This document shows positions 1-64,000 of a stretch of 64,000 nt of DNA, one piece after another. Below the pieces are notes generated by a model, which was not told the origin of the DNA, did not search any database, and saw only the letters and a program-made list of their open reading frames with translations. Position numbers and translations under genes: made by a program. This DNA is from Armatimonadota bacterium (GTDB lineage Bacteria > Armatimonadota > Fimbriimonadia > Fimbriimonadales > Fimbriimonadaceae): positions 1 through 64,000 of the forward strand of contig JADFMN010000013.1 of assembly GCA_022563855.1 (NCBI GenBank), given 5' to 3'. How positions within the stretch are numbered: the first letter of the stretch is position 1; each line of letters opens with the position of its first letter.

Positions 1-1662
1 GGGGCAGCTCGGAGCCGAGTTCAACCCGTCGACCGTGAGGTCTCCCGCTCCGCCCGTAACCGGAGGAACGAAATTGCCGAAGAACACCTTGCCCCCTCGC
101 GAAGCATCGATGCCGAACCCGCTGGTTGAATCGATGGTCACGTCAAAAGTTCCGCTAATAACGACGACGCCTCCCCTTCGGCATTGTATCGCGGTGCCTG
201 CGTCTGCGTTCACGTCTAGCCGCCCCGTCGAGGTCAGTAGAGAGCCATCTCGGACGCGAATGGCGATTCCCGAAGCGCTCTTATCGACGCGCAGTAAAAG
301 ACCTGCGCTCAGGTTCACGAGGCTAGCTCTCGCACCCTGCCTCAAGTCCAGCGAAGGGGCTCCCGACGCATCGCCAAAGAGTCGTCCTCCCCGGAGACCG
401 AGCGCAGCATTGTTGCTCAAGAAAATGCGATTCAATACAACGAAGCCGCCCAGCCGCGAGAAGTCGCCCGAGAAAATCGGCGAGAGCGTCGAAGCAACTG
501 CGAGGGGTTTCGTTAGACCCCAACCGAACCAAGAGGTGTTCGAGGGCAAGCTAAAGTCATCCCGCGCCGAGGTGGCTCCGGCCGCATCAGCGTCTGTACC
601 AAAGCTCACAAGGGTCTGGTCGAAGAAAACCGCAAGAGCCACATCGTCTATCTCTACGCCGTGCATCTGGATGCGAGATCGATGGAATGAAGCGAACACG
701 GTCGGTCCCGAATTTCCGAGGCGTAGGTTCACGAGGAATAGTCCCACGAGATCGGGGTGATTCCTGAAGGACCCGTCCTTGCCGAATCCTGTCGCGATGC
801 CCACCCCGACTTGAATAGGATCGGTGCGCAGAATATCGATCTCCACATCAGGCTCGATCACTCGATAGGTCGAGCCTGCGGGAGAGGCTGAAAACCGTCT
901 CGCGGGCCTGAAGATCGTGCCATCGTTCTCCGTGATCGTGCGCCGATCCCCAACGGCGGGCCCGGACGTGATCTCCAGAGTTTTCCCCCGGAACGCATCC
1001 GCCACCATTCCGCCCGGCCCGAACACCAGCCCCGAATTGCTAGATGCTCCGTCTGCCGTTCCGCTGTTGCCCGTACCAGCAACCGCGACGAATCCGTCTT
1101 CACCGGGTTGCCCCGCGCCGTCCCCGATAACCCACACCCTGGCCTGAATGACACGCTCCTTGAAAAGAGGGGCCGCATAGGGGCTTCCGCCGGCGTTACC
1201 CGCATGGATGATCACCCGATGAGCGATCACGTCAGGCAGTACGCTCTCGGCCTTGGTGAGCGTCGCAAACGGGCTCGACGGGCTGAGCCCATCATTGGAA
1301 TCGTCGCCATTCAGACCGGAGACAAACAGGTCGAGCGGGGCGATCGTCTTCGTGGCACTCGTCGGATCGAGCGGACCCCCGATGACAAGGCCACCGGCCA
1401 CCACGTACTCGGGATCCGCGGTCCACTCCAGCTCCAGCTCTTTGGCCGCCACCTGGACCTGGATCGCCGTGTATCCGGCCACATCGATGCCCCCCACAAC
1501 GCCATTGATGGGGTCGATCGCCAGGTTCGGCCTCAGCTCCGAGGTCACGTTCGTGGCGGGCCCCCGTGCGGGAGGCAGGAGGCTTAGCGAAAGCGTTACC
1601 GCTGGGCTCGTAGACGCTATTACAAGGGGGGAGCCGGTCTTGTTGTACGCCAGCAGGGCCAT
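1..1662 (-). CDS. Right-handed beta-helix (DUF1565-like) surface protein, C-terminus beyond window
   Basis: An open frame of about 554 codons runs leftward off the window edge without a stop. An ATG at 1662 follows a GGAGGA site 9 nt upstream, and an in-frame TAG lies at 1708-1710, so the N-terminus is here. Residues about 105-150 carry a motif (FVSGLNGDDSNDGLSPSSP) like the DUF1565 entry segment of parallel beta-helix proteins. The rest is rich in short Gly/Asn/Val strands (GLLLRVDKSAS, GGFVVLNRIF) typical of stacked beta-helix coils. Such proteins are usually extracellular, but no signal peptide is visible at this start. An exported N-terminus may have been lost, or the protein may be cytoplasmic. 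The family call is by pattern only. Confidence 0.7.
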   Translation of the reverse strand, partial: MALLAYNKTGSPLVIASTSPAVTLSLSLLPPARGPATNVTSELRPNLAIDPINGVVGGIDVAGYTAIQVQVAAKELELEWTADPEYVVAGGLVIGGPLDPTSATKTIAPLDLFVSGLNGDDSNDGLSPSSPFATLTKAESVLPDVIAHRVIIHAGNAGGSPYAAPLFKERVIQARVWVIGDGAGQPGEDGFVAVAGTGNSGTADGASSNSGLVFGPGGMVADAFRGKTLEITSGPAVGDRRTITENDGTIFRPARRFSASPAGSTYRVIEPDVEIDILRTDPIQVGVGIATGFGKDGSFRNHPDLVGLFLVNLRLGNSGPTVFASFHRSRIQMHGVEIDDVALAVFFDQTLVSFGTDADAAGATSARDDFSLPSNTSWFGWGLTKPLAVASTLSPIFSGDFSRLGGFVVLNRIFLSNNAALGLRGGRLFGDASGAPSLDLRQGARASLVNLSAGLLLRVDKSASGIAIRVRDGSLLTSTGRLDVNADAGTAIQCRRGGVVVISGTFDVTIDSTSGFGIDASRGGKVFFGNFVPPVTGGAGDLTVDGLNSAPSCP

Positions 1663-1751
1663 GCCGATGAGTCCTCCGCCATCCGACGCGGAGGCTACAC
1701 CGTCTCCCTACCGGATTCCACTTATGAGGGCATGGCGACGGCGCCCTGGGC

Positions 1752-2495
1752 CTAGTTGACCTCTCCGCCCTGACAGAGAAGGCATGAGTATGTCTCCACA
1801 AACCCCTCCTCGGCGGTTGCCACACCAACCATGTACGGCTGACACCTGACGCAGTAGAAAATGTCGCTGTTCCTGCTCTCCTTGTCGTAATTATTCGCTC
1901 TCAAAGCCTGATCCACCACATCATCATCGATATCGAACCGGTCCTTCATTAGCCTGCGGAACATGCGCAAGAAGTTCTTCATGAGGTCCAGCACCAGCGC
2001 GTCGGCCAGACTTGGATCCTCTCCAAGCGCGATGGCCGACGCCGCCGCGCCCATCGAGCTTCCGAAAAGCACGATCTTCGCGTTCGGCTGGCGCTCGCGC
2101 ACCCACTTGGCCGCAGCCGCCACGTCGAGCGCTTCGAGCTTCCCCATCGTGCAGGTTCTGCCGCCGCTCTTCCCGTGCGAGCGGAAATCGAAGAACAGCC
2201 AGCTCGCCTCAAGGTCGGCCAGCCGAATCATCATCGGCATCAGCTCGCACCGGTTCATCAGGTAGCCGTGGCAACAGATGATCGCCAGTTCGCCGCTGCC
2301 GCACTCGCTCCACCACCCATCAAGCTCGACCCCGCCGCTCTCCAGTCCAACGCGCTCCTCCGGAAACCCGAGCATCGCAGGCGACAACCAAAGCGGGACG
2401 CGCGGAGGGTGGATGCTGACGTAGGTCACGACGATCAGCGCCCCGATATACAGCACCAAGAGCAACACGATCAGAGATGTAACGAAACCAACCAT
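1752..2495 (-). CDS. Membrane-anchored alpha/beta hydrolase fragment fused to a Cys4 (zinc-ribbon-like) tail
   Basis: The N-terminus has a transmembrane segment (MVGFVTSLIVLLLVLYIG), followed by alpha/beta-hydrolase features: the oxyanion strand HGY and nucleophile elbow GSSMGA. After about residue 170 the hydrolase fold stops. It is replaced by a lysine/arginine-rich helix and a CVRC...CLLC pair of CxxC motifs that could bind zinc. The catalytic Asp and His expected downstream are missing; compare the intact hydrolase at 19108-19986, which has them. A TTG at 2507 could also start it, but ATG 2495 has a GATTGT hexamer 8 nt upstream. The protein is either catalytically dead or a recent fusion of two genes. 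It is transcribed away from the ASCH gene. Confidence 0.65.
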   Translation of the reverse strand: MVGFVTSLIVLLLVLYIGALIVVTYVSIHPPRVPLWLSPAMLGFPEERVGLESGGVELDGWWSECGSGELAIICCHGYLMNRCELMPMMIRLADLEASWLFFDFRSHGKSGGRTCTMGKLEALDVAAAAKWVRERQPNAKIVLFGSSMGAAASAIALGEDPSLADALVLDLMKNFLRMFRRLMKDRFDIDDDVVDQALRANNYDKESRNSDIFYCVRCQPYMVGVATAEEGFVETYSCLLCQGGEVN

Positions 2496-2566
2496 TGCAG
2501 GGGACAATCAGCGACTTATACGTTTCACAGCGGGCACTGGTTCTGATAGAATATCTGGTGTCGAGG

Positions 2567-2914
2567 ATGTACGCGCTCAACTTCTACCCAGAACTGTACG
2601 ACGATTTGCTGTTGTCGAACCGCAAGACAGTTACGATCCGGCTAGGCGACAAGTCGGACAAGTACGAATCTGGCGTCATAGTATGGATCACTGTCGGGCC
2701 GCGGTACGGCAAACGCAAGAAGTTGTTCTCCGCGATTCTGGACCGAGTCGAGGTCAAGCGGATTCAAGAGCTTTCGCCAAGGGACATCGAGCGGGAGAGC
2801 CCGGAGCTTCGCACACACGACGAGGTAATCGGCCTCATGTCTCGCATCTACGGTGAGTTCATCACCCCAGCGCACCTCGTGACAGTCATCTACTTCTCCC
2901 GGATCGAAGAGTAG
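2567..2914 (+). CDS. ASCH-domain (PUA-like) protein
   Basis: This small protein of about 115 residues has the ASCH/PUA-like signature: MYALNFYPELYDDLL at the N-terminus, KTVTIRLGDKSDKY in the core strand and VTVIYFSRI at the end. ASCH domains are beta-barrels proposed to bind RNA or modified nucleotides, and some are amidohydrolases; the substrate here is unknown. A GTG at 2558, in frame and 5 nt after TAGAAT (2547-2552), is an alternative leaderless start. The stop lies 2 nt before nnr, so it is the first gene of a five-gene forward operon. Confidence 0.75.
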   Translation: MYALNFYPELYDDLLLSNRKTVTIRLGDKSDKYESGVIVWITVGPRYGKRKKLFSAILDRVEVKRIQELSPRDIERESPELRTHDEVIGLMSRIYGEFITPAHLVTVIYFSRIEE

Positions 2915-2916
2915 CG

Positions 2917-4437
2917 GTGGCTCGTGTGCGTGTAGCTACTGCCGAGCAATGCCGCGAGATCGATCGGCTAACGATCGAGGAGCTAGGAGTGCCAGTAGCC
3001 CAGCTCATGGAGAAAGCGGGGCAAGCGGTCGCCAACGCAGTCGTCGAAATCGCCAGGCCCGGCAGCTTGGTCGCGATTCTCTGCGGTCCCGGGAACAACG
3101 GTGGCGATGGGCTGGTCGTCGCAAGGCTCCTGCACAAGCTGGGCTATGAACCGCGCGCGTACCTAGCCGCCGAAGATTCGAAGCTCTCTGACGACTGCCG
3201 CGCCCAGCGCGATGTGCTCCAGGAGATCGCAATACCCTGCGCTCAACCGGGCTCCGACGGCTGGGATCGCCTGGCTGCCGACGTGGCGGAGTCGCCAGTC
3301 GTCGTTGACGGTTTGCTGGGCACGGGTCAATCCGGCGCGCCGCGCGGCGCGATCCTCGAGTGCGTGGAAGCAATCCGGTCGTCCGACGCGGCCGTTGTGA
3401 GCATCGACGTTCCGACCGGCATCGATGCTGACTCAGGCGCGTCGCTCGGAGCACACGTTGACGCCGACGTGACGGTAACGATGGTGGTCGCCAAGCAGTG
3501 CTTCTTTCAGGGCAAAGGCTCAGAGGCGTGCGGCGTGTGGGCCATGGCGGAGATCGGAATTCCGCCAGAAGCGTATCGCGGCCCGCTCGTCGGCGCTATC
3601 CTGACTGCGGCCGAGGTGTCGAAGTCGCTCGGCGTACGGTCGATCCACTCTCACAAGGGCGAAAACGGGCACGTCCTCATCGTCGCCGGCAGCGAACAGA
3701 TGCGCGGCGCGGCGACGCTGGCGGCTGCGGGCGCACTTCGCGCGGGCGCCGGGATGGTGACCGTCGCCAGCACCCCGGCTGTGATCGACGCAGTAGCAGC
3801 CCATCTGCCGGAAGCAATGCTGATGCCGCTGGACGCCACGGCAGACGCAAGCCAGATTCTCGGCTCAATGGACCGGTACGGCAGCGCAGTCTTTGGACCG
3901 GGATTGACGACAAGCGACCCTGTTCCAAAGCTCCTCGCAGAAGTTTGGCGACCGTGGACCGTGCCATCGGTCATCGATGCCGACGCGCTGAACGCCGTCG
4001 CTCTTGGCGTTGATCTGCCAAAGGCGGACTGCGTGCTGACCCCTCACCCCGGCGAAATGGCTCGACTGCTCTCGACCACGACGGATAAAGTCCAGAGCGA
4101 CCGCTTCGGACAGGTGCGCGCGGCGAGCACGAAGTACGAAAAGTGCGTCGTCCTCAAAGGAGCGTACTCACTCATCGCCGAACCAGGATCGGAGATCGCC
4201 GTGAACCCAACCGGCAACCCGGGCATGGCCGCCGCAGGCATGGGCGACGTGCTTGCGGGCGTGATCGCCGGACTCATCGCGCAAGGCCACACACCCCTGG
4301 AGGCAGCCAAGATCGGCACCTTTTTGCACGGGGCGGCCGGAGACCATTGCGCCGAAACCTACGGCCCTGTCGGCTTCACTGCGCTTGAAGTAGCTGGTGC
4401 AATCCCTGTAGCACGGGCTAAACTGGAAGCGTGTTGA
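2917..4437 (+). CDS. nnr: Bifunctional NAD(P)H-hydrate epimerase / ADP-dependent NAD(P)H-hydrate dehydratase
   Basis: This metabolite-repair enzyme restores NADH and NADPH from their damaged hydrates. Residues 1-215 form the YjeF_N epimerase domain (ATAEQCREIDRLTIEEL; GPGNNGGDGLVVARLL). Residues from about 225 form the ribokinase-like dehydratase (HKGENGHVLIVAGSEQM; LTPHPGEMARLL; GNPGMAAAGMGDVLAG). At 506 aa the length matches fused bacterial Nnr. The start is GTG at 2917, 2 nt after the ASCH stop. The end overlaps the next gene's GTG by 7 nt, suggesting translational coupling. Both domains look intact. Confidence 0.93.
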   Translation: MARVRVATAEQCREIDRLTIEELGVPVAQLMEKAGQAVANAVVEIARPGSLVAILCGPGNNGGDGLVVARLLHKLGYEPRAYLAAEDSKLSDDCRAQRDVLQEIAIPCAQPGSDGWDRLAADVAESPVVVDGLLGTGQSGAPRGAILECVEAIRSSDAAVVSIDVPTGIDADSGASLGAHVDADVTVTMVVAKQCFFQGKGSEACGVWAMAEIGIPPEAYRGPLVGAILTAAEVSKSLGVRSIHSHKGENGHVLIVAGSEQMRGAATLAAAGALRAGAGMVTVASTPAVIDAVAAHLPEAMLMPLDATADASQILGSMDRYGSAVFGPGLTTSDPVPKLLAEVWRPWTVPSVIDADALNAVALGVDLPKADCVLTPHPGEMARLLSTTTDKVQSDRFGQVRAASTKYEKCVVLKGAYSLIAEPGSEIAVNPTGNPGMAAAGMGDVLAGVIAGLIAQGHTPLEAAKIGTFLHGAAGDHCAETYGPVGFTALEVAGAIPVARAKLEAC

Positions 4438-5630
4438 GCAGAGCGGCTTGCTGCATCGCCCTTGTGCTGACCGGCGCGGCGGCGTTCGGCCAAGATGACC
4501 GGACGGTCCGCATCACGTTCCCATCGCAGGGCGAGAGGCAGATTTGGTTCGGAACGCCCGGCGACTTTTCAGAGCCGACAAGCCCGGTCAGCTCGATTGC
4601 GCTAGGCGTGCAACTCGACATCCCGGACGCGGCGATGTCGAAGTGGATTTTCGTGCACACGCTTTCGACAGGCGATGTCGCTGTCCGGAAGGTCGAGGAC
4701 GCTCTTGAAGATGGCGTGTGGACGATAGCCGACGACGAGTTCGACCACCAGTTCGTAATGGAGATTCGGCTGGAGCACGACGGCTTGGCCGTTGCTTCGG
4801 CCATAGTCGAGCTGTCGGCAGCAGGTTATCAAGCGACAAGGCTGATCAGCGCAAACGACGAGGGCCAGGCCAAGTTCTACGCCATACCGTTCGGCGAAGT
4901 AGAACTGAGCGTCCAGTACGAATCTGAGGGTGAGGATCTGTCGCTGCCGACGCAGATTTTGAGCGCAAAGGCGGCCAGCGCAACCGCGTCCGTGTACTTG
5001 CTTCAGATCACCGATCCTGTGGAGACCGTTGCATCGGACGAGGCGGAAGCGGTTGCCGCTACCGACGAAGTCGAAACAAGCGGCCCGTCGATCCTCGTCT
5101 CGATCGTCAAGATGGTGATCGGCCTCGCTGTCGTGGCCGCCATCGGTTACTTCATCATCCAGTACCTGAAGAAGAACAGCGACCAGGCGCAGGAAGGGCT
5201 CGCCAAACTCGGCATCTCAGTTCCAGGATCGGGCGGCGATCCAGCCTCAAGCACGCCCGTGGCGCCCGCTAGACCGAAGCAGATCATCCTCGGCGGAGGC
5301 GCCGCGCCACAGCCGGCCGCGCCGACGCCCCCCGTTGCGCAAGTGGTGAAGAACCCGCGACTCGTCAAAGCGGACGGTTCGATACTCATAGTTCCCGATG
5401 GTGAACAGACCGTGGGTCGCGACGACACAGCAGACATCGTCGTGGCAGGGGAGTCGAGCGTCAGCCGCAAACACGCCAGCCTGACCAGGGAAGGCGACGC
5501 GGTCACGATCAAAGACCTAGGAAGCAGCAACGGTACGTTCGTCAACGGTAAGAGAATAAGCGCCCAGCAGACGCTGAGACCGGGCGATACAGTCCAGTTC
5601 GGCGGCGCGCAGTACCGGTATGAAGAGTAG
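4431..5630 (+). CDS. Secreted/membrane protein with C-terminal FHA domain
   Basis: A signal peptide (residues 1-21, ending AAFGQ) precedes an extracytoplasmic beta-rich region. One transmembrane helix (about 221-246, ILVSIVKMVIGLAVVAAIGY), a Pro/Ala-rich linker and an FHA domain (about 308-397) follow. The phosphothreonine-binding signature is complete: GR at 329-330, SRKH at 345-348 and SSNGT at 365-369. The FHA domain is therefore predicted to lie in the cytoplasm and could dock on a phosphorylated partner. The GTG start at 4431 overlaps nnr. It is followed 3 nt later by another FHA membrane protein and then a VWA protein. No kinase is in the window. Confidence 0.8.
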   Translation: MLSRAACCIALVLTGAAAFGQDDRTVRITFPSQGERQIWFGTPGDFSEPTSPVSSIALGVQLDIPDAAMSKWIFVHTLSTGDVAVRKVEDALEDGVWTIADDEFDHQFVMEIRLEHDGLAVASAIVELSAAGYQATRLISANDEGQAKFYAIPFGEVELSVQYESEGEDLSLPTQILSAKAASATASVYLLQITDPVETVASDEAEAVAATDEVETSGPSILVSIVKMVIGLAVVAAIGYFIIQYLKKNSDQAQEGLAKLGISVPGSGGDPASSTPVAPARPKQIILGGGAAPQPAAPTPPVAQVVKNPRLVKADGSILIVPDGEQTVGRDDTADIVVAGESSVSRKHASLTREGDAVTIKDLGSSNGTFVNGKRISAQQTLRPGDTVQFGGAQYRYEE

Positions 5631-5633
5631 AGC

Positions 5634-7025
5634 ATGGGCCAAGTCCTCTTTCGTGCGTTAGCGTGTGGCGCGGGCGGCGTTGTCGGCTGGCTCGTCGTCG
5701 AGCCGTTCTTGCCGACTACGGGTCGGCTCGACCCAAGCTGGGCGCCGAAAGAAGCCCTGATGATCACGCTGATCGGAGCGCTCATCGGGCTGGCAGCCGG
5801 CGTTATTCAAGGCCTTTCCAAGGGCGGCAAGCGAAACGTTTTTCTCTCTGCCGCGCTCGGCCTGGTCTTCGGCGCGATCGGAGCGGGGCTCGGCCATCAG
5901 ATCGGCGGAAGGATCTACGAGTCCATGGGGGGCGACGCAGAAGGGCTCGCCGCAATGCCCGCCCGAATCGCTGCGTTCATCCCGATGGGCGCTATGATCG
6001 GCATGGCGGTCGGTTGGATACAACTATCGACGCGCGGCCTGTTGTCCGGTCTGCTCGGCGGCCTGATTGCAGGGGCGGTGACCGGCGCGATCTTCGATCC
6101 ATTGTCGATCATTCTCGCCCCGGCCACAGAAGCGGTGACTGCCGGTTCCCTGCCCGCAGGTCTTCCCGCAGAAAGCGGAGCGCCCGGTCGCGCCGTCCTC
6201 GGCCTCGGACTCGGAATCTTCATCGGCACCTTCACGGCGCTCATGGATCGCGCAACGCGCCAAGCTTGGCTGCGTCTCGTGCTCGGTCGCAACGAAGGCA
6301 GGGAATGGCCCATCGACGCGGCGCAGACGACCATCGGCCGCGACGAGCGGGCGCACGTGCCGCTCTTCGGCGACATGAACGTCGTTCCGCTGCACGCGGT
6401 GATCGAAAGGCGCGGCGCACAGTACGTCCTCATCGACCAAGGCAGCCCGATCGGCATCGGGTGGAACGGCCAGCGAATCGGCGAAGCCGTCCTCAGCCCC
6501 GGAGACCAGATTCAGATCGGCTCGTTCAACCTGCAGTTCCTGATGAAAGCGGGCGCGGCGAACCGGGCGATGGAAGGCCGCGCACACGGCCAGCCGGTCG
6601 GCGGCCAGCAACCGGGCCAGCCGATTCAACCGATTCAGCAACCCGGCTACACGCCGCAGCAAGCGCCGATGCCAGGCCAGCAGACCGTAGCCATGCAACC
6701 GATGCCGCAAACCGGTCAGCAGACGGTCGCAATGCAGCCAACGACTGGACTCGCTCTTGTTGCTGAGAACGGGCCGCTGGCAGGTCAACGAATAGCCATC
6801 ACCGGGCCGATGGAGATCGGGCGAGAGGCGTCAGGCATCCAGTTGAGCTACGATGCGAAGGCGTCGCGCCACCATGCAAGCGTGACCCCGCAAGGCAACA
6901 CCTTGGTCGTGCAGGACCTCGGAAGCACGAACGGCACCCTCGTCAACGGACAGCGCGTTCAGCAAGCCGTTTTGAACCCCGGCGACGTTTTGCAGATTGG
7001 AACTACGAAGTTTCGTGTAGAGTAA
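5634..7025 (+). CDS. Polytopic membrane protein with two FHA domains
   Basis: The first ~200 residues hold several Gly/Ala-rich hydrophobic segments (for example MITLIGALIGLAAGV, AALGLVFGAIGAGLG, LGLGLGIFIGTFTAL). Then come a degenerate FHA domain (about 220-305, with IGRD but no SxxH), a Gln/Pro-rich linker (about 320-368) and a complete FHA domain (about 372-463) with GRE, SRHH and STNGT. The second domain should bind phosphothreonine; the first may only be structural. ATG 5634 lies 3 nt after the preceding FHA gene, and the VWA gene follows. A Thr-phosphorylation signalling module at the membrane is inferred from the domains. Confidence 0.8.
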   Translation: MGQVLFRALACGAGGVVGWLVVEPFLPTTGRLDPSWAPKEALMITLIGALIGLAAGVIQGLSKGGKRNVFLSAALGLVFGAIGAGLGHQIGGRIYESMGGDAEGLAAMPARIAAFIPMGAMIGMAVGWIQLSTRGLLSGLLGGLIAGAVTGAIFDPLSIILAPATEAVTAGSLPAGLPAESGAPGRAVLGLGLGIFIGTFTALMDRATRQAWLRLVLGRNEGREWPIDAAQTTIGRDERAHVPLFGDMNVVPLHAVIERRGAQYVLIDQGSPIGIGWNGQRIGEAVLSPGDQIQIGSFNLQFLMKAGAANRAMEGRAHGQPVGGQQPGQPIQPIQQPGYTPQQAPMPGQQTVAMQPMPQTGQQTVAMQPTTGLALVAENGPLAGQRIAITGPMEIGREASGIQLSYDAKASRHHASVTPQGNTLVVQDLGSTNGTLVNGQRVQQAVLNPGDVLQIGTTKFRVE

Positions 7026-7039
7026 AGGAGACTTTGGCT

Positions 7040-8422
7040 ATGGACAAACCAGAACAATTCGACCCGAACAAGACCGTAGCCGGAGGGCCGGTCGACAACC
7101 GCACGCGGGCGATGGACGCCCCGCCGACCGCCAGCGACGCGAACCGCACGACCGCCTGGGAGCAGCCGGAGACGCTCACGGTGACGGTGACGCCAAGCCG
7201 AGAGGCGACCATGGCGAACGGCCCCGCGCGCGAACAGTTCTTGATCGAGCTGACCGCCAACGACGGCGGCGCTCTTCCGGGAGTCGGGACGTCCGGCGTT
7301 CGCACACCGCTCAACCTCTGCCTCGTGATCGATCGGTCGGGCTCGATGGAGGGCGCGCCGTTGGATTACGCAAAGCAGGCTTGTCAGTACGTCGTCGATC
7401 TGCTTTCGCCAACCGACCAGCTAAGCATCGTCGTGTTCGACGAGATCGTCGACGTGCTGATGCCGCCGCAGCTCGTCACCGACAAGGAGGCGATCAAGGA
7501 CGGCATCGCGCAGTTGCAGCCGGGCTACACGACGAACATATCTGATGCGATGACGATGGCCGCGCAGCAGCTCGCGCCGGGGCTCGAGGACAAGTCCCGC
7601 GCGACGAGAATGGTGTTCCTCACCGACGGCGAGCCGACCGCTGGAATCCGCGAGTTCCAACCGCTTTTGCAGCATGCGTTCGACATCAAGCAGCGCGGGA
7701 TTACCTGCACTTTCCTCGGCTTCGGGCCGGAGTACAACGAAGAACTGCTCGCGTCGATGGCGCGAAAGACCGGCGGCAACTACTACTACATCTCGCAGCC
7801 GCAGCTGATCCCGGAGATCTTCCGCACAGAGCTTGAAAAGCTGATGACCGTCGCCGCCGTCAACCCAAAGCTGGAGATGAAACTCTCCCGATGGGTCACC
7901 CTTCGATCGGTGACCGGGCAGTCGGTCGCGCCCAGTGGAAAGGAGTTCACGCTCGATCTCGCCGACCTAGAGCGAGGAGCGACGATGTCGCAGGTGCTCG
8001 ATTTCGAGTTTGAAAACCACCCATTGGGGCACTACCGAGTAGCCGGGGGCAGGCTGACGTTCGAGGACGTCACCGGCGGCGCAAGCAAGGTGATCGACGT
8101 GGACCTCGTGATGGAGTTCACCGCTGACAAAGCGCGGTATTCAATGCCGGTCAACCCCTTGGTCGAGCAGGCGTTCCAAGTCTCAGCCGCGTCGCGGGTC
8201 GTCGAGAAGACTATCATGGGCCTCAAGACGCACCAGCTCACCGCCGAAGGCGCACTGGCGGAGCTTGAGAAGACGCAAATGCTGCTGATCCAGGACGGCC
8301 GCACGGAAGAAGCGCAAGAGGTCACCCTCGCCATGCAGGCGATCAAATCGGGCGACATCGGCGGCGCAGAGAAGACGCTAATGGGCGCCATGCTGCACCT
8401 CGATCAGGGCAAGAAGTCATAG
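7040..8422 (+). CDS. von Willebrand factor A (VWA) domain protein
   Basis: This is a 460-residue protein with a VWA domain from about residue 90. The MIDAS metal site is visible as DRSGS (98-102), with the distal Thr in the PGYTTNISDA segment, so it should bind Mg2+ and a protein ligand. A beta-sandwich and a helical tail follow. No signal peptide is seen, so it is probably cytoplasmic. I chose ATG 7040 because AAAGGAG at 7024-7030 sits 9 nt upstream; a TTG at 7034 would be too close. It is the last gene of the ASCH-nnr-FHA-FHA-VWA operon and probably works with the FHA proteins. Confidence 0.85.
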   Translation: MDKPEQFDPNKTVAGGPVDNRTRAMDAPPTASDANRTTAWEQPETLTVTVTPSREATMANGPAREQFLIELTANDGGALPGVGTSGVRTPLNLCLVIDRSGSMEGAPLDYAKQACQYVVDLLSPTDQLSIVVFDEIVDVLMPPQLVTDKEAIKDGIAQLQPGYTTNISDAMTMAAQQLAPGLEDKSRATRMVFLTDGEPTAGIREFQPLLQHAFDIKQRGITCTFLGFGPEYNEELLASMARKTGGNYYYISQPQLIPEIFRTELEKLMTVAAVNPKLEMKLSRWVTLRSVTGQSVAPSGKEFTLDLADLERGATMSQVLDFEFENHPLGHYRVAGGRLTFEDVTGGASKVIDVDLVMEFTADKARYSMPVNPLVEQAFQVSAASRVVEKTIMGLKTHQLTAEGALAELEKTQMLLIQDGRTEEAQEVTLAMQAIKSGDIGGAEKTLMGAMLHLDQGKKS

Positions 8423-8504
8423 CCGAGATCGTGACCGAACTGTCTAGGAAAATCGAGTTCGACGACAGTTCAGACACAATATTCAGTGACGAGTATTCGA
8501 TACC

Positions 8505-8828
8505 CTATTGGCGAAGTGGCGCACTCATACGAATGTCAGCTTTACCTGTAAGCGTGGCCGCCTCGAAGCGATCTTGCGAAGGGAAGTACAGCGTCATGGC
8601 TTTCCCGTTAAGGCTATTTGCTAGCATTTGTTTAACCACCTGATCGACATTCACGTCTATCGTTCTACCGTATAAAGCCTCGGCCCGACCTAGAGCACGA
8701 GCAACCATCTGTGTCAGCTCAGGAATGGTGTAAGTGCCTCTTGGAGTCGATGAAAACTCCAGCGTTCGAGTCGTACCTGGCCGAATCGGTGTAATTTGTC
8801 CTCCAACCTGGAGGAGTTTTCCAACGTT
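8505..8828 (-). pseudogene. 3' part of a gene interrupted by an in-frame TGA
   Basis: Reading on in the same frame after the TGA at 8831-8829 gives about 107 more codons, ending with TAG at 8507-8505. The translation is protein-like (GQITPIRPG, GTYTIPELTQMVARAL, DVNVDQVVKQML) and contains no other stop. I interpret it as the second half of the gene at 8829-9296, separated by a nonsense mutation. An ATG at 8708 could start a short product, but I see no ribosome site there. The function is not recognised. Confidence 0.5.
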
Positions 8829-9296
8829 TCAGTTGAAGGCGATTATTTGGCCTAGCCCCTCCAAATCAATTATTCCTACGTCAACACTCCATAGCTGCAT
8901 GCCGGCGTCGGAGTTAAGTATCTTGCCCACGCCAACCATTGCGCCGCTAACTTCAGCAACGCCCGCGCCTCTTAGCGCAGGAATGGTTGCGTTAAAAGGG
9001 TAGACGACATCCACCCAGCCTGTCTCGAAGTTGAATTTCATCTTCTGGAACATCGGCTGCCGTAGAGATCTGCCAACTCTGATTGCAACTGGCCCACTCA
9101 TTGTTGCATTTGGGCCTGGGCTCAGGGCGAAAGATGATAACGTTACGTCCATGCGTACAATCTCACCTTCGATTCTAATGGCTCGCTGGGAGGCCTTCTG
9201 GGCCTCCGCACTGCGTGATTGATCTGCGAACACAAGGAAGGGCACTGCCAGCAGCACTGCTGCAGTTCCAGTCATAGTTAACCGTTTCATGTTCAT
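8829..9296 (-). CDS. Secreted protein of unknown function, probably truncated by nonsense codon
   Basis: The product is 155 residues with a clear signal peptide (MKRLTMTGTAAVLLAVPFLVFA). A short beta-rich region follows (IRIEGEIVRMDVTLSSFALSP; VGVGKILNSDAGMQ). GGAG lies 7 nt before ATG 9296. The frame ends at TGA 8831-8829 and is then open for another ~107 codons, so the original protein was probably about 260 residues. The surroundings are visibly richer in A+T than neighbouring genes. No family is recognised. The truncated product may still be exported, or the locus may be decaying. Confidence 0.55.
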   Translation of the reverse strand: MNMKRLTMTGTAAVLLAVPFLVFADQSRSAEAQKASQRAIRIEGEIVRMDVTLSSFALSPGPNATMSGPVAIRVGRSLRQPMFQKMKFNFETGWVDVVYPFNATIPALRGAGVAEVSGAMVGVGKILNSDAGMQLWSVDVGIIDLEGLGQIIAFN

Positions 9297-9679
9297 TTCT
9301 TTTCTCCATATGCTGTACAGCTGCTACTGCTAATAACAACTCACTGCATTGTAATTCTCCACTTCCAAATGGTGTGATATCTACTACAATAATGAAATGC
9401 GCATGAAATATCGCATTTTCTTGCATTATTTCTCCAGGGCTGTGGGCTGGCAGCCATTGCGTTTTCGTCGTTACTCCCTGCTTCTGAAACTTCACGCGGA
9501 AGGTGGCCCTCCCGCGACACCATGCCCGGTTTTAGAGCCCAGGACTCTCCATCAGCAAGAAAGCCGAAGTGCCATAGGCAAGCCTGTCGGATCTGTCGTT
9601 GCTTTCGGAGTTCGGTTTTTGATCGCCGCGCTAACTACCGCAGGCCGCCGAGTCGCACGTCTAAGCCACCATCCCCCGA

Positions 9680-9775
9680 CCGCCGTCCTTCGACCGAGCC
9701 CACCATCCGTCATTCTGAGCCACGTCATCCTGGGTCTGTCGAAGGACGAAGGACGGCGGACGCTGGGCGTGGCTC
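9680..9775. repeat. Palindromic dispersed repeat, GTCATCCTG family
   Basis: Two nested inverted repeats are visible: GAGCCACG (9717-9724) with CGTGGCTC (9768-9775), and a 13-bp pair at 9680-9692 and 9747-9759. The core includes GTCATCCTGGG and CGAAGGA, as in the copies around 31021-31610. It would form a strong hairpin in DNA or RNA. Confidence 0.65.
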
Positions 9776-9778
9776 TGG

Positions 9779-9826
9779 CGACGCCGGCGAACGGCGTGAT
9801 AGCCCGTGAGCATCCGCGCGGCTCGC
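9779..9826. repeat. 48-bp dispersed repeat, copy 1
   Basis: It begins CGACGCCGGCGAACGGCG and ends in a GTGAGC...GCTCGC hairpin-like segment. Close copies lie at 10848-10896 and 37604-37651. Confidence 0.65.
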
Positions 9827-9833
9827 GGGGTCT

Positions 9834-9876
9834 TTCCTTCGTCAAGCTCAGGACAGGCTCGCTCAGTATGACGCGC
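9834..9876 (-). repeat. GTCATnCTGAGC-family repeat, inverted
   Basis: Read on the minus strand this gives GTCATACTGAGCGAGCC followed by CTGAGCTTGACGAAGGA. It is a longer variant of the GTCATCCTGAGC...CGAAGGA repeat seen beside the GIY-YIG gene. Confidence 0.55.
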
Positions 9877-9943
9877 TCACCCCCCAACCCTCGATCCTGA
9901 TCGCGATCGCGTAGTGCCCCACGATACATAATCTCCGTAACCG

Positions 9944-10723
9944 ATGGTCAAACCCACCATTCTCGGTGTCCCTTACGACGCATCGTCCTCATTCATGCGC
10001 GGCACGGCAGATGCGCCGCCCGAAATCCGCAAGGAAATCTGGTCCGAATCGCGCAACACTTGGTGCGAAGCGGGCATCGACCTCGACGGGGTTTTGTCAG
10101 ACGCTGGGGACGTAACGATCGGCGACGATCCGCGAGAGGAGATCGAGGCGGCGGTTTCTTCGGTCTTGAATTCGGGTGCGACGCCGATCGTGCTCGGCGG
10201 CGACCACTCGATCACTTACCCGGTGCTGCGGGCTTTCCGTGCCCAAGATTTCGACGTGCTGCACATCGATGCGCACGCTGACCTATACGACTCGCTGGAC
10301 GGCGACCGGTACTCACACGCCTGCCCCTTCGCCCGGTCAATGGAGGACGGGCTCATCCGTCGCCTCGTGCAGGTTGGCGTCCGCACGATGAACGGCCACC
10401 AGCAGGAACAGGCCAACAAGTTCGGTGTCGAGGTGATCCAGATGCGCGACTTCTCTTCCGGAATGCGGCCGAAGCTCAACCCGCCCGTGTACGTGTCGAT
10501 CGACATCGACGGCATCGACCCCGCGTTCGCGCCGGGGGTCTCGCACTACGAGCCCGGCGGCCTCTCCGTCCGCGATGTGCTGACCATGATCCACGCCCTG
10601 CCCGGCCCGATCATCGGCGCAGACGTAGTCGAGTACAACCCCAACCGCGACGTGCAAGGCATGACCGCCAACGTTGCAGCGAAGCTTGTGCGAGAGCTTG
10701 CCGGACGGATGGTGACAGCCTAA
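9944..10723 (+). CDS. speB: Agmatinase/arginase-family ureohydrolase
   Basis: This 259-residue Mn2+-dependent hydrolase cleaves guanidino compounds to release urea. Metal ligands are in the expected motifs: GGDHS (His88), DAHADLYD (Asp109, His111, Asp113) and SIDIDGIDPAFAPG near residue 185. The length and order match agmatinases (polyamine synthesis from agmatine), but arginase, guanidinobutyrase or formiminoglutamase activity cannot be excluded. The ATG at 9944 has no Shine-Dalgarno; CATAAT lies 11 nt upstream, so the leader would be very short. It stands alone, with repeats on both sides. Confidence 0.88.
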   Translation: MVKPTILGVPYDASSSFMRGTADAPPEIRKEIWSESRNTWCEAGIDLDGVLSDAGDVTIGDDPREEIEAAVSSVLNSGATPIVLGGDHSITYPVLRAFRAQDFDVLHIDAHADLYDSLDGDRYSHACPFARSMEDGLIRRLVQVGVRTMNGHQQEQANKFGVEVIQMRDFSSGMRPKLNPPVYVSIDIDGIDPAFAPGVSHYEPGGLSVRDVLTMIHALPGPIIGADVVEYNPNRDVQGMTANVAAKLVRELAGRMVTA

Positions 10724-10847
10724 TATGTGTGTGCCACGGTCAGGCCCGTAGGGTTTGTCCGTGATTTGGGAATAGGACGACTTCAGCCCCGCTTTGAGAA
10801 GCTGGCTTCAGGCTGCACACTTTTCGCGATGGAGTGCACCGCTCCGT

Positions 10848-10896
10848 CGACGCCGGCGAACGGCGCGACAGCCCGTAAGCATCCGCGCGGCTCACC
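10848..10896. repeat. 48-bp dispersed repeat, copy 2
   Basis: Same family as 9779-9826 and 37604-37651, sharing GCGAACGGCGCGACAGCCC and a GTnAGC...GCTCAC inverted pair. Confidence 0.65.
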
Positions 10897-10900
10897 CTCC

Positions 10901-10940
10901 CGAACCTCCGAACCTCCGAACCCCCGAACCCCCGAACTAC
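10901..10940. repeat. Short tandem repeat, 8-bp unit x5
   Basis: The unit CGAACCTC/CGAACCCC is repeated five times head to tail. The last unit contains the stop codon of the following leftward gene (10937-10939). Confidence 0.75.
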
Positions 10941-11932
10941 CCCTCGACCAACGTCCAACCCTCGGCCTTCGCGCGATCCCAATCGTAAACGAACGACCAC
11001 CAGTTGCGCAGCTTCTTTCCTTTGTAAGTCAAGCCGTGATCGACGCCCGGGATCGCCTGCAGCCAGTAGATGCGCCACTTGATCGGGTCGCGGTCCCAGC
11101 GGTCGGCGTTCATCATCTGCGTCTTGCCGATGCCGTCGGGCTTCCAGTCCTCGATGTCCGTCTCGACGTAGCGCGGGTTCGCCCAGTCGTAGTCGCGCTC
11201 GCTGTTCGGCGCGTAGTGCGTCCACCCGCAGCGCGCCGGGCTCGTGACGATCTTGTGCGAATAGTCGCTGCCGACGAACTTGCCCCAGAACAGCAGCTCG
11301 CTCCACTTCTCGGGCGGGGTCGTTTCGCGGCCATCGACGTGGTTGAGAAGGTGCTCGAGCTGGTGCATGTGGTTCTCCAGCATCTCGCCCAATCCGCGCC
11401 CGTAGTTGTAGTGGTAGACCGTGTATGTCTTGCTGAACACCGGCAGGTCGTCACCGTCGCGGTTCGAGTTGCTCACGTCGCCGGTCGGGCTGGACATGTT
11501 CGACTCCCACAAGTTTATAACGCCACCGTGGTAACCCCACATCCAAATCTGCTTCACGCCTTGTTCTTCGACCAGTTCCTTCGCGCCGATTCGATTCATG
11601 ATCGCGTTGTAATCGGGGAGCGGCGGGCTGCTGCCTGTCTTCAACTTGAGAGGGATCGCCTCTTTGAATTCCACCTGCCCGATGACTTCATATCTGAGCG
11701 CCGGCTCGCTGTCCAGCTTGTACCCGCGGAACCGCGACCCCCTCTCCAACGCCTCGCACGCCTCCTTCGTCAGCCGCTCGGTCTTGGCCTTCAGGTCTGC
11801 ATAAGAACCGCCGACGTCGCCCGTGACCGCCCGGTCGATCTGGTCGCCCTGGACCGGGAAGAAGCTGACGACGAACACCTTGATCGTGGACGTCTCTGCA
11901 AGAGTCGCAGCCAGCGCGAGAGCAACGATCAT
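10937..11932 (-). CDS. Secreted protein of unknown function
   Basis: The product is 331 residues with a short hydrophobic signal sequence (MIVALALAATLAETS). The mature part is rich in Trp, Tyr and His (IWMWGYHGGVINLWE; YTVYHYNYGRGLGEML; RCGWTHYAPNSERDYDW) and looks like a folded extracellular domain. I do not recognise the family. ATG 11932 is preferred: the segment just upstream (GTGTCATGCT plus 6 nt) is almost the same as that before the SUMF1-like gene at 13989. The stop lies inside an 8-bp tandem repeat. Neighbours (ThuA, SUMF1, Gfo/Idh) suggest a role in sugar-related metabolism. Confidence 0.7.
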   Translation of the reverse strand: MIVALALAATLAETSTIKVFVVSFFPVQGDQIDRAVTGDVGGSYADLKAKTERLTKEACEALERGSRFRGYKLDSEPALRYEVIGQVEFKEAIPLKLKTGSSPPLPDYNAIMNRIGAKELVEEQGVKQIWMWGYHGGVINLWESNMSSPTGDVSNSNRDGDDLPVFSKTYTVYHYNYGRGLGEMLENHMHQLEHLLNHVDGRETTPPEKWSELLFWGKFVGSDYSHKIVTSPARCGWTHYAPNSERDYDWANPRYVETDIEDWKPDGIGKTQMMNADRWDRDPIKWRIYWLQAIPGVDHGLTYKGKKLRNWWSFVYDWDRAKAEGWTLVEG

Positions 11933-12130
11933 GCCTTTAGCATGACACGATAGCCCCCTTCCTCTTGCTCGGCGCGAAGCAGAGCGGAGGAGGCAAGGGG
12001 GTTGGGAGATGGAGGTTCCGACAGCGAAGACGTCGCCCGATTTGGCAGTGCGGTGCTTCAGCACCGCCTTTCTGCACAGCGGTCGCGAGTTGAAGGCACA
12101 TGCTTAGAACCACAGGTTCGCGGAAAAGCC

Positions 12131-13141
12131 CTACGGGCCTGACCGCGGAACACGACCCTCATGATCGGAAGGTTTGACCCCCTTCCGAAAGCCGCCAAAT
12201 CCAAAATCGCTCGGCTCATATACACCGACCAGCGATACGTCCGCGCGATCCGGAACCGACAGCCCGACCATCCAGTACGCGCCGTTTACGAGCAACCGCC
12301 GGAGACCTTCGTTGAGTAGATCCGTAGCAGCACCCATCGTCGTCGTGAGGATCCGGTTTGCGTTTCCGCTTTCGTTCTTAAAATCACGCAACCAAACGAT
12401 CGACATCTTGAACTCGTTAAGACCCTGTTCATTGCCAAATACGTTCATCTTCTTGCCTGTGGCCGCTGGCGCATCTGGTCGCATTCCATCTACGACCTCG
12501 CCGAACATCAAGGTCGTGCCGTTCGGATGCGCTTCGTACACGTCTGTCGTCACGAACACATCCTTCACACCGCGGAGCACGAGGTGGGATTCGGTCTGTG
12601 GACTAAAGATTCCACGTGTGGCCTGAACTCCGTGGATCCCCCAGTGGCTCACCCATGTCTCACCAAGAACGTGCTTCCCAAAACCGCCCGGCCACTCTTT
12701 GCTCCGAAAACCGAACCGCTTATACGCGCCCGACTTATGGTCGAACGCGTGAGTCGAAGTCCGAAGCGCGATGATCGGTTTTCCCGCCAAGTAGTAGTCG
12801 ACGAAGTGCTTCATCTGCTCATCCGGCCACTCGCGGAACCGTAGCAACATTACACAAAGGTCGGCTTCATCCAGCGCTTCGAGACCCGGTTGGTTGTCGC
12901 GCACATCGGGATCGATCACCCCACCCTCGCCGATCGAAAACAGCACGGTGCACTTGAAGCCGTGGCGAAAGGCGAGGATCTTCGCGAGCTGCGGAAGCCC
13001 CTCCTCCGACCGATACTCCTCGTCGCCGGCCAAAAACACGATGTGCTTCCCCACCCCCGGCCCTTCCGTACCTTCGTACACGACCCAGTCGTTTGCCGCG
13101 GATGTCGACATGACAGCAAGAGCGGTTAGTGCGAGCAGCAT
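12131..13141 (-). CDS. Secreted ThuA-domain protein (trehalose-utilisation-like, GATase1-like fold)
   Basis: A signal peptide (MLLALTALAVMSTSAA) is followed by a ThuA-like fold: IVFLAGDEEYRSEEGLPQL near the N-terminus, then ALRTSTHAFD and GKHVLGETWVSHWG, the metal/sugar-pocket region of this family. ThuA-like proteins accompany disaccharide oxidation in planctomycete-type and armatimonad-type bacteria; the exact reaction is unknown. The ATG at 13141 overlaps the stop of the SUMF1-like gene (ATGA), so the two are translated together. The frame upstream of this ATG is open but lies within the preceding gene. Confidence 0.78.
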   Translation of the reverse strand: MLLALTALAVMSTSAANDWVVYEGTEGPGVGKHIVFLAGDEEYRSEEGLPQLAKILAFRHGFKCTVLFSIGEGGVIDPDVRDNQPGLEALDEADLCVMLLRFREWPDEQMKHFVDYYLAGKPIIALRTSTHAFDHKSGAYKRFGFRSKEWPGGFGKHVLGETWVSHWGIHGVQATRGIFSPQTESHLVLRGVKDVFVTTDVYEAHPNGTTLMFGEVVDGMRPDAPAATGKKMNVFGNEQGLNEFKMSIVWLRDFKNESGNANRILTTTMGAATDLLNEGLRRLLVNGAYWMVGLSVPDRADVSLVGVYEPSDFGFGGFRKGVKPSDHEGRVPRSGP

Positions 13142-13989
13142 CACCGTTTCTGCTCGCAGACCAGCCGAAAGCCGACGAAGTGTCCATTGGAGAGCCACCA
13201 GCGGCTCTTGGGGAGTTGGGGGTCGTGCGCTTGCCACTCCTTGGACCAGTAACGCCGCAAAGAAGGCGACATGTCACCCAGCGAGTCAGTGAAGATCCCA
13301 CCGCAAAGAACAGGCTTGCCCGCAAGGTCCGTAGCCCATTCGCCGACGTTGCCGAACATGTCGAAGAGGCCGAACATATTCGGGGTTTTCTTGCCGACGG
13401 GGTGTGTCACCTCGTCGCTGTTCCCCTCGTGCCACGCGCTCTCCTCCGAGGCTTCTCCAGCGCGGCACGCCAACTCCCATTCGGCCTCGGTCGGGACGCG
13501 GTACTTTTTGCCGGTGACCGAGGAGAGCCAGCGGCAGAACATCATGACGCTCGTAGAGGAAACGTTGATGACGGGGTACCCCTGGTGCCCCCATCCCTTG
13601 TCGGGCAGGATGTAGCTGCGGCTCGGTCGTGCGATGGCGTCCGGCGCGAACTCCGTCTGGTCGTATGGGCGCGACGGCTCGCCGCTCAAGAGGAACTGGT
13701 CGAAGACCTCCCACACAGTCTCCGTAGCAGCCATATAAAAAGGATTCACCGTGACCTTCTCGTCACCGATCACAACCGTCCCGCCAGGCACAGGAACCAT
13801 GTCGAACTTGACCGCAGACTCGGGCAGAGTCTCAGTGAAAGGTTTGTCCTGGGCGTCGCCTGGTAGTCGCCAGGTAGTCGCCAAATTGTCGCCAGCACGA
13901 CAAGGCGACGACAAGACGACGCCGGAGGCAAACGACGACCAGGCGACGGATTGGAAAACAGTCGCGGCAAGAGCAACGGCGGCGATCAT
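13141..13989 (-). CDS. Secreted SUMF1/FGE-fold protein
   Basis: A signal-like N-terminus (MIAAVALAATVFQSVAW) leads to a formylglycine-generating-enzyme-type domain: MVPVPGGTVVIGDE, ATETVWEVFDQFL, YRVPTEAEWELACRAG, GLFDMFGNVGEW and VGFRLV. The paired C-terminal cysteines of true FGE are absent, so sulfatase maturation is unlikely. Many bacterial SUMF1-domain proteins are structural or ligand-binding. Residues about 34-46 are encoded by a dispersed repeat (13854-13888) inserted in frame between signal peptide and domain. The gene is coupled to the downstream ThuA gene by an ATGA overlap. Confidence 0.8.
   Translation of the reverse strand: MIAAVALAATVFQSVAWSSFASGVVLSSPCRAGDNLATTWRLPGDAQDKPFTETLPESAVKFDMVPVPGGTVVIGDEKVTVNPFYMAATETVWEVFDQFLLSGEPSRPYDQTEFAPDAIARPSRSYILPDKGWGHQGYPVINVSSTSVMMFCRWLSSVTGKKYRVPTEAEWELACRAGEASEESAWHEGNSDEVTHPVGKKTPNMFGLFDMFGNVGEWATDLAGKPVLCGGIFTDSLGDMSPSLRRYWSKEWQAHDPQLPKSRWWLSNGHFVGFRLVCEQKR
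13854..13888. repeat. Repeat inside a coding sequence (TCGCC..GTAGTCGCC family), copy A
   Basis: A 35-bp element with internal GGTAGTCGCC iterations lies in frame in the SUMF1-like gene. About 30 of 35 positions match, in opposite orientation, the element at the 3' end of dapF (27631-27665). Confidence 0.6.
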
Positions 13990-14076
13990 GCTATAAGCAT
14001 GACACTACTCGCCGAGACATTAAGGTCCCCTCCCACCAACGAGGGGGAGGGTTAGGGAGAGGGGGCGAACAGACAA

Positions 14077-14132
14077 AGTCCTTTCCAATTCTCAGTTTGT
14101 TTTCGTCGGATGAAACTTAAACGGAAAGGACT
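14077..14132. repeat. Stem-loop in intergenic region
   Basis: AGTCCTTTCC (about 14077-14086) is complementary to GGAAAGGACT (14123-14132). It is flanked by C/T-rich and G/A-rich blocks (14030-14065 and 14150-14180), common in dispersed repeats. The 13990-14213 gap holds no gene. Confidence 0.5.
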
Positions 14133-14213
14133 CTCGAGCTTGAACCCCTCACCCAGCCTCTCCCTTAAGGGGAGAGTGGTTGCGACGCGTGGCGCGACGA
14201 TCCCTGGCTAACG

Positions 14214-15593
14214 TCAATACTCGCGTTCCCCTTTTCGCCCGGGCTCGGGAACGGGATACAGGCCGTCTGCGCCCGGCATCAGCGGAGACGGCGTCTCGTA
14301 AGTCAGCTTGTCAACATCCGGCGCGAACTCGTGCTCGCTGTTGAGCATCTGGTCGAACGAAACCTCCTGGCCAGTGTGCGCGGCCCTGCGGCCCATGCTG
14401 CAAGTCAGGCTCGCATAGACTCCGCGCTCGACCTCGTTGTGCGGCTCGTCATTCCGGATCTTTTTGATCAGCACGTCCCACTCGTTCTGGTACGGGTTGC
14501 TCCTGTTCGTCGACCGCCAAACCTCGGCCTCGGGGGTCATGACTTGTCCCTTGTAGATCGCCTGAGGCCCACCCATGTCGCCGGAGCGCGCGGCGATCGC
14601 GACGCCCTTCGCGCCGTGGACATAACTGGCGAAGTTGCCGTGCGCGCCGGTCATGCAACGGCCGTCGAAGAAGAACTTGCAGCCATCGTCGAACGTGTAC
14701 TCAACCGCGTACGAGTCGAAGTTCTGATCGACGAACGGCACGCCTTCGGAGTTCTCCCTGTAGTGCCGTCCGCCCAGCCCCTGTGCTTTGACCGGCCACG
14801 CGTTCTTCATCCAGCAGAGGTGGTCGACGTGGTGGATGTAGAAGTCGTTGAAACAACCGCCGCTCGCCCAAATGAAGCTGTGGAACCGCCGAATCTGATA
14901 CTCGAGGTGCGACATGCCGTCGGGCTTCGGGGTGGACTGGAACGTGGCGGCGGGGCCGTGCATCCGGTATCCGCGCATGAACATGATCTCACCGACTTCG
15001 CCGTCTTGGATGCGCTTGTGAAGCTCTTGCAGACCGATCGTGTGACGGGACATAAGTCCGACGCCGACTTTGAGATTTTCGGCTTTCGCATGTGCGTTCA
15101 GCTCGAGCATGCGTCGGCTGCTCGGCCCGTCGACGGTGACAGGCTTTTCCATGAACACGTTGAGCTTCTTCTCAATCGCGTACCGGAAGTGCACCCACCG
15201 GAACGCGGGCGGGGTCGTCAGGATCACGACGTCGCCCGGCTTGAGGGAGTCCATCGCGTTCTTGTAGGCGTCGAAACCGAGGAACCTGCGCTCTTCCGGC
15301 ACGTCCATCTTGCCGCCGACGTTGTTGCTCAGGTTGTTGTAGGTGCTGTTGAGGCGGTCTTCGAACACATCGGCCATCGCGACCAGCTTGATCGGCCCGC
15401 TTGTGGTCGAAACCGCGTTGACGGCCGCTCCACCGCCACGCCCTCCGCACCCGACGAGCGCGACTTGGATCAAGTCGCTGCTCTGTCCGTGGACGCCGGC
15501 TTTGGCGATGCCCGGTATCAAGGATGCCGCCGCCAACCCTCCCGTCGCCTGAAGGAACCGTCGTCTCGAAGTCTTGTTCTTGTCTGTGCTCAT
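14214..15593 (-). CDS. Gfo/Idh/MocA-family oxidoreductase with Tat signal
   Basis: A 459-residue protein starts with a twin-arginine signal (SRRRFLQ, residues 9-15, then GGLAAASLIPGIAKA). A Rossmann nucleotide site follows (VALVGCGGRGGGAAVNA). The motif MEKPVTVDG contains the Lys that the family uses in catalysis. Such secreted oxidoreductases act on sugars or inositols with NAD(P) in planctomycete-like genomes; the substrate is not predictable. ATG 15593 has neither a good Shine-Dalgarno nor a clear -10 box nearby. It lies upstream of the SUMF1/ThuA genes on the same strand, separated by 224 bp of repeats. Confidence 0.88.
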   Translation of the reverse strand: MSTDKNKTSRRRFLQATGGLAAASLIPGIAKAGVHGQSSDLIQVALVGCGGRGGGAAVNAVSTTSGPIKLVAMADVFEDRLNSTYNNLSNNVGGKMDVPEERRFLGFDAYKNAMDSLKPGDVVILTTPPAFRWVHFRYAIEKKLNVFMEKPVTVDGPSSRRMLELNAHAKAENLKVGVGLMSRHTIGLQELHKRIQDGEVGEIMFMRGYRMHGPAATFQSTPKPDGMSHLEYQIRRFHSFIWASGGCFNDFYIHHVDHLCWMKNAWPVKAQGLGGRHYRENSEGVPFVDQNFDSYAVEYTFDDGCKFFFDGRCMTGAHGNFASYVHGAKGVAIAARSGDMGGPQAIYKGQVMTPEAEVWRSTNRSNPYQNEWDVLIKKIRNDEPHNEVERGVYASLTCSMGRRAAHTGQEVSFDQMLNSEHEFAPDVDKLTYETPSPLMPGADGLYPVPEPGRKGEREY

Positions 15594-15756
15594 GGTGGGC
15601 TGTTTTCACTTTTGTCAGGCGATTTCCGTTCCGTGTCGGTACGGTTCGCAATCCTTCCCGATGTACCTGACCGCAAGTATAACCAGTCATAGCGAGAACG
15701 CGACGACGGAGTTGAGAAGAAATCGTCTTCAGTGGTCTCAATCATGTAATCGAAAC

Positions 15757-16260
15757 TTAGCCCTTGCTCAAACGCTTCAGGACACGCCGGGAAGTCGGCA
15801 GGTCTTGAAACAAGAAACTATCATCAGCCTTGGCCGGTGCCTCTAGGTAGTACGTGAGCGTACCATTCCACTCCGTGAAAACGAGCCACTCCTTACGATG
15901 GCGGGCGCGCAAAACGCGGTCCATCGTCAATTGGACGTGTTTCTTGATTGCCCGCTTGTTTTCGCCGGTCCCGAAAGTTACTTCCTCGAGCTTCATATCT
16001 TCCCATTGACGAATGGCAATGCCATCAGAGCTTTCGAAAACCCAGAATGGATTGACATACCACTCGATCTTAGTTGCGCGCCCGAGGCTCGAAATATCAT
16101 CTTCATGGTGCCGCCAGACGTTGCGCTCGCGATTCAATCGCTCTGTGAGTTGTTTCACCTGTTCATCCCCTTTTGCAAGGCGCCGCACCCACCACTCCCG
16201 AATGAACAATAATGCCAGGGTAGTTGCGACGCTCGCGGCAATTGTTTGCAGGTCAGTCAT
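15757..16260 (-). CDS. Small membrane-anchored protein of unknown function, next to HEPN gene
   Basis: A 167-residue protein has one N-terminal transmembrane helix (TIAASVATTLALLFI), then a charged helical stretch (ERLNRERNVWRHHEDD) and a beta-rich domain (WLVFTEWNGTLTYYLEAP). I do not recognise it. GAGGAG lies 5 nt before ATG 16260, unlike most genes here, which lack a Shine-Dalgarno. It lies 150 bp downstream of the HEPN gene on the same strand. Both are visibly more A+T-rich than the flanks, so they may have arrived together by transfer. Confidence 0.6.
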   Translation of the reverse strand: MTDLQTIAASVATTLALLFIREWWVRRLAKGDEQVKQLTERLNRERNVWRHHEDDISSLGRATKIEWYVNPFWVFESSDGIAIRQWEDMKLEEVTFGTGENKRAIKKHVQLTMDRVLRARHRKEWLVFTEWNGTLTYYLEAPAKADDSFLFQDLPTSRRVLKRLSKG

Positions 16261-16410
16261 CGGAGCTCCTCACAAATAGACATGCTACTACTTCGCTACG
16301 AATCACGTGCACAATTGCCTCATCGTTGTTTGGTTTTTCCCCATACCTCAGCACGTACTTGCCTGCTCGCGAAACAAGCTGTCGGGGGCGTCCTGAGGCA
16401 TGACACGCGC

Positions 16411-17403
16411 CTACATTTCCTCAATACGTCGGAGCCAAGTTTCCTCTCGATTCTGTTGAACGACATGCGTCTGAATCTTGGGTGACCACGAAGGCGTCGA
16501 GGCCCAGAACACGTCAATCGAATCATCCGATACGAATGCCGACAACAAGACTTTGTCCTTCAAGATTCTCACCAGCGTCTCCGTGGTAAGAAGTTCCAAA
16601 AAGAGCAATTGCTGATTTGCCAGTTTTTGAATTCTAAATGCCGGCGGAAGTGCGTGTAAGTGGGCCGTCGAACTCCTCAGGTCATACGCCTCCCTCAACA
16701 TTTTCCTGTACTTCGTGCCAGTCAAAACAGCAGCGCGCCTTTCAAAGTCCGCAGCCCCGCTACCTTGACGTGTCTTCAGAACACCATCCAAGGTGCGAAC
16801 AAACATGTGCATGCGTTCATATGGATTCTGCTCTACGCAAGCGCGGCAGTACGAATTCAACGTGCGCCTGAAGCGCATCCACTTTGTCGGACTTGAATAT
16901 ACGGCTGCAATTATTTCCGCCAGTGCTATCGCTTCAAGTAAGACTTGGCGGTCTGCAAATATGCACTTTGCTTCTTTGTACTGATAGAGTGCCTTTCCCT
17001 GAGTACTGGCTCCGTGTATCCGAATCTCGCGTTCTTCGTCATATCCACCGCGCACAACAATGTGATCCTCCGTCTTGGAGCCCAACAACGCAAGTGCTAT
17101 TCGAATGTAAGTTATCCTATCGTTCAAATGTCGCATTTCCGTACTCCGCACTGTTTGCGGCCCTTTCGGTTGCCCGTGCGCCACGATCTTGACAGAGGCG
17201 TCCGCGATGTCCTCTATCACGAACTCTCCAAGCTTTCTCGACCAATAGCTGCCTAGCTCAAACGGTAGGTCATTGGAGATAAGTAGTCCCTCCTTCTCGA
17301 TATCCTCAAATCCAAGTTGTGCGCCGATCACGTTCAAACATGCGCAGACAAACACTTCTCCGTCAGGTAAAGACCATCTCACTTCACGTTCCCTTTGTGC
17401 CAT
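16411..17403 (-). CDS. Apea-like HEPN-domain protein
   Basis: A 330-residue protein whose C-terminal third matches the Apea-like HEPN pattern: RTLDGVLKTRQG, ERRAAVLTG, then YRKMLREAYDLRSSTAH. The HEPN ribonuclease motif Rx4H is present as Arg243...His248. HEPN proteins are often RNases in abortive infection or toxin systems, and some act only as scaffolds. The N-terminal ~200 residues are unassigned. A strong GGAGGAA ribosome site lies upstream of ATG 17403. Base composition is more A+T-rich than neighbours. A defence role, with the small membrane protein downstream, is inferred. Confidence 0.65.
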   Translation of the reverse strand: MAQREREVRWSLPDGEVFVCACLNVIGAQLGFEDIEKEGLLISNDLPFELGSYWSRKLGEFVIEDIADASVKIVAHGQPKGPQTVRSTEMRHLNDRITYIRIALALLGSKTEDHIVVRGGYDEEREIRIHGASTQGKALYQYKEAKCIFADRQVLLEAIALAEIIAAVYSSPTKWMRFRRTLNSYCRACVEQNPYERMHMFVRTLDGVLKTRQGSGAADFERRAAVLTGTKYRKMLREAYDLRSSTAHLHALPPAFRIQKLANQQLLFLELLTTETLVRILKDKVLLSAFVSDDSIDVFWASTPSWSPKIQTHVVQQNREETWLRRIEEM

Positions 17404-17436
17404 TTATCAACATTCCTCCGTAACTGACTCCTACGG

Positions 17437-19014
17437 CTACAAGCCCAGCTTCGGCCACAGCACGTCGATCTTAGCTTTCACGTCGTCGGACATGGTGATC
17501 AGTTTGGGGAAGTCGCGGGAGAAGCCGTTCTCGCCGGGCCATTTGTGGGTGCAGTCGAAGCCGATCTTGCCGCCAAATCCCTCGGCCATTGCAGCGTGGT
17601 CGAGCTGGTCCACAGGTCCCCGTGTGTGCAGAGCGTCGCGGCCGGGGTCGCAGTTTGCGCCTAGCCGGAACAGCACCTGCCCGACGTCCTGCACGTCGCA
17701 GTCCTCGTCGAACACGAACACGAACTTCGTGAACGACATCCCGCCGAGCCCCCAGATCGCGCTCATCACCTTGTACGCGTGCCCCGGATACTTTTTCTTG
17801 ATCGAGACGAACGCGACGTTGTGGAAGCACGCCGCGACCGGCAGGTGGATGTCCACGATCTCGGGCACGGTCAGGCGGATCATCGGCATGAAGATCCGCT
17901 CGACCGCCTTGCCCATCCAGCCGTCCTCCATCGGCGGCTGTCCGACGATCGTCGCGGGGTAGACCGGCCGCTCGCGCTGAGTCATGCACGTCACGTGGAA
18001 CACCGGAAAATCGTAAGCCAGCGAGTAGTAGCCGGTGTGGTCGCCGAACGGGCCTTCTAATCGAGACTCCGAAGGATCGACGTACCCCTCCAGCACGATC
18101 TCCGCGTCCGCCGGCACTTTCAGATCGACCGTCTTGCACTTGACCAGCTCCGCGCTCTTTTGTCTTAGGAACCCTGCAAAAGCCATCTCGTCCATGCCAG
18201 GCGGGAGCGGCGCGATCGCACTGAAAGTGTAAGCCGGATCCCCTCCTAGGGCGACCGCGACCTCGATGTTCTGTTTCTTCTCGGCGGCTTCTTCCATGTG
18301 CCGCGCGCCGGTCTTGTGCATCTGCCAGTGCATGCCGCAGGTGTTCTTGTCGTAGAGCTGCATGCGGTACAGGCCGACGTTGCGCTTGCCGGTGTTCGGG
18401 TCGTTGGTGAAGACCAGCGGGAGGGTGATGAACGGCCCGCCGTCCTCGGGCCAGCAGGTCTGGATCGGGAGCTTGGTCAGGTCGATCTCGTCTCCCTCCA
18501 TCACGACCTCTTGGCAGATGCCCGACTTGACCGTCTTCGGGATCGCGTGCTTGACCTCCTTGAACGCCTTAACGGCAATTCGAAGACCTTCCTTGGGAGA
18601 TTTCGGAATCGGCGGGGGCAGTAACGCCGCGATCCGCTCGGCGTGCTCCTCGAAGTCGTCGCAGCTCAGCGCCATGCTCATGCGTTTGCGCGTGCCCATC
18701 ACGTTGATGGACAGTGACATATTGTATCGGAGCCCCCCTCCTCCATTCTTGCCCTGCGAAATGGAGGAGGGGGGTTGGGGGGTGGAGGAGTGGATCGACT
18801 CATGCCCCATCACCGCGCTCATTGGGTCGGGCGTCCCCATCCTATGCGGCGGTCCGACGACGTTCTCGAACAGCAGCGCAGGCCCGCCCGCCTTCATCAC
18901 CCGGTCGGCGATCTCGGTGATCTCCAAGTACGGGGAAACAGGCTCCTTGATACGCTTGAGCTCGCCCTTGCTTTCAAGGACTTCGAGGAAGTGCTGATAG
19001 TCGCGGTACGCCAC
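17437..19014 (-). CDS. ubiD: UbiD-family decarboxylase with in-frame repeat insertion
   Basis: A 525-residue prenyl-FMN-type (UbiD) decarboxylase family member. Family signatures are EGPFGDHTGYYS, LPIQTCWPEDGGPFITLPL and FVFDEDCDVQDVGQVLFRL. It could act on 4-hydroxybenzoate-type or other aromatic acids; no ubiX is in the window. Between GPPHRMGT and LSINVMGTRKRM, residues about 71-98 (HESIHSSTPQ...GGGG) have no counterpart in the family. They are encoded by a palindromic repeat (18733-18774). The GTG start at 19014 follows TAAACT by 6 nt without a Shine-Dalgarno. Confidence 0.88.
   Translation of the reverse strand: MAYRDYQHFLEVLESKGELKRIKEPVSPYLEITEIADRVMKAGGPALLFENVVGPPHRMGTPDPMSAVMGHESIHSSTPQPPSSISQGKNGGGGLRYNMSLSINVMGTRKRMSMALSCDDFEEHAERIAALLPPPIPKSPKEGLRIAVKAFKEVKHAIPKTVKSGICQEVVMEGDEIDLTKLPIQTCWPEDGGPFITLPLVFTNDPNTGKRNVGLYRMQLYDKNTCGMHWQMHKTGARHMEEAAEKKQNIEVAVALGGDPAYTFSAIAPLPPGMDEMAFAGFLRQKSAELVKCKTVDLKVPADAEIVLEGYVDPSESRLEGPFGDHTGYYSLAYDFPVFHVTCMTQRERPVYPATIVGQPPMEDGWMGKAVERIFMPMIRLTVPEIVDIHLPVAACFHNVAFVSIKKKYPGHAYKVMSAIWGLGGMSFTKFVFVFDEDCDVQDVGQVLFRLGANCDPGRDALHTRGPVDQLDHAAMAEGFGGKIGFDCTHKWPGENGFSRDFPKLITMSDDVKAKIDVLWPKLGL
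18733..18774. repeat. Perfect 14-bp inverted repeat inside ubiD
   Basis: CCCCCCTCCTCCAT at 18733-18746 pairs with ATGGAGGAGGGGGG at 18761-18774 around a 14-nt loop. A TTGGGGGGTGGAGGAG tail follows. It accounts for the extra ~28 residues in UbiD. Confidence 0.8.
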
Positions 19015-19020
19015 AGCGCT

Positions 19021-19026
19021 AGTTTA
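19021..19026 (-). promoter_or_regulatory. -10 box TAAACT for ubiD
   Basis: It ends 6 nt before the GTG start, leaving almost no leader; no Shine-Dalgarno is present. Confidence 0.5.
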
Positions 19027-19107
19027 CGCTAGGGGCGCAAACTGACTCTCGCCGGGCTGACTCTTGGCTCCCGCCTGACTCGTGTTCCTGTCACTGAGGT
19101 GATTTGC

Positions 19108-19986
19108 CTACCGTCCAGACGCGACGCCGAGTATCCGATCGGCGAGTCCCTCAGGGTCGTCGCCCGCCAACTGCGCGTGATGCAGACCCTCGACGAGCCA
19201 GAGGTCTGCGCCGCTGGCCGCGGCCAGCTTTTCTGCGTTGTGCGTGCCGAACATCGCGTCTTCCGTGCCGTGGATGACGAGCGCTGGGCCGCTCCACTTC
19301 TTCGCGCCGTCCACGGGCCTCACCTTCGACGGATCGATGCCGCCCTGGATGTTCGCGAACCAGATGACAGGGCGCATCAGGCCCGATCCACCTCGGAACG
19401 CGCTTTTCATGAACTCGTCGGATGCACTCTCGAGAGTCGCGAAAGCGCCCTCGGTCACCACGGCGTCGAACAACTCCGGGTGCTCGCCCGCAGCCAGCCA
19501 ACACGCTGAACCGCCGAGAGAAACGCCGAACAGGACGACCTTGACGTCGCCTTCGTACTGCGCCCTGGCCCAACGGGCTGCCGACGCGATCTCCGCCGCT
19601 TCGCCCGGGCCGAAGCCCACCATCTCCGCAAGGCTCGCGTCCTGCCCGTGCATCGCGGGCGCGACGATCTCAGCGCGCTGTTCGAGAAGTTCGATGAGGA
19701 GCGGCCAGTGGTCGCGGTTGGCGCCGTAGCCGTGCACCAGGATGACGACCGTGTCGTGCTCGGGCTCGCCCGTTGCGAGCGATCGCGACGCCCAGGCGAC
19801 GAGGTCGTGCGGTTCGTGGTCGATGATGACGGCCCGCATGGAGCTCGGCATCCATTCGGCGACGTTCCGAGGCGGCTTCACATAGCCGCTCGCCAAGTAC
19901 CAGCAAAGTCCGAAATAAAGGAGCGGCAACACGCCGAAGTAAACGACCAATCTGATCCACATCCGCTTGCGCCGTTGCGCTTTCAT
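19108..19986 (-). CDS. Membrane-anchored alpha/beta hydrolase
   Basis: About 292 residues. The N-terminus is basic and then spans the membrane (WIRLVVYFGVLPLLYFGLCWYL). The fold has the oxyanion motif VHGYGANRDHW, the nucleophile elbow GVSLGG, Asp in HGTEDAMFG and the catalytic His in EGLHHAQLAGD, so the triad is complete. It is probably an esterase or peptidase-like hydrolase facing one side of the membrane; the substrate is unknown. ATG 19986 is chosen over an upstream ATG because TAACCT lies 7 nt before it. It is an intact relative of the truncated hydrolase at 1752-2495. Confidence 0.8.
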   Translation of the reverse strand: MKAQRRKRMWIRLVVYFGVLPLLYFGLCWYLASGYVKPPRNVAEWMPSSMRAVIIDHEPHDLVAWASRSLATGEPEHDTVVILVHGYGANRDHWPLLIELLEQRAEIVAPAMHGQDASLAEMVGFGPGEAAEIASAARWARAQYEGDVKVVLFGVSLGGSACWLAAGEHPELFDAVVTEGAFATLESASDEFMKSAFRGGSGLMRPVIWFANIQGGIDPSKVRPVDGAKKWSGPALVIHGTEDAMFGTHNAEKLAAASGADLWLVEGLHHAQLAGDDPEGLADRILGVASGR

Positions 19987-19993
19987 GCTCCAT

Positions 19994-19999
19994 AGGTTA
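19994..19999 (-). promoter_or_regulatory. -10 box TAACCT for hydrolase
   Basis: It ends 7 nt before ATG 19986, consistent with a leaderless message. Confidence 0.45.
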
Positions 20000-20023
20000 G
20001 CCGCTACGGCTGACTCCTGCAAG

Positions 20024-20126
20024 CTGACTCTTGGCTGAAGCCTGTCTCTCGTTTCACTGACTCTCGTTCCTGCCAATGACAGCGAAGCGAGAGTCAGGAA
20101 CAAGAGTCAGCAAAGCAAGCGACAGG
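20024..20126. repeat. GACTCTC/GAGTCAG dispersed repeat cluster
   Basis: Opposed TGACTCTCGTTCCTG and CAGGAACAAGAGTCAG segments form an imperfect palindrome between the hydrolase and folD. Related fragments lie at 19037-19100, 22790-22875 and 50650-50710. Confidence 0.5.
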
Positions 20127-20966
20127 CTATTGCCGCGCAGCCGCCTCGACCGTATTCCAAAGCAGACTCGCCACGGTCATCGGCCCGACGCCGCCGGGCA
20201 CCGGCGTGATCCAAGCCGCGACCTCGGAACAAGAGGAAAACTCGCAGTCACCGACGTCCTTGTCCCGGCCTTCGACCCTGTTGTACCCGGCGTCCAAAAC
20301 GACCGCGCCGGGTTTCAGCCAGTCGCCCTTCACCATCTCAGGCCGCCCGACCGCCGCCACAACAATATCCGCTTCCCGAACCAAGGTAGGAAGATCCACA
20401 GTGCGCGAGTGGGCGATGGTCACAGTCGCGTGCCGCTCCAGGAGCATCAGCGCGGCGGGCTTGCCGAGGATTACAGATCGCCCAATCACGACCGCACGCT
20501 TCCCTTCGCACTCAATACCGTAATGGTCGAGGAGCTTCATCATCCCAAGGGGGCATGCACACCGAAAGCCGGGCAGGCCCGCCGTCAACCGACCGAGAGA
20601 CGCCGAAGTGATGCCGTCGACGTCTTTCGACGCACCGAGCGCCGACAGAGCTGCGTTCTCGTCGAGGTGCGGCGGCAAGGGGTGCTGGATCAGAATCCCG
20701 TGCACAGCAGGATCGTCGTTCAGCTCAGCAATCCGAGAAAGAAGCTCAGGTTGCGTTGTTTCGGAATCCGCCGACCAAGAGCCGCTCTCTATCCCGCACA
20801 GCCCCGCCCACTTGCGCTTCATCTTCACATAAGCCAAGGAGGCACTGTCCTGCGAAGCCACGATCGCCTCGATCCGAGGCACCACGGACATCGCAGAAAC
20901 GCGATCTTTCAACTCAGCCCGAATCTGACGCGCCAGACCGAGCCCGTCGAGGATTTCTGCGCTCAT
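20127..20966 (-). CDS. folD: Methylenetetrahydrofolate dehydrogenase / methenyltetrahydrofolate cyclohydrolase
   Basis: This bifunctional one-carbon enzyme interconverts 5,10-methylene-, methenyl- and 10-formyl-tetrahydrofolate. The catalytic pair is in SLAYVKMK (Tyr46, Lys50). The folate-site motifs ILIQHPLP and KDVDGI, the NADP loop [12 protein letters not shown] and the C-terminal [14 protein letters not shown] are all present. At 279 residues the length is normal. The ATG at 20966 overlaps the purE stop by 4 nt, so formyl-folate supply is coupled to purine synthesis. Confidence 0.95.
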
Positions 20967-21457
20967 CCTCGGCGCGACACCTCGGCGTTCTTGTCGAGCA
21001 CCATCTTCTCTTGTTCCTGCTGAAACTCATCGAGACGCGCAGACAACCCGTCATCGGAGCAAGCGAGAATCCGCACGGCGAGCAAGCCCGCGTTGGTCGC
21101 GTTGCCGATTGCCACGCATGCGACGGGTATGCCGCGCGGCATCTGCACGATCGAGTACAGCGAGTCCAACCCGTCCATTCCGCGACTCTTCACAGGCACG
21201 CCGATAACGGGAAGCGAAGTCAGCGAAGCGACCATGCCCGGTAGATGCGCAGCACCCCCAGCCCCCGCAATGATCACGCGCAGTCCGCGAGAGCGAGCAG
21301 ACTTGGCGTATTCGACCATCCGATCAGGCGTCCGGTGCGCACTCACGATCTCAAGCTCATAAGGAACCTCGAAATCCTTCATGACGACCTCTGCCGCCTC
21401 CATGGTTTCGAGGTCGCTGTCCGACCCCATGATGATTCCGACGACCGGCTCCGACAT
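20963..21457 (-). CDS. purE: 5-(carboxyamino)imidazole ribonucleotide mutase
   Basis: PurE converts N5-CAIR to CAIR in purine synthesis. Family motifs are complete: GSDSDLETM (residues 11-19), [10 protein letters not shown] (active-site region, His41), [12 protein letters not shown] and [15 protein letters not shown], the last with a slightly unusual Arg in the usual substrate loop. At 164 residues the length is typical of class I PurE. Start ATG 21457 has TATCCT 6 nt upstream and no Shine-Dalgarno. It overlaps folD by 4 nt downstream; no purK is visible here. Confidence 0.94.
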
Positions 21458-21463
21458 GGCACT

Positions 21464-21469
21464 AGGATA
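21464..21469 (-). promoter_or_regulatory. -10 box TATCCT for purE-folD
   Basis: It ends 6 nt before ATG 21457, implying a leaderless or near-leaderless transcript. Confidence 0.5.
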
Positions 21470-21597
21470 CACCTTCGAACGTGTGGAAAAGTTCGGTTCC
21501 CAATTCCTGCCCGGGTTGCGGCTTTTCCAGGTTCGTTCACGTCCTAAATGACGGCTCTGCTCGTGTGCGGAGCACTGGTCGTTACAAGGACCGAACG

Positions 21598-22713
21598 ATG
21601 ACAGGAAGAAACCTCTTCGACTCACAGGTAGTCATCAAGGTGATGGGTGTCGGCGGCGGCGGGTGCAACGCCGTCAACCGCATGATTCAGACCGCTCTAG
21701 AGGGCGTGAAATTCGTCGCGCTCAACACGGACATGCAGGCGCTGAACGCATGCTACGCCGAAAAGAAGCTGGCTCTGGGCGATATGATTACGCGAGGACT
21801 CGGCACCGGCGGCGACCCGACCAAAGGCCAAGCTGCGGCCAAGGAGAGCGAGCACGCGATCGCTGCGGAGCTGGAGGGGGTCGACATGCTCTTCATCACT
21901 GCCGGCATGGGCGGCGGGACTGGAACCGGCGCGGCGCCCATCGTCGCGCAGATCGCTCAACGGCTCGACATCTTGACGGTCGGAGTCGTGACCAAGCCGT
22001 TTGGCTTCGAGGGGCCCCGGCGACGGCGTATCGCCGAAGAGGGAATCGCCCGAATGCAGGAGCACGTGGATACTCTCATCGTCATCCCTAACGAGAAGCT
22101 GCTGACGGCGGTCGATCGCAAAACGTCGCTCGAAGACGCCTTCAGGTACGCCGACGACACCCTTCGCCAGGGGGTCCAGGGCATCAGCGACATCATTCTC
22201 AAGCCAGGGCTGATCAACGTTGACTTCGCCGACGTCAAGAGCGTCATGAAGGACGCGGGCGTCGCGCTCATGGGGCTGGGCCGAGGAACCGGGGAGCACC
22301 GAGGTCGAACTGCGGCAGAGGCTGCAGCGACGTCACCGCTGATAGAGACCGACGTTCGCGGTGCGAAGCGGCTGCTCATCAACATTACCGCCGGACCGGA
22401 CTTCAGCTTGGGCGAAGCGAACGACATCATGGAGTACGTCATGCAGTTCGCCGACGCGGAGGACGCAGCGATCTTCATGGGGCACGTCACCGACGAAAGC
22501 ATGGGCGATCAGGTCTCCGTGACCCTCCTCGCGGCCGGAATGCCTGCAGTGTCCCGCCGACAGGCCGACCGCGAAGTGTTCGTCAGAGAGGAGGCGCCGA
22601 CGTCCTCCGGCGAGGACGCCGTAGCGCGGCCAACGCTCGACGCCATCGAACTCGACGAGATCGACTTCGACATCCCGGCGTTCCTGCGGCACCAGCACTC
22701 CGGCCGAAGATAA
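21598..22713 (+). CDS. ftsZ: Cell division protein FtsZ
   Basis: This tubulin-like GTPase forms the division ring. Signatures are [13 protein letters not shown] near the N-terminus, the tubulin G-box [23 protein letters not shown] (T7 loop, GTP hydrolysis) and a C-terminal peptide ending [11 protein letters not shown] that should bind FtsA or other tethers. At about 371 residues it has a short linker. ATG 21598 is supported by AAGGA 8 nt upstream. It stands alone here, outside a division-cell-wall cluster, and is followed by a terminator. Confidence 0.97.
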
Positions 22714-22751
22714 CAAACGACTTGCATCGAAACGTACTGGTCCAACGAATA

Positions 22752-22780
22752 GCCCCGCCCCCGTGGCGGGGCATTTTTTT
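22752..22780 (+). terminator. Rho-independent terminator after ftsZ
   Basis: Stem GCCCCGCC (22752-22759) pairs with GGCGGGGC (22765-22772), loop CCCGT, followed by a run of seven T (22774-22780). Confidence 0.92.
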
Positions 22781-22875
22781 GACGGGTCGCTTGCTTTGCT
22801 GGCGCTGGCTTCGCTGACACTTGCTGCGCTTACTCTCGTGACTGCCCGCAGAGTCAGCAAAGCGAGTGACGCAAC

Positions 22876-23682
22876 CTAGCGCTTGTCCAAACCCCGTGCG
22901 CCCAGGAAATCCTTTAACACGTCCCGCCCGGAGAGATGATGCTCGTCGACTCTGCGACCGCTGCGCATCGACCAGGCGACGTCCACCTTCAAGTTCTGCG
23001 AATCATTGAACGCCTTCATACGCTCGTCGTAGTCGCCGACTTCGACCTCTCGGTCGTACTTTTCGCGGAACCAAACCTTGTCCTGCGAGAGCCGAGGCTT
23101 GATCACAGCAGAGCAGTCATCGGCCGGATACCCCAGGCACAGGCCAAAGACGCCGAACGTGCCATCAGGCAACTCCAAAAGCTCGGCAACGGCCGACGGC
23201 GAGTTGCGCAGCGCCCCGATGTAGCAGATACCGATGCCGGTCGATTCGGCCGCGCACACCAGACGCTCGGCAGCGAGCGCAACATCCACCAGCGCCATGG
23301 TGTAGTACTCGTTGTAGTCCAGCCCGAGACACTCCTCGCCAACCTCTTTTGCAACCTCGCGAATGCGGAAGTGGTCGACGATAAAACAGAGGAACCAACT
23401 GGCGTCGCGAACTTGATCCTGATCCGCGCAAAGCTCGGCGATCGCGGCTCTGCGATCCCGTTCCTGGACGGAGATCACCGACCACAGTTGCAGGTTGCTG
23501 CTCGTCGCGGAGCTCTGAGCCGCCGCAATCAGCCAACGCATCGTCTGCTCCGATATCGGCGCCTCCGAGTAGTTGCGAACCGAGCGATGCGCTAGCAGCC
23601 TGGCAGGCAGTTCAGAGGGCGGCGATGAGGCGCTGGAGCCGTATCGGCGGTTCCAAGACTCCGACGGAGATTCGTCAAACAC
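22876..23682 (-). CDS. NfsA-like FMN nitroreductase-family protein
   Basis: A 268-residue flavoprotein of the nitroreductase family. ARLLAHRSVRNYSEAPI is the N-terminal FMN phosphate/Arg motif, AAQSSATSSNLQLWSVI the second FMN segment, and GICYIGALRNSP the NfsA-type core. It probably reduces nitroaromatics or quinones using NADPH, or acts as a flavin reductase. It is the last gene of a leftward operon headed by the small membrane protein at 26395. The gap to the upstream thioredoxin-like gene is 8 nt. Confidence 0.87.
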   Translation of the reverse strand: MFDESPSESWNRRYGSSASSPPSELPARLLAHRSVRNYSEAPISEQTMRWLIAAAQSSATSSNLQLWSVISVQERDRRAAIAELCADQDQVRDASWFLCFIVDHFRIREVAKEVGEECLGLDYNEYYTMALVDVALAAERLVCAAESTGIGICYIGALRNSPSAVAELLELPDGTFGVFGLCLGYPADDCSAVIKPRLSQDKVWFREKYDREVEVGDYDERMKAFNDSQNLKVDVAWSMRSGRRVDEHHLSGRDVLKDFLGARGLDKR

Positions 23683-23690
23683 AGCCGGAA

Positions 23691-24143
23691 TTATGAACCC
23701 TCGAGGGCCGCGCTCAATTCATCGAGGTACCAGTCGATCCCGCCGTACCCCTCGACCCTTCCGATCTCTTCGCCGTCGGCGTTCATGAAAATCGTGGACG
23801 GGATGGATTTCACTTCATGCCGAATCGAGAGCTGAATCGTCGCCGGCGAGTTCATTATTATGCTGACTGGCACAAAGTCAGTCAATTGGTCGGTGATCGG
23901 CTTGTGTTCCATGGCGTCGTCAAGCAGAAACTCAGATTGATTCTCACCCGGCTTCCAAAAGACCAGCATGACGCCTTGGCCGGTCTCTTCAGCCGTCTCG
24001 AACGCCTGTGCATAGGTGTCCGTCCAGGCAACAGTGCCCAGCTTGTCGCCGTGATCAACCTTCTTAGCGCCATTCCCGCAGCCAAGCAACGCCAAGGCAG
24101 ACAGTGCGAGCACGAGCGGGGCCAGCAATCTATAAGTACTCAT
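23691..24143 (-). CDS. Thioredoxin-fold lipoprotein lacking the CxxC active site
   Basis: A 150-residue lipoprotein with signal and lipobox LALLGC (lipid on Cys22). The rest resembles a thioredoxin fold (AFETAEETGQGVMLVFWKPG; VKSIPSTIFMNADGEEIGR, with the cis-Pro). Where CxxC would stand there is WKPGENQS, so it cannot do disulfide exchange in the usual way. It may be a chaperone-like or scaffold protein at the membrane. Its start overlaps the xylA end by 14 nt. Confidence 0.75.
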   Translation of the reverse strand: MSTYRLLAPLVLALSALALLGCGNGAKKVDHGDKLGTVAWTDTYAQAFETAEETGQGVMLVFWKPGENQSEFLLDDAMEHKPITDQLTDFVPVSIIMNSPATIQLSIRHEVKSIPSTIFMNADGEEIGRVEGYGGIDWYLDELSAALEGS

Positions 24144-25440
24144 TGATCAAATTCTCAAGCCGCTCCTGCCGTCCAGACGTTCGAGCGGGCTCATCCGCCG
24201 CTCTAGCGTGTTCGGCGCACTGCTCCAGCGAACGCTCACCCTTTAGAACGCCATCCCCAAACGGATCATTCCAACCTGAGTAACGATCAGCCAAGATTCC
24301 GGCCAGTCGACCGTCTTGTCGAATCCTGCAAGCGATCTTGAGCCCGAAAGCGAAGGCGTCCATCCCCCCGATGTGCGCGTACAGCAAGTCGACCGGCTCG
24401 TGCGATGCGCGCCTGACTTTGGCGTCGAAGTTCAGACCGCCGGTGGTGAACCCTCCCATTTCCAGCACCTCGAGCATCACCTGCGTCGTGAGGTACACGT
24501 TCGTCGGAAACTGATCGGTGTCCCAGCCTAACAGCTCATCGCCGCAGTTCGCGTCTACCGAACCGAGCGCACCGGCATACCGAGCGACTCTCAGTTCGTG
24601 CTGCATCGTATGGCCGGCGAGTGTAGCGTGGTTCGTCTCAATGTTGAGCTTGAAGAACCCCATTAGCTCGAACTCCCGCAGGAAGTTCAGGCACGCCTCG
24701 ACGTCGCTGTCGTACTGGTGTTTGGTCGGCTCCATCGGCTTCGGCTCGATGTACAGCTGTCCCTTGAATCCGATCTCATCGGCGTACTCGGCCGCGAGCC
24801 TCAAGAACGTCGCCAACTGCTCCCGCTCTCTCTTTAAGTCTGTGTTCAGCAGCGTGTCGTACCCTTCGCGCCCACCCCAGAACGTGTAGCCAGCTCCGCC
24901 GAGCTTTTTCGTCGCGTCCATCGCGCTCTTGACCTGCAGCGCCGCGCGCGCAAAGACGTCCGGATTCGGGTTGGTCGCCGCACCGCACTGGTAGCGAGGA
25001 TGGCTGAACAGGTTGGCCGTACCCCAAAGCAGCCGCACACCGGTCGCCCGCTGGCGGTCCAAGGCGTACTCGACCATCTGGTCGAGATTCGCCTCGTACT
25101 CGTGAGGAGACTCGCCCTCCGGCGCGATGTCCGTGTCGTGAAAACACCAGTAGCCGACGCCAAGCTTCTGGAACAACTCGAACGCTGCGTCCATGACGAT
25201 TTTGGACTCGCCAACGTCCTTCGGCACCAGAGGCCACGGTCTGACCATGGTAGCCGAGCCGAAAGGATCGACGCCGCCGCCGCGCATCGTGTGCCAGTAG
25301 CAGACGGCGAACTTCAGGTGCTCGCGCATCGACTTGCCCGCAATCTCGGACTCGGCGTCGTAGTGCCGGAATGCCAGCGGATTCTGGCTCTCCGGGCCCT
25401 CGTAGGCAATCGGCGAATCGACCTCGGGGAAAAACGTCAC
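24130..25440 (-). CDS. xylA: Xylose isomerase
   Basis: It converts D-xylose to D-xylulose (and glucose to fructose) with two divalent metals. The catalytic pair His101/Asp104 is in CFHDTDIAPEG. The metal ligands lie in QLYIEPKPMEPTKHQYD, LNIETNHATLAGH and GSVDANCGDELLGWDTDQFP. At 436 residues with an N-terminal insert, it belongs to class II. The start overlaps the upstream secreted protein gene by 4 nt. No xylulokinase is adjacent; the divergent PfkB kinase lies just beyond the operon. Confidence 0.96.
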   Translation of the reverse strand: MTFFPEVDSPIAYEGPESQNPLAFRHYDAESEIAGKSMREHLKFAVCYWHTMRGGGVDPFGSATMVRPWPLVPKDVGESKIVMDAAFELFQKLGVGYWCFHDTDIAPEGESPHEYEANLDQMVEYALDRQRATGVRLLWGTANLFSHPRYQCGAATNPNPDVFARAALQVKSAMDATKKLGGAGYTFWGGREGYDTLLNTDLKREREQLATFLRLAAEYADEIGFKGQLYIEPKPMEPTKHQYDSDVEACLNFLREFELMGFFKLNIETNHATLAGHTMQHELRVARYAGALGSVDANCGDELLGWDTDQFPTNVYLTTQVMLEVLEMGGFTTGGLNFDAKVRRASHEPVDLLYAHIGGMDAFAFGLKIACRIRQDGRLAGILADRYSGWNDPFGDGVLKGERSLEQCAEHARAADEPARTSGRQERLENLINEYL

Positions 25441-26030
25441 CTTCCGAGCGCGATTCTCTTCATGACGTCGTAGGCAACAGGATCAATGAGAATGACTCGG
25501 ATCCATAGCTCTAGCCGCTGGTCGATGGTCATTGTCTTCGGGTCGAGCGTCGGGTCGAAAAACCGTGGATTGAACGCTTTTGCCGCTGCGGCAATCTGCC
25601 CTTCGTTGAGCGTTTGATTCAGCTCGGCTTGAAGATCGGCGACAATACCGTCGATGATCGCCTTTCTCATCATATTGAACGCGCGAAACATGTTCAGCAT
25701 ACGCGCCATGAAGTCCTCTGTCGGAATCTGACCCCGGTCCCTCGCCTTTTTCAGCGCCGCGTCGATCTCGACCTCGAAGGACTTCATCATCTCGTACTCC
25801 TTGTCGTTGTGGCGCTTCATCTCAGCACGACCCTTTTCGAGCACAGTAAGAAGCTCGTCCGCCTGCTTCGGCGTGATGAGCACCGGCAGAATCTGATTGT
25901 AAATCTCAATCTCCTGAACCTTGCGAACAATCTCATCGCTGTGCTTCGCTTGAGCAGGATCGACCTGTGCCAGGGCAGAGGCGGAGAGGCAGGCAACTAT
26001 GACGAGGGTGACTAGCGGACGGAAGTTCAT
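25437..26030 (-). CDS. Secreted helical protein of unknown function
   Basis: A 197-residue protein with a signal peptide (LVTLVIVACLSASALAQ). The mature part looks mostly helical and highly charged (KVQEIEIYNQILPVLITPKQ; KGRAEMKRHNDKEYEMMKSF). It resembles the uncharacterised small periplasmic helical proteins common in this type of genome. ATG 26030 overlaps the upstream membrane-protein stop (ATGA), and the end overlaps xylA by 4 nt, so it is co-translated in the same operon. No function can be assigned. Confidence 0.7.
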   Translation of the reverse strand: MNFRPLVTLVIVACLSASALAQVDPAQAKHSDEIVRKVQEIEIYNQILPVLITPKQADELLTVLEKGRAEMKRHNDKEYEMMKSFEVEIDAALKKARDRGQIPTEDFMARMLNMFRAFNMMRKAIIDGIVADLQAELNQTLNEGQIAAAAKAFNPRFFDPTLDPKTMTIDQRLELWIRVILIDPVAYDVMKRIALGR

Positions 26031-26395
26031 GTTTGATCGTTCTCCTGCGAATTGGACGTATCTGAAGCTGCCGCCGTTTCTGAACCTACCGCCGATGCGA
26101 GCATAGCTGCGGCCCCGAGTACCTGAAGGTGGATGAACAACAGACCTAGAACCGCTACGATCGGCCAGGCCCACAGCGTCAAGGCGCCATCTCTCGTACC
26201 GCCGAGCGCGTCCAGCGCGAACAGTCCCACGGCCAGCACGAACAGCCCTAAAATCAGGCCGCCAGCCCCAAACATCACCCGTTTCTGGGGTGTGAGGCCC
26301 TGCATGCGCGTTTTCAGCGCCGCCGAACGTCTGCGCATGGCCAAGCCGTAGGCGATCCAGACCAGAAAGCAGACAGATGACTGCAGCCAGATCAT
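26027..26395 (-). CDS. Small membrane protein, first gene of xylA operon
   Basis: A 122-residue protein with three hydrophobic segments: MIWLQSSVCFLVWIAYGLAM, VMFGAGGLILGLFVLAVGLF and LTLWAWPIVAVLGLLFIH. The tail is polar and Ser/Glu-rich. The family is not recognised. ATG 26395 is chosen over an upstream ATG because TAAGGT lies exactly 7 nt before it, the spacing seen for many genes here. The operon order is this gene, secreted helical protein, xylA, thioredoxin-like lipoprotein, nitroreductase. Confidence 0.7.
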   Translation of the reverse strand: MIWLQSSVCFLVWIAYGLAMRRRSAALKTRMQGLTPQKRVMFGAGGLILGLFVLAVGLFALDALGGTRDGALTLWAWPIVAVLGLLFIHLQVLGAAAMLASAVGSETAAASDTSNSQENDQT

Positions 26396-26402
26396 AGGCC
26401 CG

Positions 26403-26408
26403 ACCTTA
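26403..26408 (-). promoter_or_regulatory. -10 box TAAGGT for xylA operon
   Basis: It ends 7 nt before ATG 26395. The divergent PfkB gene starts at 26439, with CACAAT (26425-26430) 8 nt before its ATG. Confidence 0.45.
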
Positions 26409-26438
26409 CCTGAAGGCGTTCGTACACAATATGGGCAC

Positions 26439-27356
26439 ATGATCGTGGTTTACGGAACCGTGTGCCTCGATCTCCTGCATCGAGTCGATTTCTTGCCCCA
26501 AAAGGGTGGCTACACGGAGATCACCGAGGAGATTCACATGCTCGGCGGCGAAGCAGCGAACACGGCTGCTGCGCTCGTCCGATGGGGCGCAGACACGACG
26601 TTGGTCGGAAATCCGATCGGCCAAGGGGCACAGGCTGATCTGTTGGCTGCGCTGCTCCGCCAACACGGGCTTGGTCAGGCATTGCTTCCCCACGCCGACC
26701 ACGCAGCGCCCGTTTGCCACATTTTCGTTACTCCCGATGGCCAGCGCACGATGTTCGGACGTGGATTCGCGGAGATGGAGAAGAGATGTGATCCGGCTCT
26801 CGCGCCTCTGCCGGCCGGATCGTGGTTCACGGCAGATCCGAATCACGGCAAGAAGGCCCGCGAGGCGATCGCGTTGGCCTCGAAAGCCGGTATGAAAATC
26901 TACTTGCTCGACTTTGTCCGAGACGACGAGACGGTTCCCGTTGGAGCGATCTGGCAGAGCAGCACCGCGTGGGTCGGCCGATTCGGCGATGCCCAACACA
27001 ACTGCGACTGGGTTTCTCGCTGGCTGGAACAGCACGACTGCTTCGGAATCCTCACGGACGGCGTCAACGGGTTTGTCGCAGGCAGCAGGGAGTTTGGAGT
27101 CCACAAGTACCCGGCGGTCGATATCCCTGACTCGGTCGACTCGACCGGCGCTGGCGACATGTTCCGCGCGGGGGTGCTGTTCGGGCTTGCCGCTGGCTGG
27201 GAGATCGCTCAGTGCTTCACGTTCGCTTCGACTGCAGCGGCGTTCAACTGCAGGAAGCTAGGCGCGATCGGCGGACTCGAGTCAAAGCAAATGATCGACG
27301 CGTTCTTGGCAGACCATCCGGAAGTCGCCGGCCATTACGAGTCAGCGAAGCGATAG
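26439..27356 (+). CDS. PfkB-family carbohydrate kinase
   Basis: A 305-residue ribokinase-like enzyme that phosphorylates a sugar or nucleoside with ATP. The family signatures are GGEAANTAAALVRWG near the N-terminus and DSTGAGDMFRAGVLFGL with the catalytic Asp. The lid region differs from ribokinase proper, so the substrate (fructose, ribose, inosine or other) is uncertain. It is transcribed divergently from the xylA operon, sharing a 43-bp promoter region. Confidence 0.88.
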   Translation: MIVVYGTVCLDLLHRVDFLPQKGGYTEITEEIHMLGGEAANTAAALVRWGADTTLVGNPIGQGAQADLLAALLRQHGLGQALLPHADHAAPVCHIFVTPDGQRTMFGRGFAEMEKRCDPALAPLPAGSWFTADPNHGKKAREAIALASKAGMKIYLLDFVRDDETVPVGAIWQSSTAWVGRFGDAQHNCDWVSRWLEQHDCFGILTDGVNGFVAGSREFGVHKYPAVDIPDSVDSTGAGDMFRAGVLFGLAAGWEIAQCFTFASTAAAFNCRKLGAIGGLESKQMIDAFLADHPEVAGHYESAKR

Positions 27357-27630
27357 GGACTCAGGCCCGCTCACGCCATTGTGGTGCGGGTCTCCAGACC
27401 TGCACGTATGCGCGGAGCCGACGGCTGGCGCGGCTCGCGGTGACGCTCGCCCTCCCAGTTCGTGTAGTCGCGCTTGCTGCTCCGAGGAGCACAAACGCGC
27501 AGAATGGTTGTCCCGATGCCCGCGCGACATGGAGCGCGGACTCTTAGTTCGCATCTCGGCCTTCGGACTCTCAGTCCGATGAAGGCACGCCGCCTGCCGT
27601 GAACAGGTGAAAATGATATCGTCCCGGCGT
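27357..27630. other. Intergenic repeats, no gene
   Basis: The 274-bp gap between convergent PfkB and dapF genes holds dispersed repeats. A GTCTCCAGACC/TGCACG stem resembles the segment at about 30980. A 29-bp element at 27429-27457 matches those at 50428-50456 and 51561-51589. A CTCGGACTGAGAGTCCGA-type palindrome lies near 27560-27582. Confidence 0.5.
27429..27457. repeat. 29-bp dispersed repeat (CGCGGCTCGCG...CCCTCCCA), copy 1
   Basis: It differs at two or so positions from the perfect pair at 50428-50456 (inverted) and 51561-51589. Confidence 0.7.
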
Positions 27631-27665
27631 CTATCTGGCGACTACTTGGCGACCACCAGGCGACG
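27631..27665. repeat. Repeat overlapping dapF 3' end (TCGCC..GTAGTCGCC family), copy B
   Basis: This 35-bp element is a near copy, in reverse orientation, of 13854-13888. It supplies the last residues and the stop codon of dapF. Confidence 0.6.
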
Positions 27666-28509
27666 AGTTCCGAGCTTTGCTCACGGCAACCGACCCGCTG
27701 AACACCTCGCTGGGCGAGGACGTCGCCAGCAGTTCGCCCTGCCAGGAATCCGCCGAAACGGTAGTCTCGCCACCTTTGCTGACCACCCTGATCTCGCCGC
27801 CAAAGCCGCGTCGGCGCATCGCGACAACCGCCGCCGCGCTCGCGCCGGTGCCGCAGCCAAGCGTCTCGCCCGCCCCGCGCTCCCAGATACGGATGCTCAG
27901 CTCAGACTCGCTCACGATCTTGGTATAGATGATGCTTGTGCGCTCGGGGAAGAGGGGGTCGACTTCGATCTTAGGGCTGACGGCAAAAAACGTTCGGTCA
28001 TCGGGAAGCTCGTCCACGAACGAGACGAAGTGCGTGCTTCCGACGTTGACGGCCGTGCCGATAACTCCGCACACGGGCTCTTCGACCAGTTCCGTCTCAT
28101 GAAGTCCGGTGTCGAGAGGAACCGCCTCGGGATCGAAGTTCGCGCGCCCTCCGTCGGTGGAAACGCGCCCGTCCTCATGGACGGTTGCCGACACATTGCG
28201 CCCGCCGTGCTCGATCACGTGGCTGGCAGACACCCAGCCGCGCCGAACCGCATAAAGCGCCGAGCAGCGAGATCCGTTTCCGCAGACGTCCTCGGAGCCG
28301 TCAGGATTGAACATCCGCAGCACTAGCCCGACGCCCTGCGAATCCAAAACCAGAAGCCCGTCGCTACCGATCGACGTGCGCCGGCTGCAGAGCGCTCTTG
28401 CGAGATCCGGCAGGCGCTCGTCGCACGCAACTCGCTTCAAGTCTGAGAGTTGGACGAGCACAAAGTCGTTTCCCACCGACTGCATCTTGCAAAACGGCAG
28501 CACGCTCAT
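27631..28509 (-). CDS. dapF: Diaminopimelate epimerase
   Basis: It epimerises LL- to meso-diaminopimelate for lysine and peptidoglycan synthesis. The two catalytic cysteines are in DVCGNGSRC (Cys76) and LGCGTGASAAAV (Cys219). The N-terminal FCKMQSVGNDFVLV matches the family. At 292 residues the protein carries an extra C-terminal tail (NSSPGGRQVVAR). That tail and its TAG stop are encoded by a dispersed repeat (27631-27665). The start overlaps the upstream 650-aa gene by 4 nt (ATGA). Confidence 0.94.
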   Translation of the reverse strand: MSVLPFCKMQSVGNDFVLVQLSDLKRVACDERLPDLARALCSRRTSIGSDGLLVLDSQGVGLVLRMFNPDGSEDVCGNGSRCSALYAVRRGWVSASHVIEHGGRNVSATVHEDGRVSTDGGRANFDPEAVPLDTGLHETELVEEPVCGVIGTAVNVGSTHFVSFVDELPDDRTFFAVSPKIEVDPLFPERTSIIYTKIVSESELSIRIWERGAGETLGCGTGASAAAVVAMRRRGFGGEIRVVSKGGETTVSADSWQGELLATSSPSEVFSGSVAVSKARNSSPGGRQVVAR

Positions 28510-30458
28510 CTCAGGTGCTCCAAGTAGTAGAACGCCCTTCGCATCGTCGCTTCATACCAGCGTCCGTCAGGCGAGACGAGCGGGAACCACCACGCCGAAG
28601 GGCGGTGCCCGGCGTTGCGCAACCCGTCTGTCGCAATGACCGCTTCTCGGATCAGCTTGAGTCGCATCAGCTCCGCCTCGAAAGCGATCGCCTTGCGGCG
28701 GTCGCCGCTTCTGAGCACCTCCGGACTGTTGACCAGCGCATCCTGCTCCGCCTTGAGATCACGCCAATCTTTCTTGGCCCGCTCGATCTCCTTGGCCACG
28801 CGCGAGACCTCGTGTGTCAATCGCTCTCTCTCGTCAAATTCCGCCTGAGTCGGGCTCCTTTCAAAAATATTCGCGCGCCAGTGAGCGCCCTTTTCGACTT
28901 CGGCTATCGACCGCTGCTCCCTCAACCTCTTGGTGCGCTGCACTAATTCGCTCCTTCGGTCCTTGATCTCGCCAACCTCGGCGTTCAGTGACAGCATCGA
29001 CGCGTTGATCGAGTCGTACTCCGCGCTCAAAGAGCTCCACTGGCCCGCGAGGTGAGAGTCCAAGAACTGGAACAGCTCCAGCGGTCGCCTCAACTCCGCG
29101 AGCTTCGCCAGCAGGGAGGTCTGCTCATCGGCCACGCCTCGCCACCGCTTCGCGAAACTCTCTGCGCTCAGCTCGTCAACTCCGAACGGCCCGCGAAGCG
29201 GAGGGGGCAGTCGGAACCACGACTTGCACTCGATCAGCGCGTCCCAAGGCTCATACCGGACTCGTAGAATCGGCTTCAGCGACAGGTCCAGACCGGCCGC
29301 GGAGAGCTTCTGGTGCAGCAGCCGACTGTACTTGACGTAATTGCTCGCGCCCTCGTGAAACACGAAGACGAACTCTGCCGCGAGCATGCCGATCAGGGTG
29401 ACGGCTTTGCCGACGACTACCACGTCCTCGCCGAACTTGCGTTCGAGAACTCGTGCGAGATCAGAGACGTTCTTCAGCGGCTTCTTGAACGAGAACCCGA
29501 TCGGCTCCGTGGTCATGACGACTCCTCCCCGTTTCCCCAGCTTGAGCGTCCCCCGCCCTCGGCCTGGGATGTAGACGTCGAACGGCAGAGCGCCTGCGCC
29601 AAATCGGCTCAACGGGTAGATCTCTGTGCCCTCGATCGTCTCGTCGTACGCCTTGCACGCCGCATCCCTGGTATTCGGATCGATGAACAGGTTCAGTATC
29701 CGAAAACGGGGCAGGTCGCAAGTACCGGAGTTGAGGCGCAGGAGCACGGTCGTCTTCGTCACCTCAAGATCGACTTCGCTCTTGGATACTTCGCCGTACA
29801 AGATCGGGGCGAGCTTCGCGTAGTAATCGGCCAGGTTCAGGTTCTGACGGTCGTCTGCCGCGTCACAGGCGATCCCCTTCAACCCCTCGCCGACGGCGAC
29901 CGCACGGGCTCGCTCGTCGCCTGCGATACACTCCAAGCTCTCGTCGATCGCCCACTCCAGCGTGTCGTACAGCGGGTCGAACAGCCTGCTCAAAGCCGTG
30001 TCAGCCGTGGTCCTGCTGCTCGGCTCGTAAGAGACAACGCCGCGCCAGCCCCAAGCTTCCGTGATGCCTTCCAGGTATCCCGGCCGTGCGTGGGCGATGC
30101 GGGCAACCTTGCCTCCCGCCGCTGCCAGGCGGTCTCTTCCGATGACGGTCTCTGAGCCGAACAGTGCGGAGAACTCACCTGCGGCGCTCCATATCGCCTT
30201 CGTCGTCGTGTCGTTGTGCGGCAGGGCGTGGTACCCGGTCTTGATCGAGCGGTGCGAGTACTTGGCGAAGTAGTCGGTGTCGTGAATCCCGCACACGAAC
30301 TTGCGCCTGAACCCGAGCCTGTGTCCGGCTTGGATGACGCCGATTTTCAGCGGCTCGTCCCAAAAGACGGTCTGCCCGAGCGCCAAGAACGGTGCGCCCG
30401 GCGCTAGGTTCTCCAACTCGTTCAGAGCGGCAGTCTGCGACCGACAAAACTCTTCCAT
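28506..30458 (-). CDS. Large protein of unknown function, coupled to dapF
   Basis: A 650-residue soluble protein that I do not recognise. Residues ~1-150 contain HDTDYFAKYSHRS and HALPHNDTTTKAIWSAAGEF. The middle has a beta-rich domain (PFDVYIPGRGRGTLKLGKRG; PIGFSFKKPLKNVSD). About 470-590 is a charged coiled coil (RSELVQRTKRLREQRSI; VSRVAKEIERAKKDWRDLK). The C-terminus ends WWFPLVSPDGRWYEATMRRA. The 4-nt overlap with dapF indicates one transcript. TACAAT at 30474-30479 is a likely -10 box. Confidence 0.75.
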   Translation of the reverse strand: MEEFCRSQTAALNELENLAPGAPFLALGQTVFWDEPLKIGVIQAGHRLGFRRKFVCGIHDTDYFAKYSHRSIKTGYHALPHNDTTTKAIWSAAGEFSALFGSETVIGRDRLAAAGGKVARIAHARPGYLEGITEAWGWRGVVSYEPSSRTTADTALSRLFDPLYDTLEWAIDESLECIAGDERARAVAVGEGLKGIACDAADDRQNLNLADYYAKLAPILYGEVSKSEVDLEVTKTTVLLRLNSGTCDLPRFRILNLFIDPNTRDAACKAYDETIEGTEIYPLSRFGAGALPFDVYIPGRGRGTLKLGKRGGVVMTTEPIGFSFKKPLKNVSDLARVLERKFGEDVVVVGKAVTLIGMLAAEFVFVFHEGASNYVKYSRLLHQKLSAAGLDLSLKPILRVRYEPWDALIECKSWFRLPPPLRGPFGVDELSAESFAKRWRGVADEQTSLLAKLAELRRPLELFQFLDSHLAGQWSSLSAEYDSINASMLSLNAEVGEIKDRRSELVQRTKRLREQRSIAEVEKGAHWRANIFERSPTQAEFDERERLTHEVSRVAKEIERAKKDWRDLKAEQDALVNSPEVLRSGDRRKAIAFEAELMRLKLIREAVIATDGLRNAGHRPSAWWFPLVSPDGRWYEATMRRAFYYLEHLR

Positions 30459-30468
30459 ATCAACGAAC

Positions 30469-30583
30469 CGTTAGATTGTACGGCAGTTCCGATCCGCCGT
30501 GCGGGCCTGTCAGGGCCGGGAAGTTCGGCTCTCCAACTACGTAAGGCCGCAGATCGGCACCGCGTTCCACCTAGGATCTAACG
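30469..30583 (+). ncRNA. Candidate structured RNA (unclassified)
   Basis: Four nested helices can be drawn in this non-coding gap. CGTTAGAT (30469-30476) pairs with ATCTAACG (30576-30583). CCGATC (30489-30494) pairs with GATCGG (30552-30557). TGCGGGCCT (30500-30508) pairs with AGGCCGCA (30544-30551), with one bulge. GGGCCG (30513-30518) pairs with CGGCTC (30526-30531), closing a GGAAGTT loop. The result is a rod of about 115 nt. It could be a 6S-like RNA, a riboswitch of the MerR-type gene at 30630, or an unknown RNA. The strand is uncertain, because the helices can form from either. Confidence 0.4.
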
Positions 30584-30629
30584 TGCGTTCCTACCTGTAA
30601 ACCCTGCAAATCTACTGGGATTCGCCGAT

Positions 30630-30956
30630 ATGTCCTATGGAAGCAGCCGAACCAGGCAGCCTCCGAGATCAACCGGTATGCAGGAATCCGCATCCAGCGC
30701 GCGTTCAGAATCGCCTGTCAGCATCAGCATGGCAAGCCAAATTACTGGCGTCGAGGTCCACACCCTGCGGTACTGGGAAAAGGAGTTCCCCGGGTACCTA
30801 AGGCCGAAGCGGACCACCGGAGGCCAGCGACGGTACTCGCCCGAGGACATTCGGACCGTATTCACGCTGAAGCGGCTCCTACGCGACGAGATGTTCAGCA
30901 TCGCCGGCGCCAAGCGCCACCTCGTCAAGATCCACGAAGTCAGCCGAGCCGCCTAG
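30630..30956 (+). CDS. MerR-type helix-turn-helix DNA-binding protein
   Basis: A 108-residue protein. The first ~33 residues are polar and Ser-rich. The rest is a MerR winged-helix domain: ITGVEVHTLRYWEKEF (HTH), TGGQRRYSPEDI (wing) and VFTLKRLLRDEMFSIAGAKRHL. The coiled-coil dimer helix and any effector domain of full MerR proteins are missing, as in the short Armatimonadota/Chloroflexi-type regulators. An internal ATG (SISMASQITG) could also start it. Its targets are unknown. It lies just after the structured-RNA candidate. Confidence 0.8.
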   Translation: MSYGSSRTRQPPRSTGMQESASSARSESPVSISMASQITGVEVHTLRYWEKEFPGYLRPKRTTGGQRRYSPEDIRTVFTLKRLLRDEMFSIAGAKRHLVKIHEVSRAA

Positions 30957-31020
30957 CTTCTGCTTCACTCTCTCAATTGTGGTGCGGCTCTCCAGAGCCG
31001 TACGCAACCAGCCCGATAAC

Positions 31021-31239
31021 CGTCATCCTGAGCGAAACGTAGGCGCGCGGAGCCAGCCCCAGACCCGTCATCCTGAGCGAAACGTAGGCGCGCGGAGCCA
31101 GCCCCAGACCCGTCATCCTGAGCGAAACGTAGGCGCGCAGAGCCAGCCCCAGACCCGTCATCCTGAGCGAAACGTAGGCGCGCGGAGCCAGCCCCAGACC
31201 CGTCATCCTGAGCGGATCGAAGGAGCGCGGGTCTGGGGC
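31021..31239 (+). repeat. Tandem array: four 45-bp units plus one variant unit ending in hairpin
   Basis: Units start at 31021, 31066, 31111 and 31156, nearly identical, each beginning CGTCATCCTGAGCGAAACG and ending AGCCCCAGACC. The fifth (31201) changes to CGTCATCCTGAGCGGATCG and is closed by an inverted repeat: GCCCCAGACC (31191-31200) with GGTCTGGGGC (31230-31239). There are no unique spacers, so this is not CRISPR. The last unit is repeated in reverse orientation beyond the GIY-YIG gene. The array fills most of the 311-bp gap 30957-31268. Confidence 0.93.
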
Positions 31240-31268
31240 GGTCGCATCGAGGTAGAGTTCTCGCCAAT

Positions 31269-31568
31269 GTGAAGTACCCCGCCGTCTACATGCTCGAATG
31301 TCGAACAGGAAAGTTCTACATCGGAGTCACGTCCGATCTCGAATACAGGCTGTCGGAACACGAGCACGGAGTAGTCGAGGGTTTCTCGAAGTGGAACGGA
31401 CCGTACCAACTGGTCTGGTCCACGAGCTTCCCAGACATGGATCAGGCGATTCAGTTCGAGAAGAGAATCAAGGGTTGGCGGCGAGAAAAGAAGATCGCCT
31501 TGATCGAGGGGCGAATCGAGGACCTGCCGGGGCTGGCGCTTCCTTATAATGAGCGAGAAGTTCAGTAA
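31269..31568 (+). CDS. GIY-YIG-domain nuclease-like protein between inverted repeats
   Basis: A 99-residue single-domain protein. The GIY-YIG features are VYM (residues 6-8), FYIG (16-19), Arg27 after the second strand and the metal-binding Glu64 in QFEKRIKGW. It resembles the YhbQ/UvrC-N class and may nick DNA. The GTG start at 31269 follows TAGAGT by 10 nt. The flanks are the key feature: a 31-bp perfect inverted pair (31200-31230 and 31577-31607), each inside its own hairpin, with a tandem array of the same repeat upstream. Confidence 0.85.
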   Translation: MKYPAVYMLECRTGKFYIGVTSDLEYRLSEHEHGVVEGFSKWNGPYQLVWSTSFPDMDQAIQFEKRIKGWRREKKIALIEGRIEDLPGLALPYNEREVQ

Positions 31569-31570
31569 CC

Positions 31571-31610
31571 CCCCACCGCGCTCCTTCGATCCGCTCAGGA
31601 TGACGGTGGG
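31571..31610 (-). repeat. Inverted copy of GTCATCCTGAGCGGATCGAAGGA repeat, hairpin-closed
   Basis: Its reverse complement matches 31200-31230 over 31 bp. Its own closing stem is CCCACCG/CGGTGGG, different in sequence from the left copy's GCCCCAGACC stem. A conserved core with variable stems is therefore likely. Confidence 0.88.
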
Positions 31611-31629
31611 CGGTACAAAGCTTCTTTAG

Positions 31630-32511
31630 CTAGCTCTGGCTCGGAAGGGCCGGTTCTTCCGGCTCCTCGATCGGAACTGACGCCTTAATTTTCTCCAGCT
31701 TCTGCTCGAAGATCGCAAGGCTCCGCCCTTTCAGACCACTTTCGCCGCCGTCCAGCATCTTTGCCAAAGCTACACACTCCTTGCGACTGAACCGAGCGCC
31801 GTGAAGCGAGTGCTCCTCGAACGCCTCATAAGCAAGCGGTGAGACGGCCCGCGCACACCTAGCCATCGCCTCAGCAAAGACCCGGATCTCGTACTGCGCA
31901 TGGCTGTCCATCCGCAGGCGCAGAAAGTGGAACAGGTTGTGGAGGTCGATCTGCCAATACCACTCCGTGTAGAGCGAAAGCGGAAGGTTCGTTCGCGCCA
32001 ACTCCCGTGCCAGGCCCTCGTTGATCATCCCCTCGTAGTGCTCGTAGATCACAGCCTGGTCGTCCACCAGCTCTTTGAGCATCTTCTCAACCACCGGGTC
32101 AGCGAGCGTCTCGTCGCTGCGCGCCTGTTTGTTGTCGCTGCTCTGGCAACGCATCTGGTCTTTGGCAGGCACGTAGAACTCGTCCTTCATGATCGAGTAC
32201 CGCCCGCTGATCTCGTTGAGCCGCGCGGTCCTGTGCCGCACCCACTGGCGCGCGACGAAGATCGGCATCTTCGTATGGAACGTCAAGATCACCTGCTCGA
32301 ACGGGCTGGTGTGCTCGTTGCGCAAAAGGTAGTGGATCAGCCCGCGATCTTGCCGCACGGTCTTCGTGCCTGCACCGTAGCTCACCCTCGCAGCCTGAAC
32401 GATGCGATCGTCCCCTCCCAGGTAGTCCACCAGCCGCACGAACCCCTTGTCGAGGACTTTGATCTCCTGGTCGATCAGGGCATCGGCTTCGGGGACGACA
32501 GTTCGGGCCAT
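31630..32511 (-). CDS. thyX: Flavin-dependent thymidylate synthase
   Basis: It makes dTMP from dUMP using methylene-tetrahydrofolate, FAD and NADPH. The ThyX motif RHRTARLNEISGRYS spans residues 92-106. Other conserved parts are ARVSYGAGTK, HTSPFEQV and LPLSLYTEWYWQIDLHNLFHFLRLR. At 293 residues it carries an acidic, Pro-rich tail (PIEEPEEPALP). ATG 32511 is chosen because CAAAAT lies 6 nt upstream; the frame continues upstream without conserved sequence. FolD, encoded at 20127, feeds the same folate pool. Confidence 0.95.
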   Translation of the reverse strand: MARTVVPEADALIDQEIKVLDKGFVRLVDYLGGDDRIVQAARVSYGAGTKTVRQDRGLIHYLLRNEHTSPFEQVILTFHTKMPIFVARQWVRHRTARLNEISGRYSIMKDEFYVPAKDQMRCQSSDNKQARSDETLADPVVEKMLKELVDDQAVIYEHYEGMINEGLARELARTNLPLSLYTEWYWQIDLHNLFHFLRLRMDSHAQYEIRVFAEAMARCARAVSPLAYEAFEEHSLHGARFSRKECVALAKMLDGGESGLKGRSLAIFEQKLEKIKASVPIEEPEEPALPSQS

Positions 32512-32583
32512 TGATCGATTTTGGCACGGCGTGCTGCAACGCGGCCGGCCCGTTTCCCGCAATGTTCTTAACAGGGCGGCGCC

Positions 32584-32874
32584 GTGAAGAGACAGACAAA
32601 ACAGGTCGCGTGGATCTTTGTGCTTTTCGTGCTCCCTATCGGCGGGCTCATCGGTATCCAAGCGTTCGGACAGTTCGCAAGGATGGAGCACGGCGCGCTG
32701 GAGGCATGCCACGCCTATCTTGAAGACAGAACGGGCGAGAAGATCGACCTAGAACGCTTGGAGACTTCGGCGATCGAGGTCGTGTTCCCCAAGCCGTTCG
32801 ACAAACGGTTCAGATCGACCTGCACCTATGGCGAGGTATCCGTCGCAATGGAGGCCAGACCGTTTGAGGATTGA
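32584..32874 (+). CDS. Small membrane-anchored protein of unknown function
   Basis: A 96-residue protein with one N-terminal transmembrane helix (VAWIFVLFVLPIGGLIGIQAF) and a short extracytoplasmic domain with two cysteines (EACHAYLE, STCTYGE) that could form a disulfide. The GTG start at 32584 is preceded by a weak GGCGG. It forms a forward pair with the next small membrane protein, 39 bp downstream. The family is not recognised. Confidence 0.6.
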   Translation: MKRQTKQVAWIFVLFVLPIGGLIGIQAFGQFARMEHGALEACHAYLEDRTGEKIDLERLETSAIEVVFPKPFDKRFRSTCTYGEVSVAMEARPFED

Positions 32875-32913
32875 ACCATCATCAGTACCATCGGGCTAGA
32901 CTAGACGCAACCG

Positions 32914-33387
32914 ATGAACAAAGGCACGATGATCGCCATCGGCGTACTGGTCGTTCTCGCCGGCTTCTGCTTCCTGTGGATGTTTCAGATGTTCAAAGGG
33001 TTCGAGGTCGCCATGGACGAGTCCAGGTCGAACGCAAAGACGTTCGGCGAGGAGACCGTGGCGCTGTTAACGCTGAACTGGGATTTCGAAGACATCAAGC
33101 TGCGGTCTGCTCAGAGCCTCGTGGACAGCGACCAAGATGGAACGCTGTCGGCTCAGCTTCGGGCATATGGAGAGAAACTCGGACAGCTGAAGTCGAGCAT
33201 CGGGCAGGTCACAGACCTTGCGGTCGACAACAACGGAGAATCGCAGGTCTTGCGCGCGACGTTCGTAGCCGAGGTCGATTTCGAGAACGGCTCAGCCACG
33301 GTCAAACTCGAACTTGCAAGACTGCCGAGGAACTCCTGGCAACTTGTGGGAATCGAAGTGCTGCCCGACGAGGGGACGGTCAACTAG
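32914..33387 (+). CDS. Membrane-anchored protein of unknown function
   Basis: A 157-residue protein with an N-terminal helix (MIAIGVLVVLAGFCFLWMF) and a soluble domain of mixed helices and strands (EETVALLTLNWDFEDIK; RATFVAEVDFENGSATVKLEL). The pattern of paired strands suggests an NTF2/DUF4864-like small domain, but this is weak. The last codons overlap the trpG/pabA 3' end by 8 bp (convergent). Confidence 0.6.
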   Translation: MNKGTMIAIGVLVVLAGFCFLWMFQMFKGFEVAMDESRSNAKTFGEETVALLTLNWDFEDIKLRSAQSLVDSDQDGTLSAQLRAYGEKLGQLKSSIGQVTDLAVDNNGESQVLRATFVAEVDFENGSATVKLELARLPRNSWQLVGIEVLPDEGTVN

Positions 33388-33985
33388 CGACCTGCTGGCC
33401 GCACAGGTCCACGAAGTTCTGCACGATCGTCATGCCCTGCTCGGTCATGATGGACTCTGGGTGGAACTGGACGCCGTAGATCGGGAGGCCCGTGTGCCGC
33501 AACCCCATGATCTCGCCGTCGTCCTCGGCTGTCGCAGAGACCTCGAATCCGTCCGGAACCGTGTCGCCGGTCAAGATCAGCGAGTGGTACCGAATCGCCC
33601 GAAACGGATTCGGCATGCCAGCGAACACACCTTTCCCGTCGTGCCGCACCATCGAGGACTTGCCGTGCATGATGTTCTTCGCTCGCGCCACCGTGCCGCC
33701 CGCGACGTAGCCGAACGTCTGATGCCCCAAGCACACTCCGAACAGCGGCACGCCCTTCAGTGCACCGTTCGGTTCGAGGACTTCGCGCGAGATGTCGATG
33801 CACACGCCAGCCTTGTCCGGCGTGCACGGACCCGGCGAGAGCAGAATCCCCACAGGATTCCTCTTAATGATCTCATCCAGGTCGATCTCATCGTTCCGCT
33901 CGACCTCGACCTCCGCGCCGCACTGACCAAGGTACTGCACGAGGTTGTACGTGAACGAGTCGTAGTTGTCGATGACGAGAATCAC
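33380..33985 (-). CDS. trpG/pabA: Glutamine amidotransferase of anthranilate/aminodeoxychorismate synthase
   Basis: It supplies ammonia from glutamine to TrpE or PabB for tryptophan or folate synthesis. The N-terminal MILVIDNYDSFTYNLVQYL is the classic family start and fixes GTG 33985 as initiator. The triad is Cys in GVCLGHQ, and His and Glu in YGVQFHPES. LLSPGPCTPDKAG forms the oxyanion loop. At 201 residues it is normal. TAAACT lies 7 nt upstream. No trpE or pabB is adjacent, so it may serve both pathways. Confidence 0.93.
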   Translation of the reverse strand: MILVIDNYDSFTYNLVQYLGQCGAEVEVERNDEIDLDEIIKRNPVGILLSPGPCTPDKAGVCIDISREVLEPNGALKGVPLFGVCLGHQTFGYVAGGTVARAKNIMHGKSSMVRHDGKGVFAGMPNPFRAIRYHSLILTGDTVPDGFEVSATAEDDGEIMGLRHTGLPIYGVQFHPESIMTEQGMTIVQNFVDLCGQQVAS

Positions 33986-33992
33986 GCGTGCT

Positions 33993-33998
33993 AGTTTA
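33993..33998 (-). promoter_or_regulatory. -10 box TAAACT for trpG/pabA
   Basis: It ends 7 nt before GTG 33985. A palindrome (34013-34044) lies just upstream and could act as an operator or be part of a repeat. Confidence 0.5.
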
Positions 33999-34012
33999 TC
34001 CCGGCCTCGCGT

Positions 34013-34044
34013 GATAGGTCCTATACGTCGTATAGGTCTTATCC
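34013..34044. repeat. Palindromic TATAGGTC-type repeat, copy 1
   Basis: CCTATACG (34020-34027) and CGTATAGG (34029-34036) form a perfect 8-bp inverted pair flanked by ATAGGTC and GGTCTTAT. Related sequences lie at 36536-36564 and 62124-62165. Confidence 0.7.
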
Positions 34045-34115
34045 GAAACTGCGTCCTGGCAGGATCGCCGTACCCGTTCACAACGAATCTGTCGGGAATT
34101 GTCCGCCAATCATGA

Positions 34116-34121
34116 TAGTAT
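34116..34121 (+). promoter_or_regulatory. -10 box TAGTAT for ankyrin-like gene
   Basis: It ends 7 nt before ATG 34129; no Shine-Dalgarno. Confidence 0.5.
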
Positions 34122-34128
34122 TGTAAAC

Positions 34129-34614
34129 ATGACCTTCAAACAGATTAGCCGTCGCGACGTGCTGGCCGTCGGCCTTGCCGCTCCGTTTGTACTCAGCTCG
34201 GCCGTTGCACAGCAGCGAGAGAGGCCGCCCGCGATCGCGGGCGAAGCCGTACAAGAGTTCGTGATAGCCGGTCACAGGGACCTGGACAAGGTCAAGGAGA
34301 TGCTCGCCGAGACCCCCGGGTTGCTCAACGCCACGTGGGACTGGGGCGCAGGCGACTTCGAAACAGCACTCGGCGGAGCCGGCCACATGGGCCGACGCGA
34401 CATCGCCGAGTACCTGATCGGAGAGGGCGCAAGGGCCGACGTGTTCGTCCACGCGATGCTCGGCGACCTAGCCGTGGTGAAGGCGATGCTAACGCGATTC
34501 CCCAACCTCAAAGACGCCAAAGGCCCCCACGGAATCCCGCTGAAGCGCCACGCCGAGAAAGGCGAAGAGCGAGCAAAGGCCGTGCTGGAGTATTTGGAGT
34601 CGCTGGACGACTAG
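34129..34614 (+). CDS. Exported ankyrin-repeat-like protein
   Basis: A 161-residue protein with a Tat-like signal (SRRDVLAVGLAAPFVLSSAVA). The mature part looks like ankyrin repeats: FVIAGHRDLDKVKEML, LGGAGHMGRRDIAEYLI, HAMLGDLAVVKAMLTRFP and GIPLKRHAEKG. These are three to four helix-turn-helix units, so it is probably a periplasmic protein-binding scaffold. ATG 34129 is chosen over an upstream TTG because TAGTAT lies 7 nt before it. The 3' end overlaps the typA end by 4 bp (convergent). Confidence 0.78.
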   Translation: MTFKQISRRDVLAVGLAAPFVLSSAVAQQRERPPAIAGEAVQEFVIAGHRDLDKVKEMLAETPGLLNATWDWGAGDFETALGGAGHMGRRDIAEYLIGEGARADVFVHAMLGDLAVVKAMLTRFPNLKDAKGPHGIPLKRHAEKGEERAKAVLEYLESLDD

Positions 34615-36434
34615 ACCACGACGCCGCGTCGCTCGGCGACCCGCCGCTCGCTTTCGTCAAGCAGCTTCTTCCGGAATCGCAGCATCTTCGGCGTAGCCTC
34701 GAGCAGCTCGTCGTCGCGAAGCCAGCTCAGCGCCTGTTCTAGCGAGAAATCCTTGTGCGCGTCGAGCGCGACCGTCGACTCCTGCGTCGAGGAGCGCATA
34801 TTGTTGGCCGCCTTCTGCCGCGTGACGTTGACGATCATGTCGTCGTCGCGGCTGTTCTGCCCGATGATCATCCCGGCGTAGACCTCGGTGCCGACCGGAT
34901 AGAAGAACCTGCCCCGCTCCATCACGTACTCATACGCGTAGCGCGTGATCTTGCCCATATCCTTGCTGATGAGCGAGCCGTTGACGCGCGAAACGATCTC
35001 GCCGCGGAACACCTCGTAACCCTCGAACATCGACGCCATCAGCCCGTCGCCGCGCGTCAGCGTCAGGAACGCGTTGCGAAAGCCGATGACCCCGCGCGTC
35101 GGGATGCTCGCCACGACTTTCGTGCGGCTGCCGCCGAGCGTCACCATGTCCTCGATCTCGGCTTTTCTCCGGCTCAGCTCCTCCATGACTCCGCCGAGTG
35201 ATTCGTCGGGCACCTCCAGCGTGAGCTGCTCGATCGGTTCGAGCTTCCTGCCCGAATCGTTCTCCTTGTAGATCACCTGAGGCCGCGCGATCGCCATCTC
35301 GAAACCCTCGCGGCGCATCGTCTCGATGAGCACGCCCAGCTGCATCTCGCCGCGAGCCGCGACCTTGACAGTGTCCACCGGCGCAGTGCGGTCGATCTTC
35401 AGGCTGACGCTCACCTTCTCCTCTCTCTCAATCCGCTCGCGGATCTTGTGGATCGTGAGGTACTTGCCCCCGTCCTTGCCCGCAAGCGGCGAATTGTTAG
35501 CGTAGAAGCTCATCGTGAGCGTGCTCGGCTCGACCTCGATCCGCGGAAGCGGCTCGATGAACGATGCGTCGCAGATGCTGTCGCTGATCAGCACGTCGTC
35601 GAGCCCGCTCATCATCACGATCTCGCCAGCTTCGGCGGTTTCGACCTCCACCATCTCAAGCCCCTCGTAGACCCAGAGCTTGGTGACGCCGAACGCCACC
35701 TCCTTACCTTCGCGGTGCTGGACGAGCCTGTCGCCTATGTGCAGTCGCCCACGGAGCAGTTTGCCGCCGAACATCCGCCCGAGGTAGTCGCTGTAGTCGA
35801 GGTTGTTGACCTGGAGCTGGACCGGCCCGTCTTCCTGTACCGTCGGCGGGGGAATCTCGTCAACCATTGTGTCAAGGAGCACCTGCAGATCGGTCTCCTC
35901 ACCATCTGGTTTGTTCCTCGCAAATCCGCCAGTGCCGCTGACGTAGATCACCCGAAACTCCAGGTCGTCCTCCTCTGCGCCGAGGTCGATGAACAGGTCG
36001 ATGGTCTTGTCGTACGCTTCGAGCGGGCGCGCCCCGTCGCGGTCGATCTTGTTGATGCATACGACGACCTTGTGGCCGTAGTCCAGCGCCTTCTTGAGTA
36101 CAAACCGGGTCTGCGGCATCGGCCCCTCGCACGCATCGACGATCAGCAGCACGCCATCGACCATGCTCAGCACCCGCTCGACCTCGCCGCCGAAGTCCGC
36201 GTGGCCGGGGGTATCGACGATGTTGATCTTCGTGCCCTTGTAGGTGCAGCTGGCGACCTTGCTCAGGATCGTGATCCCCCGCTCGCGCTCGAGTTCGTTC
36301 GAGTCCATCACGCGGTCTTGCACGGCCTCGTTCTCGCGGAACAGTCCCGCCTGACGAAAGATCGCATCGACCAAGGTCGTCTTCCCGTGGTCGACGTGCG
36401 CGATGATCCCGATATTTCGAACGTCCAGAGGCAT
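34611..36434 (-). CDS. typA: Translational GTPase TypA/BipA
   Basis: A 607-residue ribosome-binding GTPase linked to stress and 50S assembly. G1 is AHVDHGKTT, the switch/G3 region [16 protein letters not shown] and G4 [10 protein letters not shown]. The EF-G-like domains III and V ([20 protein letters not shown]) and the BipA-specific C-terminal domain ([16 protein letters not shown]) follow. The length is typical. The ATG at 36434 has no Shine-Dalgarno; TACATT lies 14 nt upstream. Confidence 0.96.
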
Positions 36435-36535
36435 TTGGGGGCCGAGAGAATGTACCTCTGAAGGTGGTTTTGCTGTTGGGAGCGCTCCCCCGCTTTCGAC
36501 AAGTTCTGCAGGCGCAGGCTACGCCTTCCCCCCAA

Positions 36536-36564
36536 ATAAGTCGTATATGACTCATACGACTTAT
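36536..36564. repeat. Perfect 11-bp palindrome (TATAGGTC-type family, copy 2)
   Basis: ATAAGTCGTAT (36536-36546) pairs with ATACGACTTAT (36554-36564) around a 7-nt loop. It lies just upstream of the phyH -10 box and could be an operator. Confidence 0.75.
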
Positions 36565-36584
36565 CCTGATGCGCCGCGCTCCCC

Positions 36585-36590
36585 TATAAT
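36585..36590 (+). promoter_or_regulatory. -10 box TATAAT for phyH
   Basis: A perfect TATAAT ends 7 nt before GTG 36598, arguing for a leaderless transcript starting at or near the start codon. Confidence 0.65.
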
Positions 36591-36597
36591 CACTGCA

Positions 36598-37461
36598 GTG
36601 AGGCAGTTCTACGACGAGAACGGGTTCTTCGTGGTCGAGGGCGCGCTTTCGACTGCTGAGATAGAGGCTTTGAACAAGGAGACCGTGAAGATCTGTCGCG
36701 GCGAGCGCGGCAACTTCGACGGGCACCAGGAGACGACCGACGACGAGACCGACGACGAGGTCATCGGCAAGTACCTCTGCATCCACTTTCCGCACAAGAT
36801 CTCTCCGTTGATGACCGAGCAGATCAGCCACCCAGCAATCGTCGAGGCACTCACTACCGTGATCGGCCCGAACGTCAAGTGCATGCAGTCGATGCTGTTC
36901 GTGAAGGCTGCGGGCAAGCCCGGCCAGGCGTGGCACCAGGACGAGGTGTACATTCCGACCCGTGACCGCTCGCTGACCGGCGTGTGGATCGCGCTCGACG
37001 ACGCGACGCTCGAAAACGGGTGCCTCTGGGTGATCCCCGGCTCGCACAAGTCCGGCGTGCTGTGGCCGATGCGGTTCCACGAAGACGACCGGTTCGACTG
37101 TTCGCACGAGTCGTACCAGACGCCGTACTCCGACGACGACGCGGTGCCGGTGGAGGTCAAGGCCGGCTCGATCGTCGTCTTCAACGGGTACTTGCTGCAC
37201 CGCTCTTTGCCGAATCGCGCTTCTTCCGGATTCAGGCGCGTCCTGGTGAACCACTATATGAGCGCAGAGTCGCTCCTCCCCTGGATCTGGCCCTCGGAGC
37301 CGACCGGTCTGGCCTTGCACGATCACCGCGACATCATCCTCATCGCAGGCGTCGATCCTTATGCGTACAAGGGCACCGAAGAGATCATGAAGCCCCACAT
37401 CCGCCCTGACGGCGAAGGCGGCTGCGTCGACGGCGTGCGCAAGGACAAGGGGTACGGCTAG
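36598..37461 (+). CDS. Phytanoyl-CoA dioxygenase-family Fe(II)/2-oxoglutarate oxygenase
   Basis: A 288-residue oxygenase of the PhyH family. The iron triad is visible as His and Asp in WHQDEVY and the distal His in LLHRSLPN; the downstream FRRVLVNHY Arg should bind 2-oxoglutarate. Substrates in this family range from CoA esters to small metabolites; here it is unknown. I prefer GTG 36598 because TATAAT lies 7 nt upstream. An ATG at 36547 would add 17 residues, but it sits in the loop of an 11-bp palindrome with no ribosome site. Confidence 0.85.
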   Translation: MRQFYDENGFFVVEGALSTAEIEALNKETVKICRGERGNFDGHQETTDDETDDEVIGKYLCIHFPHKISPLMTEQISHPAIVEALTTVIGPNVKCMQSMLFVKAAGKPGQAWHQDEVYIPTRDRSLTGVWIALDDATLENGCLWVIPGSHKSGVLWPMRFHEDDRFDCSHESYQTPYSDDDAVPVEVKAGSIVVFNGYLLHRSLPNRASSGFRRVLVNHYMSAESLLPWIWPSEPTGLALHDHRDIILIAGVDPYAYKGTEEIMKPHIRPDGEGGCVDGVRKDKGYG

Positions 37462-37586
37462 ATTTCGGAGTGCGCGGACGCGTCCGCGCTTTTGATAGTG
37501 GTGGAAATCGTGTTTTGTACTTGCGGATTCGCTTCGGTAGCGCTATGGAAAGCTCCAACGCGTCGGAGCACTCCCGAATCTACTCT

Positions 37587-37651
37587 GGAGGGTGGCGCTC
37601 CTGCGACACCGGCGAACGGCGCGACAGCCCGTGAGCACCCGCTCGGCTCAC
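37587..37651. repeat. Two adjoining dispersed repeats
   Basis: 37587-37610 (GGAGGGTGGCGCTCCTGCGA...) is a perfect 24-bp inverted copy of 50602-50625. It runs into 37604-37651, the third copy of the 48-bp repeat at 9779 and 10848. Confidence 0.75.
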
Positions 37652-37658
37652 GAAGACG

Positions 37659-38642
37659 CTAGCCTTCAACAGCCGCTCGTGCGGCGGCGATGTTCGCCTC
37701 GGGAGTCGTGGTCATCGTCACGCAGCCGGTGCTGATCACGAGCCTCTCGCCTCCGGTCTGGGAGATTGCATCCTTAACCTCGGCGGTCACCTCGTCGGGC
37801 GTACCGTGCAGCATGACGCCCTCGCGGCCGATCCCTCCGACGACTGCGCCCTTCGTGAACTTCGCATGGCCTTCGCCGAGCGTCGGCGACGTCTCGCGGT
37901 CGTGCCAGTTGACCATGTCGACCGGGTACTCGTCGAGCAGCTCGAACATCGGGTCGGGGCCGTGCAGGTGCATCAGCACGTGCGTATCTGAACCTGAGAG
38001 CGCGTCCAGCACCGTCATGTCGTAAGGCACGCCGAACTCCCTGTACTGCTCGTCGGTCGCCATGCTCCTTCCGATGTATTGCGTGGCGAAAAAGATGCTG
38101 TCAGCGCCGCTGTTCAGGCTGGCGGTGATGTAGCGGGCCATCGTCTCTGCAACGGTCTCCAAGCCCGCCTTCAGCGCATCGCCGTGGTCGCGCATGCTCT
38201 CCGCCAGCAGCTCTTCTCCCGCGAGCTGCTTGCCGATCGTCAGCGGCGAGAAGATCGTCTGCAAAACGTGAACGTCCGGCCCGACGCCCTCGCGGACAAG
38301 CCGCAGCGTCTCCAACTCCCGCGCGAGCACTCCCGCCTTGAAGTCCAGTGCTGGAAGGGCGGCCCAGTCCCCCGGTTCCTGAACGGCGGGCTCGATGCAC
38401 TCGCGCGTGCCCTCCTCGTTGTCCTTGTGCTTGAACGTCGCTCCCCAAGCCTCCGCCGGATAGCTCGATGTCGGCGTGACCTTCACCAGGTCGAAATCGA
38501 ACTGCTTTTGAAAGCTGATGACGGCATCGGCATGCCCTTGCGCAGTCTGATCCTCGTGCGGAAAGTGCCTCCAAAGCGCAATCGGCACCCTGTCGGTCTT
38601 CTCCCCTCTGATGGCGGCTTCGATTCGTTCCCTATGCGTCAT
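37659..38642 (-). CDS. Uroporphyrinogen decarboxylase-family protein
   Basis: A 327-residue TIM-barrel protein of the URO-D/methyltransferase superfamily: THRERIEAAIRGEKTDRVPIALWRHFP at the N-terminus (read in two parts, TDRVPIALW being the key strand) and VMLHGTPDEVTAEVKDAI plus LVISTGCVTMTTTPEANI at the end. True HemE residues for haem synthesis are not clearly conserved. It is more likely one of the URO-D-like enzymes acting in methyl transfer or unknown reactions. TACAAT lies 10 nt before ATG 38642. The sulfatase is 31 bp upstream on the same strand. Confidence 0.85.
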   Translation of the reverse strand: MTHRERIEAAIRGEKTDRVPIALWRHFPHEDQTAQGHADAVISFQKQFDFDLVKVTPTSSYPAEAWGATFKHKDNEEGTRECIEPAVQEPGDWAALPALDFKAGVLARELETLRLVREGVGPDVHVLQTIFSPLTIGKQLAGEELLAESMRDHGDALKAGLETVAETMARYITASLNSGADSIFFATQYIGRSMATDEQYREFGVPYDMTVLDALSGSDTHVLMHLHGPDPMFELLDEYPVDMVNWHDRETSPTLGEGHAKFTKGAVVGGIGREGVMLHGTPDEVTAEVKDAISQTGGERLVISTGCVTMTTTPEANIAAARAAVEG

Positions 38643-38673
38643 TGTCGCTTCGATTGTACCGAAGGAGCGAAGC

Positions 38674-40074
38674 TCAGTTTGGGGGTGCGACCTTGCCTGC
38701 GGGGCGCACGTTCTCGCCGGTGGTCTTCGTCAGCGCGTCGCCGAGGTCGCGGCGGGCTAGCTCGGCCAGCCGCAACAGCCGCTCGACGATCTCGGGGTAC
38801 TCCTCGACCAAATTAACCGTCTCGCCAATGTCGCGGCGCAGGTTGAACAGCGACAGCCCGATCTGCCTTTGCACCTGCCCGGCGCTCTTGCCGCCAACCC
38901 CCGGCGCGCCTTCTTGGTGCCGGTGCTGGTGCGGGAGGTGCAGCTTCCAGTCCCCCACGCGCACGGCCTGCAGCTGCCGAGGCCAGTAGTAGAAGAAGTA
39001 CCGGTGCGGCGAGACGTCGGTCTCGCCGAAAAGCACCGGTGCGATGTCCCTGCCGTCGATGATGCGGTCCTGCGGCTCGGTCGTGCCGGCCAGCCGTGCG
39101 ATCGTCGGCAGAAAGTCCATGGCGTTCACAAACGTGTCCGAAACCCGGCCAGCGGGCACGCGCCCCGGCCACCAGGCGATGAACGGCTCGCGCATCCCGC
39201 CCTCGAACGTCGTCCCCTTCCCCTCGCGCAACGGCCCGGAGACCCCAGCGTGGTCACCGAACGGCAGCCACGGCCCGTTGTCGGACGTGAACAGCACGAG
39301 CGTGCTCCTGTCCAGCCCCTCTTCGCGCAGCGTCTTGATGATCTGGCCGACAGACCAGTCCACCTCGACCATCGCATCGCCGTAGTACGTGTGCCCGCTC
39401 TTACCCTTGAACGGCTCGGAAACCCCGAGCGGTACGTGCCCCATCGAGTGCGGAAAATACAGAAAGAACGGCCCGTCCTTCTTGCGCTTGATGAAGTCCA
39501 CCGCGTACTCGGTGTACCGGCGCGTGAGCTGGTCCTGGTCCGCCAGCGTCTTGACCTCCTCGACCGGCTCGTTGCCACGGTAAAGCATCAGCGGCGGCCA
39601 GTCCTTGCCGAGCCCCGGCCACATGTCGTTGGAGTACGGCAGCCCGAAGTACTCGTCGAACCCCTGGTTCAGCGGGAGCAGCGGCGGCGTGATGCCCAGG
39701 TGCCACTTGCCGACTATCGCCGTGGCGTACCCCTGCCCCTTCAAGATGTCCGCGATCGTGATCTCATCCGGGTGCAGGCCGCTCTTGCTCGCTGGGCCCA
39801 GCACTCCCGGCACGCTGACACGCTGCGGATAGCAACCGGTGAGCAGCGCCGCCCGAGAGGGTGAGCAAGCCGGCGAAGCAACCAGAAAATCCGTGAACCG
39901 CGTCCCCTCGGCGGCCAGCCTGTCGAGGTGCGGCGTCTGATAATGAGTCTGCCCGTACGAGGAGAGATCGCCGTAGCCGACGTCGTCCAGGAAGATGATG
40001 ACGAAGTTGGGCCGCTCCTGCGCCTGCGCCAGCCCACCGGCAAGGAGACATAGGGGGATTAGGCTTGCCCGCAT
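38674..40074 (-). CDS. Secreted type I sulfatase
   Basis: A 466-residue exported arylsulfatase-family enzyme. A signal peptide (LIPLCLLAGGLAQAQ) is followed by FVIIFLDDVGYGDLSSYG with metal Asp30/Asp31. The formylglycine site CSPSR has Cys70 as the residue to be oxidised. KWHLG and LFTSDNGPWLPFGDHAG are typical. It probably desulfates polysaccharides. Its maturation needs FGE or anSME; the SUMF1-like gene at 13141 is a doubtful candidate. TAAACT lies 6 nt before ATG 40074. The UroD-family gene follows 31 bp downstream. Confidence 0.93.
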   Translation of the reverse strand: MRASLIPLCLLAGGLAQAQERPNFVIIFLDDVGYGDLSSYGQTHYQTPHLDRLAAEGTRFTDFLVASPACSPSRAALLTGCYPQRVSVPGVLGPASKSGLHPDEITIADILKGQGYATAIVGKWHLGITPPLLPLNQGFDEYFGLPYSNDMWPGLGKDWPPLMLYRGNEPVEEVKTLADQDQLTRRYTEYAVDFIKRKKDGPFFLYFPHSMGHVPLGVSEPFKGKSGHTYYGDAMVEVDWSVGQIIKTLREEGLDRSTLVLFTSDNGPWLPFGDHAGVSGPLREGKGTTFEGGMREPFIAWWPGRVPAGRVSDTFVNAMDFLPTIARLAGTTEPQDRIIDGRDIAPVLFGETDVSPHRYFFYYWPRQLQAVRVGDWKLHLPHQHRHQEGAPGVGGKSAGQVQRQIGLSLFNLRRDIGETVNLVEEYPEIVERLLRLAELARRDLGDALTKTTGENVRPAGKVAPPN

Positions 40075-40080
40075 GCGGCG

Positions 40081-40086
40081 AGTTTA
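40081..40086 (-). promoter_or_regulatory. -10 box TAAACT for sulfatase
   Basis: It ends 6 nt before ATG 40074. Confidence 0.5.
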
Positions 40087-40095
40087 GCAGACCGG

Positions 40096-40539
40096 CTAGC
40101 GCGGCAGCCCCGGATAAATCTCTCTGTCCAAGGAGGCGACGACGACCTTCCACTCGTCGTCGATCTTCCTCAGTTCGAGCTCGAATCGGTCTGGAAACGC
40201 GCTGTTCTTATCGGAATTCCTAATCAGCTCCATTCGGACAGCGGCTTTGTCTTCGCTCTGCCTAACGGAGTCCTCGATACTGAATTGAAAAACGTAATGC
40301 GGCCCAACGACGCTCGTCGTGTACTCCCACTTTTCTCGCAATTCGTCATCGGTGACGCCATCCATGTGGCTCAGCTCCACTAGCACGTCGACATCGCCCT
40401 CTGAGAGCGCAGCCATGAACTTGGCGCCAGTTGTAGAGGGCGATTCGCCCGCCAGCACGACGATGAGGATGAGCGCCAAGACGAACGCGCCCAATATGAT
40501 CGTCAAGTACGGTACGCGCCCCAATCGCTTCATGCTCAT
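40096..40539 (-). CDS. Membrane-anchored DUF4878/NTF2-like protein
   Basis: A 147-residue protein with an N-terminal helix (YLTIILGAFVLALILIVVLAG) and a domain of NTF2-like type (AKFMAALSEGDVDVLVELS; ELRKIDDEWKVVVASLD). The order, a helix followed by paired strands ending in a Trp-Lys-Val strand, fits the DUF4878 group of exported proteins of unknown role. The upstream gene at 40560-41024 has a similar plan, so the two look like diverged tandem paralogues. Confidence 0.65.
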   Translation of the reverse strand: MSMKRLGRVPYLTIILGAFVLALILIVVLAGESPSTTGAKFMAALSEGDVDVLVELSHMDGVTDDELREKWEYTTSVVGPHYVFQFSIEDSVRQSEDKAAVRMELIRNSDKNSAFPDRFELELRKIDDEWKVVVASLDREIYPGLPR

Positions 40540-40559
40540 GTTGATTCTTCAGTTCCGTT

Positions 40560-41024
40560 CTACATGCTCTGCAACAACGCTATCGTGAGTTCCGTGTCAA
40601 TTTGCCACTTTGAAAGCGGCTTTACCATGTAGAACGGCACGAAAGCTTGACCGAACCCTGCCGAAAAGTAGCCCATAGTGACGATCGCGCTGCGCCCCTT
40701 GCGCTCGATACTCACAACGCGAATACCCTCGCTGACACCCATCAGATTGAATACGCGAACCTGCAACTCTCGTGCCGATCCGCTCTCAGGGTCCTGCAGC
40801 ACCACCGCGCTCAGCCGATCTCCGTCGTTGCTCAGCACCGCTACGTGATACAGTTGCAGCGCGCTCTCTGGCCCGCTGAACTGAGCGCTCGCGAACACCG
40901 AAATCGTGAGAATCGCCATGACGCCTGCCGCGACGATCGACGATGTCTGTCTGGGGAAACTAGTCAACGAGCGCGATTTTACCAGCCGTGTGAACTCCGA
41001 TCCTCTTGTCTCGTCCCCTCTCAC
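40560..41024 (-). CDS. Exported NTF2-like protein, paralogue of 40096-40539
   Basis: About 154 residues from GTG 41024, with a hydrophobic signal/anchor (SSIVAAGVMAILTISVFASAQ). The domain begins GPESALQLYHVAVLSNDGDRL and ends VKPLSKWQIDTELTIALL, similar in layout to its downstream neighbour. GTG 41024 is supported by TACATT exactly 7 nt upstream; an ATG at 40919 would leave a very short signal. It is divergent from the DUF1501 gene, with overlapping -10 boxes. Confidence 0.6.
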   Translation of the reverse strand: MRGDETRGSEFTRLVKSRSLTSFPRQTSSIVAAGVMAILTISVFASAQFSGPESALQLYHVAVLSNDGDRLSAVVLQDPESGSARELQVRVFNLMGVSEGIRVVSIERKGRSAIVTMGYFSAGFGQAFVPFYMVKPLSKWQIDTELTIALLQSM

Positions 41025-41030
41025 AGGCCA

Positions 41031-41037
41031 TAATGTA
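41031..41037. promoter_or_regulatory. Overlapping divergent -10 boxes
   Basis: TAATGT (plus, 41031-41036) ends 8 nt before GTG 41045, and TACATT (minus, 41037-41032) ends 7 nt before GTG 41024. The same seven bases may serve both divergent genes, so the two polymerases would compete. Confidence 0.45.
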
Positions 41038-41044
41038 TGGGTAG

Positions 41045-42286
41045 GTGCACGGTATGAGCGAATTCTCACGTAGAGAGCTGTTTCAGCGTGGCGGCATGAT
41101 CGCTGTCGGCATGATGGCGCCACCTTGGTTGGCTGCGGTTGCAAGAACTGACCTGGTCAAGAGGTCCCTAGGCGGCAAGGCGCCTTCTGAAAACGTACTC
41201 GTCGTGTGCCAGTTTTCCGGCGGCAACGACGGGCTGAACACGATCGTGCCGTACGCCGACGCCGAGTACGCCAAGATTCGCCCGACGATCGGAGTCAAGG
41301 ACGACGAGGTTATCAAGCTGACCGAGTCGATCGGACTGCACCCCGAGATGGGCGGAATCGCCGAACTGTACCAGGAGGGCAAGGTCGCGATCATCCAGGG
41401 CGTCGGGTATCCGCAGCCGAATCGATCCCACTTCCGGTCGATGGACATTTGGCACTCGGCCAGTCCGACAGGCAAGATGAAGTACGGCTGGATCGGTCGG
41501 CATTTCGATAACGAGCTCTTGGCAGGTCCCGTCAACGCGATTTCCGGGATTGGCCTTTCGGTCGAAAAGCCGAGAGCGCTGAACGCCAAGAACGCGAGCA
41601 TCCCGTGCTTTGCCAGCCTCGCCGATATCCAGGCGATGGTCGGCAATCAAGACGTTGAGAGGATGCTGAGAGAGATCCAGGGGAAGGAGGCCGAGGCTGG
41701 CAGCGCGACGCGAGCCATACAGATGGCGAACAACACGGCGCTGGACGCGATGGCCGAACTGCAGAGCAGACTCTCAACTTTCACTCCTCAACAGACGTAC
41801 GCCAACGACCGGTTCGGCAATTCGTTCAAGCAAGTCGCCCAGATCGTTGCCAGCTGTCCGCTGACGCGAGTCGTGTACATCAGCGCCGGCGGATTCGACA
41901 CGCACAGCAATCAGATCGTGAACCACGGTCGGTTGATGAAGCAGTTCTGCGACGCCATTCTCGCGTTCCAGCGGGAGATGGAGGCCGTCGGACGGGCGGA
42001 CAAAGTGATAACGCTGGTGTTCAGCGAGTTCGGCCGTCGATCGTACGAGAACGGAAGCCAAGGCACCGATCACGGCGCGGCCGGACCGATGATGCTGATC
42101 GGCAGCAAAGTCAAGGGCGGTCTGCACGGCCCGCACCCGAGCCTCACCGATCTGGATCGCGGCGACTTGAAGTGGAGCACTGACTTCAGACAGGTGTACG
42201 CGACGACGCTTGACAACTGGATGGGCAGTGACTCTGGGACGGTTCTAGGCGAGGACTTCACGAAGCTGGACGTGCTCGAAGCTTAG
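41045..42286 (+). CDS. DUF1501-family protein with Tat signal
   Basis: A 413-residue exported protein of the DUF1501 group, which shares the alkaline-phosphatase/sulfatase-like fold. The Tat motif SRRELFQRG is followed by GMIAVGMMAPPWLAAV. Family segments are VVCQFSGGNDGLNTIVPYAD, YPQPNRSHFRSMDIWHSA, AGGFDTHSNQ and FSEFGRRSYENGSQGTDHG. The biochemical role is unknown; it usually pairs with DUF1800 proteins, which is not the case here. The start is GTG 41045 by the -10 box, or ATG 41054. The 3' end overlaps lipB by 42 bp (convergent). Confidence 0.88.
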   Translation: MHGMSEFSRRELFQRGGMIAVGMMAPPWLAAVARTDLVKRSLGGKAPSENVLVVCQFSGGNDGLNTIVPYADAEYAKIRPTIGVKDDEVIKLTESIGLHPEMGGIAELYQEGKVAIIQGVGYPQPNRSHFRSMDIWHSASPTGKMKYGWIGRHFDNELLAGPVNAISGIGLSVEKPRALNAKNASIPCFASLADIQAMVGNQDVERMLREIQGKEAEAGSATRAIQMANNTALDAMAELQSRLSTFTPQQTYANDRFGNSFKQVAQIVASCPLTRVVYISAGGFDTHSNQIVNHGRLMKQFCDAILAFQREMEAVGRADKVITLVFSEFGRRSYENGSQGTDHGAAGPMMLIGSKVKGGLHGPHPSLTDLDRGDLKWSTDFRQVYATTLDNWMGSDSGTVLGEDFTKLDVLEA

Positions 42287-42910
42287 GTCGAAGACGTTCT
42301 CGAACGCCTTGGCGATCAGCGGCATCGCTTCGTCGATCGTCACCTTGCGACCGCACGCCTCGCTCAGGCTAGTCACGCCGTGCGTCGAGATTCCGCACGG
42401 AACGATGACGTCGAAGCTGCTCAGGTCGTTGTCGCAGTTCAAAGCGATTCCGTGGAGGCTGACCCAGCGCCGGACCTTGATCCCGATTGCCGCTATCTTC
42501 TTTTGGTCAACCCACACACCCGTGTTGACAGAACTCCTCTCGCCCTTTACACCCAGATAGTCGATAGCCCGGATCACCGCCTCCTCCAAGCCGCGCATCC
42601 ACTTGTGCAAGTCTTTGCCGTGCTTGCGCAGGTTGAAAATCGGATAGACGACCAGTTGGTTGGGGCCGTGGTACGTGACGTCTCCGCCCCGATCCGTCTT
42701 GACGACTTCTATTCCGAGACTCGCGTACTCGTCTGCGGAAAGCAGGAGATTCGACTCTTTGTGACTCGCTCCCAGCGTCAACACCGGATCATGCTCGACG
42801 AACAGCAGCGTGTCATCGCCGCCTTGCTCCACGTCTTGGGCGATCCGCTTCTGGAAATCCCACGCGGCGACGTAACCCATGTGCCCGAGGTCGATGCAGC
42901 GAGCGTTCAT
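42245..42910 (-). CDS. lipB: Lipoyl(octanoyl) transferase
   Basis: It moves octanoate from acyl carrier protein to lipoyl domains. Substrate motif RGGDVTYHGPNQ spans residues 74-85. The catalytic Lys145 is in AIGIKVRRWVSLHG and Cys172 in IVPCGI. At 221 residues the length is normal. The start overlaps the upstream cyclase stop by 4 nt. The last 14 codons overlap the convergent DUF1501 gene. No lipA is in the window. Confidence 0.95.
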   Translation of the reverse strand: MNARCIDLGHMGYVAAWDFQKRIAQDVEQGGDDTLLFVEHDPVLTLGASHKESNLLLSADEYASLGIEVVKTDRGGDVTYHGPNQLVVYPIFNLRKHGKDLHKWMRGLEEAVIRAIDYLGVKGERSSVNTGVWVDQKKIAAIGIKVRRWVSLHGIALNCDNDLSSFDVIVPCGISTHGVTSLSEACGRKVTIDEAMPLIAKAFENVFDLSFEHVQLREVLA

Positions 42911-44658
42911 GATGCCAACGTCGGGTTGAGCACGAAGTACACCTTGTGACCGTCGATCTGCTCGCGCATCTCGGCGACACGCTCCTCTTTGACGTGCTCA
43001 AGAACCGGAAAGGTGATCGCAATGCCGCCGACCGGGGCATCCCGCTCAACGTGAGCTGCAATATCGATGATCTCGTTGAAGGGAACGTCCGATAGCTGCG
43101 CCGAGGTTTTTCCGGTATGAATGCCGACCCGAACCCGAAACGGATCGTCGAGACGATTCACTCCTCCGTTGAACCGCGCAATCTCCGACTGGATCTCCTT
43201 TCCTGCGAACAGGGCGTCGACGCACCTCGAAAACGTCAGCACGGCCCCGTCGCCCGCCGTCGACAGGACGACTCCGCCCTGGCTCGCCGCGATCCTGGCG
43301 ACAAGGTCCTGAAAAGCGCGAAAGCTGTACTCGACGTGCAGCGGATCGGCCGAGGCCTTCATCTTCGTGCTGTTCGCGACGTCTACGGACATGACGCACG
43401 TCGCCTCGATCCTCGGATTGAGCCTCCATTGAATCTGCACGATCTCCGCCAGCACGATCGCTGGATCTCGCTCCCTGAGTCGCCGATGCCGCTTGGTTTG
43501 CTCATCGACGTGCGATGCCATTCCAGACACCACGGCGAGCACCAAGACCCCGGACATGCGCAAGTAGGCGCTGCCCTCGAGGAAGGTAAGCCGAAGCCAA
43601 TCCGACCCATATTGGCCGTACGGCACCGCTAAGACCATGGTCGAGGCGAGAAACATGAGCCCGAGAGACAGCAGCGCGCGCCTGACACCTCCCGAACCGT
43701 AACCGACCCCCAGGTACGTTGTGCCGGCGATTCCGAGCATCACGACCCGGGCCATCGGTGGTACGGAACCTGTAGTCGACAGCGAGCCGAGGAATCCAAG
43801 CTCGATCGCACCCAGAAGCAGTCCGATTGCTACCGCCACGATCGGGTAGAGCCGCGACTTGCGCAGGGTGTCGAGCAGATTCAGGTCGCGCTTGAGCGGC
43901 TGGCCGTCCGCCTTGAAACCCTTCAGCCGCGCCTGGAGATAGAACAGCCGATCGAGAAGATCCTGACGAGAAAGCTTCTGCTCGTGCCTCTCTTCATGCT
44001 TGAGCCGCGCGTATCCGCCAAGCAGCGCTACAGGCCCCATGACGCCAAGATAGACCGCGCCGAGGACGAGCGCCGCAACGATCGGGGGGAACGTACTGTC
44101 GGCAGAGAACGAGCCCTGGAAGGTAAGCACCCCAGCAAGACCGAGTGCCACCACCCCCGCCCCGAAGATCGGGTACCGCATCCGGCCGTGCCGGGCGTAA
44201 CCCACAGCCTGAAATGCCAGCATGACCACTAACGCCGTGGCCTGGGCTCTGAAGACGCCAGCCAGAGGATTGGGCTCGTTCGCCGCTTGCATCGGAGTCG
44301 TGAACCACTGCCTCATGAAATCGAAGAGCTGCACCACAGCAAACCCACCGACGAAGGTAGCGATGATGAATGCGTACGGCCTCCCTGTTAGACGCGTCGT
44401 CACGTCGCAGACGTAGCTCCAAAGGTTCTCGATTAGCTGCCGGATCGACCGCCAGAGAGCCTCGCGCGTCTCGGAGCGATAGCTCCTGCGCTGCAGAGCG
44501 TCGAGCACCTCCTCGACGAACGACTTGGACAGCCCGAAGTCCGCCGCCAGCTGCTCCGCGTCATGTACTACGACGTACGGATCGGCTTTCAAATGGGCGG
44601 CGAGATCGTCGAGCGACGACGAAGCCTTTTCCTCGGGAGCCGTCGTAATTTCGGGCAA
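42907..44658 (-). CDS. Membrane class III adenylate/guanylate cyclase
   Basis: A 583-residue protein. A short N-terminal helical region is followed by many hydrophobic segments (for example YAFIIATFVGGFAVVQLF, LLLGAIELGFLGSL, ALLSLGLMFLASTMVLAV). The C-terminal ~170 residues are a class III cyclase domain. The two metal aspartates are visible in CVMSVDVANSTKMK and STAGDGAVLTF, followed by FRVRVGIHTG. The ATP/GTP choice cannot be read reliably. It starts with TTG 44658, with GAGAGG 5 nt upstream. It is coupled to lipB by an ATGA overlap, an unusual pairing. Confidence 0.85.
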   Translation of the reverse strand: MPEITTAPEEKASSSLDDLAAHLKADPYVVVHDAEQLAADFGLSKSFVEEVLDALQRRSYRSETREALWRSIRQLIENLWSYVCDVTTRLTGRPYAFIIATFVGGFAVVQLFDFMRQWFTTPMQAANEPNPLAGVFRAQATALVVMLAFQAVGYARHGRMRYPIFGAGVVALGLAGVLTFQGSFSADSTFPPIVAALVLGAVYLGVMGPVALLGGYARLKHEERHEQKLSRQDLLDRLFYLQARLKGFKADGQPLKRDLNLLDTLRKSRLYPIVAVAIGLLLGAIELGFLGSLSTTGSVPPMARVVMLGIAGTTYLGVGYGSGGVRRALLSLGLMFLASTMVLAVPYGQYGSDWLRLTFLEGSAYLRMSGVLVLAVVSGMASHVDEQTKRHRRLRERDPAIVLAEIVQIQWRLNPRIEATCVMSVDVANSTKMKASADPLHVEYSFRAFQDLVARIAASQGGVVLSTAGDGAVLTFSRCVDALFAGKEIQSEIARFNGGVNRLDDPFRVRVGIHTGKTSAQLSDVPFNEIIDIAAHVERDAPVGGIAITFPVLEHVKEERVAEMREQIDGHKVYFVLNPTLAS

Positions 44659-44719
44659 GACAACCTCTCAGTACAGTACTACCCCAGCGAGCGCAAGAGT
44701 TTCCAGTCCTCCTGCCGAC

Positions 44720-45079
44720 CTAGGCGTCACCCGACTCGTGCTCTTCCGGTGCTTTCTTGGCAACAGCCTTCTTCGCCGGAGCGGCCTTCTTCGTAGTCGC
44801 CTTCTTGGCTGCCGTAGCCGTCGACTTAGACTTTGCGGGACTCTTCTTGGCCGCTGGTTTCTTGGCAGCGGTTTTCGCGGGTGCCTTCTTCGTAGCGGCC
44901 TTCTTAGCCGGTGCCTTCTTCGCCGCCGGCTTCTTCTCTGCCGGCGAACCAGCGGCCTTGCTCGTTGCGCGGGACTTGCGAGCTGAACCCTTGTTCGCCT
45001 TCAGCTCCTTGATAACTGCCCGGACGTGCTTTGCCTTGCGGTGTCGCCTCTGCCGAAGCTCCTTGTTGCGAACTCTCAT
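44720..45079 (-). CDS. Histone H1-like Lys/Ala-rich DNA-binding protein
   Basis: A 119-residue, very basic protein. Residues 1-30 (RVRNKELRQRRHRKAKHVR...) form a basic helix. From about 45 the sequence is AAKKAPAKK/TKKA-type repeats like eukaryotic H1 tails and bacterial Hc1/HctB. The C-terminus is acidic (EEHESGDA). It probably coats or compacts DNA or RNA. The repeats make its length likely to vary between strains. ATG 45079 lies 12 nt after TAACCT. Confidence 0.8.
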   Translation of the reverse strand: MRVRNKELRQRRHRKAKHVRAVIKELKANKGSARKSRATSKAAGSPAEKKPAAKKAPAKKAATKKAPAKTAAKKPAAKKSPAKSKSTATAAKKATTKKAAPAKKAVAKKAPEEHESGDA

Positions 45080-45165
45080 ACTGTGATGCCGAGGTTACCC
45101 TCTCAACCGGTCCGGCCTATGCAAAGCCGCAGCACAGTCGTACCCGTTGACCAGTTCCGAGGGCG

Positions 45166-45972
45166 CTACTCCTCCTGCTGCGACGGTTCAGCGACAACGG
45201 CTTGCCTGCGACTGCCGAACCAGAAGAATGCGGCCAGGCCGCCCACGATCATCACCCCTGCCGCCACCTGGGCTCTCGTCATCACGTCGCTCCACGCGTA
45301 CGCGGAAGTGGCCAGACCCCGCGCTACCTCGTCGTCTGTACCCGCACGCCAAAACTCGTAAATGTACCGGCTGACTCCGTAAGCGACGACCGCGGCGACG
45401 AACGATTGGCCGGGGACGAGCTTTCGGCGCTCCAACATGGACAGAACTCCCGCTCCGACCAGAAGCATCGCAGAGTCGAAAATCTGGGCGGGCGTGAACT
45501 GATAAACGTACGATCCCTGAAACACGCCGTACCAGGCGTCGGTCGGACGCCCGTAGCAACAGCCGTTCATCAGACACGCCACACGGCCAATCGCCCCTAG
45601 AATCAGCAGCGGCAGGCCGATGATATCGAACATCGACGACAGCGGAATCTTGGCCCGCCAAGACCACACCCAGATTCCGATCAGCGCGAACCCGATGCCC
45701 CCAAAACTTGTCAATCCCGCGAACTGAAATGTCCACAGTTCGTCAGGATGGCCGGAGAAGTCTTCCCAGTGCTGGGCGACGTAAACGATCCGGGCGCCGA
45801 GGATTCCTGGGATCAACGCCCATATCAGGACGTCGTACAGGCTCTCCGGTTTGACGCCGTGCCTCGGTGCGCGCCGACCGGCGAGCCAGACTGAGAACAT
45901 GAGGCCCACCGCAATGATGAGCCCGAACGTCCCAACCTTGAATCCGAAAACTGTGAAAAGATCAGGGTGCAT
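45166..45972 (-). CDS. lgt: Prolipoprotein diacylglyceryl transferase
   Basis: An integral membrane enzyme that attaches diacylglycerol to the lipobox cysteine of lipoproteins. The Lgt signature is GAIGRVACLMNGCCYGRPT (catalytic Arg/Asn/Gly region). HGVKPESLYDVLIWALIPG and SRYIYEFWRAG also match, and seven hydrophobic segments are visible. At 268 residues the length is typical. Its substrates here would include the lipoproteins at 23691, 46036 and 52854. TATCCT lies 9 nt before ATG 45972. Confidence 0.94.
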   Translation of the reverse strand: MHPDLFTVFGFKVGTFGLIIAVGLMFSVWLAGRRAPRHGVKPESLYDVLIWALIPGILGARIVYVAQHWEDFSGHPDELWTFQFAGLTSFGGIGFALIGIWVWSWRAKIPLSSMFDIIGLPLLILGAIGRVACLMNGCCYGRPTDAWYGVFQGSYVYQFTPAQIFDSAMLLVGAGVLSMLERRKLVPGQSFVAAVVAYGVSRYIYEFWRAGTDDEVARGLATSAYAWSDVMTRAQVAAGVMIVGGLAAFFWFGSRRQAVVAEPSQQEE

Positions 45973-46035
45973 TCATCCGAAAGGATAGCAGACCACCAGT
46001 GACTACGATTGGGCTTGCCGACCGACTCAACCCGT

Positions 46036-46866
46036 CTATAACGTCGCAAATCGCCGCATCATCTCGAGGTACCGAACGGTAGCGCCCAGGGCTCTTTCTT
46101 CCTCGTCGGCGGCATGATACAAAATGATGATCTGGCTCCAAGCTTCGCGAACGTGGTGTTCTCGACTGATCAAGAATCGGCGACCAGCATCCTCGCTCGG
46201 ATCGACGACCGTCATGAGGTGTTGATCGATCGCGTCCTCGAGCAGTGCGGCAAGCTGTAACTCCATCCCTTGTCGCCGCGCGGAAGGAAGAAACTCGTAC
46301 AGCGTCGCCATCAAGATCGGTCCTTTGCCGCCGGCGGAGGCGTCGAACGTTGACCTCACCAGTCGAATGCCCTCTTCGACGTCGCCTAGCTCCGCAGTCG
46401 CTTCGGCCAGTCGCAGCGAGTCGTTCACCCGGCGATCCTCAGATTCAGCGTGTTCAACCGCGACCGAGTACAGATCGTACGTTGCCTGCCAATCAGGTAT
46501 TTGGCGGAAAAGGTCTCCGTACATCCACGCCTCGTCTGGCGCCACGGCCTTGACATCAACGTCCGCAAGGAGGTCCACGACGTAGTCGCGCAGTATCTCG
46601 CTTCCCTCTTCCGGGCTGAGCTGACGTCGTAGAATTCGATCGTCAACTGTGCTGCGAGCGCGGCCGAGTCGCTTCTGTAGAGCCTCTGGACCTACCGCGC
46701 TGGCCTCAACGTCTTCCTGATTCGGCAACTGGCCAAATTGACATCCGGCGAAAGCCATCGAAGCAACAAGGAGCAAGCCCGCCCGCCCGGCCTGCGCCTT
46801 TATTCCTCGGCGGTGGTCATCCATGTTAAGCCACCGCCGGGTTGCCTGGCGAATGCTACGCGTCAT
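46036..46866 (-). CDS. Lipoprotein of unknown function, coupled to pyrC
   Basis: A 276-residue lipoprotein with lipobox MAFAGC (Cys42 counted from ATG 46866). The rest looks wholly helical and TPR-like (DLYSVAVEHAESEDRRV; LRLAEATAELGDVEEGIRLV; AALLEDAIDQHL). ATG 46866 overlaps the pyrC stop by 4 nt, as in other operons here. An ATG at 46824 gives a more normal signal-peptide length and cannot be excluded. It is not obviously linked to pyrimidine synthesis. Confidence 0.65.
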   Translation of the reverse strand: MTRSIRQATRRWLNMDDHRRGIKAQAGRAGLLLVASMAFAGCQFGQLPNQEDVEASAVGPEALQKRLGRARSTVDDRILRRQLSPEEGSEILRDYVVDLLADVDVKAVAPDEAWMYGDLFRQIPDWQATYDLYSVAVEHAESEDRRVNDSLRLAEATAELGDVEEGIRLVRSTFDASAGGKGPILMATLYEFLPSARRQGMELQLAALLEDAIDQHLMTVVDPSEDAGRRFLISREHHVREAWSQIIILYHAADEEERALGATVRYLEMMRRFATL

Positions 46867-48194
46867 GCTCGTGCGACCCCATTGGAGAATCGTGCTGAAT
46901 CGAAAAGCGAGTCGCGATAAATTTCACCGCCACAGTAAGTTAGAACTGGTTTTCCCCTCATTTGCATTCCATGGAACGGCGTATTCTTGCCTTTCGAGAA
47001 CGTTTTTTGCACGTCGAATGTCCACTCAACGTTCGGATCTATGACCGTCAGCTGAGCAATCGGAGTTTCGCCTGGTTTCAGCGTGCCCGCCTCGAGCCGC
47101 AGAATCTCTGCGGGCTTCGTGCTCAACTTCCTCACCGTCTCGAGAGGCGAAAGCACTCCCTTGTGCGTCGCATGAGTCAACGTCACCCCGACCGCGGACT
47201 CTAGCCCGACCATCCCGAACGGCGCCTCCTCGAACGGCACGTCAACCTCGTACGGCGCGTACGGCGAATGGTCGCTGGCGATGCAGTCGATCGTGCCGTC
47301 GTGCAACGCTTGAAGCAGGATGTCCACGTCAACGTCGGTCCGCAGAGGCGGGGTCGTCTTGAAGTTCGGGTCGAACTCTCCGACGGCGTCCTCGGTGAGG
47401 CAGAAGTGGTGCGGGCAGATCTCGCAGGTAACCGGCGCGCCGAGGTACTTGGCCTGGCGGACCATCTCGACGGCGCCCCACGTGCTGACGCGAAGGATGT
47501 GGATAGGGCAGCCGGTGTTCAAAGAGAGCAGGCAGTTGCGCATCACCATGATCTCCTCCGCGCTCCTCGGCATGCCCTTCAACCCGAGCATCGCGCTGAC
47601 AGCGCCCTCGTTCATGCTGCCGTCCAAAGTCAGCGAGAGATCCTCGCAGTGCGCCATGATCGGAAGGTCCAGCTGAAGGCAGAACTCCATCGCTCGCTTC
47701 ATCACGCTGGAATCTTGAACCGGATGTCCTTCATCGCTCGCAGCGATGATGCCAGCAGCCTTGAGGGCCGCCAAGTCGCTGACCACCTCGCCAGCCTGCC
47801 CTACCGTCAAAGCTCCGACAGGTGCGACGAACACGCCGCCCGCTTCCGGCGACGCGGCGCGGTCAAAAATGAAATCGACGAGAGCCGGAGTGTCGAGAGG
47901 CGGCGTAGTGTTCGGCATGCAGCAGATCGTTGTGAATCCGCCGGCTGCCGCAGCCTGCGTTCCGGTCTTGATGCTCTCTCGATACGTCTCTCCTGGCTCG
48001 CGCAGGTGTACGTGCATATCGACGAGCCCTGGGCACAGCCACAGACCTTGGCAGTCGTAAACATCGTCCGCGCCCGTCTCATTGACCTCGCCTCCGATCT
48101 GGCTGATCTGTGCGCTCTCCACGACGACGGTGCAAACCTCATCCATCTCCTGCGATGGATCGAGGACGCGGCCGTTCTTGAAGACTGTTTTCAC
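46863..48194 (-). CDS. pyrC: Dihydroorotase
   Basis: It cyclises carbamoyl-aspartate to dihydroorotate, the third step of pyrimidine synthesis. A class I enzyme of 443 residues: metal motif DMHVHLREPG (His61, His63), ICCMPNTTPPLDTP, the second metal region IMAHCEDLSL, and CIASDHSPYAP with the catalytic Asp. The ATG overlaps the pyrB stop by 4 nt. Order is rnhC, pyrR, pyrB, pyrC, lipoprotein. Confidence 0.95.
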   Translation of the reverse strand: MKTVFKNGRVLDPSQEMDEVCTVVVESAQISQIGGEVNETGADDVYDCQGLWLCPGLVDMHVHLREPGETYRESIKTGTQAAAAGGFTTICCMPNTTPPLDTPALVDFIFDRAASPEAGGVFVAPVGALTVGQAGEVVSDLAALKAAGIIAASDEGHPVQDSSVMKRAMEFCLQLDLPIMAHCEDLSLTLDGSMNEGAVSAMLGLKGMPRSAEEIMVMRNCLLSLNTGCPIHILRVSTWGAVEMVRQAKYLGAPVTCEICPHHFCLTEDAVGEFDPNFKTTPPLRTDVDVDILLQALHDGTIDCIASDHSPYAPYEVDVPFEEAPFGMVGLESAVGVTLTHATHKGVLSPLETVRKLSTKPAEILRLEAGTLKPGETPIAQLTVIDPNVEWTFDVQKTFSKGKNTPFHGMQMRGKPVLTYCGGEIYRDSLFDSARFSNGVARA

Positions 48195-49129
48195 TCTCCG
48201 CCCTCCCCGTTGCCCGACGATTGCGGATCTTGATACATCCAGGTCAAGACCGCCATTTTTACGAAGATTCCGTTCGAAACTTGATCGTTGACGCAGCTCG
48301 CCTCGCTATCGGCAACCGAATCGTCGACTTCGATCCCCCTGTTGAGCGGACCTGGGTGCAGAACGATCGCTTCGGAATCGGCGTACCGCAGGGTCTGTCG
48401 GTTGATCTGATACAGACGCCGATACTCCCCGACCGAGCTGAGCAAGCCGTCCGTCATTCTCTCCTTCTGCAGTCGCAGGCACATCACCACGTCGGCTCCG
48501 GCGAGCCCCGACGGCAGATCGTAGAACACCGAGCCGGGCAGCTTGCCCGTGTGACTCGGTATGAGCGTGCGAGGACCGACAAACCGGACGTCGGCGCCCA
48601 GCTTGTGCAACAGCCAGGCGTTGCTGCGCGCAACGCGGGAGTGCAGCACGTCGCCGACGATCGCGACGGTCAGTCCCTGGATGTCGCCCTTTCGCTCCAA
48701 AATCGTCAGCGCATCGCCCAGCGCTTGGGTCGGGTGCTCGTGCTGGCCGTCTCCAGCGTTCACGACGGGACCGCCGAAGTACTTGGCGGCGAGCGTCGCA
48801 CCACCGGACGACCTGTGCCGAATGACCAGACCTTCCAGTCGCTCATATCGCAGCGTCAGAATCGTATCCTTGAGCGTTTCTCCCTTGCTCATCGAGCTGC
48901 CGGTACCCGAGAAGTTGACCATGCGGTACCCGAGGTAGTTCGCTGCCTGCTCGAACGACACCCGCGTCCGAGTCGAGTTCTCGAACAGCAGGAGCCCAAT
49001 GACTTTCGGCTCGATCCCCTTCAGCGGCTCGCGGCTCGTGACCGCCTCCTTGTAAGCCGCCGCGACGTTGAGCAGCTCGGTGATATCGGTTGCTTCCAGG
49101 TGGCGGATGGCGAGCAGATGCTGACTCAT
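48191..49129 (-). CDS. pyrB: Aspartate carbamoyltransferase catalytic subunit
   Basis: It makes carbamoyl-aspartate. The carbamoyl-phosphate loop is FENSTRTRVSFEQAANYLG, and HPTQALGDALTI and VMCLRLQKERM complete the active site. At 312 residues with no pyrI nearby, it probably works as a bare trimer or together with dihydroorotase, as in other pyrR-pyrB-pyrC organisms. It overlaps both pyrR and pyrC by 4 nt. Confidence 0.96.
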   Translation of the reverse strand: MSQHLLAIRHLEATDITELLNVAAAYKEAVTSREPLKGIEPKVIGLLLFENSTRTRVSFEQAANYLGYRMVNFSGTGSSMSKGETLKDTILTLRYERLEGLVIRHRSSGGATLAAKYFGGPVVNAGDGQHEHPTQALGDALTILERKGDIQGLTVAIVGDVLHSRVARSNAWLLHKLGADVRFVGPRTLIPSHTGKLPGSVFYDLPSGLAGADVVMCLRLQKERMTDGLLSSVGEYRRLYQINRQTLRYADSEAIVLHPGPLNRGIEVDDSVADSEASCVNDQVSNGIFVKMAVLTWMYQDPQSSGNGEGGE

Positions 49130-49668
49130 TGAGCTGCAGCCTCCCGCTCTGCGGCCGTCCGCAGAACCACCCTGTCCTCGTCGTCGTCCTCGCTCAACAG
49201 CACCTCGATATAGTCGCTGTTCTGCGTCTGCACTACCTTGCCGGCGTAGTCAGGCTGGATCGGAAGCTCGCGGTGCCCACGATCGACCAGAACGGCCAGC
49301 TGTACGCTCTTGGGCCGTCCGATCTTTACGAGCGCGTCGAGAGCCGCTCGGACGGTCCTGCCGGTGAATATGACCTCGTCTACCAGGATTACGCGCTTCC
49401 CTTCGACGCGAAAAGGTATCTCGCTGTCATCGGAGTCGACGACCGTGTCATCGTCGCGGCTCGACCTCGCGTCGAGCTTCCCGCAAGGCACCGTCGTGCC
49501 CTCGATCTGAGTCATGGTGAACGCCAGCCGCTTTGCGACCGGGTATCCGCGCCGCAAGATGCCAACGACGACGAGATCTTCGGCGCCTTGATTCGACTCC
49601 AATATCTCGTGCGCCATGCGGCCGAGGGTTCGGCGCATCGCGGCGGCGTCCAGAACGACGACGCTCAT
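49126..49668 (-). CDS. pyrR: Pyrimidine operon regulator PyrR / uracil phosphoribosyltransferase
   Basis: A 180-residue PyrR-type protein. The PRPP loop is VILVDEVIFTGRTVRAAL, where VDDV is more usual. GILRRGYPVAKRL and AVLVDRGHRELPIQPDYAGK are family-specific. In Firmicutes and Deinococcus PyrR controls the operon through RNA attenuation. The upstream gap here is too short for an attenuator: CATAAT ends 7 nt before ATG 49668. Control must therefore be elsewhere, or it may act only as an enzyme. Confidence 0.92.
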   Translation of the reverse strand: MSVVVLDAAAMRRTLGRMAHEILESNQGAEDLVVVGILRRGYPVAKRLAFTMTQIEGTTVPCGKLDARSSRDDDTVVDSDDSEIPFRVEGKRVILVDEVIFTGRTVRAALDALVKIGRPKSVQLAVLVDRGHRELPIQPDYAGKVVQTQNSDYIEVLLSEDDDEDRVVLRTAAEREAAAQ

Positions 49669-49675
49669 CGACCTG

Positions 49676-49681
49676 ATTATG
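49676..49681 (-). promoter_or_regulatory. -10 box CATAAT for pyr operon
   Basis: It ends 7 nt before the pyrR ATG and leaves no leader for an attenuator. Confidence 0.45.
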
Positions 49682-49700
49682 GCCGGGCAGCGGTCGGCTG

Positions 49701-50342
49701 TCAAAGCCCTTTGGCCAGCGCCTTGGCCTTGTCGACCGTCTTGAAGTGCATCTTGGCGACGGCTGCGAGGGCATCCTCGCCCCTTTCGTCGATGATTCTT
49801 GCCGCGGTCTCATCCACCTGGAACCCAGCGCCCTTCGGCAGCGTGACCCCAAAATCTGCGCCGAGCCGCTGCAATCTGTGCAAGAACTCGGCGCGGGCGA
49901 GCACGCTGGCCGCAGCCACCGCGAGGTCGGCCTCAGCTCGGACCCTCGAAATCAGCTCGATGCTCCTTCCTTTTTGCATCAACGCCCGCTTGAGCCCGGC
50001 GGGGTTCGCAAACTGATCGCTGATGACGACGTTGCAATCCTGTTTCTCCAGCACGTCCTCGATCGCCCGCGCGTGTCCCCAGGCCAGTAGTTTGTTAAGA
50101 TTCCCGATCTTCTTATACAATTCGTTATACTTTTTTGGGCCGATAGCGACGATGGAGTGTGGGCAAGTGCGCTTGATGACACGAGCGAGTAAGACCGCCT
50201 TCTTGTCGGTCAGCTTCTTGCTGTCCTGCACTTCTTCCAACTCTGAGCAGTGCTCGGGGCCGACGTAGCAAGCGGCGATCACGAGCGGCCCGAAGAAATC
50301 CCCCTTACCACTTTCGTCCACGCCGATCCGCTTGTCCGCCAC
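49701..50342 (-). CDS. rnhC: Ribonuclease HIII, short form
   Basis: It removes RNA from RNA-DNA hybrids. RIGVDESGKGDFFGPLV (Asp9, Glu10, with the HIII-type GKGD) and DSKKLTDKK, together with NLNKLLAWGHARAIE, mark RNase HIII rather than HII. At 213 residues it lacks the N-terminal TBP-like substrate-binding domain usual in HIII (~300 aa). The frame has no room for it, since TATCGT lies 7 nt before GTG 50342. It sits just upstream of pyrR on the same strand. Confidence 0.88.
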   Translation of the reverse strand: MADKRIGVDESGKGDFFGPLVIAACYVGPEHCSELEEVQDSKKLTDKKAVLLARVIKRTCPHSIVAIGPKKYNELYKKIGNLNKLLAWGHARAIEDVLEKQDCNVVISDQFANPAGLKRALMQKGRSIELISRVRAEADLAVAAASVLARAEFLHRLQRLGADFGVTLPKGAGFQVDETAARIIDERGEDALAAVAKMHFKTVDKAKALAKGL

Positions 50343-50349
50343 GGGTTTG

Positions 50350-50355
50350 ACGATA
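50350..50355 (-). promoter_or_regulatory. -10 box TATCGT for rnhC
   Basis: It ends 7 nt before GTG 50342. Confidence 0.45.
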
Positions 50356-50427
50356 CCTTGCGGCGGGGCGAGGCGCGGGGAACAAGGTGCGAGGATTCAG
50401 GGTTGAGGGTCTAGGGTCGACCATCAT

Positions 50428-50456
50428 TGGGAGGGCGAGCGTCCTCGCGAGCCGCG
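50428..50456 (-). repeat. 29-bp repeat, left member of inverted pair around PEP-CTERM gene
   Basis: It is the exact reverse complement of 51561-51589 (29 of 29). The pair brackets the PEP-CTERM gene at 50729-51406. Confidence 0.85.
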
Positions 50457-50601
50457 TAAGCCGAGGAGTCTTGCTTGTGAACTCCTCATGGAGGGTCGTG
50501 CTCCTGTGCGACCTTACCTTTCGGCGACTACAACATTGGCATTGCGGCGGCAGCAATTCGAATGCTGACTGAATGCCGGCGCTCCGTCTGACCGCGAGAG
50601 C

Positions 50602-50625
50602 GGTGTCGCAGGAGCGCCACCCTCC
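50602..50625 (-). repeat. 24-bp dispersed repeat
   Basis: Perfect reverse complement of 37587-37610. Confidence 0.8.
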
Positions 50626-50728
50626 AACACGACCGGGAAGTGTGAGCAAGCACGATCGCGCGTGTCAGGAACGCGTGTCAGCGAAAGCGCGTGTCAGGAA
50701 CGCGTGTCAGCACAGCTACCAGGCATCT

Positions 50729-51406
50729 CTATCTCCTCCTTCTGAGCATCGCGCAGATTGCGCCGATCCCTAAGATGACGAACGTCGCGGGCTCGGGAAC
50801 GAGCTGGATCATATCAACGTGCAGGGGCGCAAATTGAAGATCCTCATCACTGACGAACTCGAACATCACCCAACGAGCTTCGTCCGTCACGACTCCCGAT
50901 CCTTGGTGAATGAGTTGACCGTCGAAATGCGCGGTCATCGAATCGCCCGTTCGCGCCATTCGGAATTCGTGCATGCCGCTGCGGGGCGCAGGAATGGAGT
51001 TGCTTCCGGCACCGTTGAACCATGCCGTGGCCAGCGGCGTCTCCCACGAAGGCCTCGCCTCGTAATTGACTACACCAATCGAAGAAAAACTGGGGAGAGC
51101 TAAGCTTCGAAGGATCCTCACTTGCAGCCGGTGAAACTCCGCTTCGTCCCAACCCATCAACACAGTCATTTCGAAGTCGGCCAGCGGATCCAGCCGTGCA
51201 AAGAGGTACACCTGTCTGAGCCCGGGGGGCCCCCCGAACAGTCGCGTAACGTGGAGCATGCTGTCGCTCACGTTGTGCTCCCACTGGGTACCCTCGCTGA
51301 AGAAGCGCCAGTGGCCGGCGAGCTCGTTTCCTTCGAAGTGATCGAAGAACTGCGCTGCCGCAGTGAGCGGCATCGCCAGCGCGAGCATCAAAACGTACTT
51401 TCTCAT
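50729..51406 (-). CDS. PEP-CTERM surface protein
   Basis: A 225-residue exported protein: signal peptide (YVLMLALAMPLTAAAQ), a jelly-roll/lectin-like middle (FFDHFEGNELAGHWRFFSEG resembles DUF1349/laminin-G-type starts) and a C-terminal sorting tail with VPEPATF, a hydrophobic stretch and RRRR. The tail is the substrate of an exosortase, not encoded here. AGGAGA lies 6 nt before ATG 51406. The gene is enclosed by perfect 29-bp inverted repeats. Confidence 0.85.
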   Translation of the reverse strand: MRKYVLMLALAMPLTAAAQFFDHFEGNELAGHWRFFSEGTQWEHNVSDSMLHVTRLFGGPPGLRQVYLFARLDPLADFEMTVLMGWDEAEFHRLQVRILRSLALPSFSSIGVVNYEARPSWETPLATAWFNGAGSNSIPAPRSGMHEFRMARTGDSMTAHFDGQLIHQGSGVVTDEARWVMFEFVSDEDLQFAPLHVDMIQLVPEPATFVILGIGAICAMLRRRR

Positions 51407-51560
51407 GATTCTCTCCTGTTAACGTTTAGCGTCTTACCAAACTCATTATACGACACATTCTTGTCCAGATCAGAACCACCCCAGTATGCAGGTAGATCAT
51501 GTGAACGGCGATCAGACCGCTCTGCCAATAGCCTACTGCCAACAGCCTACTGCCCACAGG

Positions 51561-51589
51561 CGCGGCTCGCGAGGACGCTCGCCCTCCCA
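51561..51589 (+). repeat. 29-bp repeat, right member of inverted pair
   Basis: It matches 50428-50456 exactly on the opposite strand and 27429-27457 approximately. It ends 9 bp before the aminopeptidase stop. Confidence 0.85.
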
Positions 51590-51597
51590 ACTGCCAA

Positions 51598-52716
51598 CTA
51601 CCGAAGGTTCTCCGGATTCAAGCCCTCTAGCTCCGGCAGGACGAACAGCCCGTCCTTGCGGATCACCACCCCGTCGAAGAGAACCTCTCCGCCGCCGTAC
51701 TCCGGCCGCTGGATGCAGACGATGTCCCAGTGCACTGCCGAGCGGTTGCCGTTGTCGGCGTCGTCGTAGGCGTTGCCGGGGGTCATGTGGAACGAGCCGC
51801 CGATCTTCTCGTCGAACAGCGTGTCCTTCATCGGGTGCATGACGTAGGGGTTGTAGCCGAGCGCCCACTCGCCGAAGTACCGCGCGCCCTCGTCGGTGTC
51901 GAGGATCTCGTTCATCTTGCGGGTCTGGTCGCCCGCGTCGCACTCGACGACCTTGCCGTCCTTGCACACGATCCGCACGTCCTTGAACTCCGTTCCCTGG
52001 TAGAGCGAGACCGTGTTGTACTGCAGCACGCCGTTGACCGAGTCGCGCACAGGCGAGGTGAAGCACTCGCCGTCGGGAATGTTCCGCAGTCCATAAGACT
52101 GCCGCACGTCGATGTCTTTGATACTGAACGCGATGTCCGTCCCCGGCCCTTTGATCTCGACCCTGTCGGTCTTGAGCATCAGCTCACGCAGAGGCTCTGC
52201 CGCCTTCTGCATGCGAGGGTAGTCCATCGTGCAGACGTCGAAGTAGAACTCCTCGAACGCGTCGGTCGACATCCCTGCCTGCTGCGCCATCGACGGACTC
52301 GGCCAGCGGAGCGCCACCCATTTGGTGTTCGGCACGCGCTCGCCCAGCACGACCGGCTGGACGAAGTTGCGGCTCCACATCGTCATGACCTCGTCCGGCA
52401 CGTCGCCCGCCTCGCTCACGTTGTCGCTGCCGCGGATCGAGATGTAGGCGCTCATCTGCTTCATCTCGTACATCTCGATGTCGGCGATGGTCTTGACGTT
52501 CTCTTCCGTCATCCCCATCATGAGTTGGCGCTTGACCCGGTTGCTCTCGAGCCGCATCACTACCTGAGCACCCTTACTGCGAGCGACACGAACGACCTCT
52601 GCGACGACGGTGTCCGGAATGTCGATCGCATGAATCAGAACCGTGTCATCGGCGGACAGAGAGGTCGAGTGGGTGCAGAGCAGCTCGGCGAGCTTGGTGA
52701 CGCGCGGGTCGGTCAT
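51598..52716 (-). CDS. M29-family (thermophilic-type) aminopeptidase
   Basis: A 372-residue metalloaminopeptidase of the AmpS/PepS/M29 type. TDPRVTKLAELLCTHSTSL is the typical N-terminus. The metal ligands lie in the C-terminal half (DGKVVECDAGDQTRKM, YFGEWALGYNP, GGSFHMTPGNAYDDADNGNRSAVHWD). It probably trims N-terminal residues in the cytoplasm. TAACCT ends 7 nt before ATG 52716. The promoter and first ~28 codons are duplicated at 57865-57953. The upstream frame is open but unconserved. Confidence 0.9.
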   Translation of the reverse strand: MTDPRVTKLAELLCTHSTSLSADDTVLIHAIDIPDTVVAEVVRVARSKGAQVVMRLESNRVKRQLMMGMTEENVKTIADIEMYEMKQMSAYISIRGSDNVSEAGDVPDEVMTMWSRNFVQPVVLGERVPNTKWVALRWPSPSMAQQAGMSTDAFEEFYFDVCTMDYPRMQKAAEPLRELMLKTDRVEIKGPGTDIAFSIKDIDVRQSYGLRNIPDGECFTSPVRDSVNGVLQYNTVSLYQGTEFKDVRIVCKDGKVVECDAGDQTRKMNEILDTDEGARYFGEWALGYNPYVMHPMKDTLFDEKIGGSFHMTPGNAYDDADNGNRSAVHWDIVCIQRPEYGGGEVLFDGVVIRKDGLFVLPELEGLNPENLR

Positions 52717-52723
52717 GCGCGAA

Positions 52724-52729
52724 AGGTTA
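52724..52729 (-). promoter_or_regulatory. -10 box TAACCT for aminopeptidase
   Basis: It ends 7 nt before ATG 52716. The duplicated copy at 57937-57953 carries TAAGCT at the same spacing. Confidence 0.5.
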
Positions 52730-52853
52730 CCGCCACGCACACGGACTGGTTCTCCTTTACGCCTTCTTGCGCCGGCAGCAAACACAGATGAACCTCGGTT
52801 GCCTTAGGAGGCCATGGCAGCTCCGCTTTGATTGAGCGCGTTGCGCGCTTGCC

Positions 52854-55800
52854 TTACTTCTGCCGAAGCGTTACGGTTCGATCGCCAAGGCCGTCGGTGA
52901 ACGTCGCGGTCTCACCGTCCGGCCACGACACCCGAACCTCGACGGGACGGTCGTCCTTCCCGAATCCGAAGAAAAGGCACGACGTGGATTGAGAGAGATA
53001 ACCCGAACCGGCGTAAACCTCCGCCGTCTGTTTCGCTCCTTTCTGCGACAGCACCGTCACCTTCGCGCCGACCGCTGTCGGGTTGCCGGGTTTGCCTTCA
53101 AGTCTCACATTCAGCAGTCTGTTCCCGGCGTTTCCCCTGTTCTGGAAAACGCGCAGCCTGCCGCTGTTGGTGCCGACGGTCAGGTCCGGCCAGCCGTCAT
53201 CGTTGACGTCCGCAACGGCCATGCCCTTCGCGTCCTCCGGTACGATCAGCGCGCTCTCCTTCGGCCAGACAGGTGCGAACTCACCGTTTCCGAGGCCTTC
53301 GAGCAGGACGCTCAGTCCGCCGTCCCAGCGCCCGGTCTCCCGCTGAGGCCCGAAGAAGTTCTGGACGATGTAGATGTCCGGCGCGCCGTCTCCATTGAAG
53401 TCCGTAATGGAAACTCCATACCCCGGTGAGGCCTGGACGAAGCGCGGGAGCGGGCGCACGTCGAACGTACCGTCACCTCGGTTGATGAACACCGCTGATT
53501 CCAAGAAGTTTGCGCTCAGGCCAGTCGACTTCGAGAGCTTCTCCGGCGTGTAGATGTCCTGCGTCGTCGCCAGCGCAAACTCTCTGTACGTCCCGAACTT
53601 GTCGGCGACGAACGGCATCGCGTTTGCACTGCAGCTGCGTCCTCGCACCGGGTACTCCGTGCCGTCCTCGAACATCGACTCCACCAAGTCCAGGCGTCCG
53701 TCTCTGTCGAAGTCGCTCGCATACAGCCTGGCCGGATATTGCGGGCTGGCGATGTATTTGGTGTTGAGCCCGGCGTTGGTCGCTACGAAGTCGATGTCGC
53801 CGTCGCCGTCCACGTCACCCGCTGCGATGCCGTTCCACCAGCCGGTATGCCCCGCGAGCCCGGCCTCCTCCGTCGCATCGGCCAACTTGCCTTGCGCGTT
53901 GAGGTACAGCTTGACGGATCCCCATTCCACGGCGATCAAGAGGTCTGGCCACCCGTCCCCGTTCGCGTCGGACCACACCGCGCCGGTCACCAGTCCAATC
54001 CGCCTCAAACCGGGCGCAAGCGTGTCGCTGACGTCCACGAACTTTCCGCCGTCGTTGCGCAGGAGCCGACTGTTGGGCGTCTCCGGATACTTGCCCGGAA
54101 CCACTCTAGCGCCGACGAACAGATCGAGGTCTCCGTCTCGGTCGAAGTCGCAGGCCGCCGCTACACTCCCGCTGTCCGCAAACGAAGGCAACGTCCCGGC
54201 GGACGCCTTCGCGAAGGAACCTGAGCCGTCGTTGAGGTACAGGCGATCGCGCAAGAGCCTGTTCCCCGGACTGCTTTCGACTCCTCCGCTCACGACGAAC
54301 AGGTCCTGGTCGCCGTCGCCATCCGCATCAAACCAGAGACAGGCCATATCTTCGCAGGCCGCGTCTTCGTTCCAAGGCCCGCCAGTGGCCTTCACGAACT
54401 TGCCGTCTTCACCGCGAATGAAGAGCGCCCCCGGCTGGCCCGCCGCGCCACCGACGAACAGGTCATCGTCGCCGTCCCCATCCGCATCGCCCCAGGCGAG
54501 ACCCGGACCCAGCTGCGAAAGCTTGTATGGCAAGAGCGGCTCCCGCTCGTAGTCGTCGAACGGCTGCTCCGTGTGAACAAACTCCAGGCCGGCCTCTCCG
54601 GTTGTGTCAACAAACTGCCCTTCATAATGAGCGGTCTTCGGCGGGGCTGGCCGCGACGAAGCTTTTGGCTCCGTCAACGTGTAAAACCTGTCGGCTCGCA
54701 AGTCCTTGACGACTTGCTTCACACCGCTCGGCCAATCTACGGTTAGCCGAGAGACGCGCTCCGAATCTCCCAGTCCGAAATGAATGAGCGGCTCGTCCTG
54801 CGACAGATACCCCCGGGCGAGCGTCAACTGCCTCACCTGCGATCCCGCCTCAGTTTCCACGGTTACCTTCGCCCCCACTCCGAAGCGGTTGCTCTGCGTA
54901 CCGACGAGCCGGATCAGAAGCCTGTGCTCCGACTGGCTGTCGTTTCGATAAACGATCGCGGGGTCGTGCATGTTGTTTATAACGATGTCGAGATCCCCGT
55001 CGCGGTCTAAATCGGCGAACGCAGCCCCATGAGTCACGCCGCGAAAGTCGAGACCCCACTGCCCGCCCACGTTTTCAAACTCGAGGTCTCCGAGGTTTCG
55101 GAAAGCCAAGTTAGACTCAGGCTGGCGCGGGCGTTCGTCAATCAGCCGACTCGCCTCATCGTTGCGGCCCTGCTCCATCAACAACTCCCACTTTGTCGTC
55201 CAGTCTGAGTCGTTGACGTTCTTCTCCATTCCGTTCGTAACGAATACGTCCACCCGCCCATCGTTGTCGAGGTCGCCGAACTTGATCGACCAGCTCCAGT
55301 CCGTATTCGCCAGACCGGTCAAGTAGGCGACCTCCATCAAGCGGTCCGTGCCCGTGTTGAGGTAGAGCGTGTTCCGCATGTACTGTCTCGGCTCGGCGGA
55401 ATCGAGGAACCACGCCGACCAGCCCATCGCGCCCATGGTGGTCTTCTGCATGAAGTGGGTGGTGCTGGACATGTCGCCGACCATGAGATCGAACAGCCCA
55501 TCGTTGTTGATGTCCGCCGAGTCGGCGCCCATAGAGAACCACGTGGTGTGGGGAACGGTCTCCTCAATCACATCGGTAAAGGTGCCGTCGCCGTTGTTCC
55601 GGTAAAGGTGGTCGGACGACTTCAGATCGTTTGCCACGTAGATGTCAGACCAGCCGTCGTCGTTGTAGTCCCACCAGGTCGCCGACAGGCCCAAGTCATA
55701 GCCGCCGATGCCCGCCTCGTCCGACACGTTCGTGAAGGTCCCGTCGCCGTTGTTGCGGTAAAGAAAGTCTCTTTGGCCAGCTTCCACGTAACGCCCGCTC

Positions 55801-56549
55801 ATGAGCGCCCACTGGTCCCACTGGTCCGGGCGGATGGTGAGTTCGCCGTCGATCTCAATGTACTGGATGATCGGTGCTTCTGCGTAGGCCGAGAGAAGAC
55901 GGTAAGTTACGAGATACAGGTCGAGGTCGCCGTCCCGGTCGTAGTCCGCGAACGCAGCCATCGTGCTAGCGCCGGGGTTTGCAACGCCCGCAGCTGCGGC
56001 CGATTCCTTGAACGTGCCGTTGCCCTGGTTGATATACAGCAGGTCAGGAGCGTTGATGTTGCAGACGAACAGGTCGAGGTCGCCGTCGTTGTCGACGTCC
56101 GCAAAGCTGGCTCCGGCACCCATCGCATCCCCGCCGTCAACCCCGGCCTTCGACGTAACGTCTTCAAAAACCAGATCGCCGACTTGGCGGTACAAACGGT
56201 TGGCGCCGTCTTGGCTGACGAAATAGATATCCGGCTTTCCGTCGCCATCGTAGTCCCCAACGCACACGCCGGACCCGTTGAAGAGGTACTTCTTGTAATG
56301 CTCCTTCAGAAGAACGTTCTGAAAATCGATGCCCGACTCATCGGGGGAGAGAGCGTGAAAGAGCTGGTCACCGCCGCTTGAAGGGTTTGCGAGCGCCACC
56401 GACTTTACAAGGCTCTGTACGCGCGCATCTTTGCGGCATCCCGACAACAAGAAGAGAGCTGAAAAGAGTGCTCCACAAAGTAGCACAGTAGACGAAGAAA
56501 CACGCCGGAATCCCGGGGTTCTGGTCGGAGCGCTGTTATTGCTCTGCAT
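52854..56549 (-). CDS. Large VCBS/FG-GAP repeat lipoprotein with two UnbV/ASPIC domains
   Basis: About 1231 residues. A lipobox (LFLLSGC, Cys38) anchors it. Many FG-GAP/VCBS beta-propeller blades follow, each with a Ca2+ loop such as DYDGDGKPDIYF, DVDNDGDLDLFV or DINNDGLFDLMV. Two UnbV/ASPIC domains (NRFGVGAKVTVETEAG...; TAVGAKVTVLSQKGAK...) end the two halves, so the protein is an internal tandem duplication of a CRTAC1-like unit. It is probably a surface adhesin or enzyme scaffold. AAGGAGATC lies 5 nt before ATG 56549. Confidence 0.88.
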   Translation of the reverse strand: MQSNNSAPTRTPGFRRVSSSTVLLCGALFSALFLLSGCRKDARVQSLVKSVALANPSSGGDQLFHALSPDESGIDFQNVLLKEHYKKYLFNGSGVCVGDYDGDGKPDIYFVSQDGANRLYRQVGDLVFEDVTSKAGVDGGDAMGAGASFADVDNDGDLDLFVCNINAPDLLYINQGNGTFKESAAAAGVANPGASTMAAFADYDRDGDLDLYLVTYRLLSAYAEAPIIQYIEIDGELTIRPDQWDQWALMSGRYVEAGQRDFLYRNNGDGTFTNVSDEAGIGGYDLGLSATWWDYNDDGWSDIYVANDLKSSDHLYRNNGDGTFTDVIEETVPHTTWFSMGADSADINNDGLFDLMVGDMSSTTHFMQKTTMGAMGWSAWFLDSAEPRQYMRNTLYLNTGTDRLMEVAYLTGLANTDWSWSIKFGDLDNDGRVDVFVTNGMEKNVNDSDWTTKWELLMEQGRNDEASRLIDERPRQPESNLAFRNLGDLEFENVGGQWGLDFRGVTHGAAFADLDRDGDLDIVINNMHDPAIVYRNDSQSEHRLLIRLVGTQSNRFGVGAKVTVETEAGSQVRQLTLARGYLSQDEPLIHFGLGDSERVSRLTVDWPSGVKQVVKDLRADRFYTLTEPKASSRPAPPKTAHYEGQFVDTTGEAGLEFVHTEQPFDDYEREPLLPYKLSQLGPGLAWGDADGDGDDDLFVGGAAGQPGALFIRGEDGKFVKATGGPWNEDAACEDMACLWFDADGDGDQDLFVVSGGVESSPGNRLLRDRLYLNDGSGSFAKASAGTLPSFADSGSVAAACDFDRDGDLDLFVGARVVPGKYPETPNSRLLRNDGGKFVDVSDTLAPGLRRIGLVTGAVWSDANGDGWPDLLIAVEWGSVKLYLNAQGKLADATEEAGLAGHTGWWNGIAAGDVDGDGDIDFVATNAGLNTKYIASPQYPARLYASDFDRDGRLDLVESMFEDGTEYPVRGRSCSANAMPFVADKFGTYREFALATTQDIYTPEKLSKSTGLSANFLESAVFINRGDGTFDVRPLPRFVQASPGYGVSITDFNGDGAPDIYIVQNFFGPQRETGRWDGGLSVLLEGLGNGEFAPVWPKESALIVPEDAKGMAVADVNDDGWPDLTVGTNSGRLRVFQNRGNAGNRLLNVRLEGKPGNPTAVGAKVTVLSQKGAKQTAEVYAGSGYLSQSTSCLFFGFGKDDRPVEVRVSWPDGETATFTDGLGDRTVTLRQK

Positions 56550-56727
56550 GTAACGATCTCCTTTCCCTGACCGCTCTCTGTTCGCCGGCGCGAAATCCTT
56601 GAAGGGCTGATCCAGGAACAAAGTATACAATAGTCGGGCTAGGTTCGCGGCCGCTGCACAGCGTTCGCAGGTGGCGTGCGGCGACGCCCGGATCAGCCAT
56701 GCGCCAGTGGTTATCGCTAAGGACTAA

Positions 56728-56759
56728 GACGCCCCGGCACTTCTCTGTGCCAGGGCGTC
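56728..56759 (-). terminator. Hairpin after PEP-CTERM gene
   Basis: GACGCCCCGGCAC (56728-56740) pairs with GTGCCAGGGCGTC (56747-56759) with one mismatch. The T-run is weak. An almost identical hairpin follows the next PEP-CTERM gene (57963-57991). Confidence 0.65.
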
Positions 56760-56783
56760 GAGTTCAGCATTTAGCTGAGGTCG

Positions 56784-57686
56784 TTAGGCTGCCTTCTTGC
56801 GTCGTCTGCGAGCGACGAGCGCGGCTAGACCCAGGCCTAGAGCGATCATCGAAGCAGGCTCCGGGATCGGGGCCGCAATTCCGAGGTGCCCGTTGTTCCC
56901 AGTCTGGCCATCGAAGTCCCTTGGGTTCGGCGCGAACGGACCGGTCAGGTTGCCGGCAATGTCCGCGGTGAACCCGGTGTCCGGAGATCCCTGAAGCACG
57001 CCGGCCAGCGTGTAGCCGCCCGCCCGGTAGCCGCTCAGGCCGCCCTGGAGCGGAAACGAGAAGCCTGGTGACGGGTTCTGGCCGAAGTCTGACTGCCACT
57101 GCGTCCCAGTAGGCAGACCCGTGTTGGTGTCTACCTCGGCAACAAACGGCGGGTCTGTAGGGAGTGTCCCCCTGGTGTGCGCCCACAGGTTTCCGGTCGC
57201 GTCATCATACGCGAGTCCGTAGACGCTCATGTTGTTCGGGAACTGGTTGAGCAGAGCCCCGCCCATGGTGGTCTCGATCAGGTCGCTGCCGAAGCTCTGC
57301 GTCCAGAAGCTTCCCGCACCGGCGTTGCCGGTCGGGTCGAACGCAAGCGCGCGCCAGGTCGTGCCCGTGCCGGGCGTGGTGCCGAATATAATCTGAGTTC
57401 CGCCGCTTCCGTCGGCGTTGTGGCGAGCCACTCCCCCGCCCCAGCCGAAGTAGACGTTGTTCGCCCGGTCAACCGCGCCGTCTCGATACCCCCAGGCATC
57501 AGTCACAGCTCCAGCGACTTGGTTGTACTGGCCTGTGAGCGTGCCGGTCGCGTCCAGCAGATAGACCACATTTGCTCTACCGCCTGCAGCCGGGATGAGC
57601 CGAGACGAAAGGTGAAAAACCTGGGCATGGGCACCCGCGAAGCAAGCGCAAAGGGCAGCCGTAATCAAATATCTAGTTATTTTCAT
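56784..57686 (-). CDS. PEP-CTERM surface protein
   Basis: A 300-residue exported protein: signal (YLITAALCACFAGAHAQ), a beta-propeller-like middle with repeating GLAYDDATGNLWAH and ALAFDPTGNAGAGSFW strands, and the tail PIPEPASMIALGLGLAALVA followed by RRRRKK. The tail and 3' flank closely match those of 58014-58727, so the 3' parts look duplicated. GGAGGGAAA lies just before ATG 57686. Confidence 0.86.
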   Translation of the reverse strand: MKITRYLITAALCACFAGAHAQVFHLSSRLIPAAGGRANVVYLLDATGTLTGQYNQVAGAVTDAWGYRDGAVDRANNVYFGWGGGVARHNADGSGGTQIIFGTTPGTGTTWRALAFDPTGNAGAGSFWTQSFGSDLIETTMGGALLNQFPNNMSVYGLAYDDATGNLWAHTRGTLPTDPPFVAEVDTNTGLPTGTQWQSDFGQNPSPGFSFPLQGGLSGYRAGGYTLAGVLQGSPDTGFTADIAGNLTGPFAPNPRDFDGQTGNNGHLGIAAPIPEPASMIALGLGLAALVARRRRKKAA

Positions 57687-57849
57687 TTTCCCTCCATCAG
57701 GAATAAAATCAGTGCCGCACGACACAGCTAACCCTCGTGAGCTTCGCCGATCTGATTATATCGGTTCGTCAAGGGTTTTCGACAGAATGGCCGAATAACA
57801 GGTAGTTTCACCAGGTCACCTCTAACGTCCAGTACCAGGGTCGTACGGT

Positions 57850-57953
57850 GGATCAAGACGACGTCATCGGCGGACAGAGAGGTCGAGTGGGTGCAGAGCA
57901 GCTCGGCGAGCTTGGTGACGCGCGGGTCGGTCATGCGCGAAAGCTTACCGCCA
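57850..57953 (-). pseudogene. Truncated duplicate of the aminopeptidase 5' end
   Basis: Bases 57865-57953 repeat 52647-52735 with one mismatch in 89. They include the -10 box, ATG 57934 and about 24-28 codons of the M29 aminopeptidase (TDPRVTKLAELLCTHSTSL, then ADD-VLIH). After residue ~28 the similarity stops abruptly, and an unrelated frame runs to a stop at 57728. It is a recent partial copy, not a working gene. Confidence 0.85.
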
Positions 57954-57962
57954 GACACAAGA

Positions 57963-57991
57963 ACGCCCCGGCACCGTCTGTGCCAGGGCGT
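57963..57991 (-). terminator. Hairpin after PEP-CTERM gene
   Basis: ACGCCCCGGCAC (57963-57974) pairs with GTGCCAGGGCGT (57980-57991). It is the same hairpin as at 56728-56759. Confidence 0.65.
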
Positions 57992-58013
57992 CTAGTGCTA
58001 GTAGCTGAGGTCG

Positions 58014-58727
58014 TTAGGCGAGCTTCTTGCGCCGTCTGCGAGCGACGAGCGCTGCTACACCCAGGCCGAGAGCGATCATCGAAGCCGGCTCCGGAACCGC
58101 GTTGACCCTGTAGGCTACGTCAGCGCCGATGTCTATCCAGCCAGGAGGCCCGAAGAACCCGCCATTGGGGTTCGCCTGTATGGCATTGCTGCCGCCGTTG
58201 AAGGTGCCGGCAGCCCAACGGACAACGCCCGTCTGACCGAAGGGTGAGAAGTTCATTTCCGGCTGGATGCTGGCCCAGTACGTTCCCGCAGCTGGCAGCG
58301 TGAAATTAATCGTTGCGCCGAGCACCGACGTCTCGGCAAAGCCCATTGGGCCCGAAATGGTCATTGAGCCTGGCGCGAACGTCTGGGCATATATGTCACC
58401 CTGGTTCAATGCGCCTGCGGCGTTCGGCGATGAATAGATGTTGACGTGGTAGTTGGTAACCGTGCCATCGGTGAACATACCGTTCAAGAAGCCGGCGAAT
58501 CCGCCCATGAGTACTTCGATAGTCGTGACAGTCAGTTGGCTGCCTGTAACAGTGAAGTCCTCAAGAACTTGAACGTCTAACGCGCTGTTCGCAGGACTGA
58601 AGTCCTGTGCAGCGTTCAAGCCCACCAAGTCTGCACCGGTGCCGCCTGTAATGTGATCGAGGACTTGTGCGTTGGCAAATGTGCCGAGCGCGAAAACCGC
58701 CACGATAACAAGGAATTTATTGCGCAT
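58014..58727 (-). CDS. PEP-CTERM surface protein
   Basis: A 237-residue exported protein: signal (FLVIVAVFALGTFANAQ), a beta-rich middle (TVTTIEVLMGGFAGFLNG; AAGTYWASIQPEMNFSPFG) and the sorting tail VPEPASMIALGLGVAALVA then RRRRKK. AGGAAAAAAAAT precedes ATG 58727. Immediately downstream lie the shared hairpin and the duplicated aminopeptidase fragment. Confidence 0.86.
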   Translation of the reverse strand: MRNKFLVIVAVFALGTFANAQVLDHITGGTGADLVGLNAAQDFSPANSALDVQVLEDFTVTGSQLTVTTIEVLMGGFAGFLNGMFTDGTVTNYHVNIYSSPNAAGALNQGDIYAQTFAPGSMTISGPMGFAETSVLGATINFTLPAAGTYWASIQPEMNFSPFGQTGVVRWAAGTFNGGSNAIQANPNGGFFGPPGWIDIGADVAYRVNAVPEPASMIALGLGVAALVARRRRKKLA

Positions 58728-58920
58728 ATTTTTTTTCCTACTCCGATAGAAAGAATCTCGTCAATCCCAAGCGGACAGCCATTTGGCGCTTTTGCCGCTG
58801 GCCAAGCGGCTTCTAATAAACCGCCGCCGAAGGACCAACGCTCTGATCATATCCGAACTTGACCGAGGTATTTGATTATTTCAGGGGTTTAGGCCAAATA
58901 CAGGCAAAGATACCAGGACG

Positions 58921-60957
58921 TTAATAATGCCAGTCCAGGTTCGTCACGAGCTTTGCGTGCCGCTCGATGTACTCGCGCCTCGGTTCCACCTTGTCGCCCA
59001 TCAGCCGAATGAACATGGCCTCGATCTCGACTTCTTCGGCCCGATCGTAGTTCACGCGCACGAGCTTGCGGCCTTCTGTGGACATGGTCGTCTCCTCCAG
59101 CTCCTCGGCCATCATCTCCCCGAGGCCCTTGAACCTGGTGACCGTGTACTTCTTCCGGCCGAGCTTGCTGATGATCTCGTCCCTCTCTTCTTCGCTGGCG
59201 GCGTAATGCCTCTCGCTGCTGCCCACCTTGATGACGAAGAGCGGCGGCTGTGCGAGGTAGATGTGCCCGTTGACGACCAGCGGCTTCATATACCGATAGA
59301 AGAACGTGAGCAGCAGAGTGCGGATGTGCTCTCCGTCCACGTCGGCGTCCGTCATGATGATGACCTTGTGGTAGCGCAGCTTGCTCAGGTCGAAGTTGTG
59401 CCCGCCTCCGTTTTCTTCAGCCTCGCCGATCGAGCCGTCGAGTCCGCCTCTGATCGTATCGACCGCGATGCCGACGCCTAAAGCCGCGATCAGGGATTTG
59501 ATCTCTTCGTTGTCGAGCGCCTTTTCCAGCCTGGCACGCTCGACGTTCAGGATCTTGCCGCGCAGCGGCAGCACAGCCTGGGTCATCCTGTCGCGCGCCT
59601 GCTTCGCCGATCCGCCCGCCGAGTCGCCCTCGACCAGGAAGAGCTCGCACTCGGCGGCGTTCTTGCTGACGCAGTCGCTCAGCTTGCCAGGCAGGCCGAA
59701 GGAGTCCATAGCCGAGCTTCGCTTGATAGCCTCTGCCGCCTTGCGCGCCTCCTCTCGCGCTCTCTGCGCGATCGAGGCCTTTTCAACGATCCCTTTCGCT
59801 ATGCCCGGATTCTCTTCGAGGAACTCCAGTAGTCCGTCGCCGACCAGCGAGTTCGTCGCGCCTTGTACTTCGGGGGTCACGAGCTTCACCTTGTCCTGCG
59901 AGTTGTAGCTCGGCTCTTCGAGCTTGAGGGCGATCACGCAGGTCAACCCCTCGGCGACGTCGTCGGCGGAGAAGTTCTTGTCCCTCTCCTTGATCAGGTT
60001 CATCTTGCGGCCGTAAGAGTTGATGACCCTGGTCAGCGCCTGGCCGAACCCCGAAACGTGCGTCCCGCCGTCCGGCTGGTGGATGTTGTTGGAGTACGCG
60101 AGCAAGCTGGTGTGGTACCCCTTCTGGTACTGCATGGCGACCTCGATCTCCATCCCTTTGCGAACTCGCTGAAAGTAGATCGGCTTGTGCATCGGGTCGT
60201 TCTCGGCGTTCATGTCCTCGACGAGCTGCACGATGCCCTGCTTGAAGCAGAACGTCTCGTTCTGCTCCGGATCCACCTCGTCCTCGAACACGATCTTGAG
60301 GCCCGCGTTCAAGTACGCGATCTCCTTGAGGCGATGCTTGATGATGTGGCGGTCGATCTCGATCGTCGTCAGGACTTCCTTGTCGGGCAGCCAATGGATG
60401 ATCGTTCCGGTTCGGTCAGAATCGCCGACTACCTCGACGGAAGACGTGGGCTTGCCGGCCGCGTAGCTCTGCCGGTACACCTTGCCGTCTCGGTGCACGG
60501 TTGCGATCAGCCACTTGGAGAGGGCGTTCGTACACGAGACGCCTACGCCGTGCAGCCCGCCCGAGACCTTGTAGCCGCTGCCGCCAAACTTGCCGCCTGC
60601 GTACAGCACGGTCATGATGACCTCGAGAGCGGACGCCTTCTCCTTCTTCATGACCCCGACTGGGATCCCCCGCCCGTTGTCGTCGACGCTGAGCGAGCCG
60701 TCCCTGTACAGCTTGACGAGGATCTCGGTGCAGTGTCCGGCCAGCGCCTCGTCGACCGAGTTGTCGAGCACCTCGCGGAACATCTGGTGCAGCCCCTTCT
60801 TGCCGTTGTCGCCGACGAACATGTCAGGGCGCTTCCGCACCGCTTCGAGCCCTTCAAGAACCTGGATGTCGGCGGCGGTATAGGCGCCTTCGATCTTCTT
60901 GTTCAGCTTCTCCTGGGTGTTCTGCTCGTTGTCCTTTTCGTCTTTGTTTTCCGGCAT
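58921..60957 (-). CDS. gyrB: DNA gyrase subunit B
   Basis: The ATPase subunit that introduces negative supercoils with GyrA. The GHKL ATP site is in [25 protein letters not shown] and [15 protein letters not shown]; the TOPRIM domain has [17 protein letters not shown] and [23 protein letters not shown] 60957 gives 678 residues; the frame upstream is open for ~100 codons but unconserved. No gyrA or dnaA is adjacent. The 58728-58920 gap upstream of the PEP-CTERM gene holds no gene. Confidence 0.95.
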
Positions 60958-61127
60958 AGAGGTCTCTTTGACTGTGGCTTGGAAGCGGTGGTCAGACCAT
61001 GCGAATTTCAGGTCGCATTCTAAAGTGGATTGTACCCTCATTTCAGGGCGATTCCGGGTTCGAATTGGGCCGATTCCGAAACCTGTTCCAGCCTGCTCGA
61101 TTCCCGGGCTCGACTGACGCCCTCGGC

Positions 61128-61133
61128 CATAAT
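61128..61133 (+). promoter_or_regulatory. -10 box CATAAT for pyrD
   Basis: It ends 7 nt before ATG 61141. Confidence 0.5.
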
Positions 61134-61140
61134 CTGCCCG

Positions 61141-62130
61141 ATGCCTCTGCTCGAGAGCCTGGCGCACCGGTTGCTCCTCGGCCTGCCCGCCGAGACCGCG
61201 CACAATCTGGCTCTCAAGTTCATTTCGCGGGGCCTTTCTCGCGATCGTCAAGTCCGCGGCGGAGACCTCTCGCACTCACTGTTCGGGGTGCGCTTCCCCA
61301 ACCCGGTCGGTCTCGCGGCGGGGTTCGACAAAGACGCCGTGGCCGTCGAGGGTTGGAAGAGGCTCGGCTTCGGATTCGTCGAGCTCGGCACGGTGACGCG
61401 ACACGCTCAGCCGGGCAACCCCAAGCCTCGGATGTTCCGACTGAAGCCGCAGCGAGCGCTGATCAACCGGCTGGGGTTCAACAACCACGGCGCGGACGCG
61501 ATGGCTCGGAACTTGGAGGGCAAACAGGCCGGGATACCGCTGGGCGTGAACATCGGCAAGTCGAAGGCGACCCCGCTCGACGAAGCGCACGCTGACTACG
61601 CGTATTCGTATTCGCTTCTGAAACGGTTCGCAGACTACGTTGTCGTCAACGTATCTTCGCCGAACACGCCGGGGTTGCGCGAGCTTCAGGACAAAGACTC
61701 CCTTCGCAAGATTCTGGAGACGCTCAAGGAGATCGACCCGCGCAAGCCGCTGTTCGTCAAGATCGCGCCCGACCTGACGCCCGGTGGGATTGAAGACGTT
61801 GTCGCGGTTTCGCAGGAGATGGACCTCACCGGCATCGTCTGCACCAACACGACGGTCTCGCGCGACATGCTCCATCTTAACCCAGCTATCGAAGGCGGCC
61901 TCTCCGGCGCCCCGCTGACAGCGATGGCCGACGAAGCGCTGCGGTTCACTAAGGAGTGCGCGGGCGACTCGCTGAAACTGATCGGAGTCGGCGGGATCAT
62001 GAGCGCCTCTGACGCGCGCCGAAAACTAGAGCTCGGCGCTGACCTTGTGCAGGTCTACACCGGCTGGGTGTACGGCGGCCCGGGGTTCGTCTCTGAGCTA
62101 GTGGGCTGCCTGGGAGAATGGGACATATAG
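61141..62130 (+). CDS. pyrD: Dihydroorotate dehydrogenase (quinone), class 2
   Basis: It oxidises dihydroorotate to orotate at the membrane using quinone. FPNPVGLAAGFDKDAVAVEG and GFVELGTVTRHAQPGNPKPR are class 2 markers. The catalytic Ser is in VNVSSPNTPGLRELQ; the FMN/Lys region is VKIAPDLTPGGI. At 329 residues it has a short N-terminal helix. It is distant from the pyrR-pyrB-pyrC cluster. ATG 61141 has CATAAT 7 nt upstream. Confidence 0.95.
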   Translation: MPLLESLAHRLLLGLPAETAHNLALKFISRGLSRDRQVRGGDLSHSLFGVRFPNPVGLAAGFDKDAVAVEGWKRLGFGFVELGTVTRHAQPGNPKPRMFRLKPQRALINRLGFNNHGADAMARNLEGKQAGIPLGVNIGKSKATPLDEAHADYAYSYSLLKRFADYVVVNVSSPNTPGLRELQDKDSLRKILETLKEIDPRKPLFVKIAPDLTPGGIEDVVAVSQEMDLTGIVCTNTTVSRDMLHLNPAIEGGLSGAPLTAMADEALRFTKECAGDSLKLIGVGGIMSASDARRKLELGADLVQVYTGWVYGGPGFVSELVGCLGEWDI

Positions 62131-62165
62131 GTCGTATAGGTCCTATAAGTCTTATAAGACCTATC
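62124..62165. repeat. Palindromic TATAGGTC-type repeat, copy 3, between convergent genes
   Basis: AGGTC-TATAAG (62138-62149) pairs with CTTATA-GACCT (62151-62162). The repeat covers the gap between the pyrD stop and the ABC permease stop and may act as a two-way terminator. Confidence 0.7.
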
Positions 62166-63696
62166 TCTCCCCAGGCAGAACGATCCCGCGCATGATCACC
62201 CGCTGCGCGGCCAGGAAAACCAGCACCGACGGGATCGCCGCCAACGCGACCGCAGCCATCATCACCGACTTCGGCGCGATCTGCTGGAGCTGGTAGATGA
62301 ACACCATCAGCGTCCAGATCTCGCGGTCCTGCGCGACCAGGAACGCGTGCAGGAACGCGCCGTACGCACCCATGAACGCCAGCAGCGCCATGTAGCCGAG
62401 CACCGGCTTGCTGAGCGGCAGCGCCAGGCGCAGCATCATGCGCGACTCGCTCGCGCCGTCGATCTGCCCGCTCTCGAACACCTCGCGCGGCAGCGAGTCG
62501 AAGAACCCCTTGAGCAGGAAGATCATATACCCGTTGGCCGCCGTCGGCAGCACCAGAGCCGCGAACGTGTTGAGCAGCCCCATGTTCTTCAGCAGCAGGA
62601 ACGCCGGGATCATCGCTACCTCCGCCGGGAACGCCATCGTCGCCAGCAGGAAGATCAGAATCCGCGCGGTCGCCTTCATCGGGAACCGGGAGAGCGCGTA
62701 CGCCGCCAGCGGGTTGACGATGAGCTGGGTCAGCACCGCGAGCACGCAGAAGATCACGGTGTTCCACAGCGCGCCGCCGTGCAGGGCGATGTAGTCGATC
62801 ACGTACCTGTAGTTGCGACTGGACATCTCTCGCCTGACTTGGCCTCGATCGGCGTTCAACGTCGCCAGGTCGAACGCCCGCGTCGGCATCGGCTCCTTCG
62901 AGATTTGTGCCCAGAGCATCTCGGCGTTCGTAGTCCTGAATCTCTCAGGCAGCGCTTCTGCCTCGAACTCAGAGGCTTCTGGCGACGAGGCGTCCCACGG
63001 GATCTGCTCGAACTGCGCGGCCTCTCCGCGAATGCTCGCTGGAACGAGGTCGATCTGTGCGCCGTACTTGGACCGCAGGAACTCCTGGAAGATCCGCGTG
63101 GTTCGGATCGGGATTCGGAACTCGCTCGGCAGAGAACCCTTGAACCGCAGCCAGTCCTCCCACTTCCGATCCTGGCTCGGGCGCCACCCCTTTCTCTCCA
63201 GCAGTTCGTTCGGCACGGCGATCGTCTGGAACGCGCCGTTGATCTCGTTGTAGTCCGAGTTCAGCGCGTCGATGTCGCCGTCGTACTCCTCGCGCAGCCA
63301 CCCCTGCCAGCGCATCGTCAACCTTCCGGTGATGTGGTTCGGCGCGTTGCGGAACCCGGCCAGCCAGAGGTCGGGAGGAAGGTCAAGCAGAAGCTGATCG
63401 TACTTGGCGACGGTGTCCGCTGAGGCGTCGGCTCCGGCGCTTGAGAACGAGATCAGCGAAAGGTCGCCGGCGTACTTGTCGTCGATGTACTTCTCAACCA
63501 GCTCCTGGTCGTCGGTCCAGAACGACGGGATGATCCGGTTGTCGTCCTGGTCGGTCGGCCCCTTGAACCCGGTCGAGACCATCATCAGGAACGGGTACAG
63601 CGTAGTGATCGCGGCCAGCGACAGCACCGCGTACAGCACCGCCATCGCAAACCGAGCCCGCGCCCCCCGCCGTCCGACTTTCCCGACTACCGGCAT
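62161..63696 (-). CDS. Carbohydrate ABC transporter permease with large extracytoplasmic insert
   Basis: A 511-residue MalG-type inner-membrane permease. TM1 is at about 19-41 (YAVLSLAAITTLYPFLMMV). A soluble insert of about 260 residues follows. The remaining five membrane segments occupy about 305-505, with the EAA loop ESGQIDGASESRMMLRLALP that contacts the ATPase. Ordinary MalG-type permeases are ~280 residues, so the insert is the odd feature. The start at 63696 has CAGAAT 9 nt upstream. No binding protein or ATPase is within the window. Confidence 0.88.
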   Translation of the reverse strand: MPVVGKVGRRGARARFAMAVLYAVLSLAAITTLYPFLMMVSTGFKGPTDQDDNRIIPSFWTDDQELVEKYIDDKYAGDLSLISFSSAGADASADTVAKYDQLLLDLPPDLWLAGFRNAPNHITGRLTMRWQGWLREEYDGDIDALNSDYNEINGAFQTIAVPNELLERKGWRPSQDRKWEDWLRFKGSLPSEFRIPIRTTRIFQEFLRSKYGAQIDLVPASIRGEAAQFEQIPWDASSPEASEFEAEALPERFRTTNAEMLWAQISKEPMPTRAFDLATLNADRGQVRREMSSRNYRYVIDYIALHGGALWNTVIFCVLAVLTQLIVNPLAAYALSRFPMKATARILIFLLATMAFPAEVAMIPAFLLLKNMGLLNTFAALVLPTAANGYMIFLLKGFFDSLPREVFESGQIDGASESRMMLRLALPLSKPVLGYMALLAFMGAYGAFLHAFLVAQDREIWTLMVFIYQLQQIAPKSVMMAAVALAAIPSVLVFLAAQRVIMRGIVLPGER

Positions 63697-63802
63697 CCTA
63701 AGGCGATTCTGTCAGGCTCCGTGGTCTGCTGTCGCGGTCAATCAGTCAGGAACTGCACAGGACTTCCTGGCTAGTCAGCATCTTTGCGGTGCTGTCAGGT
63801 CG

Positions 63803-64000
63803 TCAGGCAAGCAACGACCTGACATGGTCCAGTGCCTGATCGGTCTTCTCCACCGATAAGCTGTCGAGCTTGCGAAGTGCTACAGCATCAACCATGGTCC
63901 ACAGGTGCGAGGGGCGGATGTAACTGCAACCGTCTGGATCGTTCGCCATGAAATCCGCGCCGGTCGCGTCCGAGTGCCCAATTGGAATCAATGCCTGGTC
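63803..64000 (-). CDS. C-terminal part of an unknown protein, 5' end beyond window
   Basis: The last 65 codons of a leftward gene that enters from the right edge, ending at 63803. The visible part (ALIPIGHSDATGADFMANDP; DQALDHVRSLL) is faintly like the end of SMI1/KNR4 (SUKH) domains, but this is a guess. An internal ATG at 63991 is probably not the start, because the frame is open to the window end. Confidence 0.5.
   Translation of the reverse strand, partial: DQALIPIGHSDATGADFMANDPDGCSYIRPSHLWTMVDAVALRKLDSLSVEKTDQALDHVRSLLA

Follow-up and report, generated by a model that had tools for sequence, protein, structure and literature searches.

Why does a gene for a very small nuclease lie between inverted copies of a repeat that is scattered throughout its genome, and does the enzyme spread this repeat? 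The question arises from a stretch of bacterial DNA of 64,000 nucleotides, here called the window. A preliminary description, made from the letters of the window, likened the layout to REP sequences and their RAYT transposases, with a GIY-YIG nuclease in place of the transposase. As anatomy and as association this view is strongly supported by the comparisons reported here. The locus is probably a REPtron-like mobile unit, i.e., a Slx1/UPF0213-like GIY-YIG gene bounded by inverted cognate REP-type hairpins. The association is observed; from it we infer that the enzyme cuts the repeats and takes part in their spreading.

The nuclease gene and its repeats

The gene has a GTG start and encodes a stand-alone protein; its position and the length of 99 aa are as first described. 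GIY-YIG (Pfam PF01541, E 9.8e-16) is the sole domain found in it. The usual catalytic positions are occupied by Y7, Y17, R27, H31, and E64, each at least 95% conserved among 97 homologs. By domain and catalytic residues the protein is a member of the GIY-YIG superfamily. A profile search of the PDB returned BH0048 (1zg2) and EF2693 (1ywl) with E-values of 5.9e-14 and 5.5e-11, and a Foldseek search with the predicted fold gave 1zg2 (UPF0213 BH0048) as the best match, with Slx1 also among the nearest. Being stand-alone, about 95 aa in size and similar to BH0048 and EF2693, it belongs to the small UPF0213/COG2827-like GIY-YIG proteins. A search of NCBIfam matched no family. Two other assignments were considered and rejected. 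A PADLOC search gave no match to a known or candidate anti-phage defence family, and a search for a phage origin matched none of 50,697 phage records. Further upstream in the window, at 28506-30458, a 650-aa ORF matches neither Pfam nor NCBIfam; its relatives are conserved beside merR and thyX in related genomes.

Table 1. Positions of the nuclease gene, its repeats and the extra segment in the window.
Feature	Position	Strand	Remarks
GIY-YIG nuclease gene, 99 aa	31269..31568	+	Pfam, homolog conservation, predicted fold
Left arm of the 31-bp inverted repeat	31200..31230	+	
Right arm of the 31-bp inverted repeat	31576..31606	-	
Upstream gene-proximal REP-like hairpin, outer stem GCCCCAGACCCG/CGGGTCTGGGGC round the core, tag away from gene	31191..31239	+	DNA fold z -5.3
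Downstream REP-like hairpin, different outer stem CCCACC/GGTGGG, tag away from gene	31572..31610	-	DNA fold z -2.75
Array of the same repeat, 45-bp unit four times in tandem, outer (tag) side	31021..31200	+	Cores at 31022, 31067, 31112, 31157
Diverged, shorter repeat relative (GTCATTCTGAGCC... and partial second copy)	9680..9775	+	Match at 9709
Diverged repeat relative (GTCATACTGAGCGAGCCTGTCCTGAGCTTGACGAAGGAAAG)	9834..9876	-	Match at 9861-9872
Extra segment between merR (30630-30956) and thyX (31630-32514)	30957..31629	.	Gene order of relatives

The gene is enclosed by a perfect 31-bp inverted repeat, CCGTCATCCTGAGCGGATCGAAGGAGCGCGG. The preliminary description was right about the perfect match and the left arm; the right arm, placed there at 31577-31607, lies one base lower. 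Folding bears out that each gene-proximal copy is closed by its own hairpin with a different stem. The upstream 45-bp units fold poorly (DNA z +1.0), unlike the gene-proximal hairpins. That there are four of them is confirmed by five forward cores, the last of which, at 31202, belongs to the gene-proximal repeat. The shorter relatives reported more than 20 kb upstream are real, though diverged. In the 64-kb window as a whole, 8 matches to the repeat core with at most one mismatch were observed vs 0.53 expected.

CGTC REPs are defined by a tag CGTC, TGTC, or CCTC, a stem of 8-9 bp beginning with AT, a loop of 4-5 nt and a CCA-like tail (Di Nocera et al., 2013, PMC3733652). The window repeat contains the tag CCGTC. 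Its inner stem has 4 bp and is mismatched at the base, and a long stem is located outside the tag. A stem of 8-9 bp starting from AT directly after the tag and followed by a CCA tail is not present, and assignment to the CGTC superfamily was rejected. With the tag present and the standard stem missing, the repeat is termed REP-like here and is left out of CGTC-1 to CGTC-4.

Pattern searches of the 3.18-Mb genome found 83 exact copies of the core GTCATCCTGAGC vs 2 of a reversed control pattern. A second GIY-YIG gene, 90% identical, lies within the same repeats on a different contig. The homology of the two loci comprises array, gene and downstream repeat (window 31002-31610; the second copy carries an insert). 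It ends at 31610 with the outer arm of that downstream repeat; the flanks are unrelated. In 20 repeat copies of this genome the core is constant and the outer-stem pairs vary with compensation; the sixth pair is A-T, G-C, T-A, or C-G in all 20. The outer stem in these copies (L014-L077) comprises 8-14 bp and covaries strongly, with up to four pair types per position. Such covariation may stem from fold-back copying, from selection on structure or from insertion into the tips of hairpins. Most REP copies have diverged. This is a point against a mobile unit, since the copy sequences thus do not support recent movement.

Linkage and cognate pairing across bacteria

When 84,980 species genomes were scanned by the protein motif only, 80 loci were obtained. 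Together with the relatives of the window and named plasmid records they represent at least 17 phyla according to the record labels. Three plasmid-labelled records of 2.2, 3.7, and 4.9 Mb (CP119142.1, CP090106.1, AP026896.1) are probably mislabelled chromosomes. Usable flanks were available for 88 loci. In 68 of these the gene is framed by GTCAT-tagged REP hairpins on both sides or by an inverted repeat (13 nt or longer) that spans it, vs 3 of 268 other ORFs at the same loci (Fisher p about 1e-50). The proposal had been made to depend on related GIY-YIG genes adjoining such repeats, and evidently they do. The nearest repeats are mostly less than 100 bp away from the gene with the tag usually directed outward (46:15 and 33:17). 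In cruder tests, inverted repeats of at least 14 nt were present in 40% of gene-centred vs 0.9% of distal windows, and hairpins on both sides at 48 of 90 loci vs 1 of 307 controls. The both-side counts are underestimates because the hairpin detector is blind to the repeat of the window itself and to the CCTC and CGTCAC types. UvrC-type GIY-YIG genes are a weak control, with short fetched flanks and two scorable cases.

The same pattern of gene plus repeat exists at further loci in the phylum of the window. Near homologs in relatives (L035, L036, L037, L038, L045, L040) are accompanied by arrays of another palindromic repeat, GTCAT being common to all. Two settings are mentioned for themselves. 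In plasmid p1 of Planktothrix agardhii (L189) a GIY-YIG/REP unit has a type IIL restriction enzyme (MmeI-like) on one side and the DISARM helicase drmA on the other. In one genome (G186, L309-L312) a subclade marked by a K-Y-x-R motif is represented by four paralogs, which are set between long palindromes with inverted repeats of 17-59 nt, three of them without GTCAT.

Do protein and repeat belong together? Over 53 loci the distance between proteins correlates with the distance between repeat arms (rho 0.43). When only cross-phylum pairs are considered, and the duplicate locus L137 (= L040) is left out, rho is 0.42 (p 2e-4; 0 of 5000 permutations reached this value). Host phylum and repeat type are not correlated in the 53 loci (rho -0.001). 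Thus, the repeat type follows the protein, not the host phylum. In part, the coincidence of close proteins with close repeats may reflect transfer of whole blocks rather than recognition. Genomes with two genes are instructive. In G038 one gene is surrounded by CGTCATGCTGAGC (152 genome copies, 0 of the control), the other by GTCATTCCCGCG (19 copies, 1 of the control), and G187 and G159 likewise possess two genes with a different repeat at each. The copies in G038 include many head-to-head pairs; most of the 20 that were fetched have a spacing of exactly 94 bp and a diverged interior. Extra 26-bp units are stacked outside these pairs, and the 45-bp array in the window is likewise on the tag side.

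The repeats at four loci (L045, L185, L187, L193) are CGTC REPs by tag, stem, loop, and tail. In Neisseria gonorrhoeae the GIY-YIG gene is located among dRS3 repeats. dRS3 of Neisseria has been equated with CGTC-1, and the CGTC REPs also include RPE-4 and RPE-6 of Rickettsia; no associated mobiliser gene was reported for them, and a dedicated transposase was stated to be lacking (Di Nocera et al., 2013, PMC3733652). As the gene recurs together with its own repeat in at least 17 phyla, the GIY-YIG enzyme is likely the missing partner of the CGTC-tagged REPs.

Occupied sites, empty sites and genome-level distribution

Empty sites in relatives were a check named at the outset, and they were found at two loci. 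In three relatives of the window genome (G015, G002, G025) thyX and merR are close neighbours, and the gap between them contains neither such a gene nor a GTCAT hairpin. In Azospirillum lipoferum 4B the interval between sufB and sufC contains a GIY-YIG gene flanked on either side by a REP dimer; at this position both gene and REPs are missing from A. ramasamyi, A. oryzae, and strain B510. In A. ramasamyi the matched flanking DNA is 97.9% identical to that of A. lipoferum. Occupied vs empty orthologous sites, as at Azospirillum suf and thyX-merR, and more than one location, as with the two sites in the window genome, are the marks of a mobile element. As a point against such an element, the ends of the insertions are blurred, without a clean target-site duplication and, in Azospirillum, with a local difference of about 70 bp. 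The sufB-sufC gap was entered independently by two GIY-YIG/REP units, L187 in A. lipoferum and L249, with a different REP, in Shinella sp. PSBB067.

Among 205 genomes from the phylum of the window the gene is distributed patchily (52 of 205). At least 20 cores are present in 16 of 43 genomes with a strong homolog vs 12 of 162 without (p 5e-6), a test with a single core which under-counts genomes with other cores, e.g., G038. The reversed core gave no significant difference between gene-positive and gene-negative genomes in the same set. An equal abundance of the repeat in gene-less genomes, which the preliminary description had named as speaking against its proposal, is not what is observed, although some gene-less genomes keep the repeat. 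G027, G043, G051, and others have well-formed repeats, but a small GIY-YIG gene was not detected in these genomes. Remnants of this kind are also seen in RAYT-REP systems, but they are what speaks most against a simple rule of one gene to one repeat. Since the contigs of draft assemblies frequently end in such repeats, some of the absences may be false. G027 contains 67 repeat cores; neither a small GIY-YIG gene nor a Y1 transposase was found in it.

Possible spreading, rival explanations and known systems

How might such a unit move? The nuclease would recognise a REP hairpin or cruciform by its structure, the GTC-AT tag and the arm sequence, and would nick or cut at the REP, near the tag. 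If the break were then repaired, or replication restarted, by means of another REP copy, REPs and at times the complete unit could be copied into intergenic positions not occupied before. Alternatively, one more REP might be added at a tag already present, and tandem arrays would result. Dispersed REPs and head-to-head pairs would be non-autonomous, the enzyme acting on them in trans. The chemistry of GIY-YIG enzymes is hydrolytic and is not known to join DNA ends; hence joining must be done by host repair. The window protein is a minimal catalytic domain without a separate DNA-recognition domain, which counts against the proposal.

The strongest rival is homing into pre-existing repeats. REPs spread by another agent would serve as landing sites; the nuclease would cut gene-free REPs and the gene would copy itself in via REP homology arms, as a selfish gene that did not give rise to the REPs. 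In favour of homing, the GIY-YIG fold is classic for homing endonucleases, in the window genome the repeats far outnumber the genes (83 vs 2), and some genomes keep REPs without the gene. Yet the empty sites of sister species are devoid of REPs as well as of the gene, and the repeat type tracks the protein across phyla, not the host, which is unexpected if REPs are a property of the host. Both observations weaken homing, and the paralogs of one genome, each in a different repeat, speak against it too, so that we consider it unlikely. A housekeeping pair is less probable still. A domesticated Slx1-like host resolvase of cruciforms or branches would clear problems caused by REP hairpins, and the linkage would signify co-regulation, not mobility. 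The Slx1 branched-DNA nucleases among the nearest folds and the covarying outer stem kept by the REPs of the window genome would suit this explanation. It is opposed by the patchy distribution, by the missing gene at the orthologous sites of sisters, and by a repeat type uncoupled from the host phylum; further, a resolvase acting in trans needs no adjacent location.

That RAYT-type HUH transposases move these REPs, as they do GTAG REPs, with the GIY-YIG gene as passenger or accessory, is also improbable, although Y1_Tnp genes occur in 16 of 18 genomes checked. In the window genome none of the nine Y1_Tnp genes is within 11 kb of a listed core, by which we reject RAYT as the local partner, whereas REPs stand close on either side of both small GIY-YIG genes. 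One genome (G102, L264) has gene and REPs without any Y1_Tnp, which together with the distant Y1_Tnp genes weakens this reading, and no tyrosine transposase flanked by CGTC REPs was found in the earlier survey (Di Nocera et al., 2013, PMC3733652). Coincidence, i.e., small genes falling into intergenic DNA where REPs are common, has next to no probability. REPs are indeed largely intergenic, yet small ORFs at the same loci are framed by repeats in 1 of 82 cases vs 68 of 88 for GIY-YIG genes, and inverted repeats of at least 16 nt span the gene at 23% of the loci vs 0 of 326 distal windows. These gene-centred controls rule out chance and intergenic bias.

A mobile unit driven by its nuclease thus remains our preferred reading. 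Tentatively, it can be extended to the CGTC-REP superfamily as a whole, which throughout bacteria would have stand-alone GIY-YIG nucleases as its dedicated mobilisers. If true, there would be a class of mobile elements in which a hydrolytic, structure-selective nuclease of about 95 residues spreads hairpin repeats by cut-and-repair without transposase, recombinase, or reverse transcriptase, parallel to and independent of RAYT/REPIN. Genomes would then have a second, chemically different route for gaining hairpin repeats. CGTC REPs, Neisseria dRS3 included, are among the most widespread bacterial repeats, and the agent of their spreading was not settled by the survey of 2013; given a cognate enzyme, the question can be put to experiment with short oligonucleotides and a single small protein. 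Such an enzyme would also account for the very common annotations 'GIY-YIG nuclease family protein' and 'excinuclease ABC subunit C'. In the open literature (5.39 million papers), including a REP survey of 2025, we found no earlier report of a link between GIY-YIG and REPs; preprints and most subscription papers are outside this scope, and priority is uncertain.

What do these units resemble? GIY-YIG nucleases are established drivers of selfish elements, namely of homing endonucleases and Penelope elements. With the I-TevI type and the endonuclease-containing Penelope elements the window unit shares this feature; it differs in having no intron, reverse transcriptase, or separate DNA-binding domain and in being bounded by REP hairpins. 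UPF0213/COG2827 proteins and Slx1 are alike in sequence (UPF0213 structures) and predicted fold, whereas Slx1 requires Slx4 and possesses a RING domain. The survey of the GIY-YIG superfamily noted no repeat association for the UPF0213/COG2827 cluster (PMC1564403). The CGTC REPs have the same tag, stem, loop, and CCA-like tail as the repeats at L045, L185, L187, L191, L193, and L264, and their carriers overlap with carriers of the gene, by species or genus: Neisseria, Novosphingobium aromaticivorans, Azospirillum lipoferum, Sinorhizobium meliloti, and Sphingobium. Several species or genera listed as CGTC carriers in 2013 are also among the named plasmid hits. The window repeat has the tag in common with the CGTC REPs, yet its inner stem is broken and an outer stem is added. 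REPtrons, i.e., RAYT (TnpA-REP, HUH Y1) with GTAG REPs/REPINs, are alike in a gene flanked by inverted or dimeric REPs, in many dispersed non-autonomous copies and head-to-head pairs, in several gene/REP types per genome, and in REPs which persist where the gene was lost. The window unit itself is not a REPtron of the RAYT kind: it has GIY-YIG only, its tag is GTC, and Y1_Tnp genes are more than 11 kb away from any listed core. In general, the GIY-YIG units lack an HUH/Y1 domain and their tag is C/TGTC-AT, not GTAG; REPtrons join DNA via phosphotyrosine, whereas hydrolytic chemistry is expected for the GIY-YIG unit.
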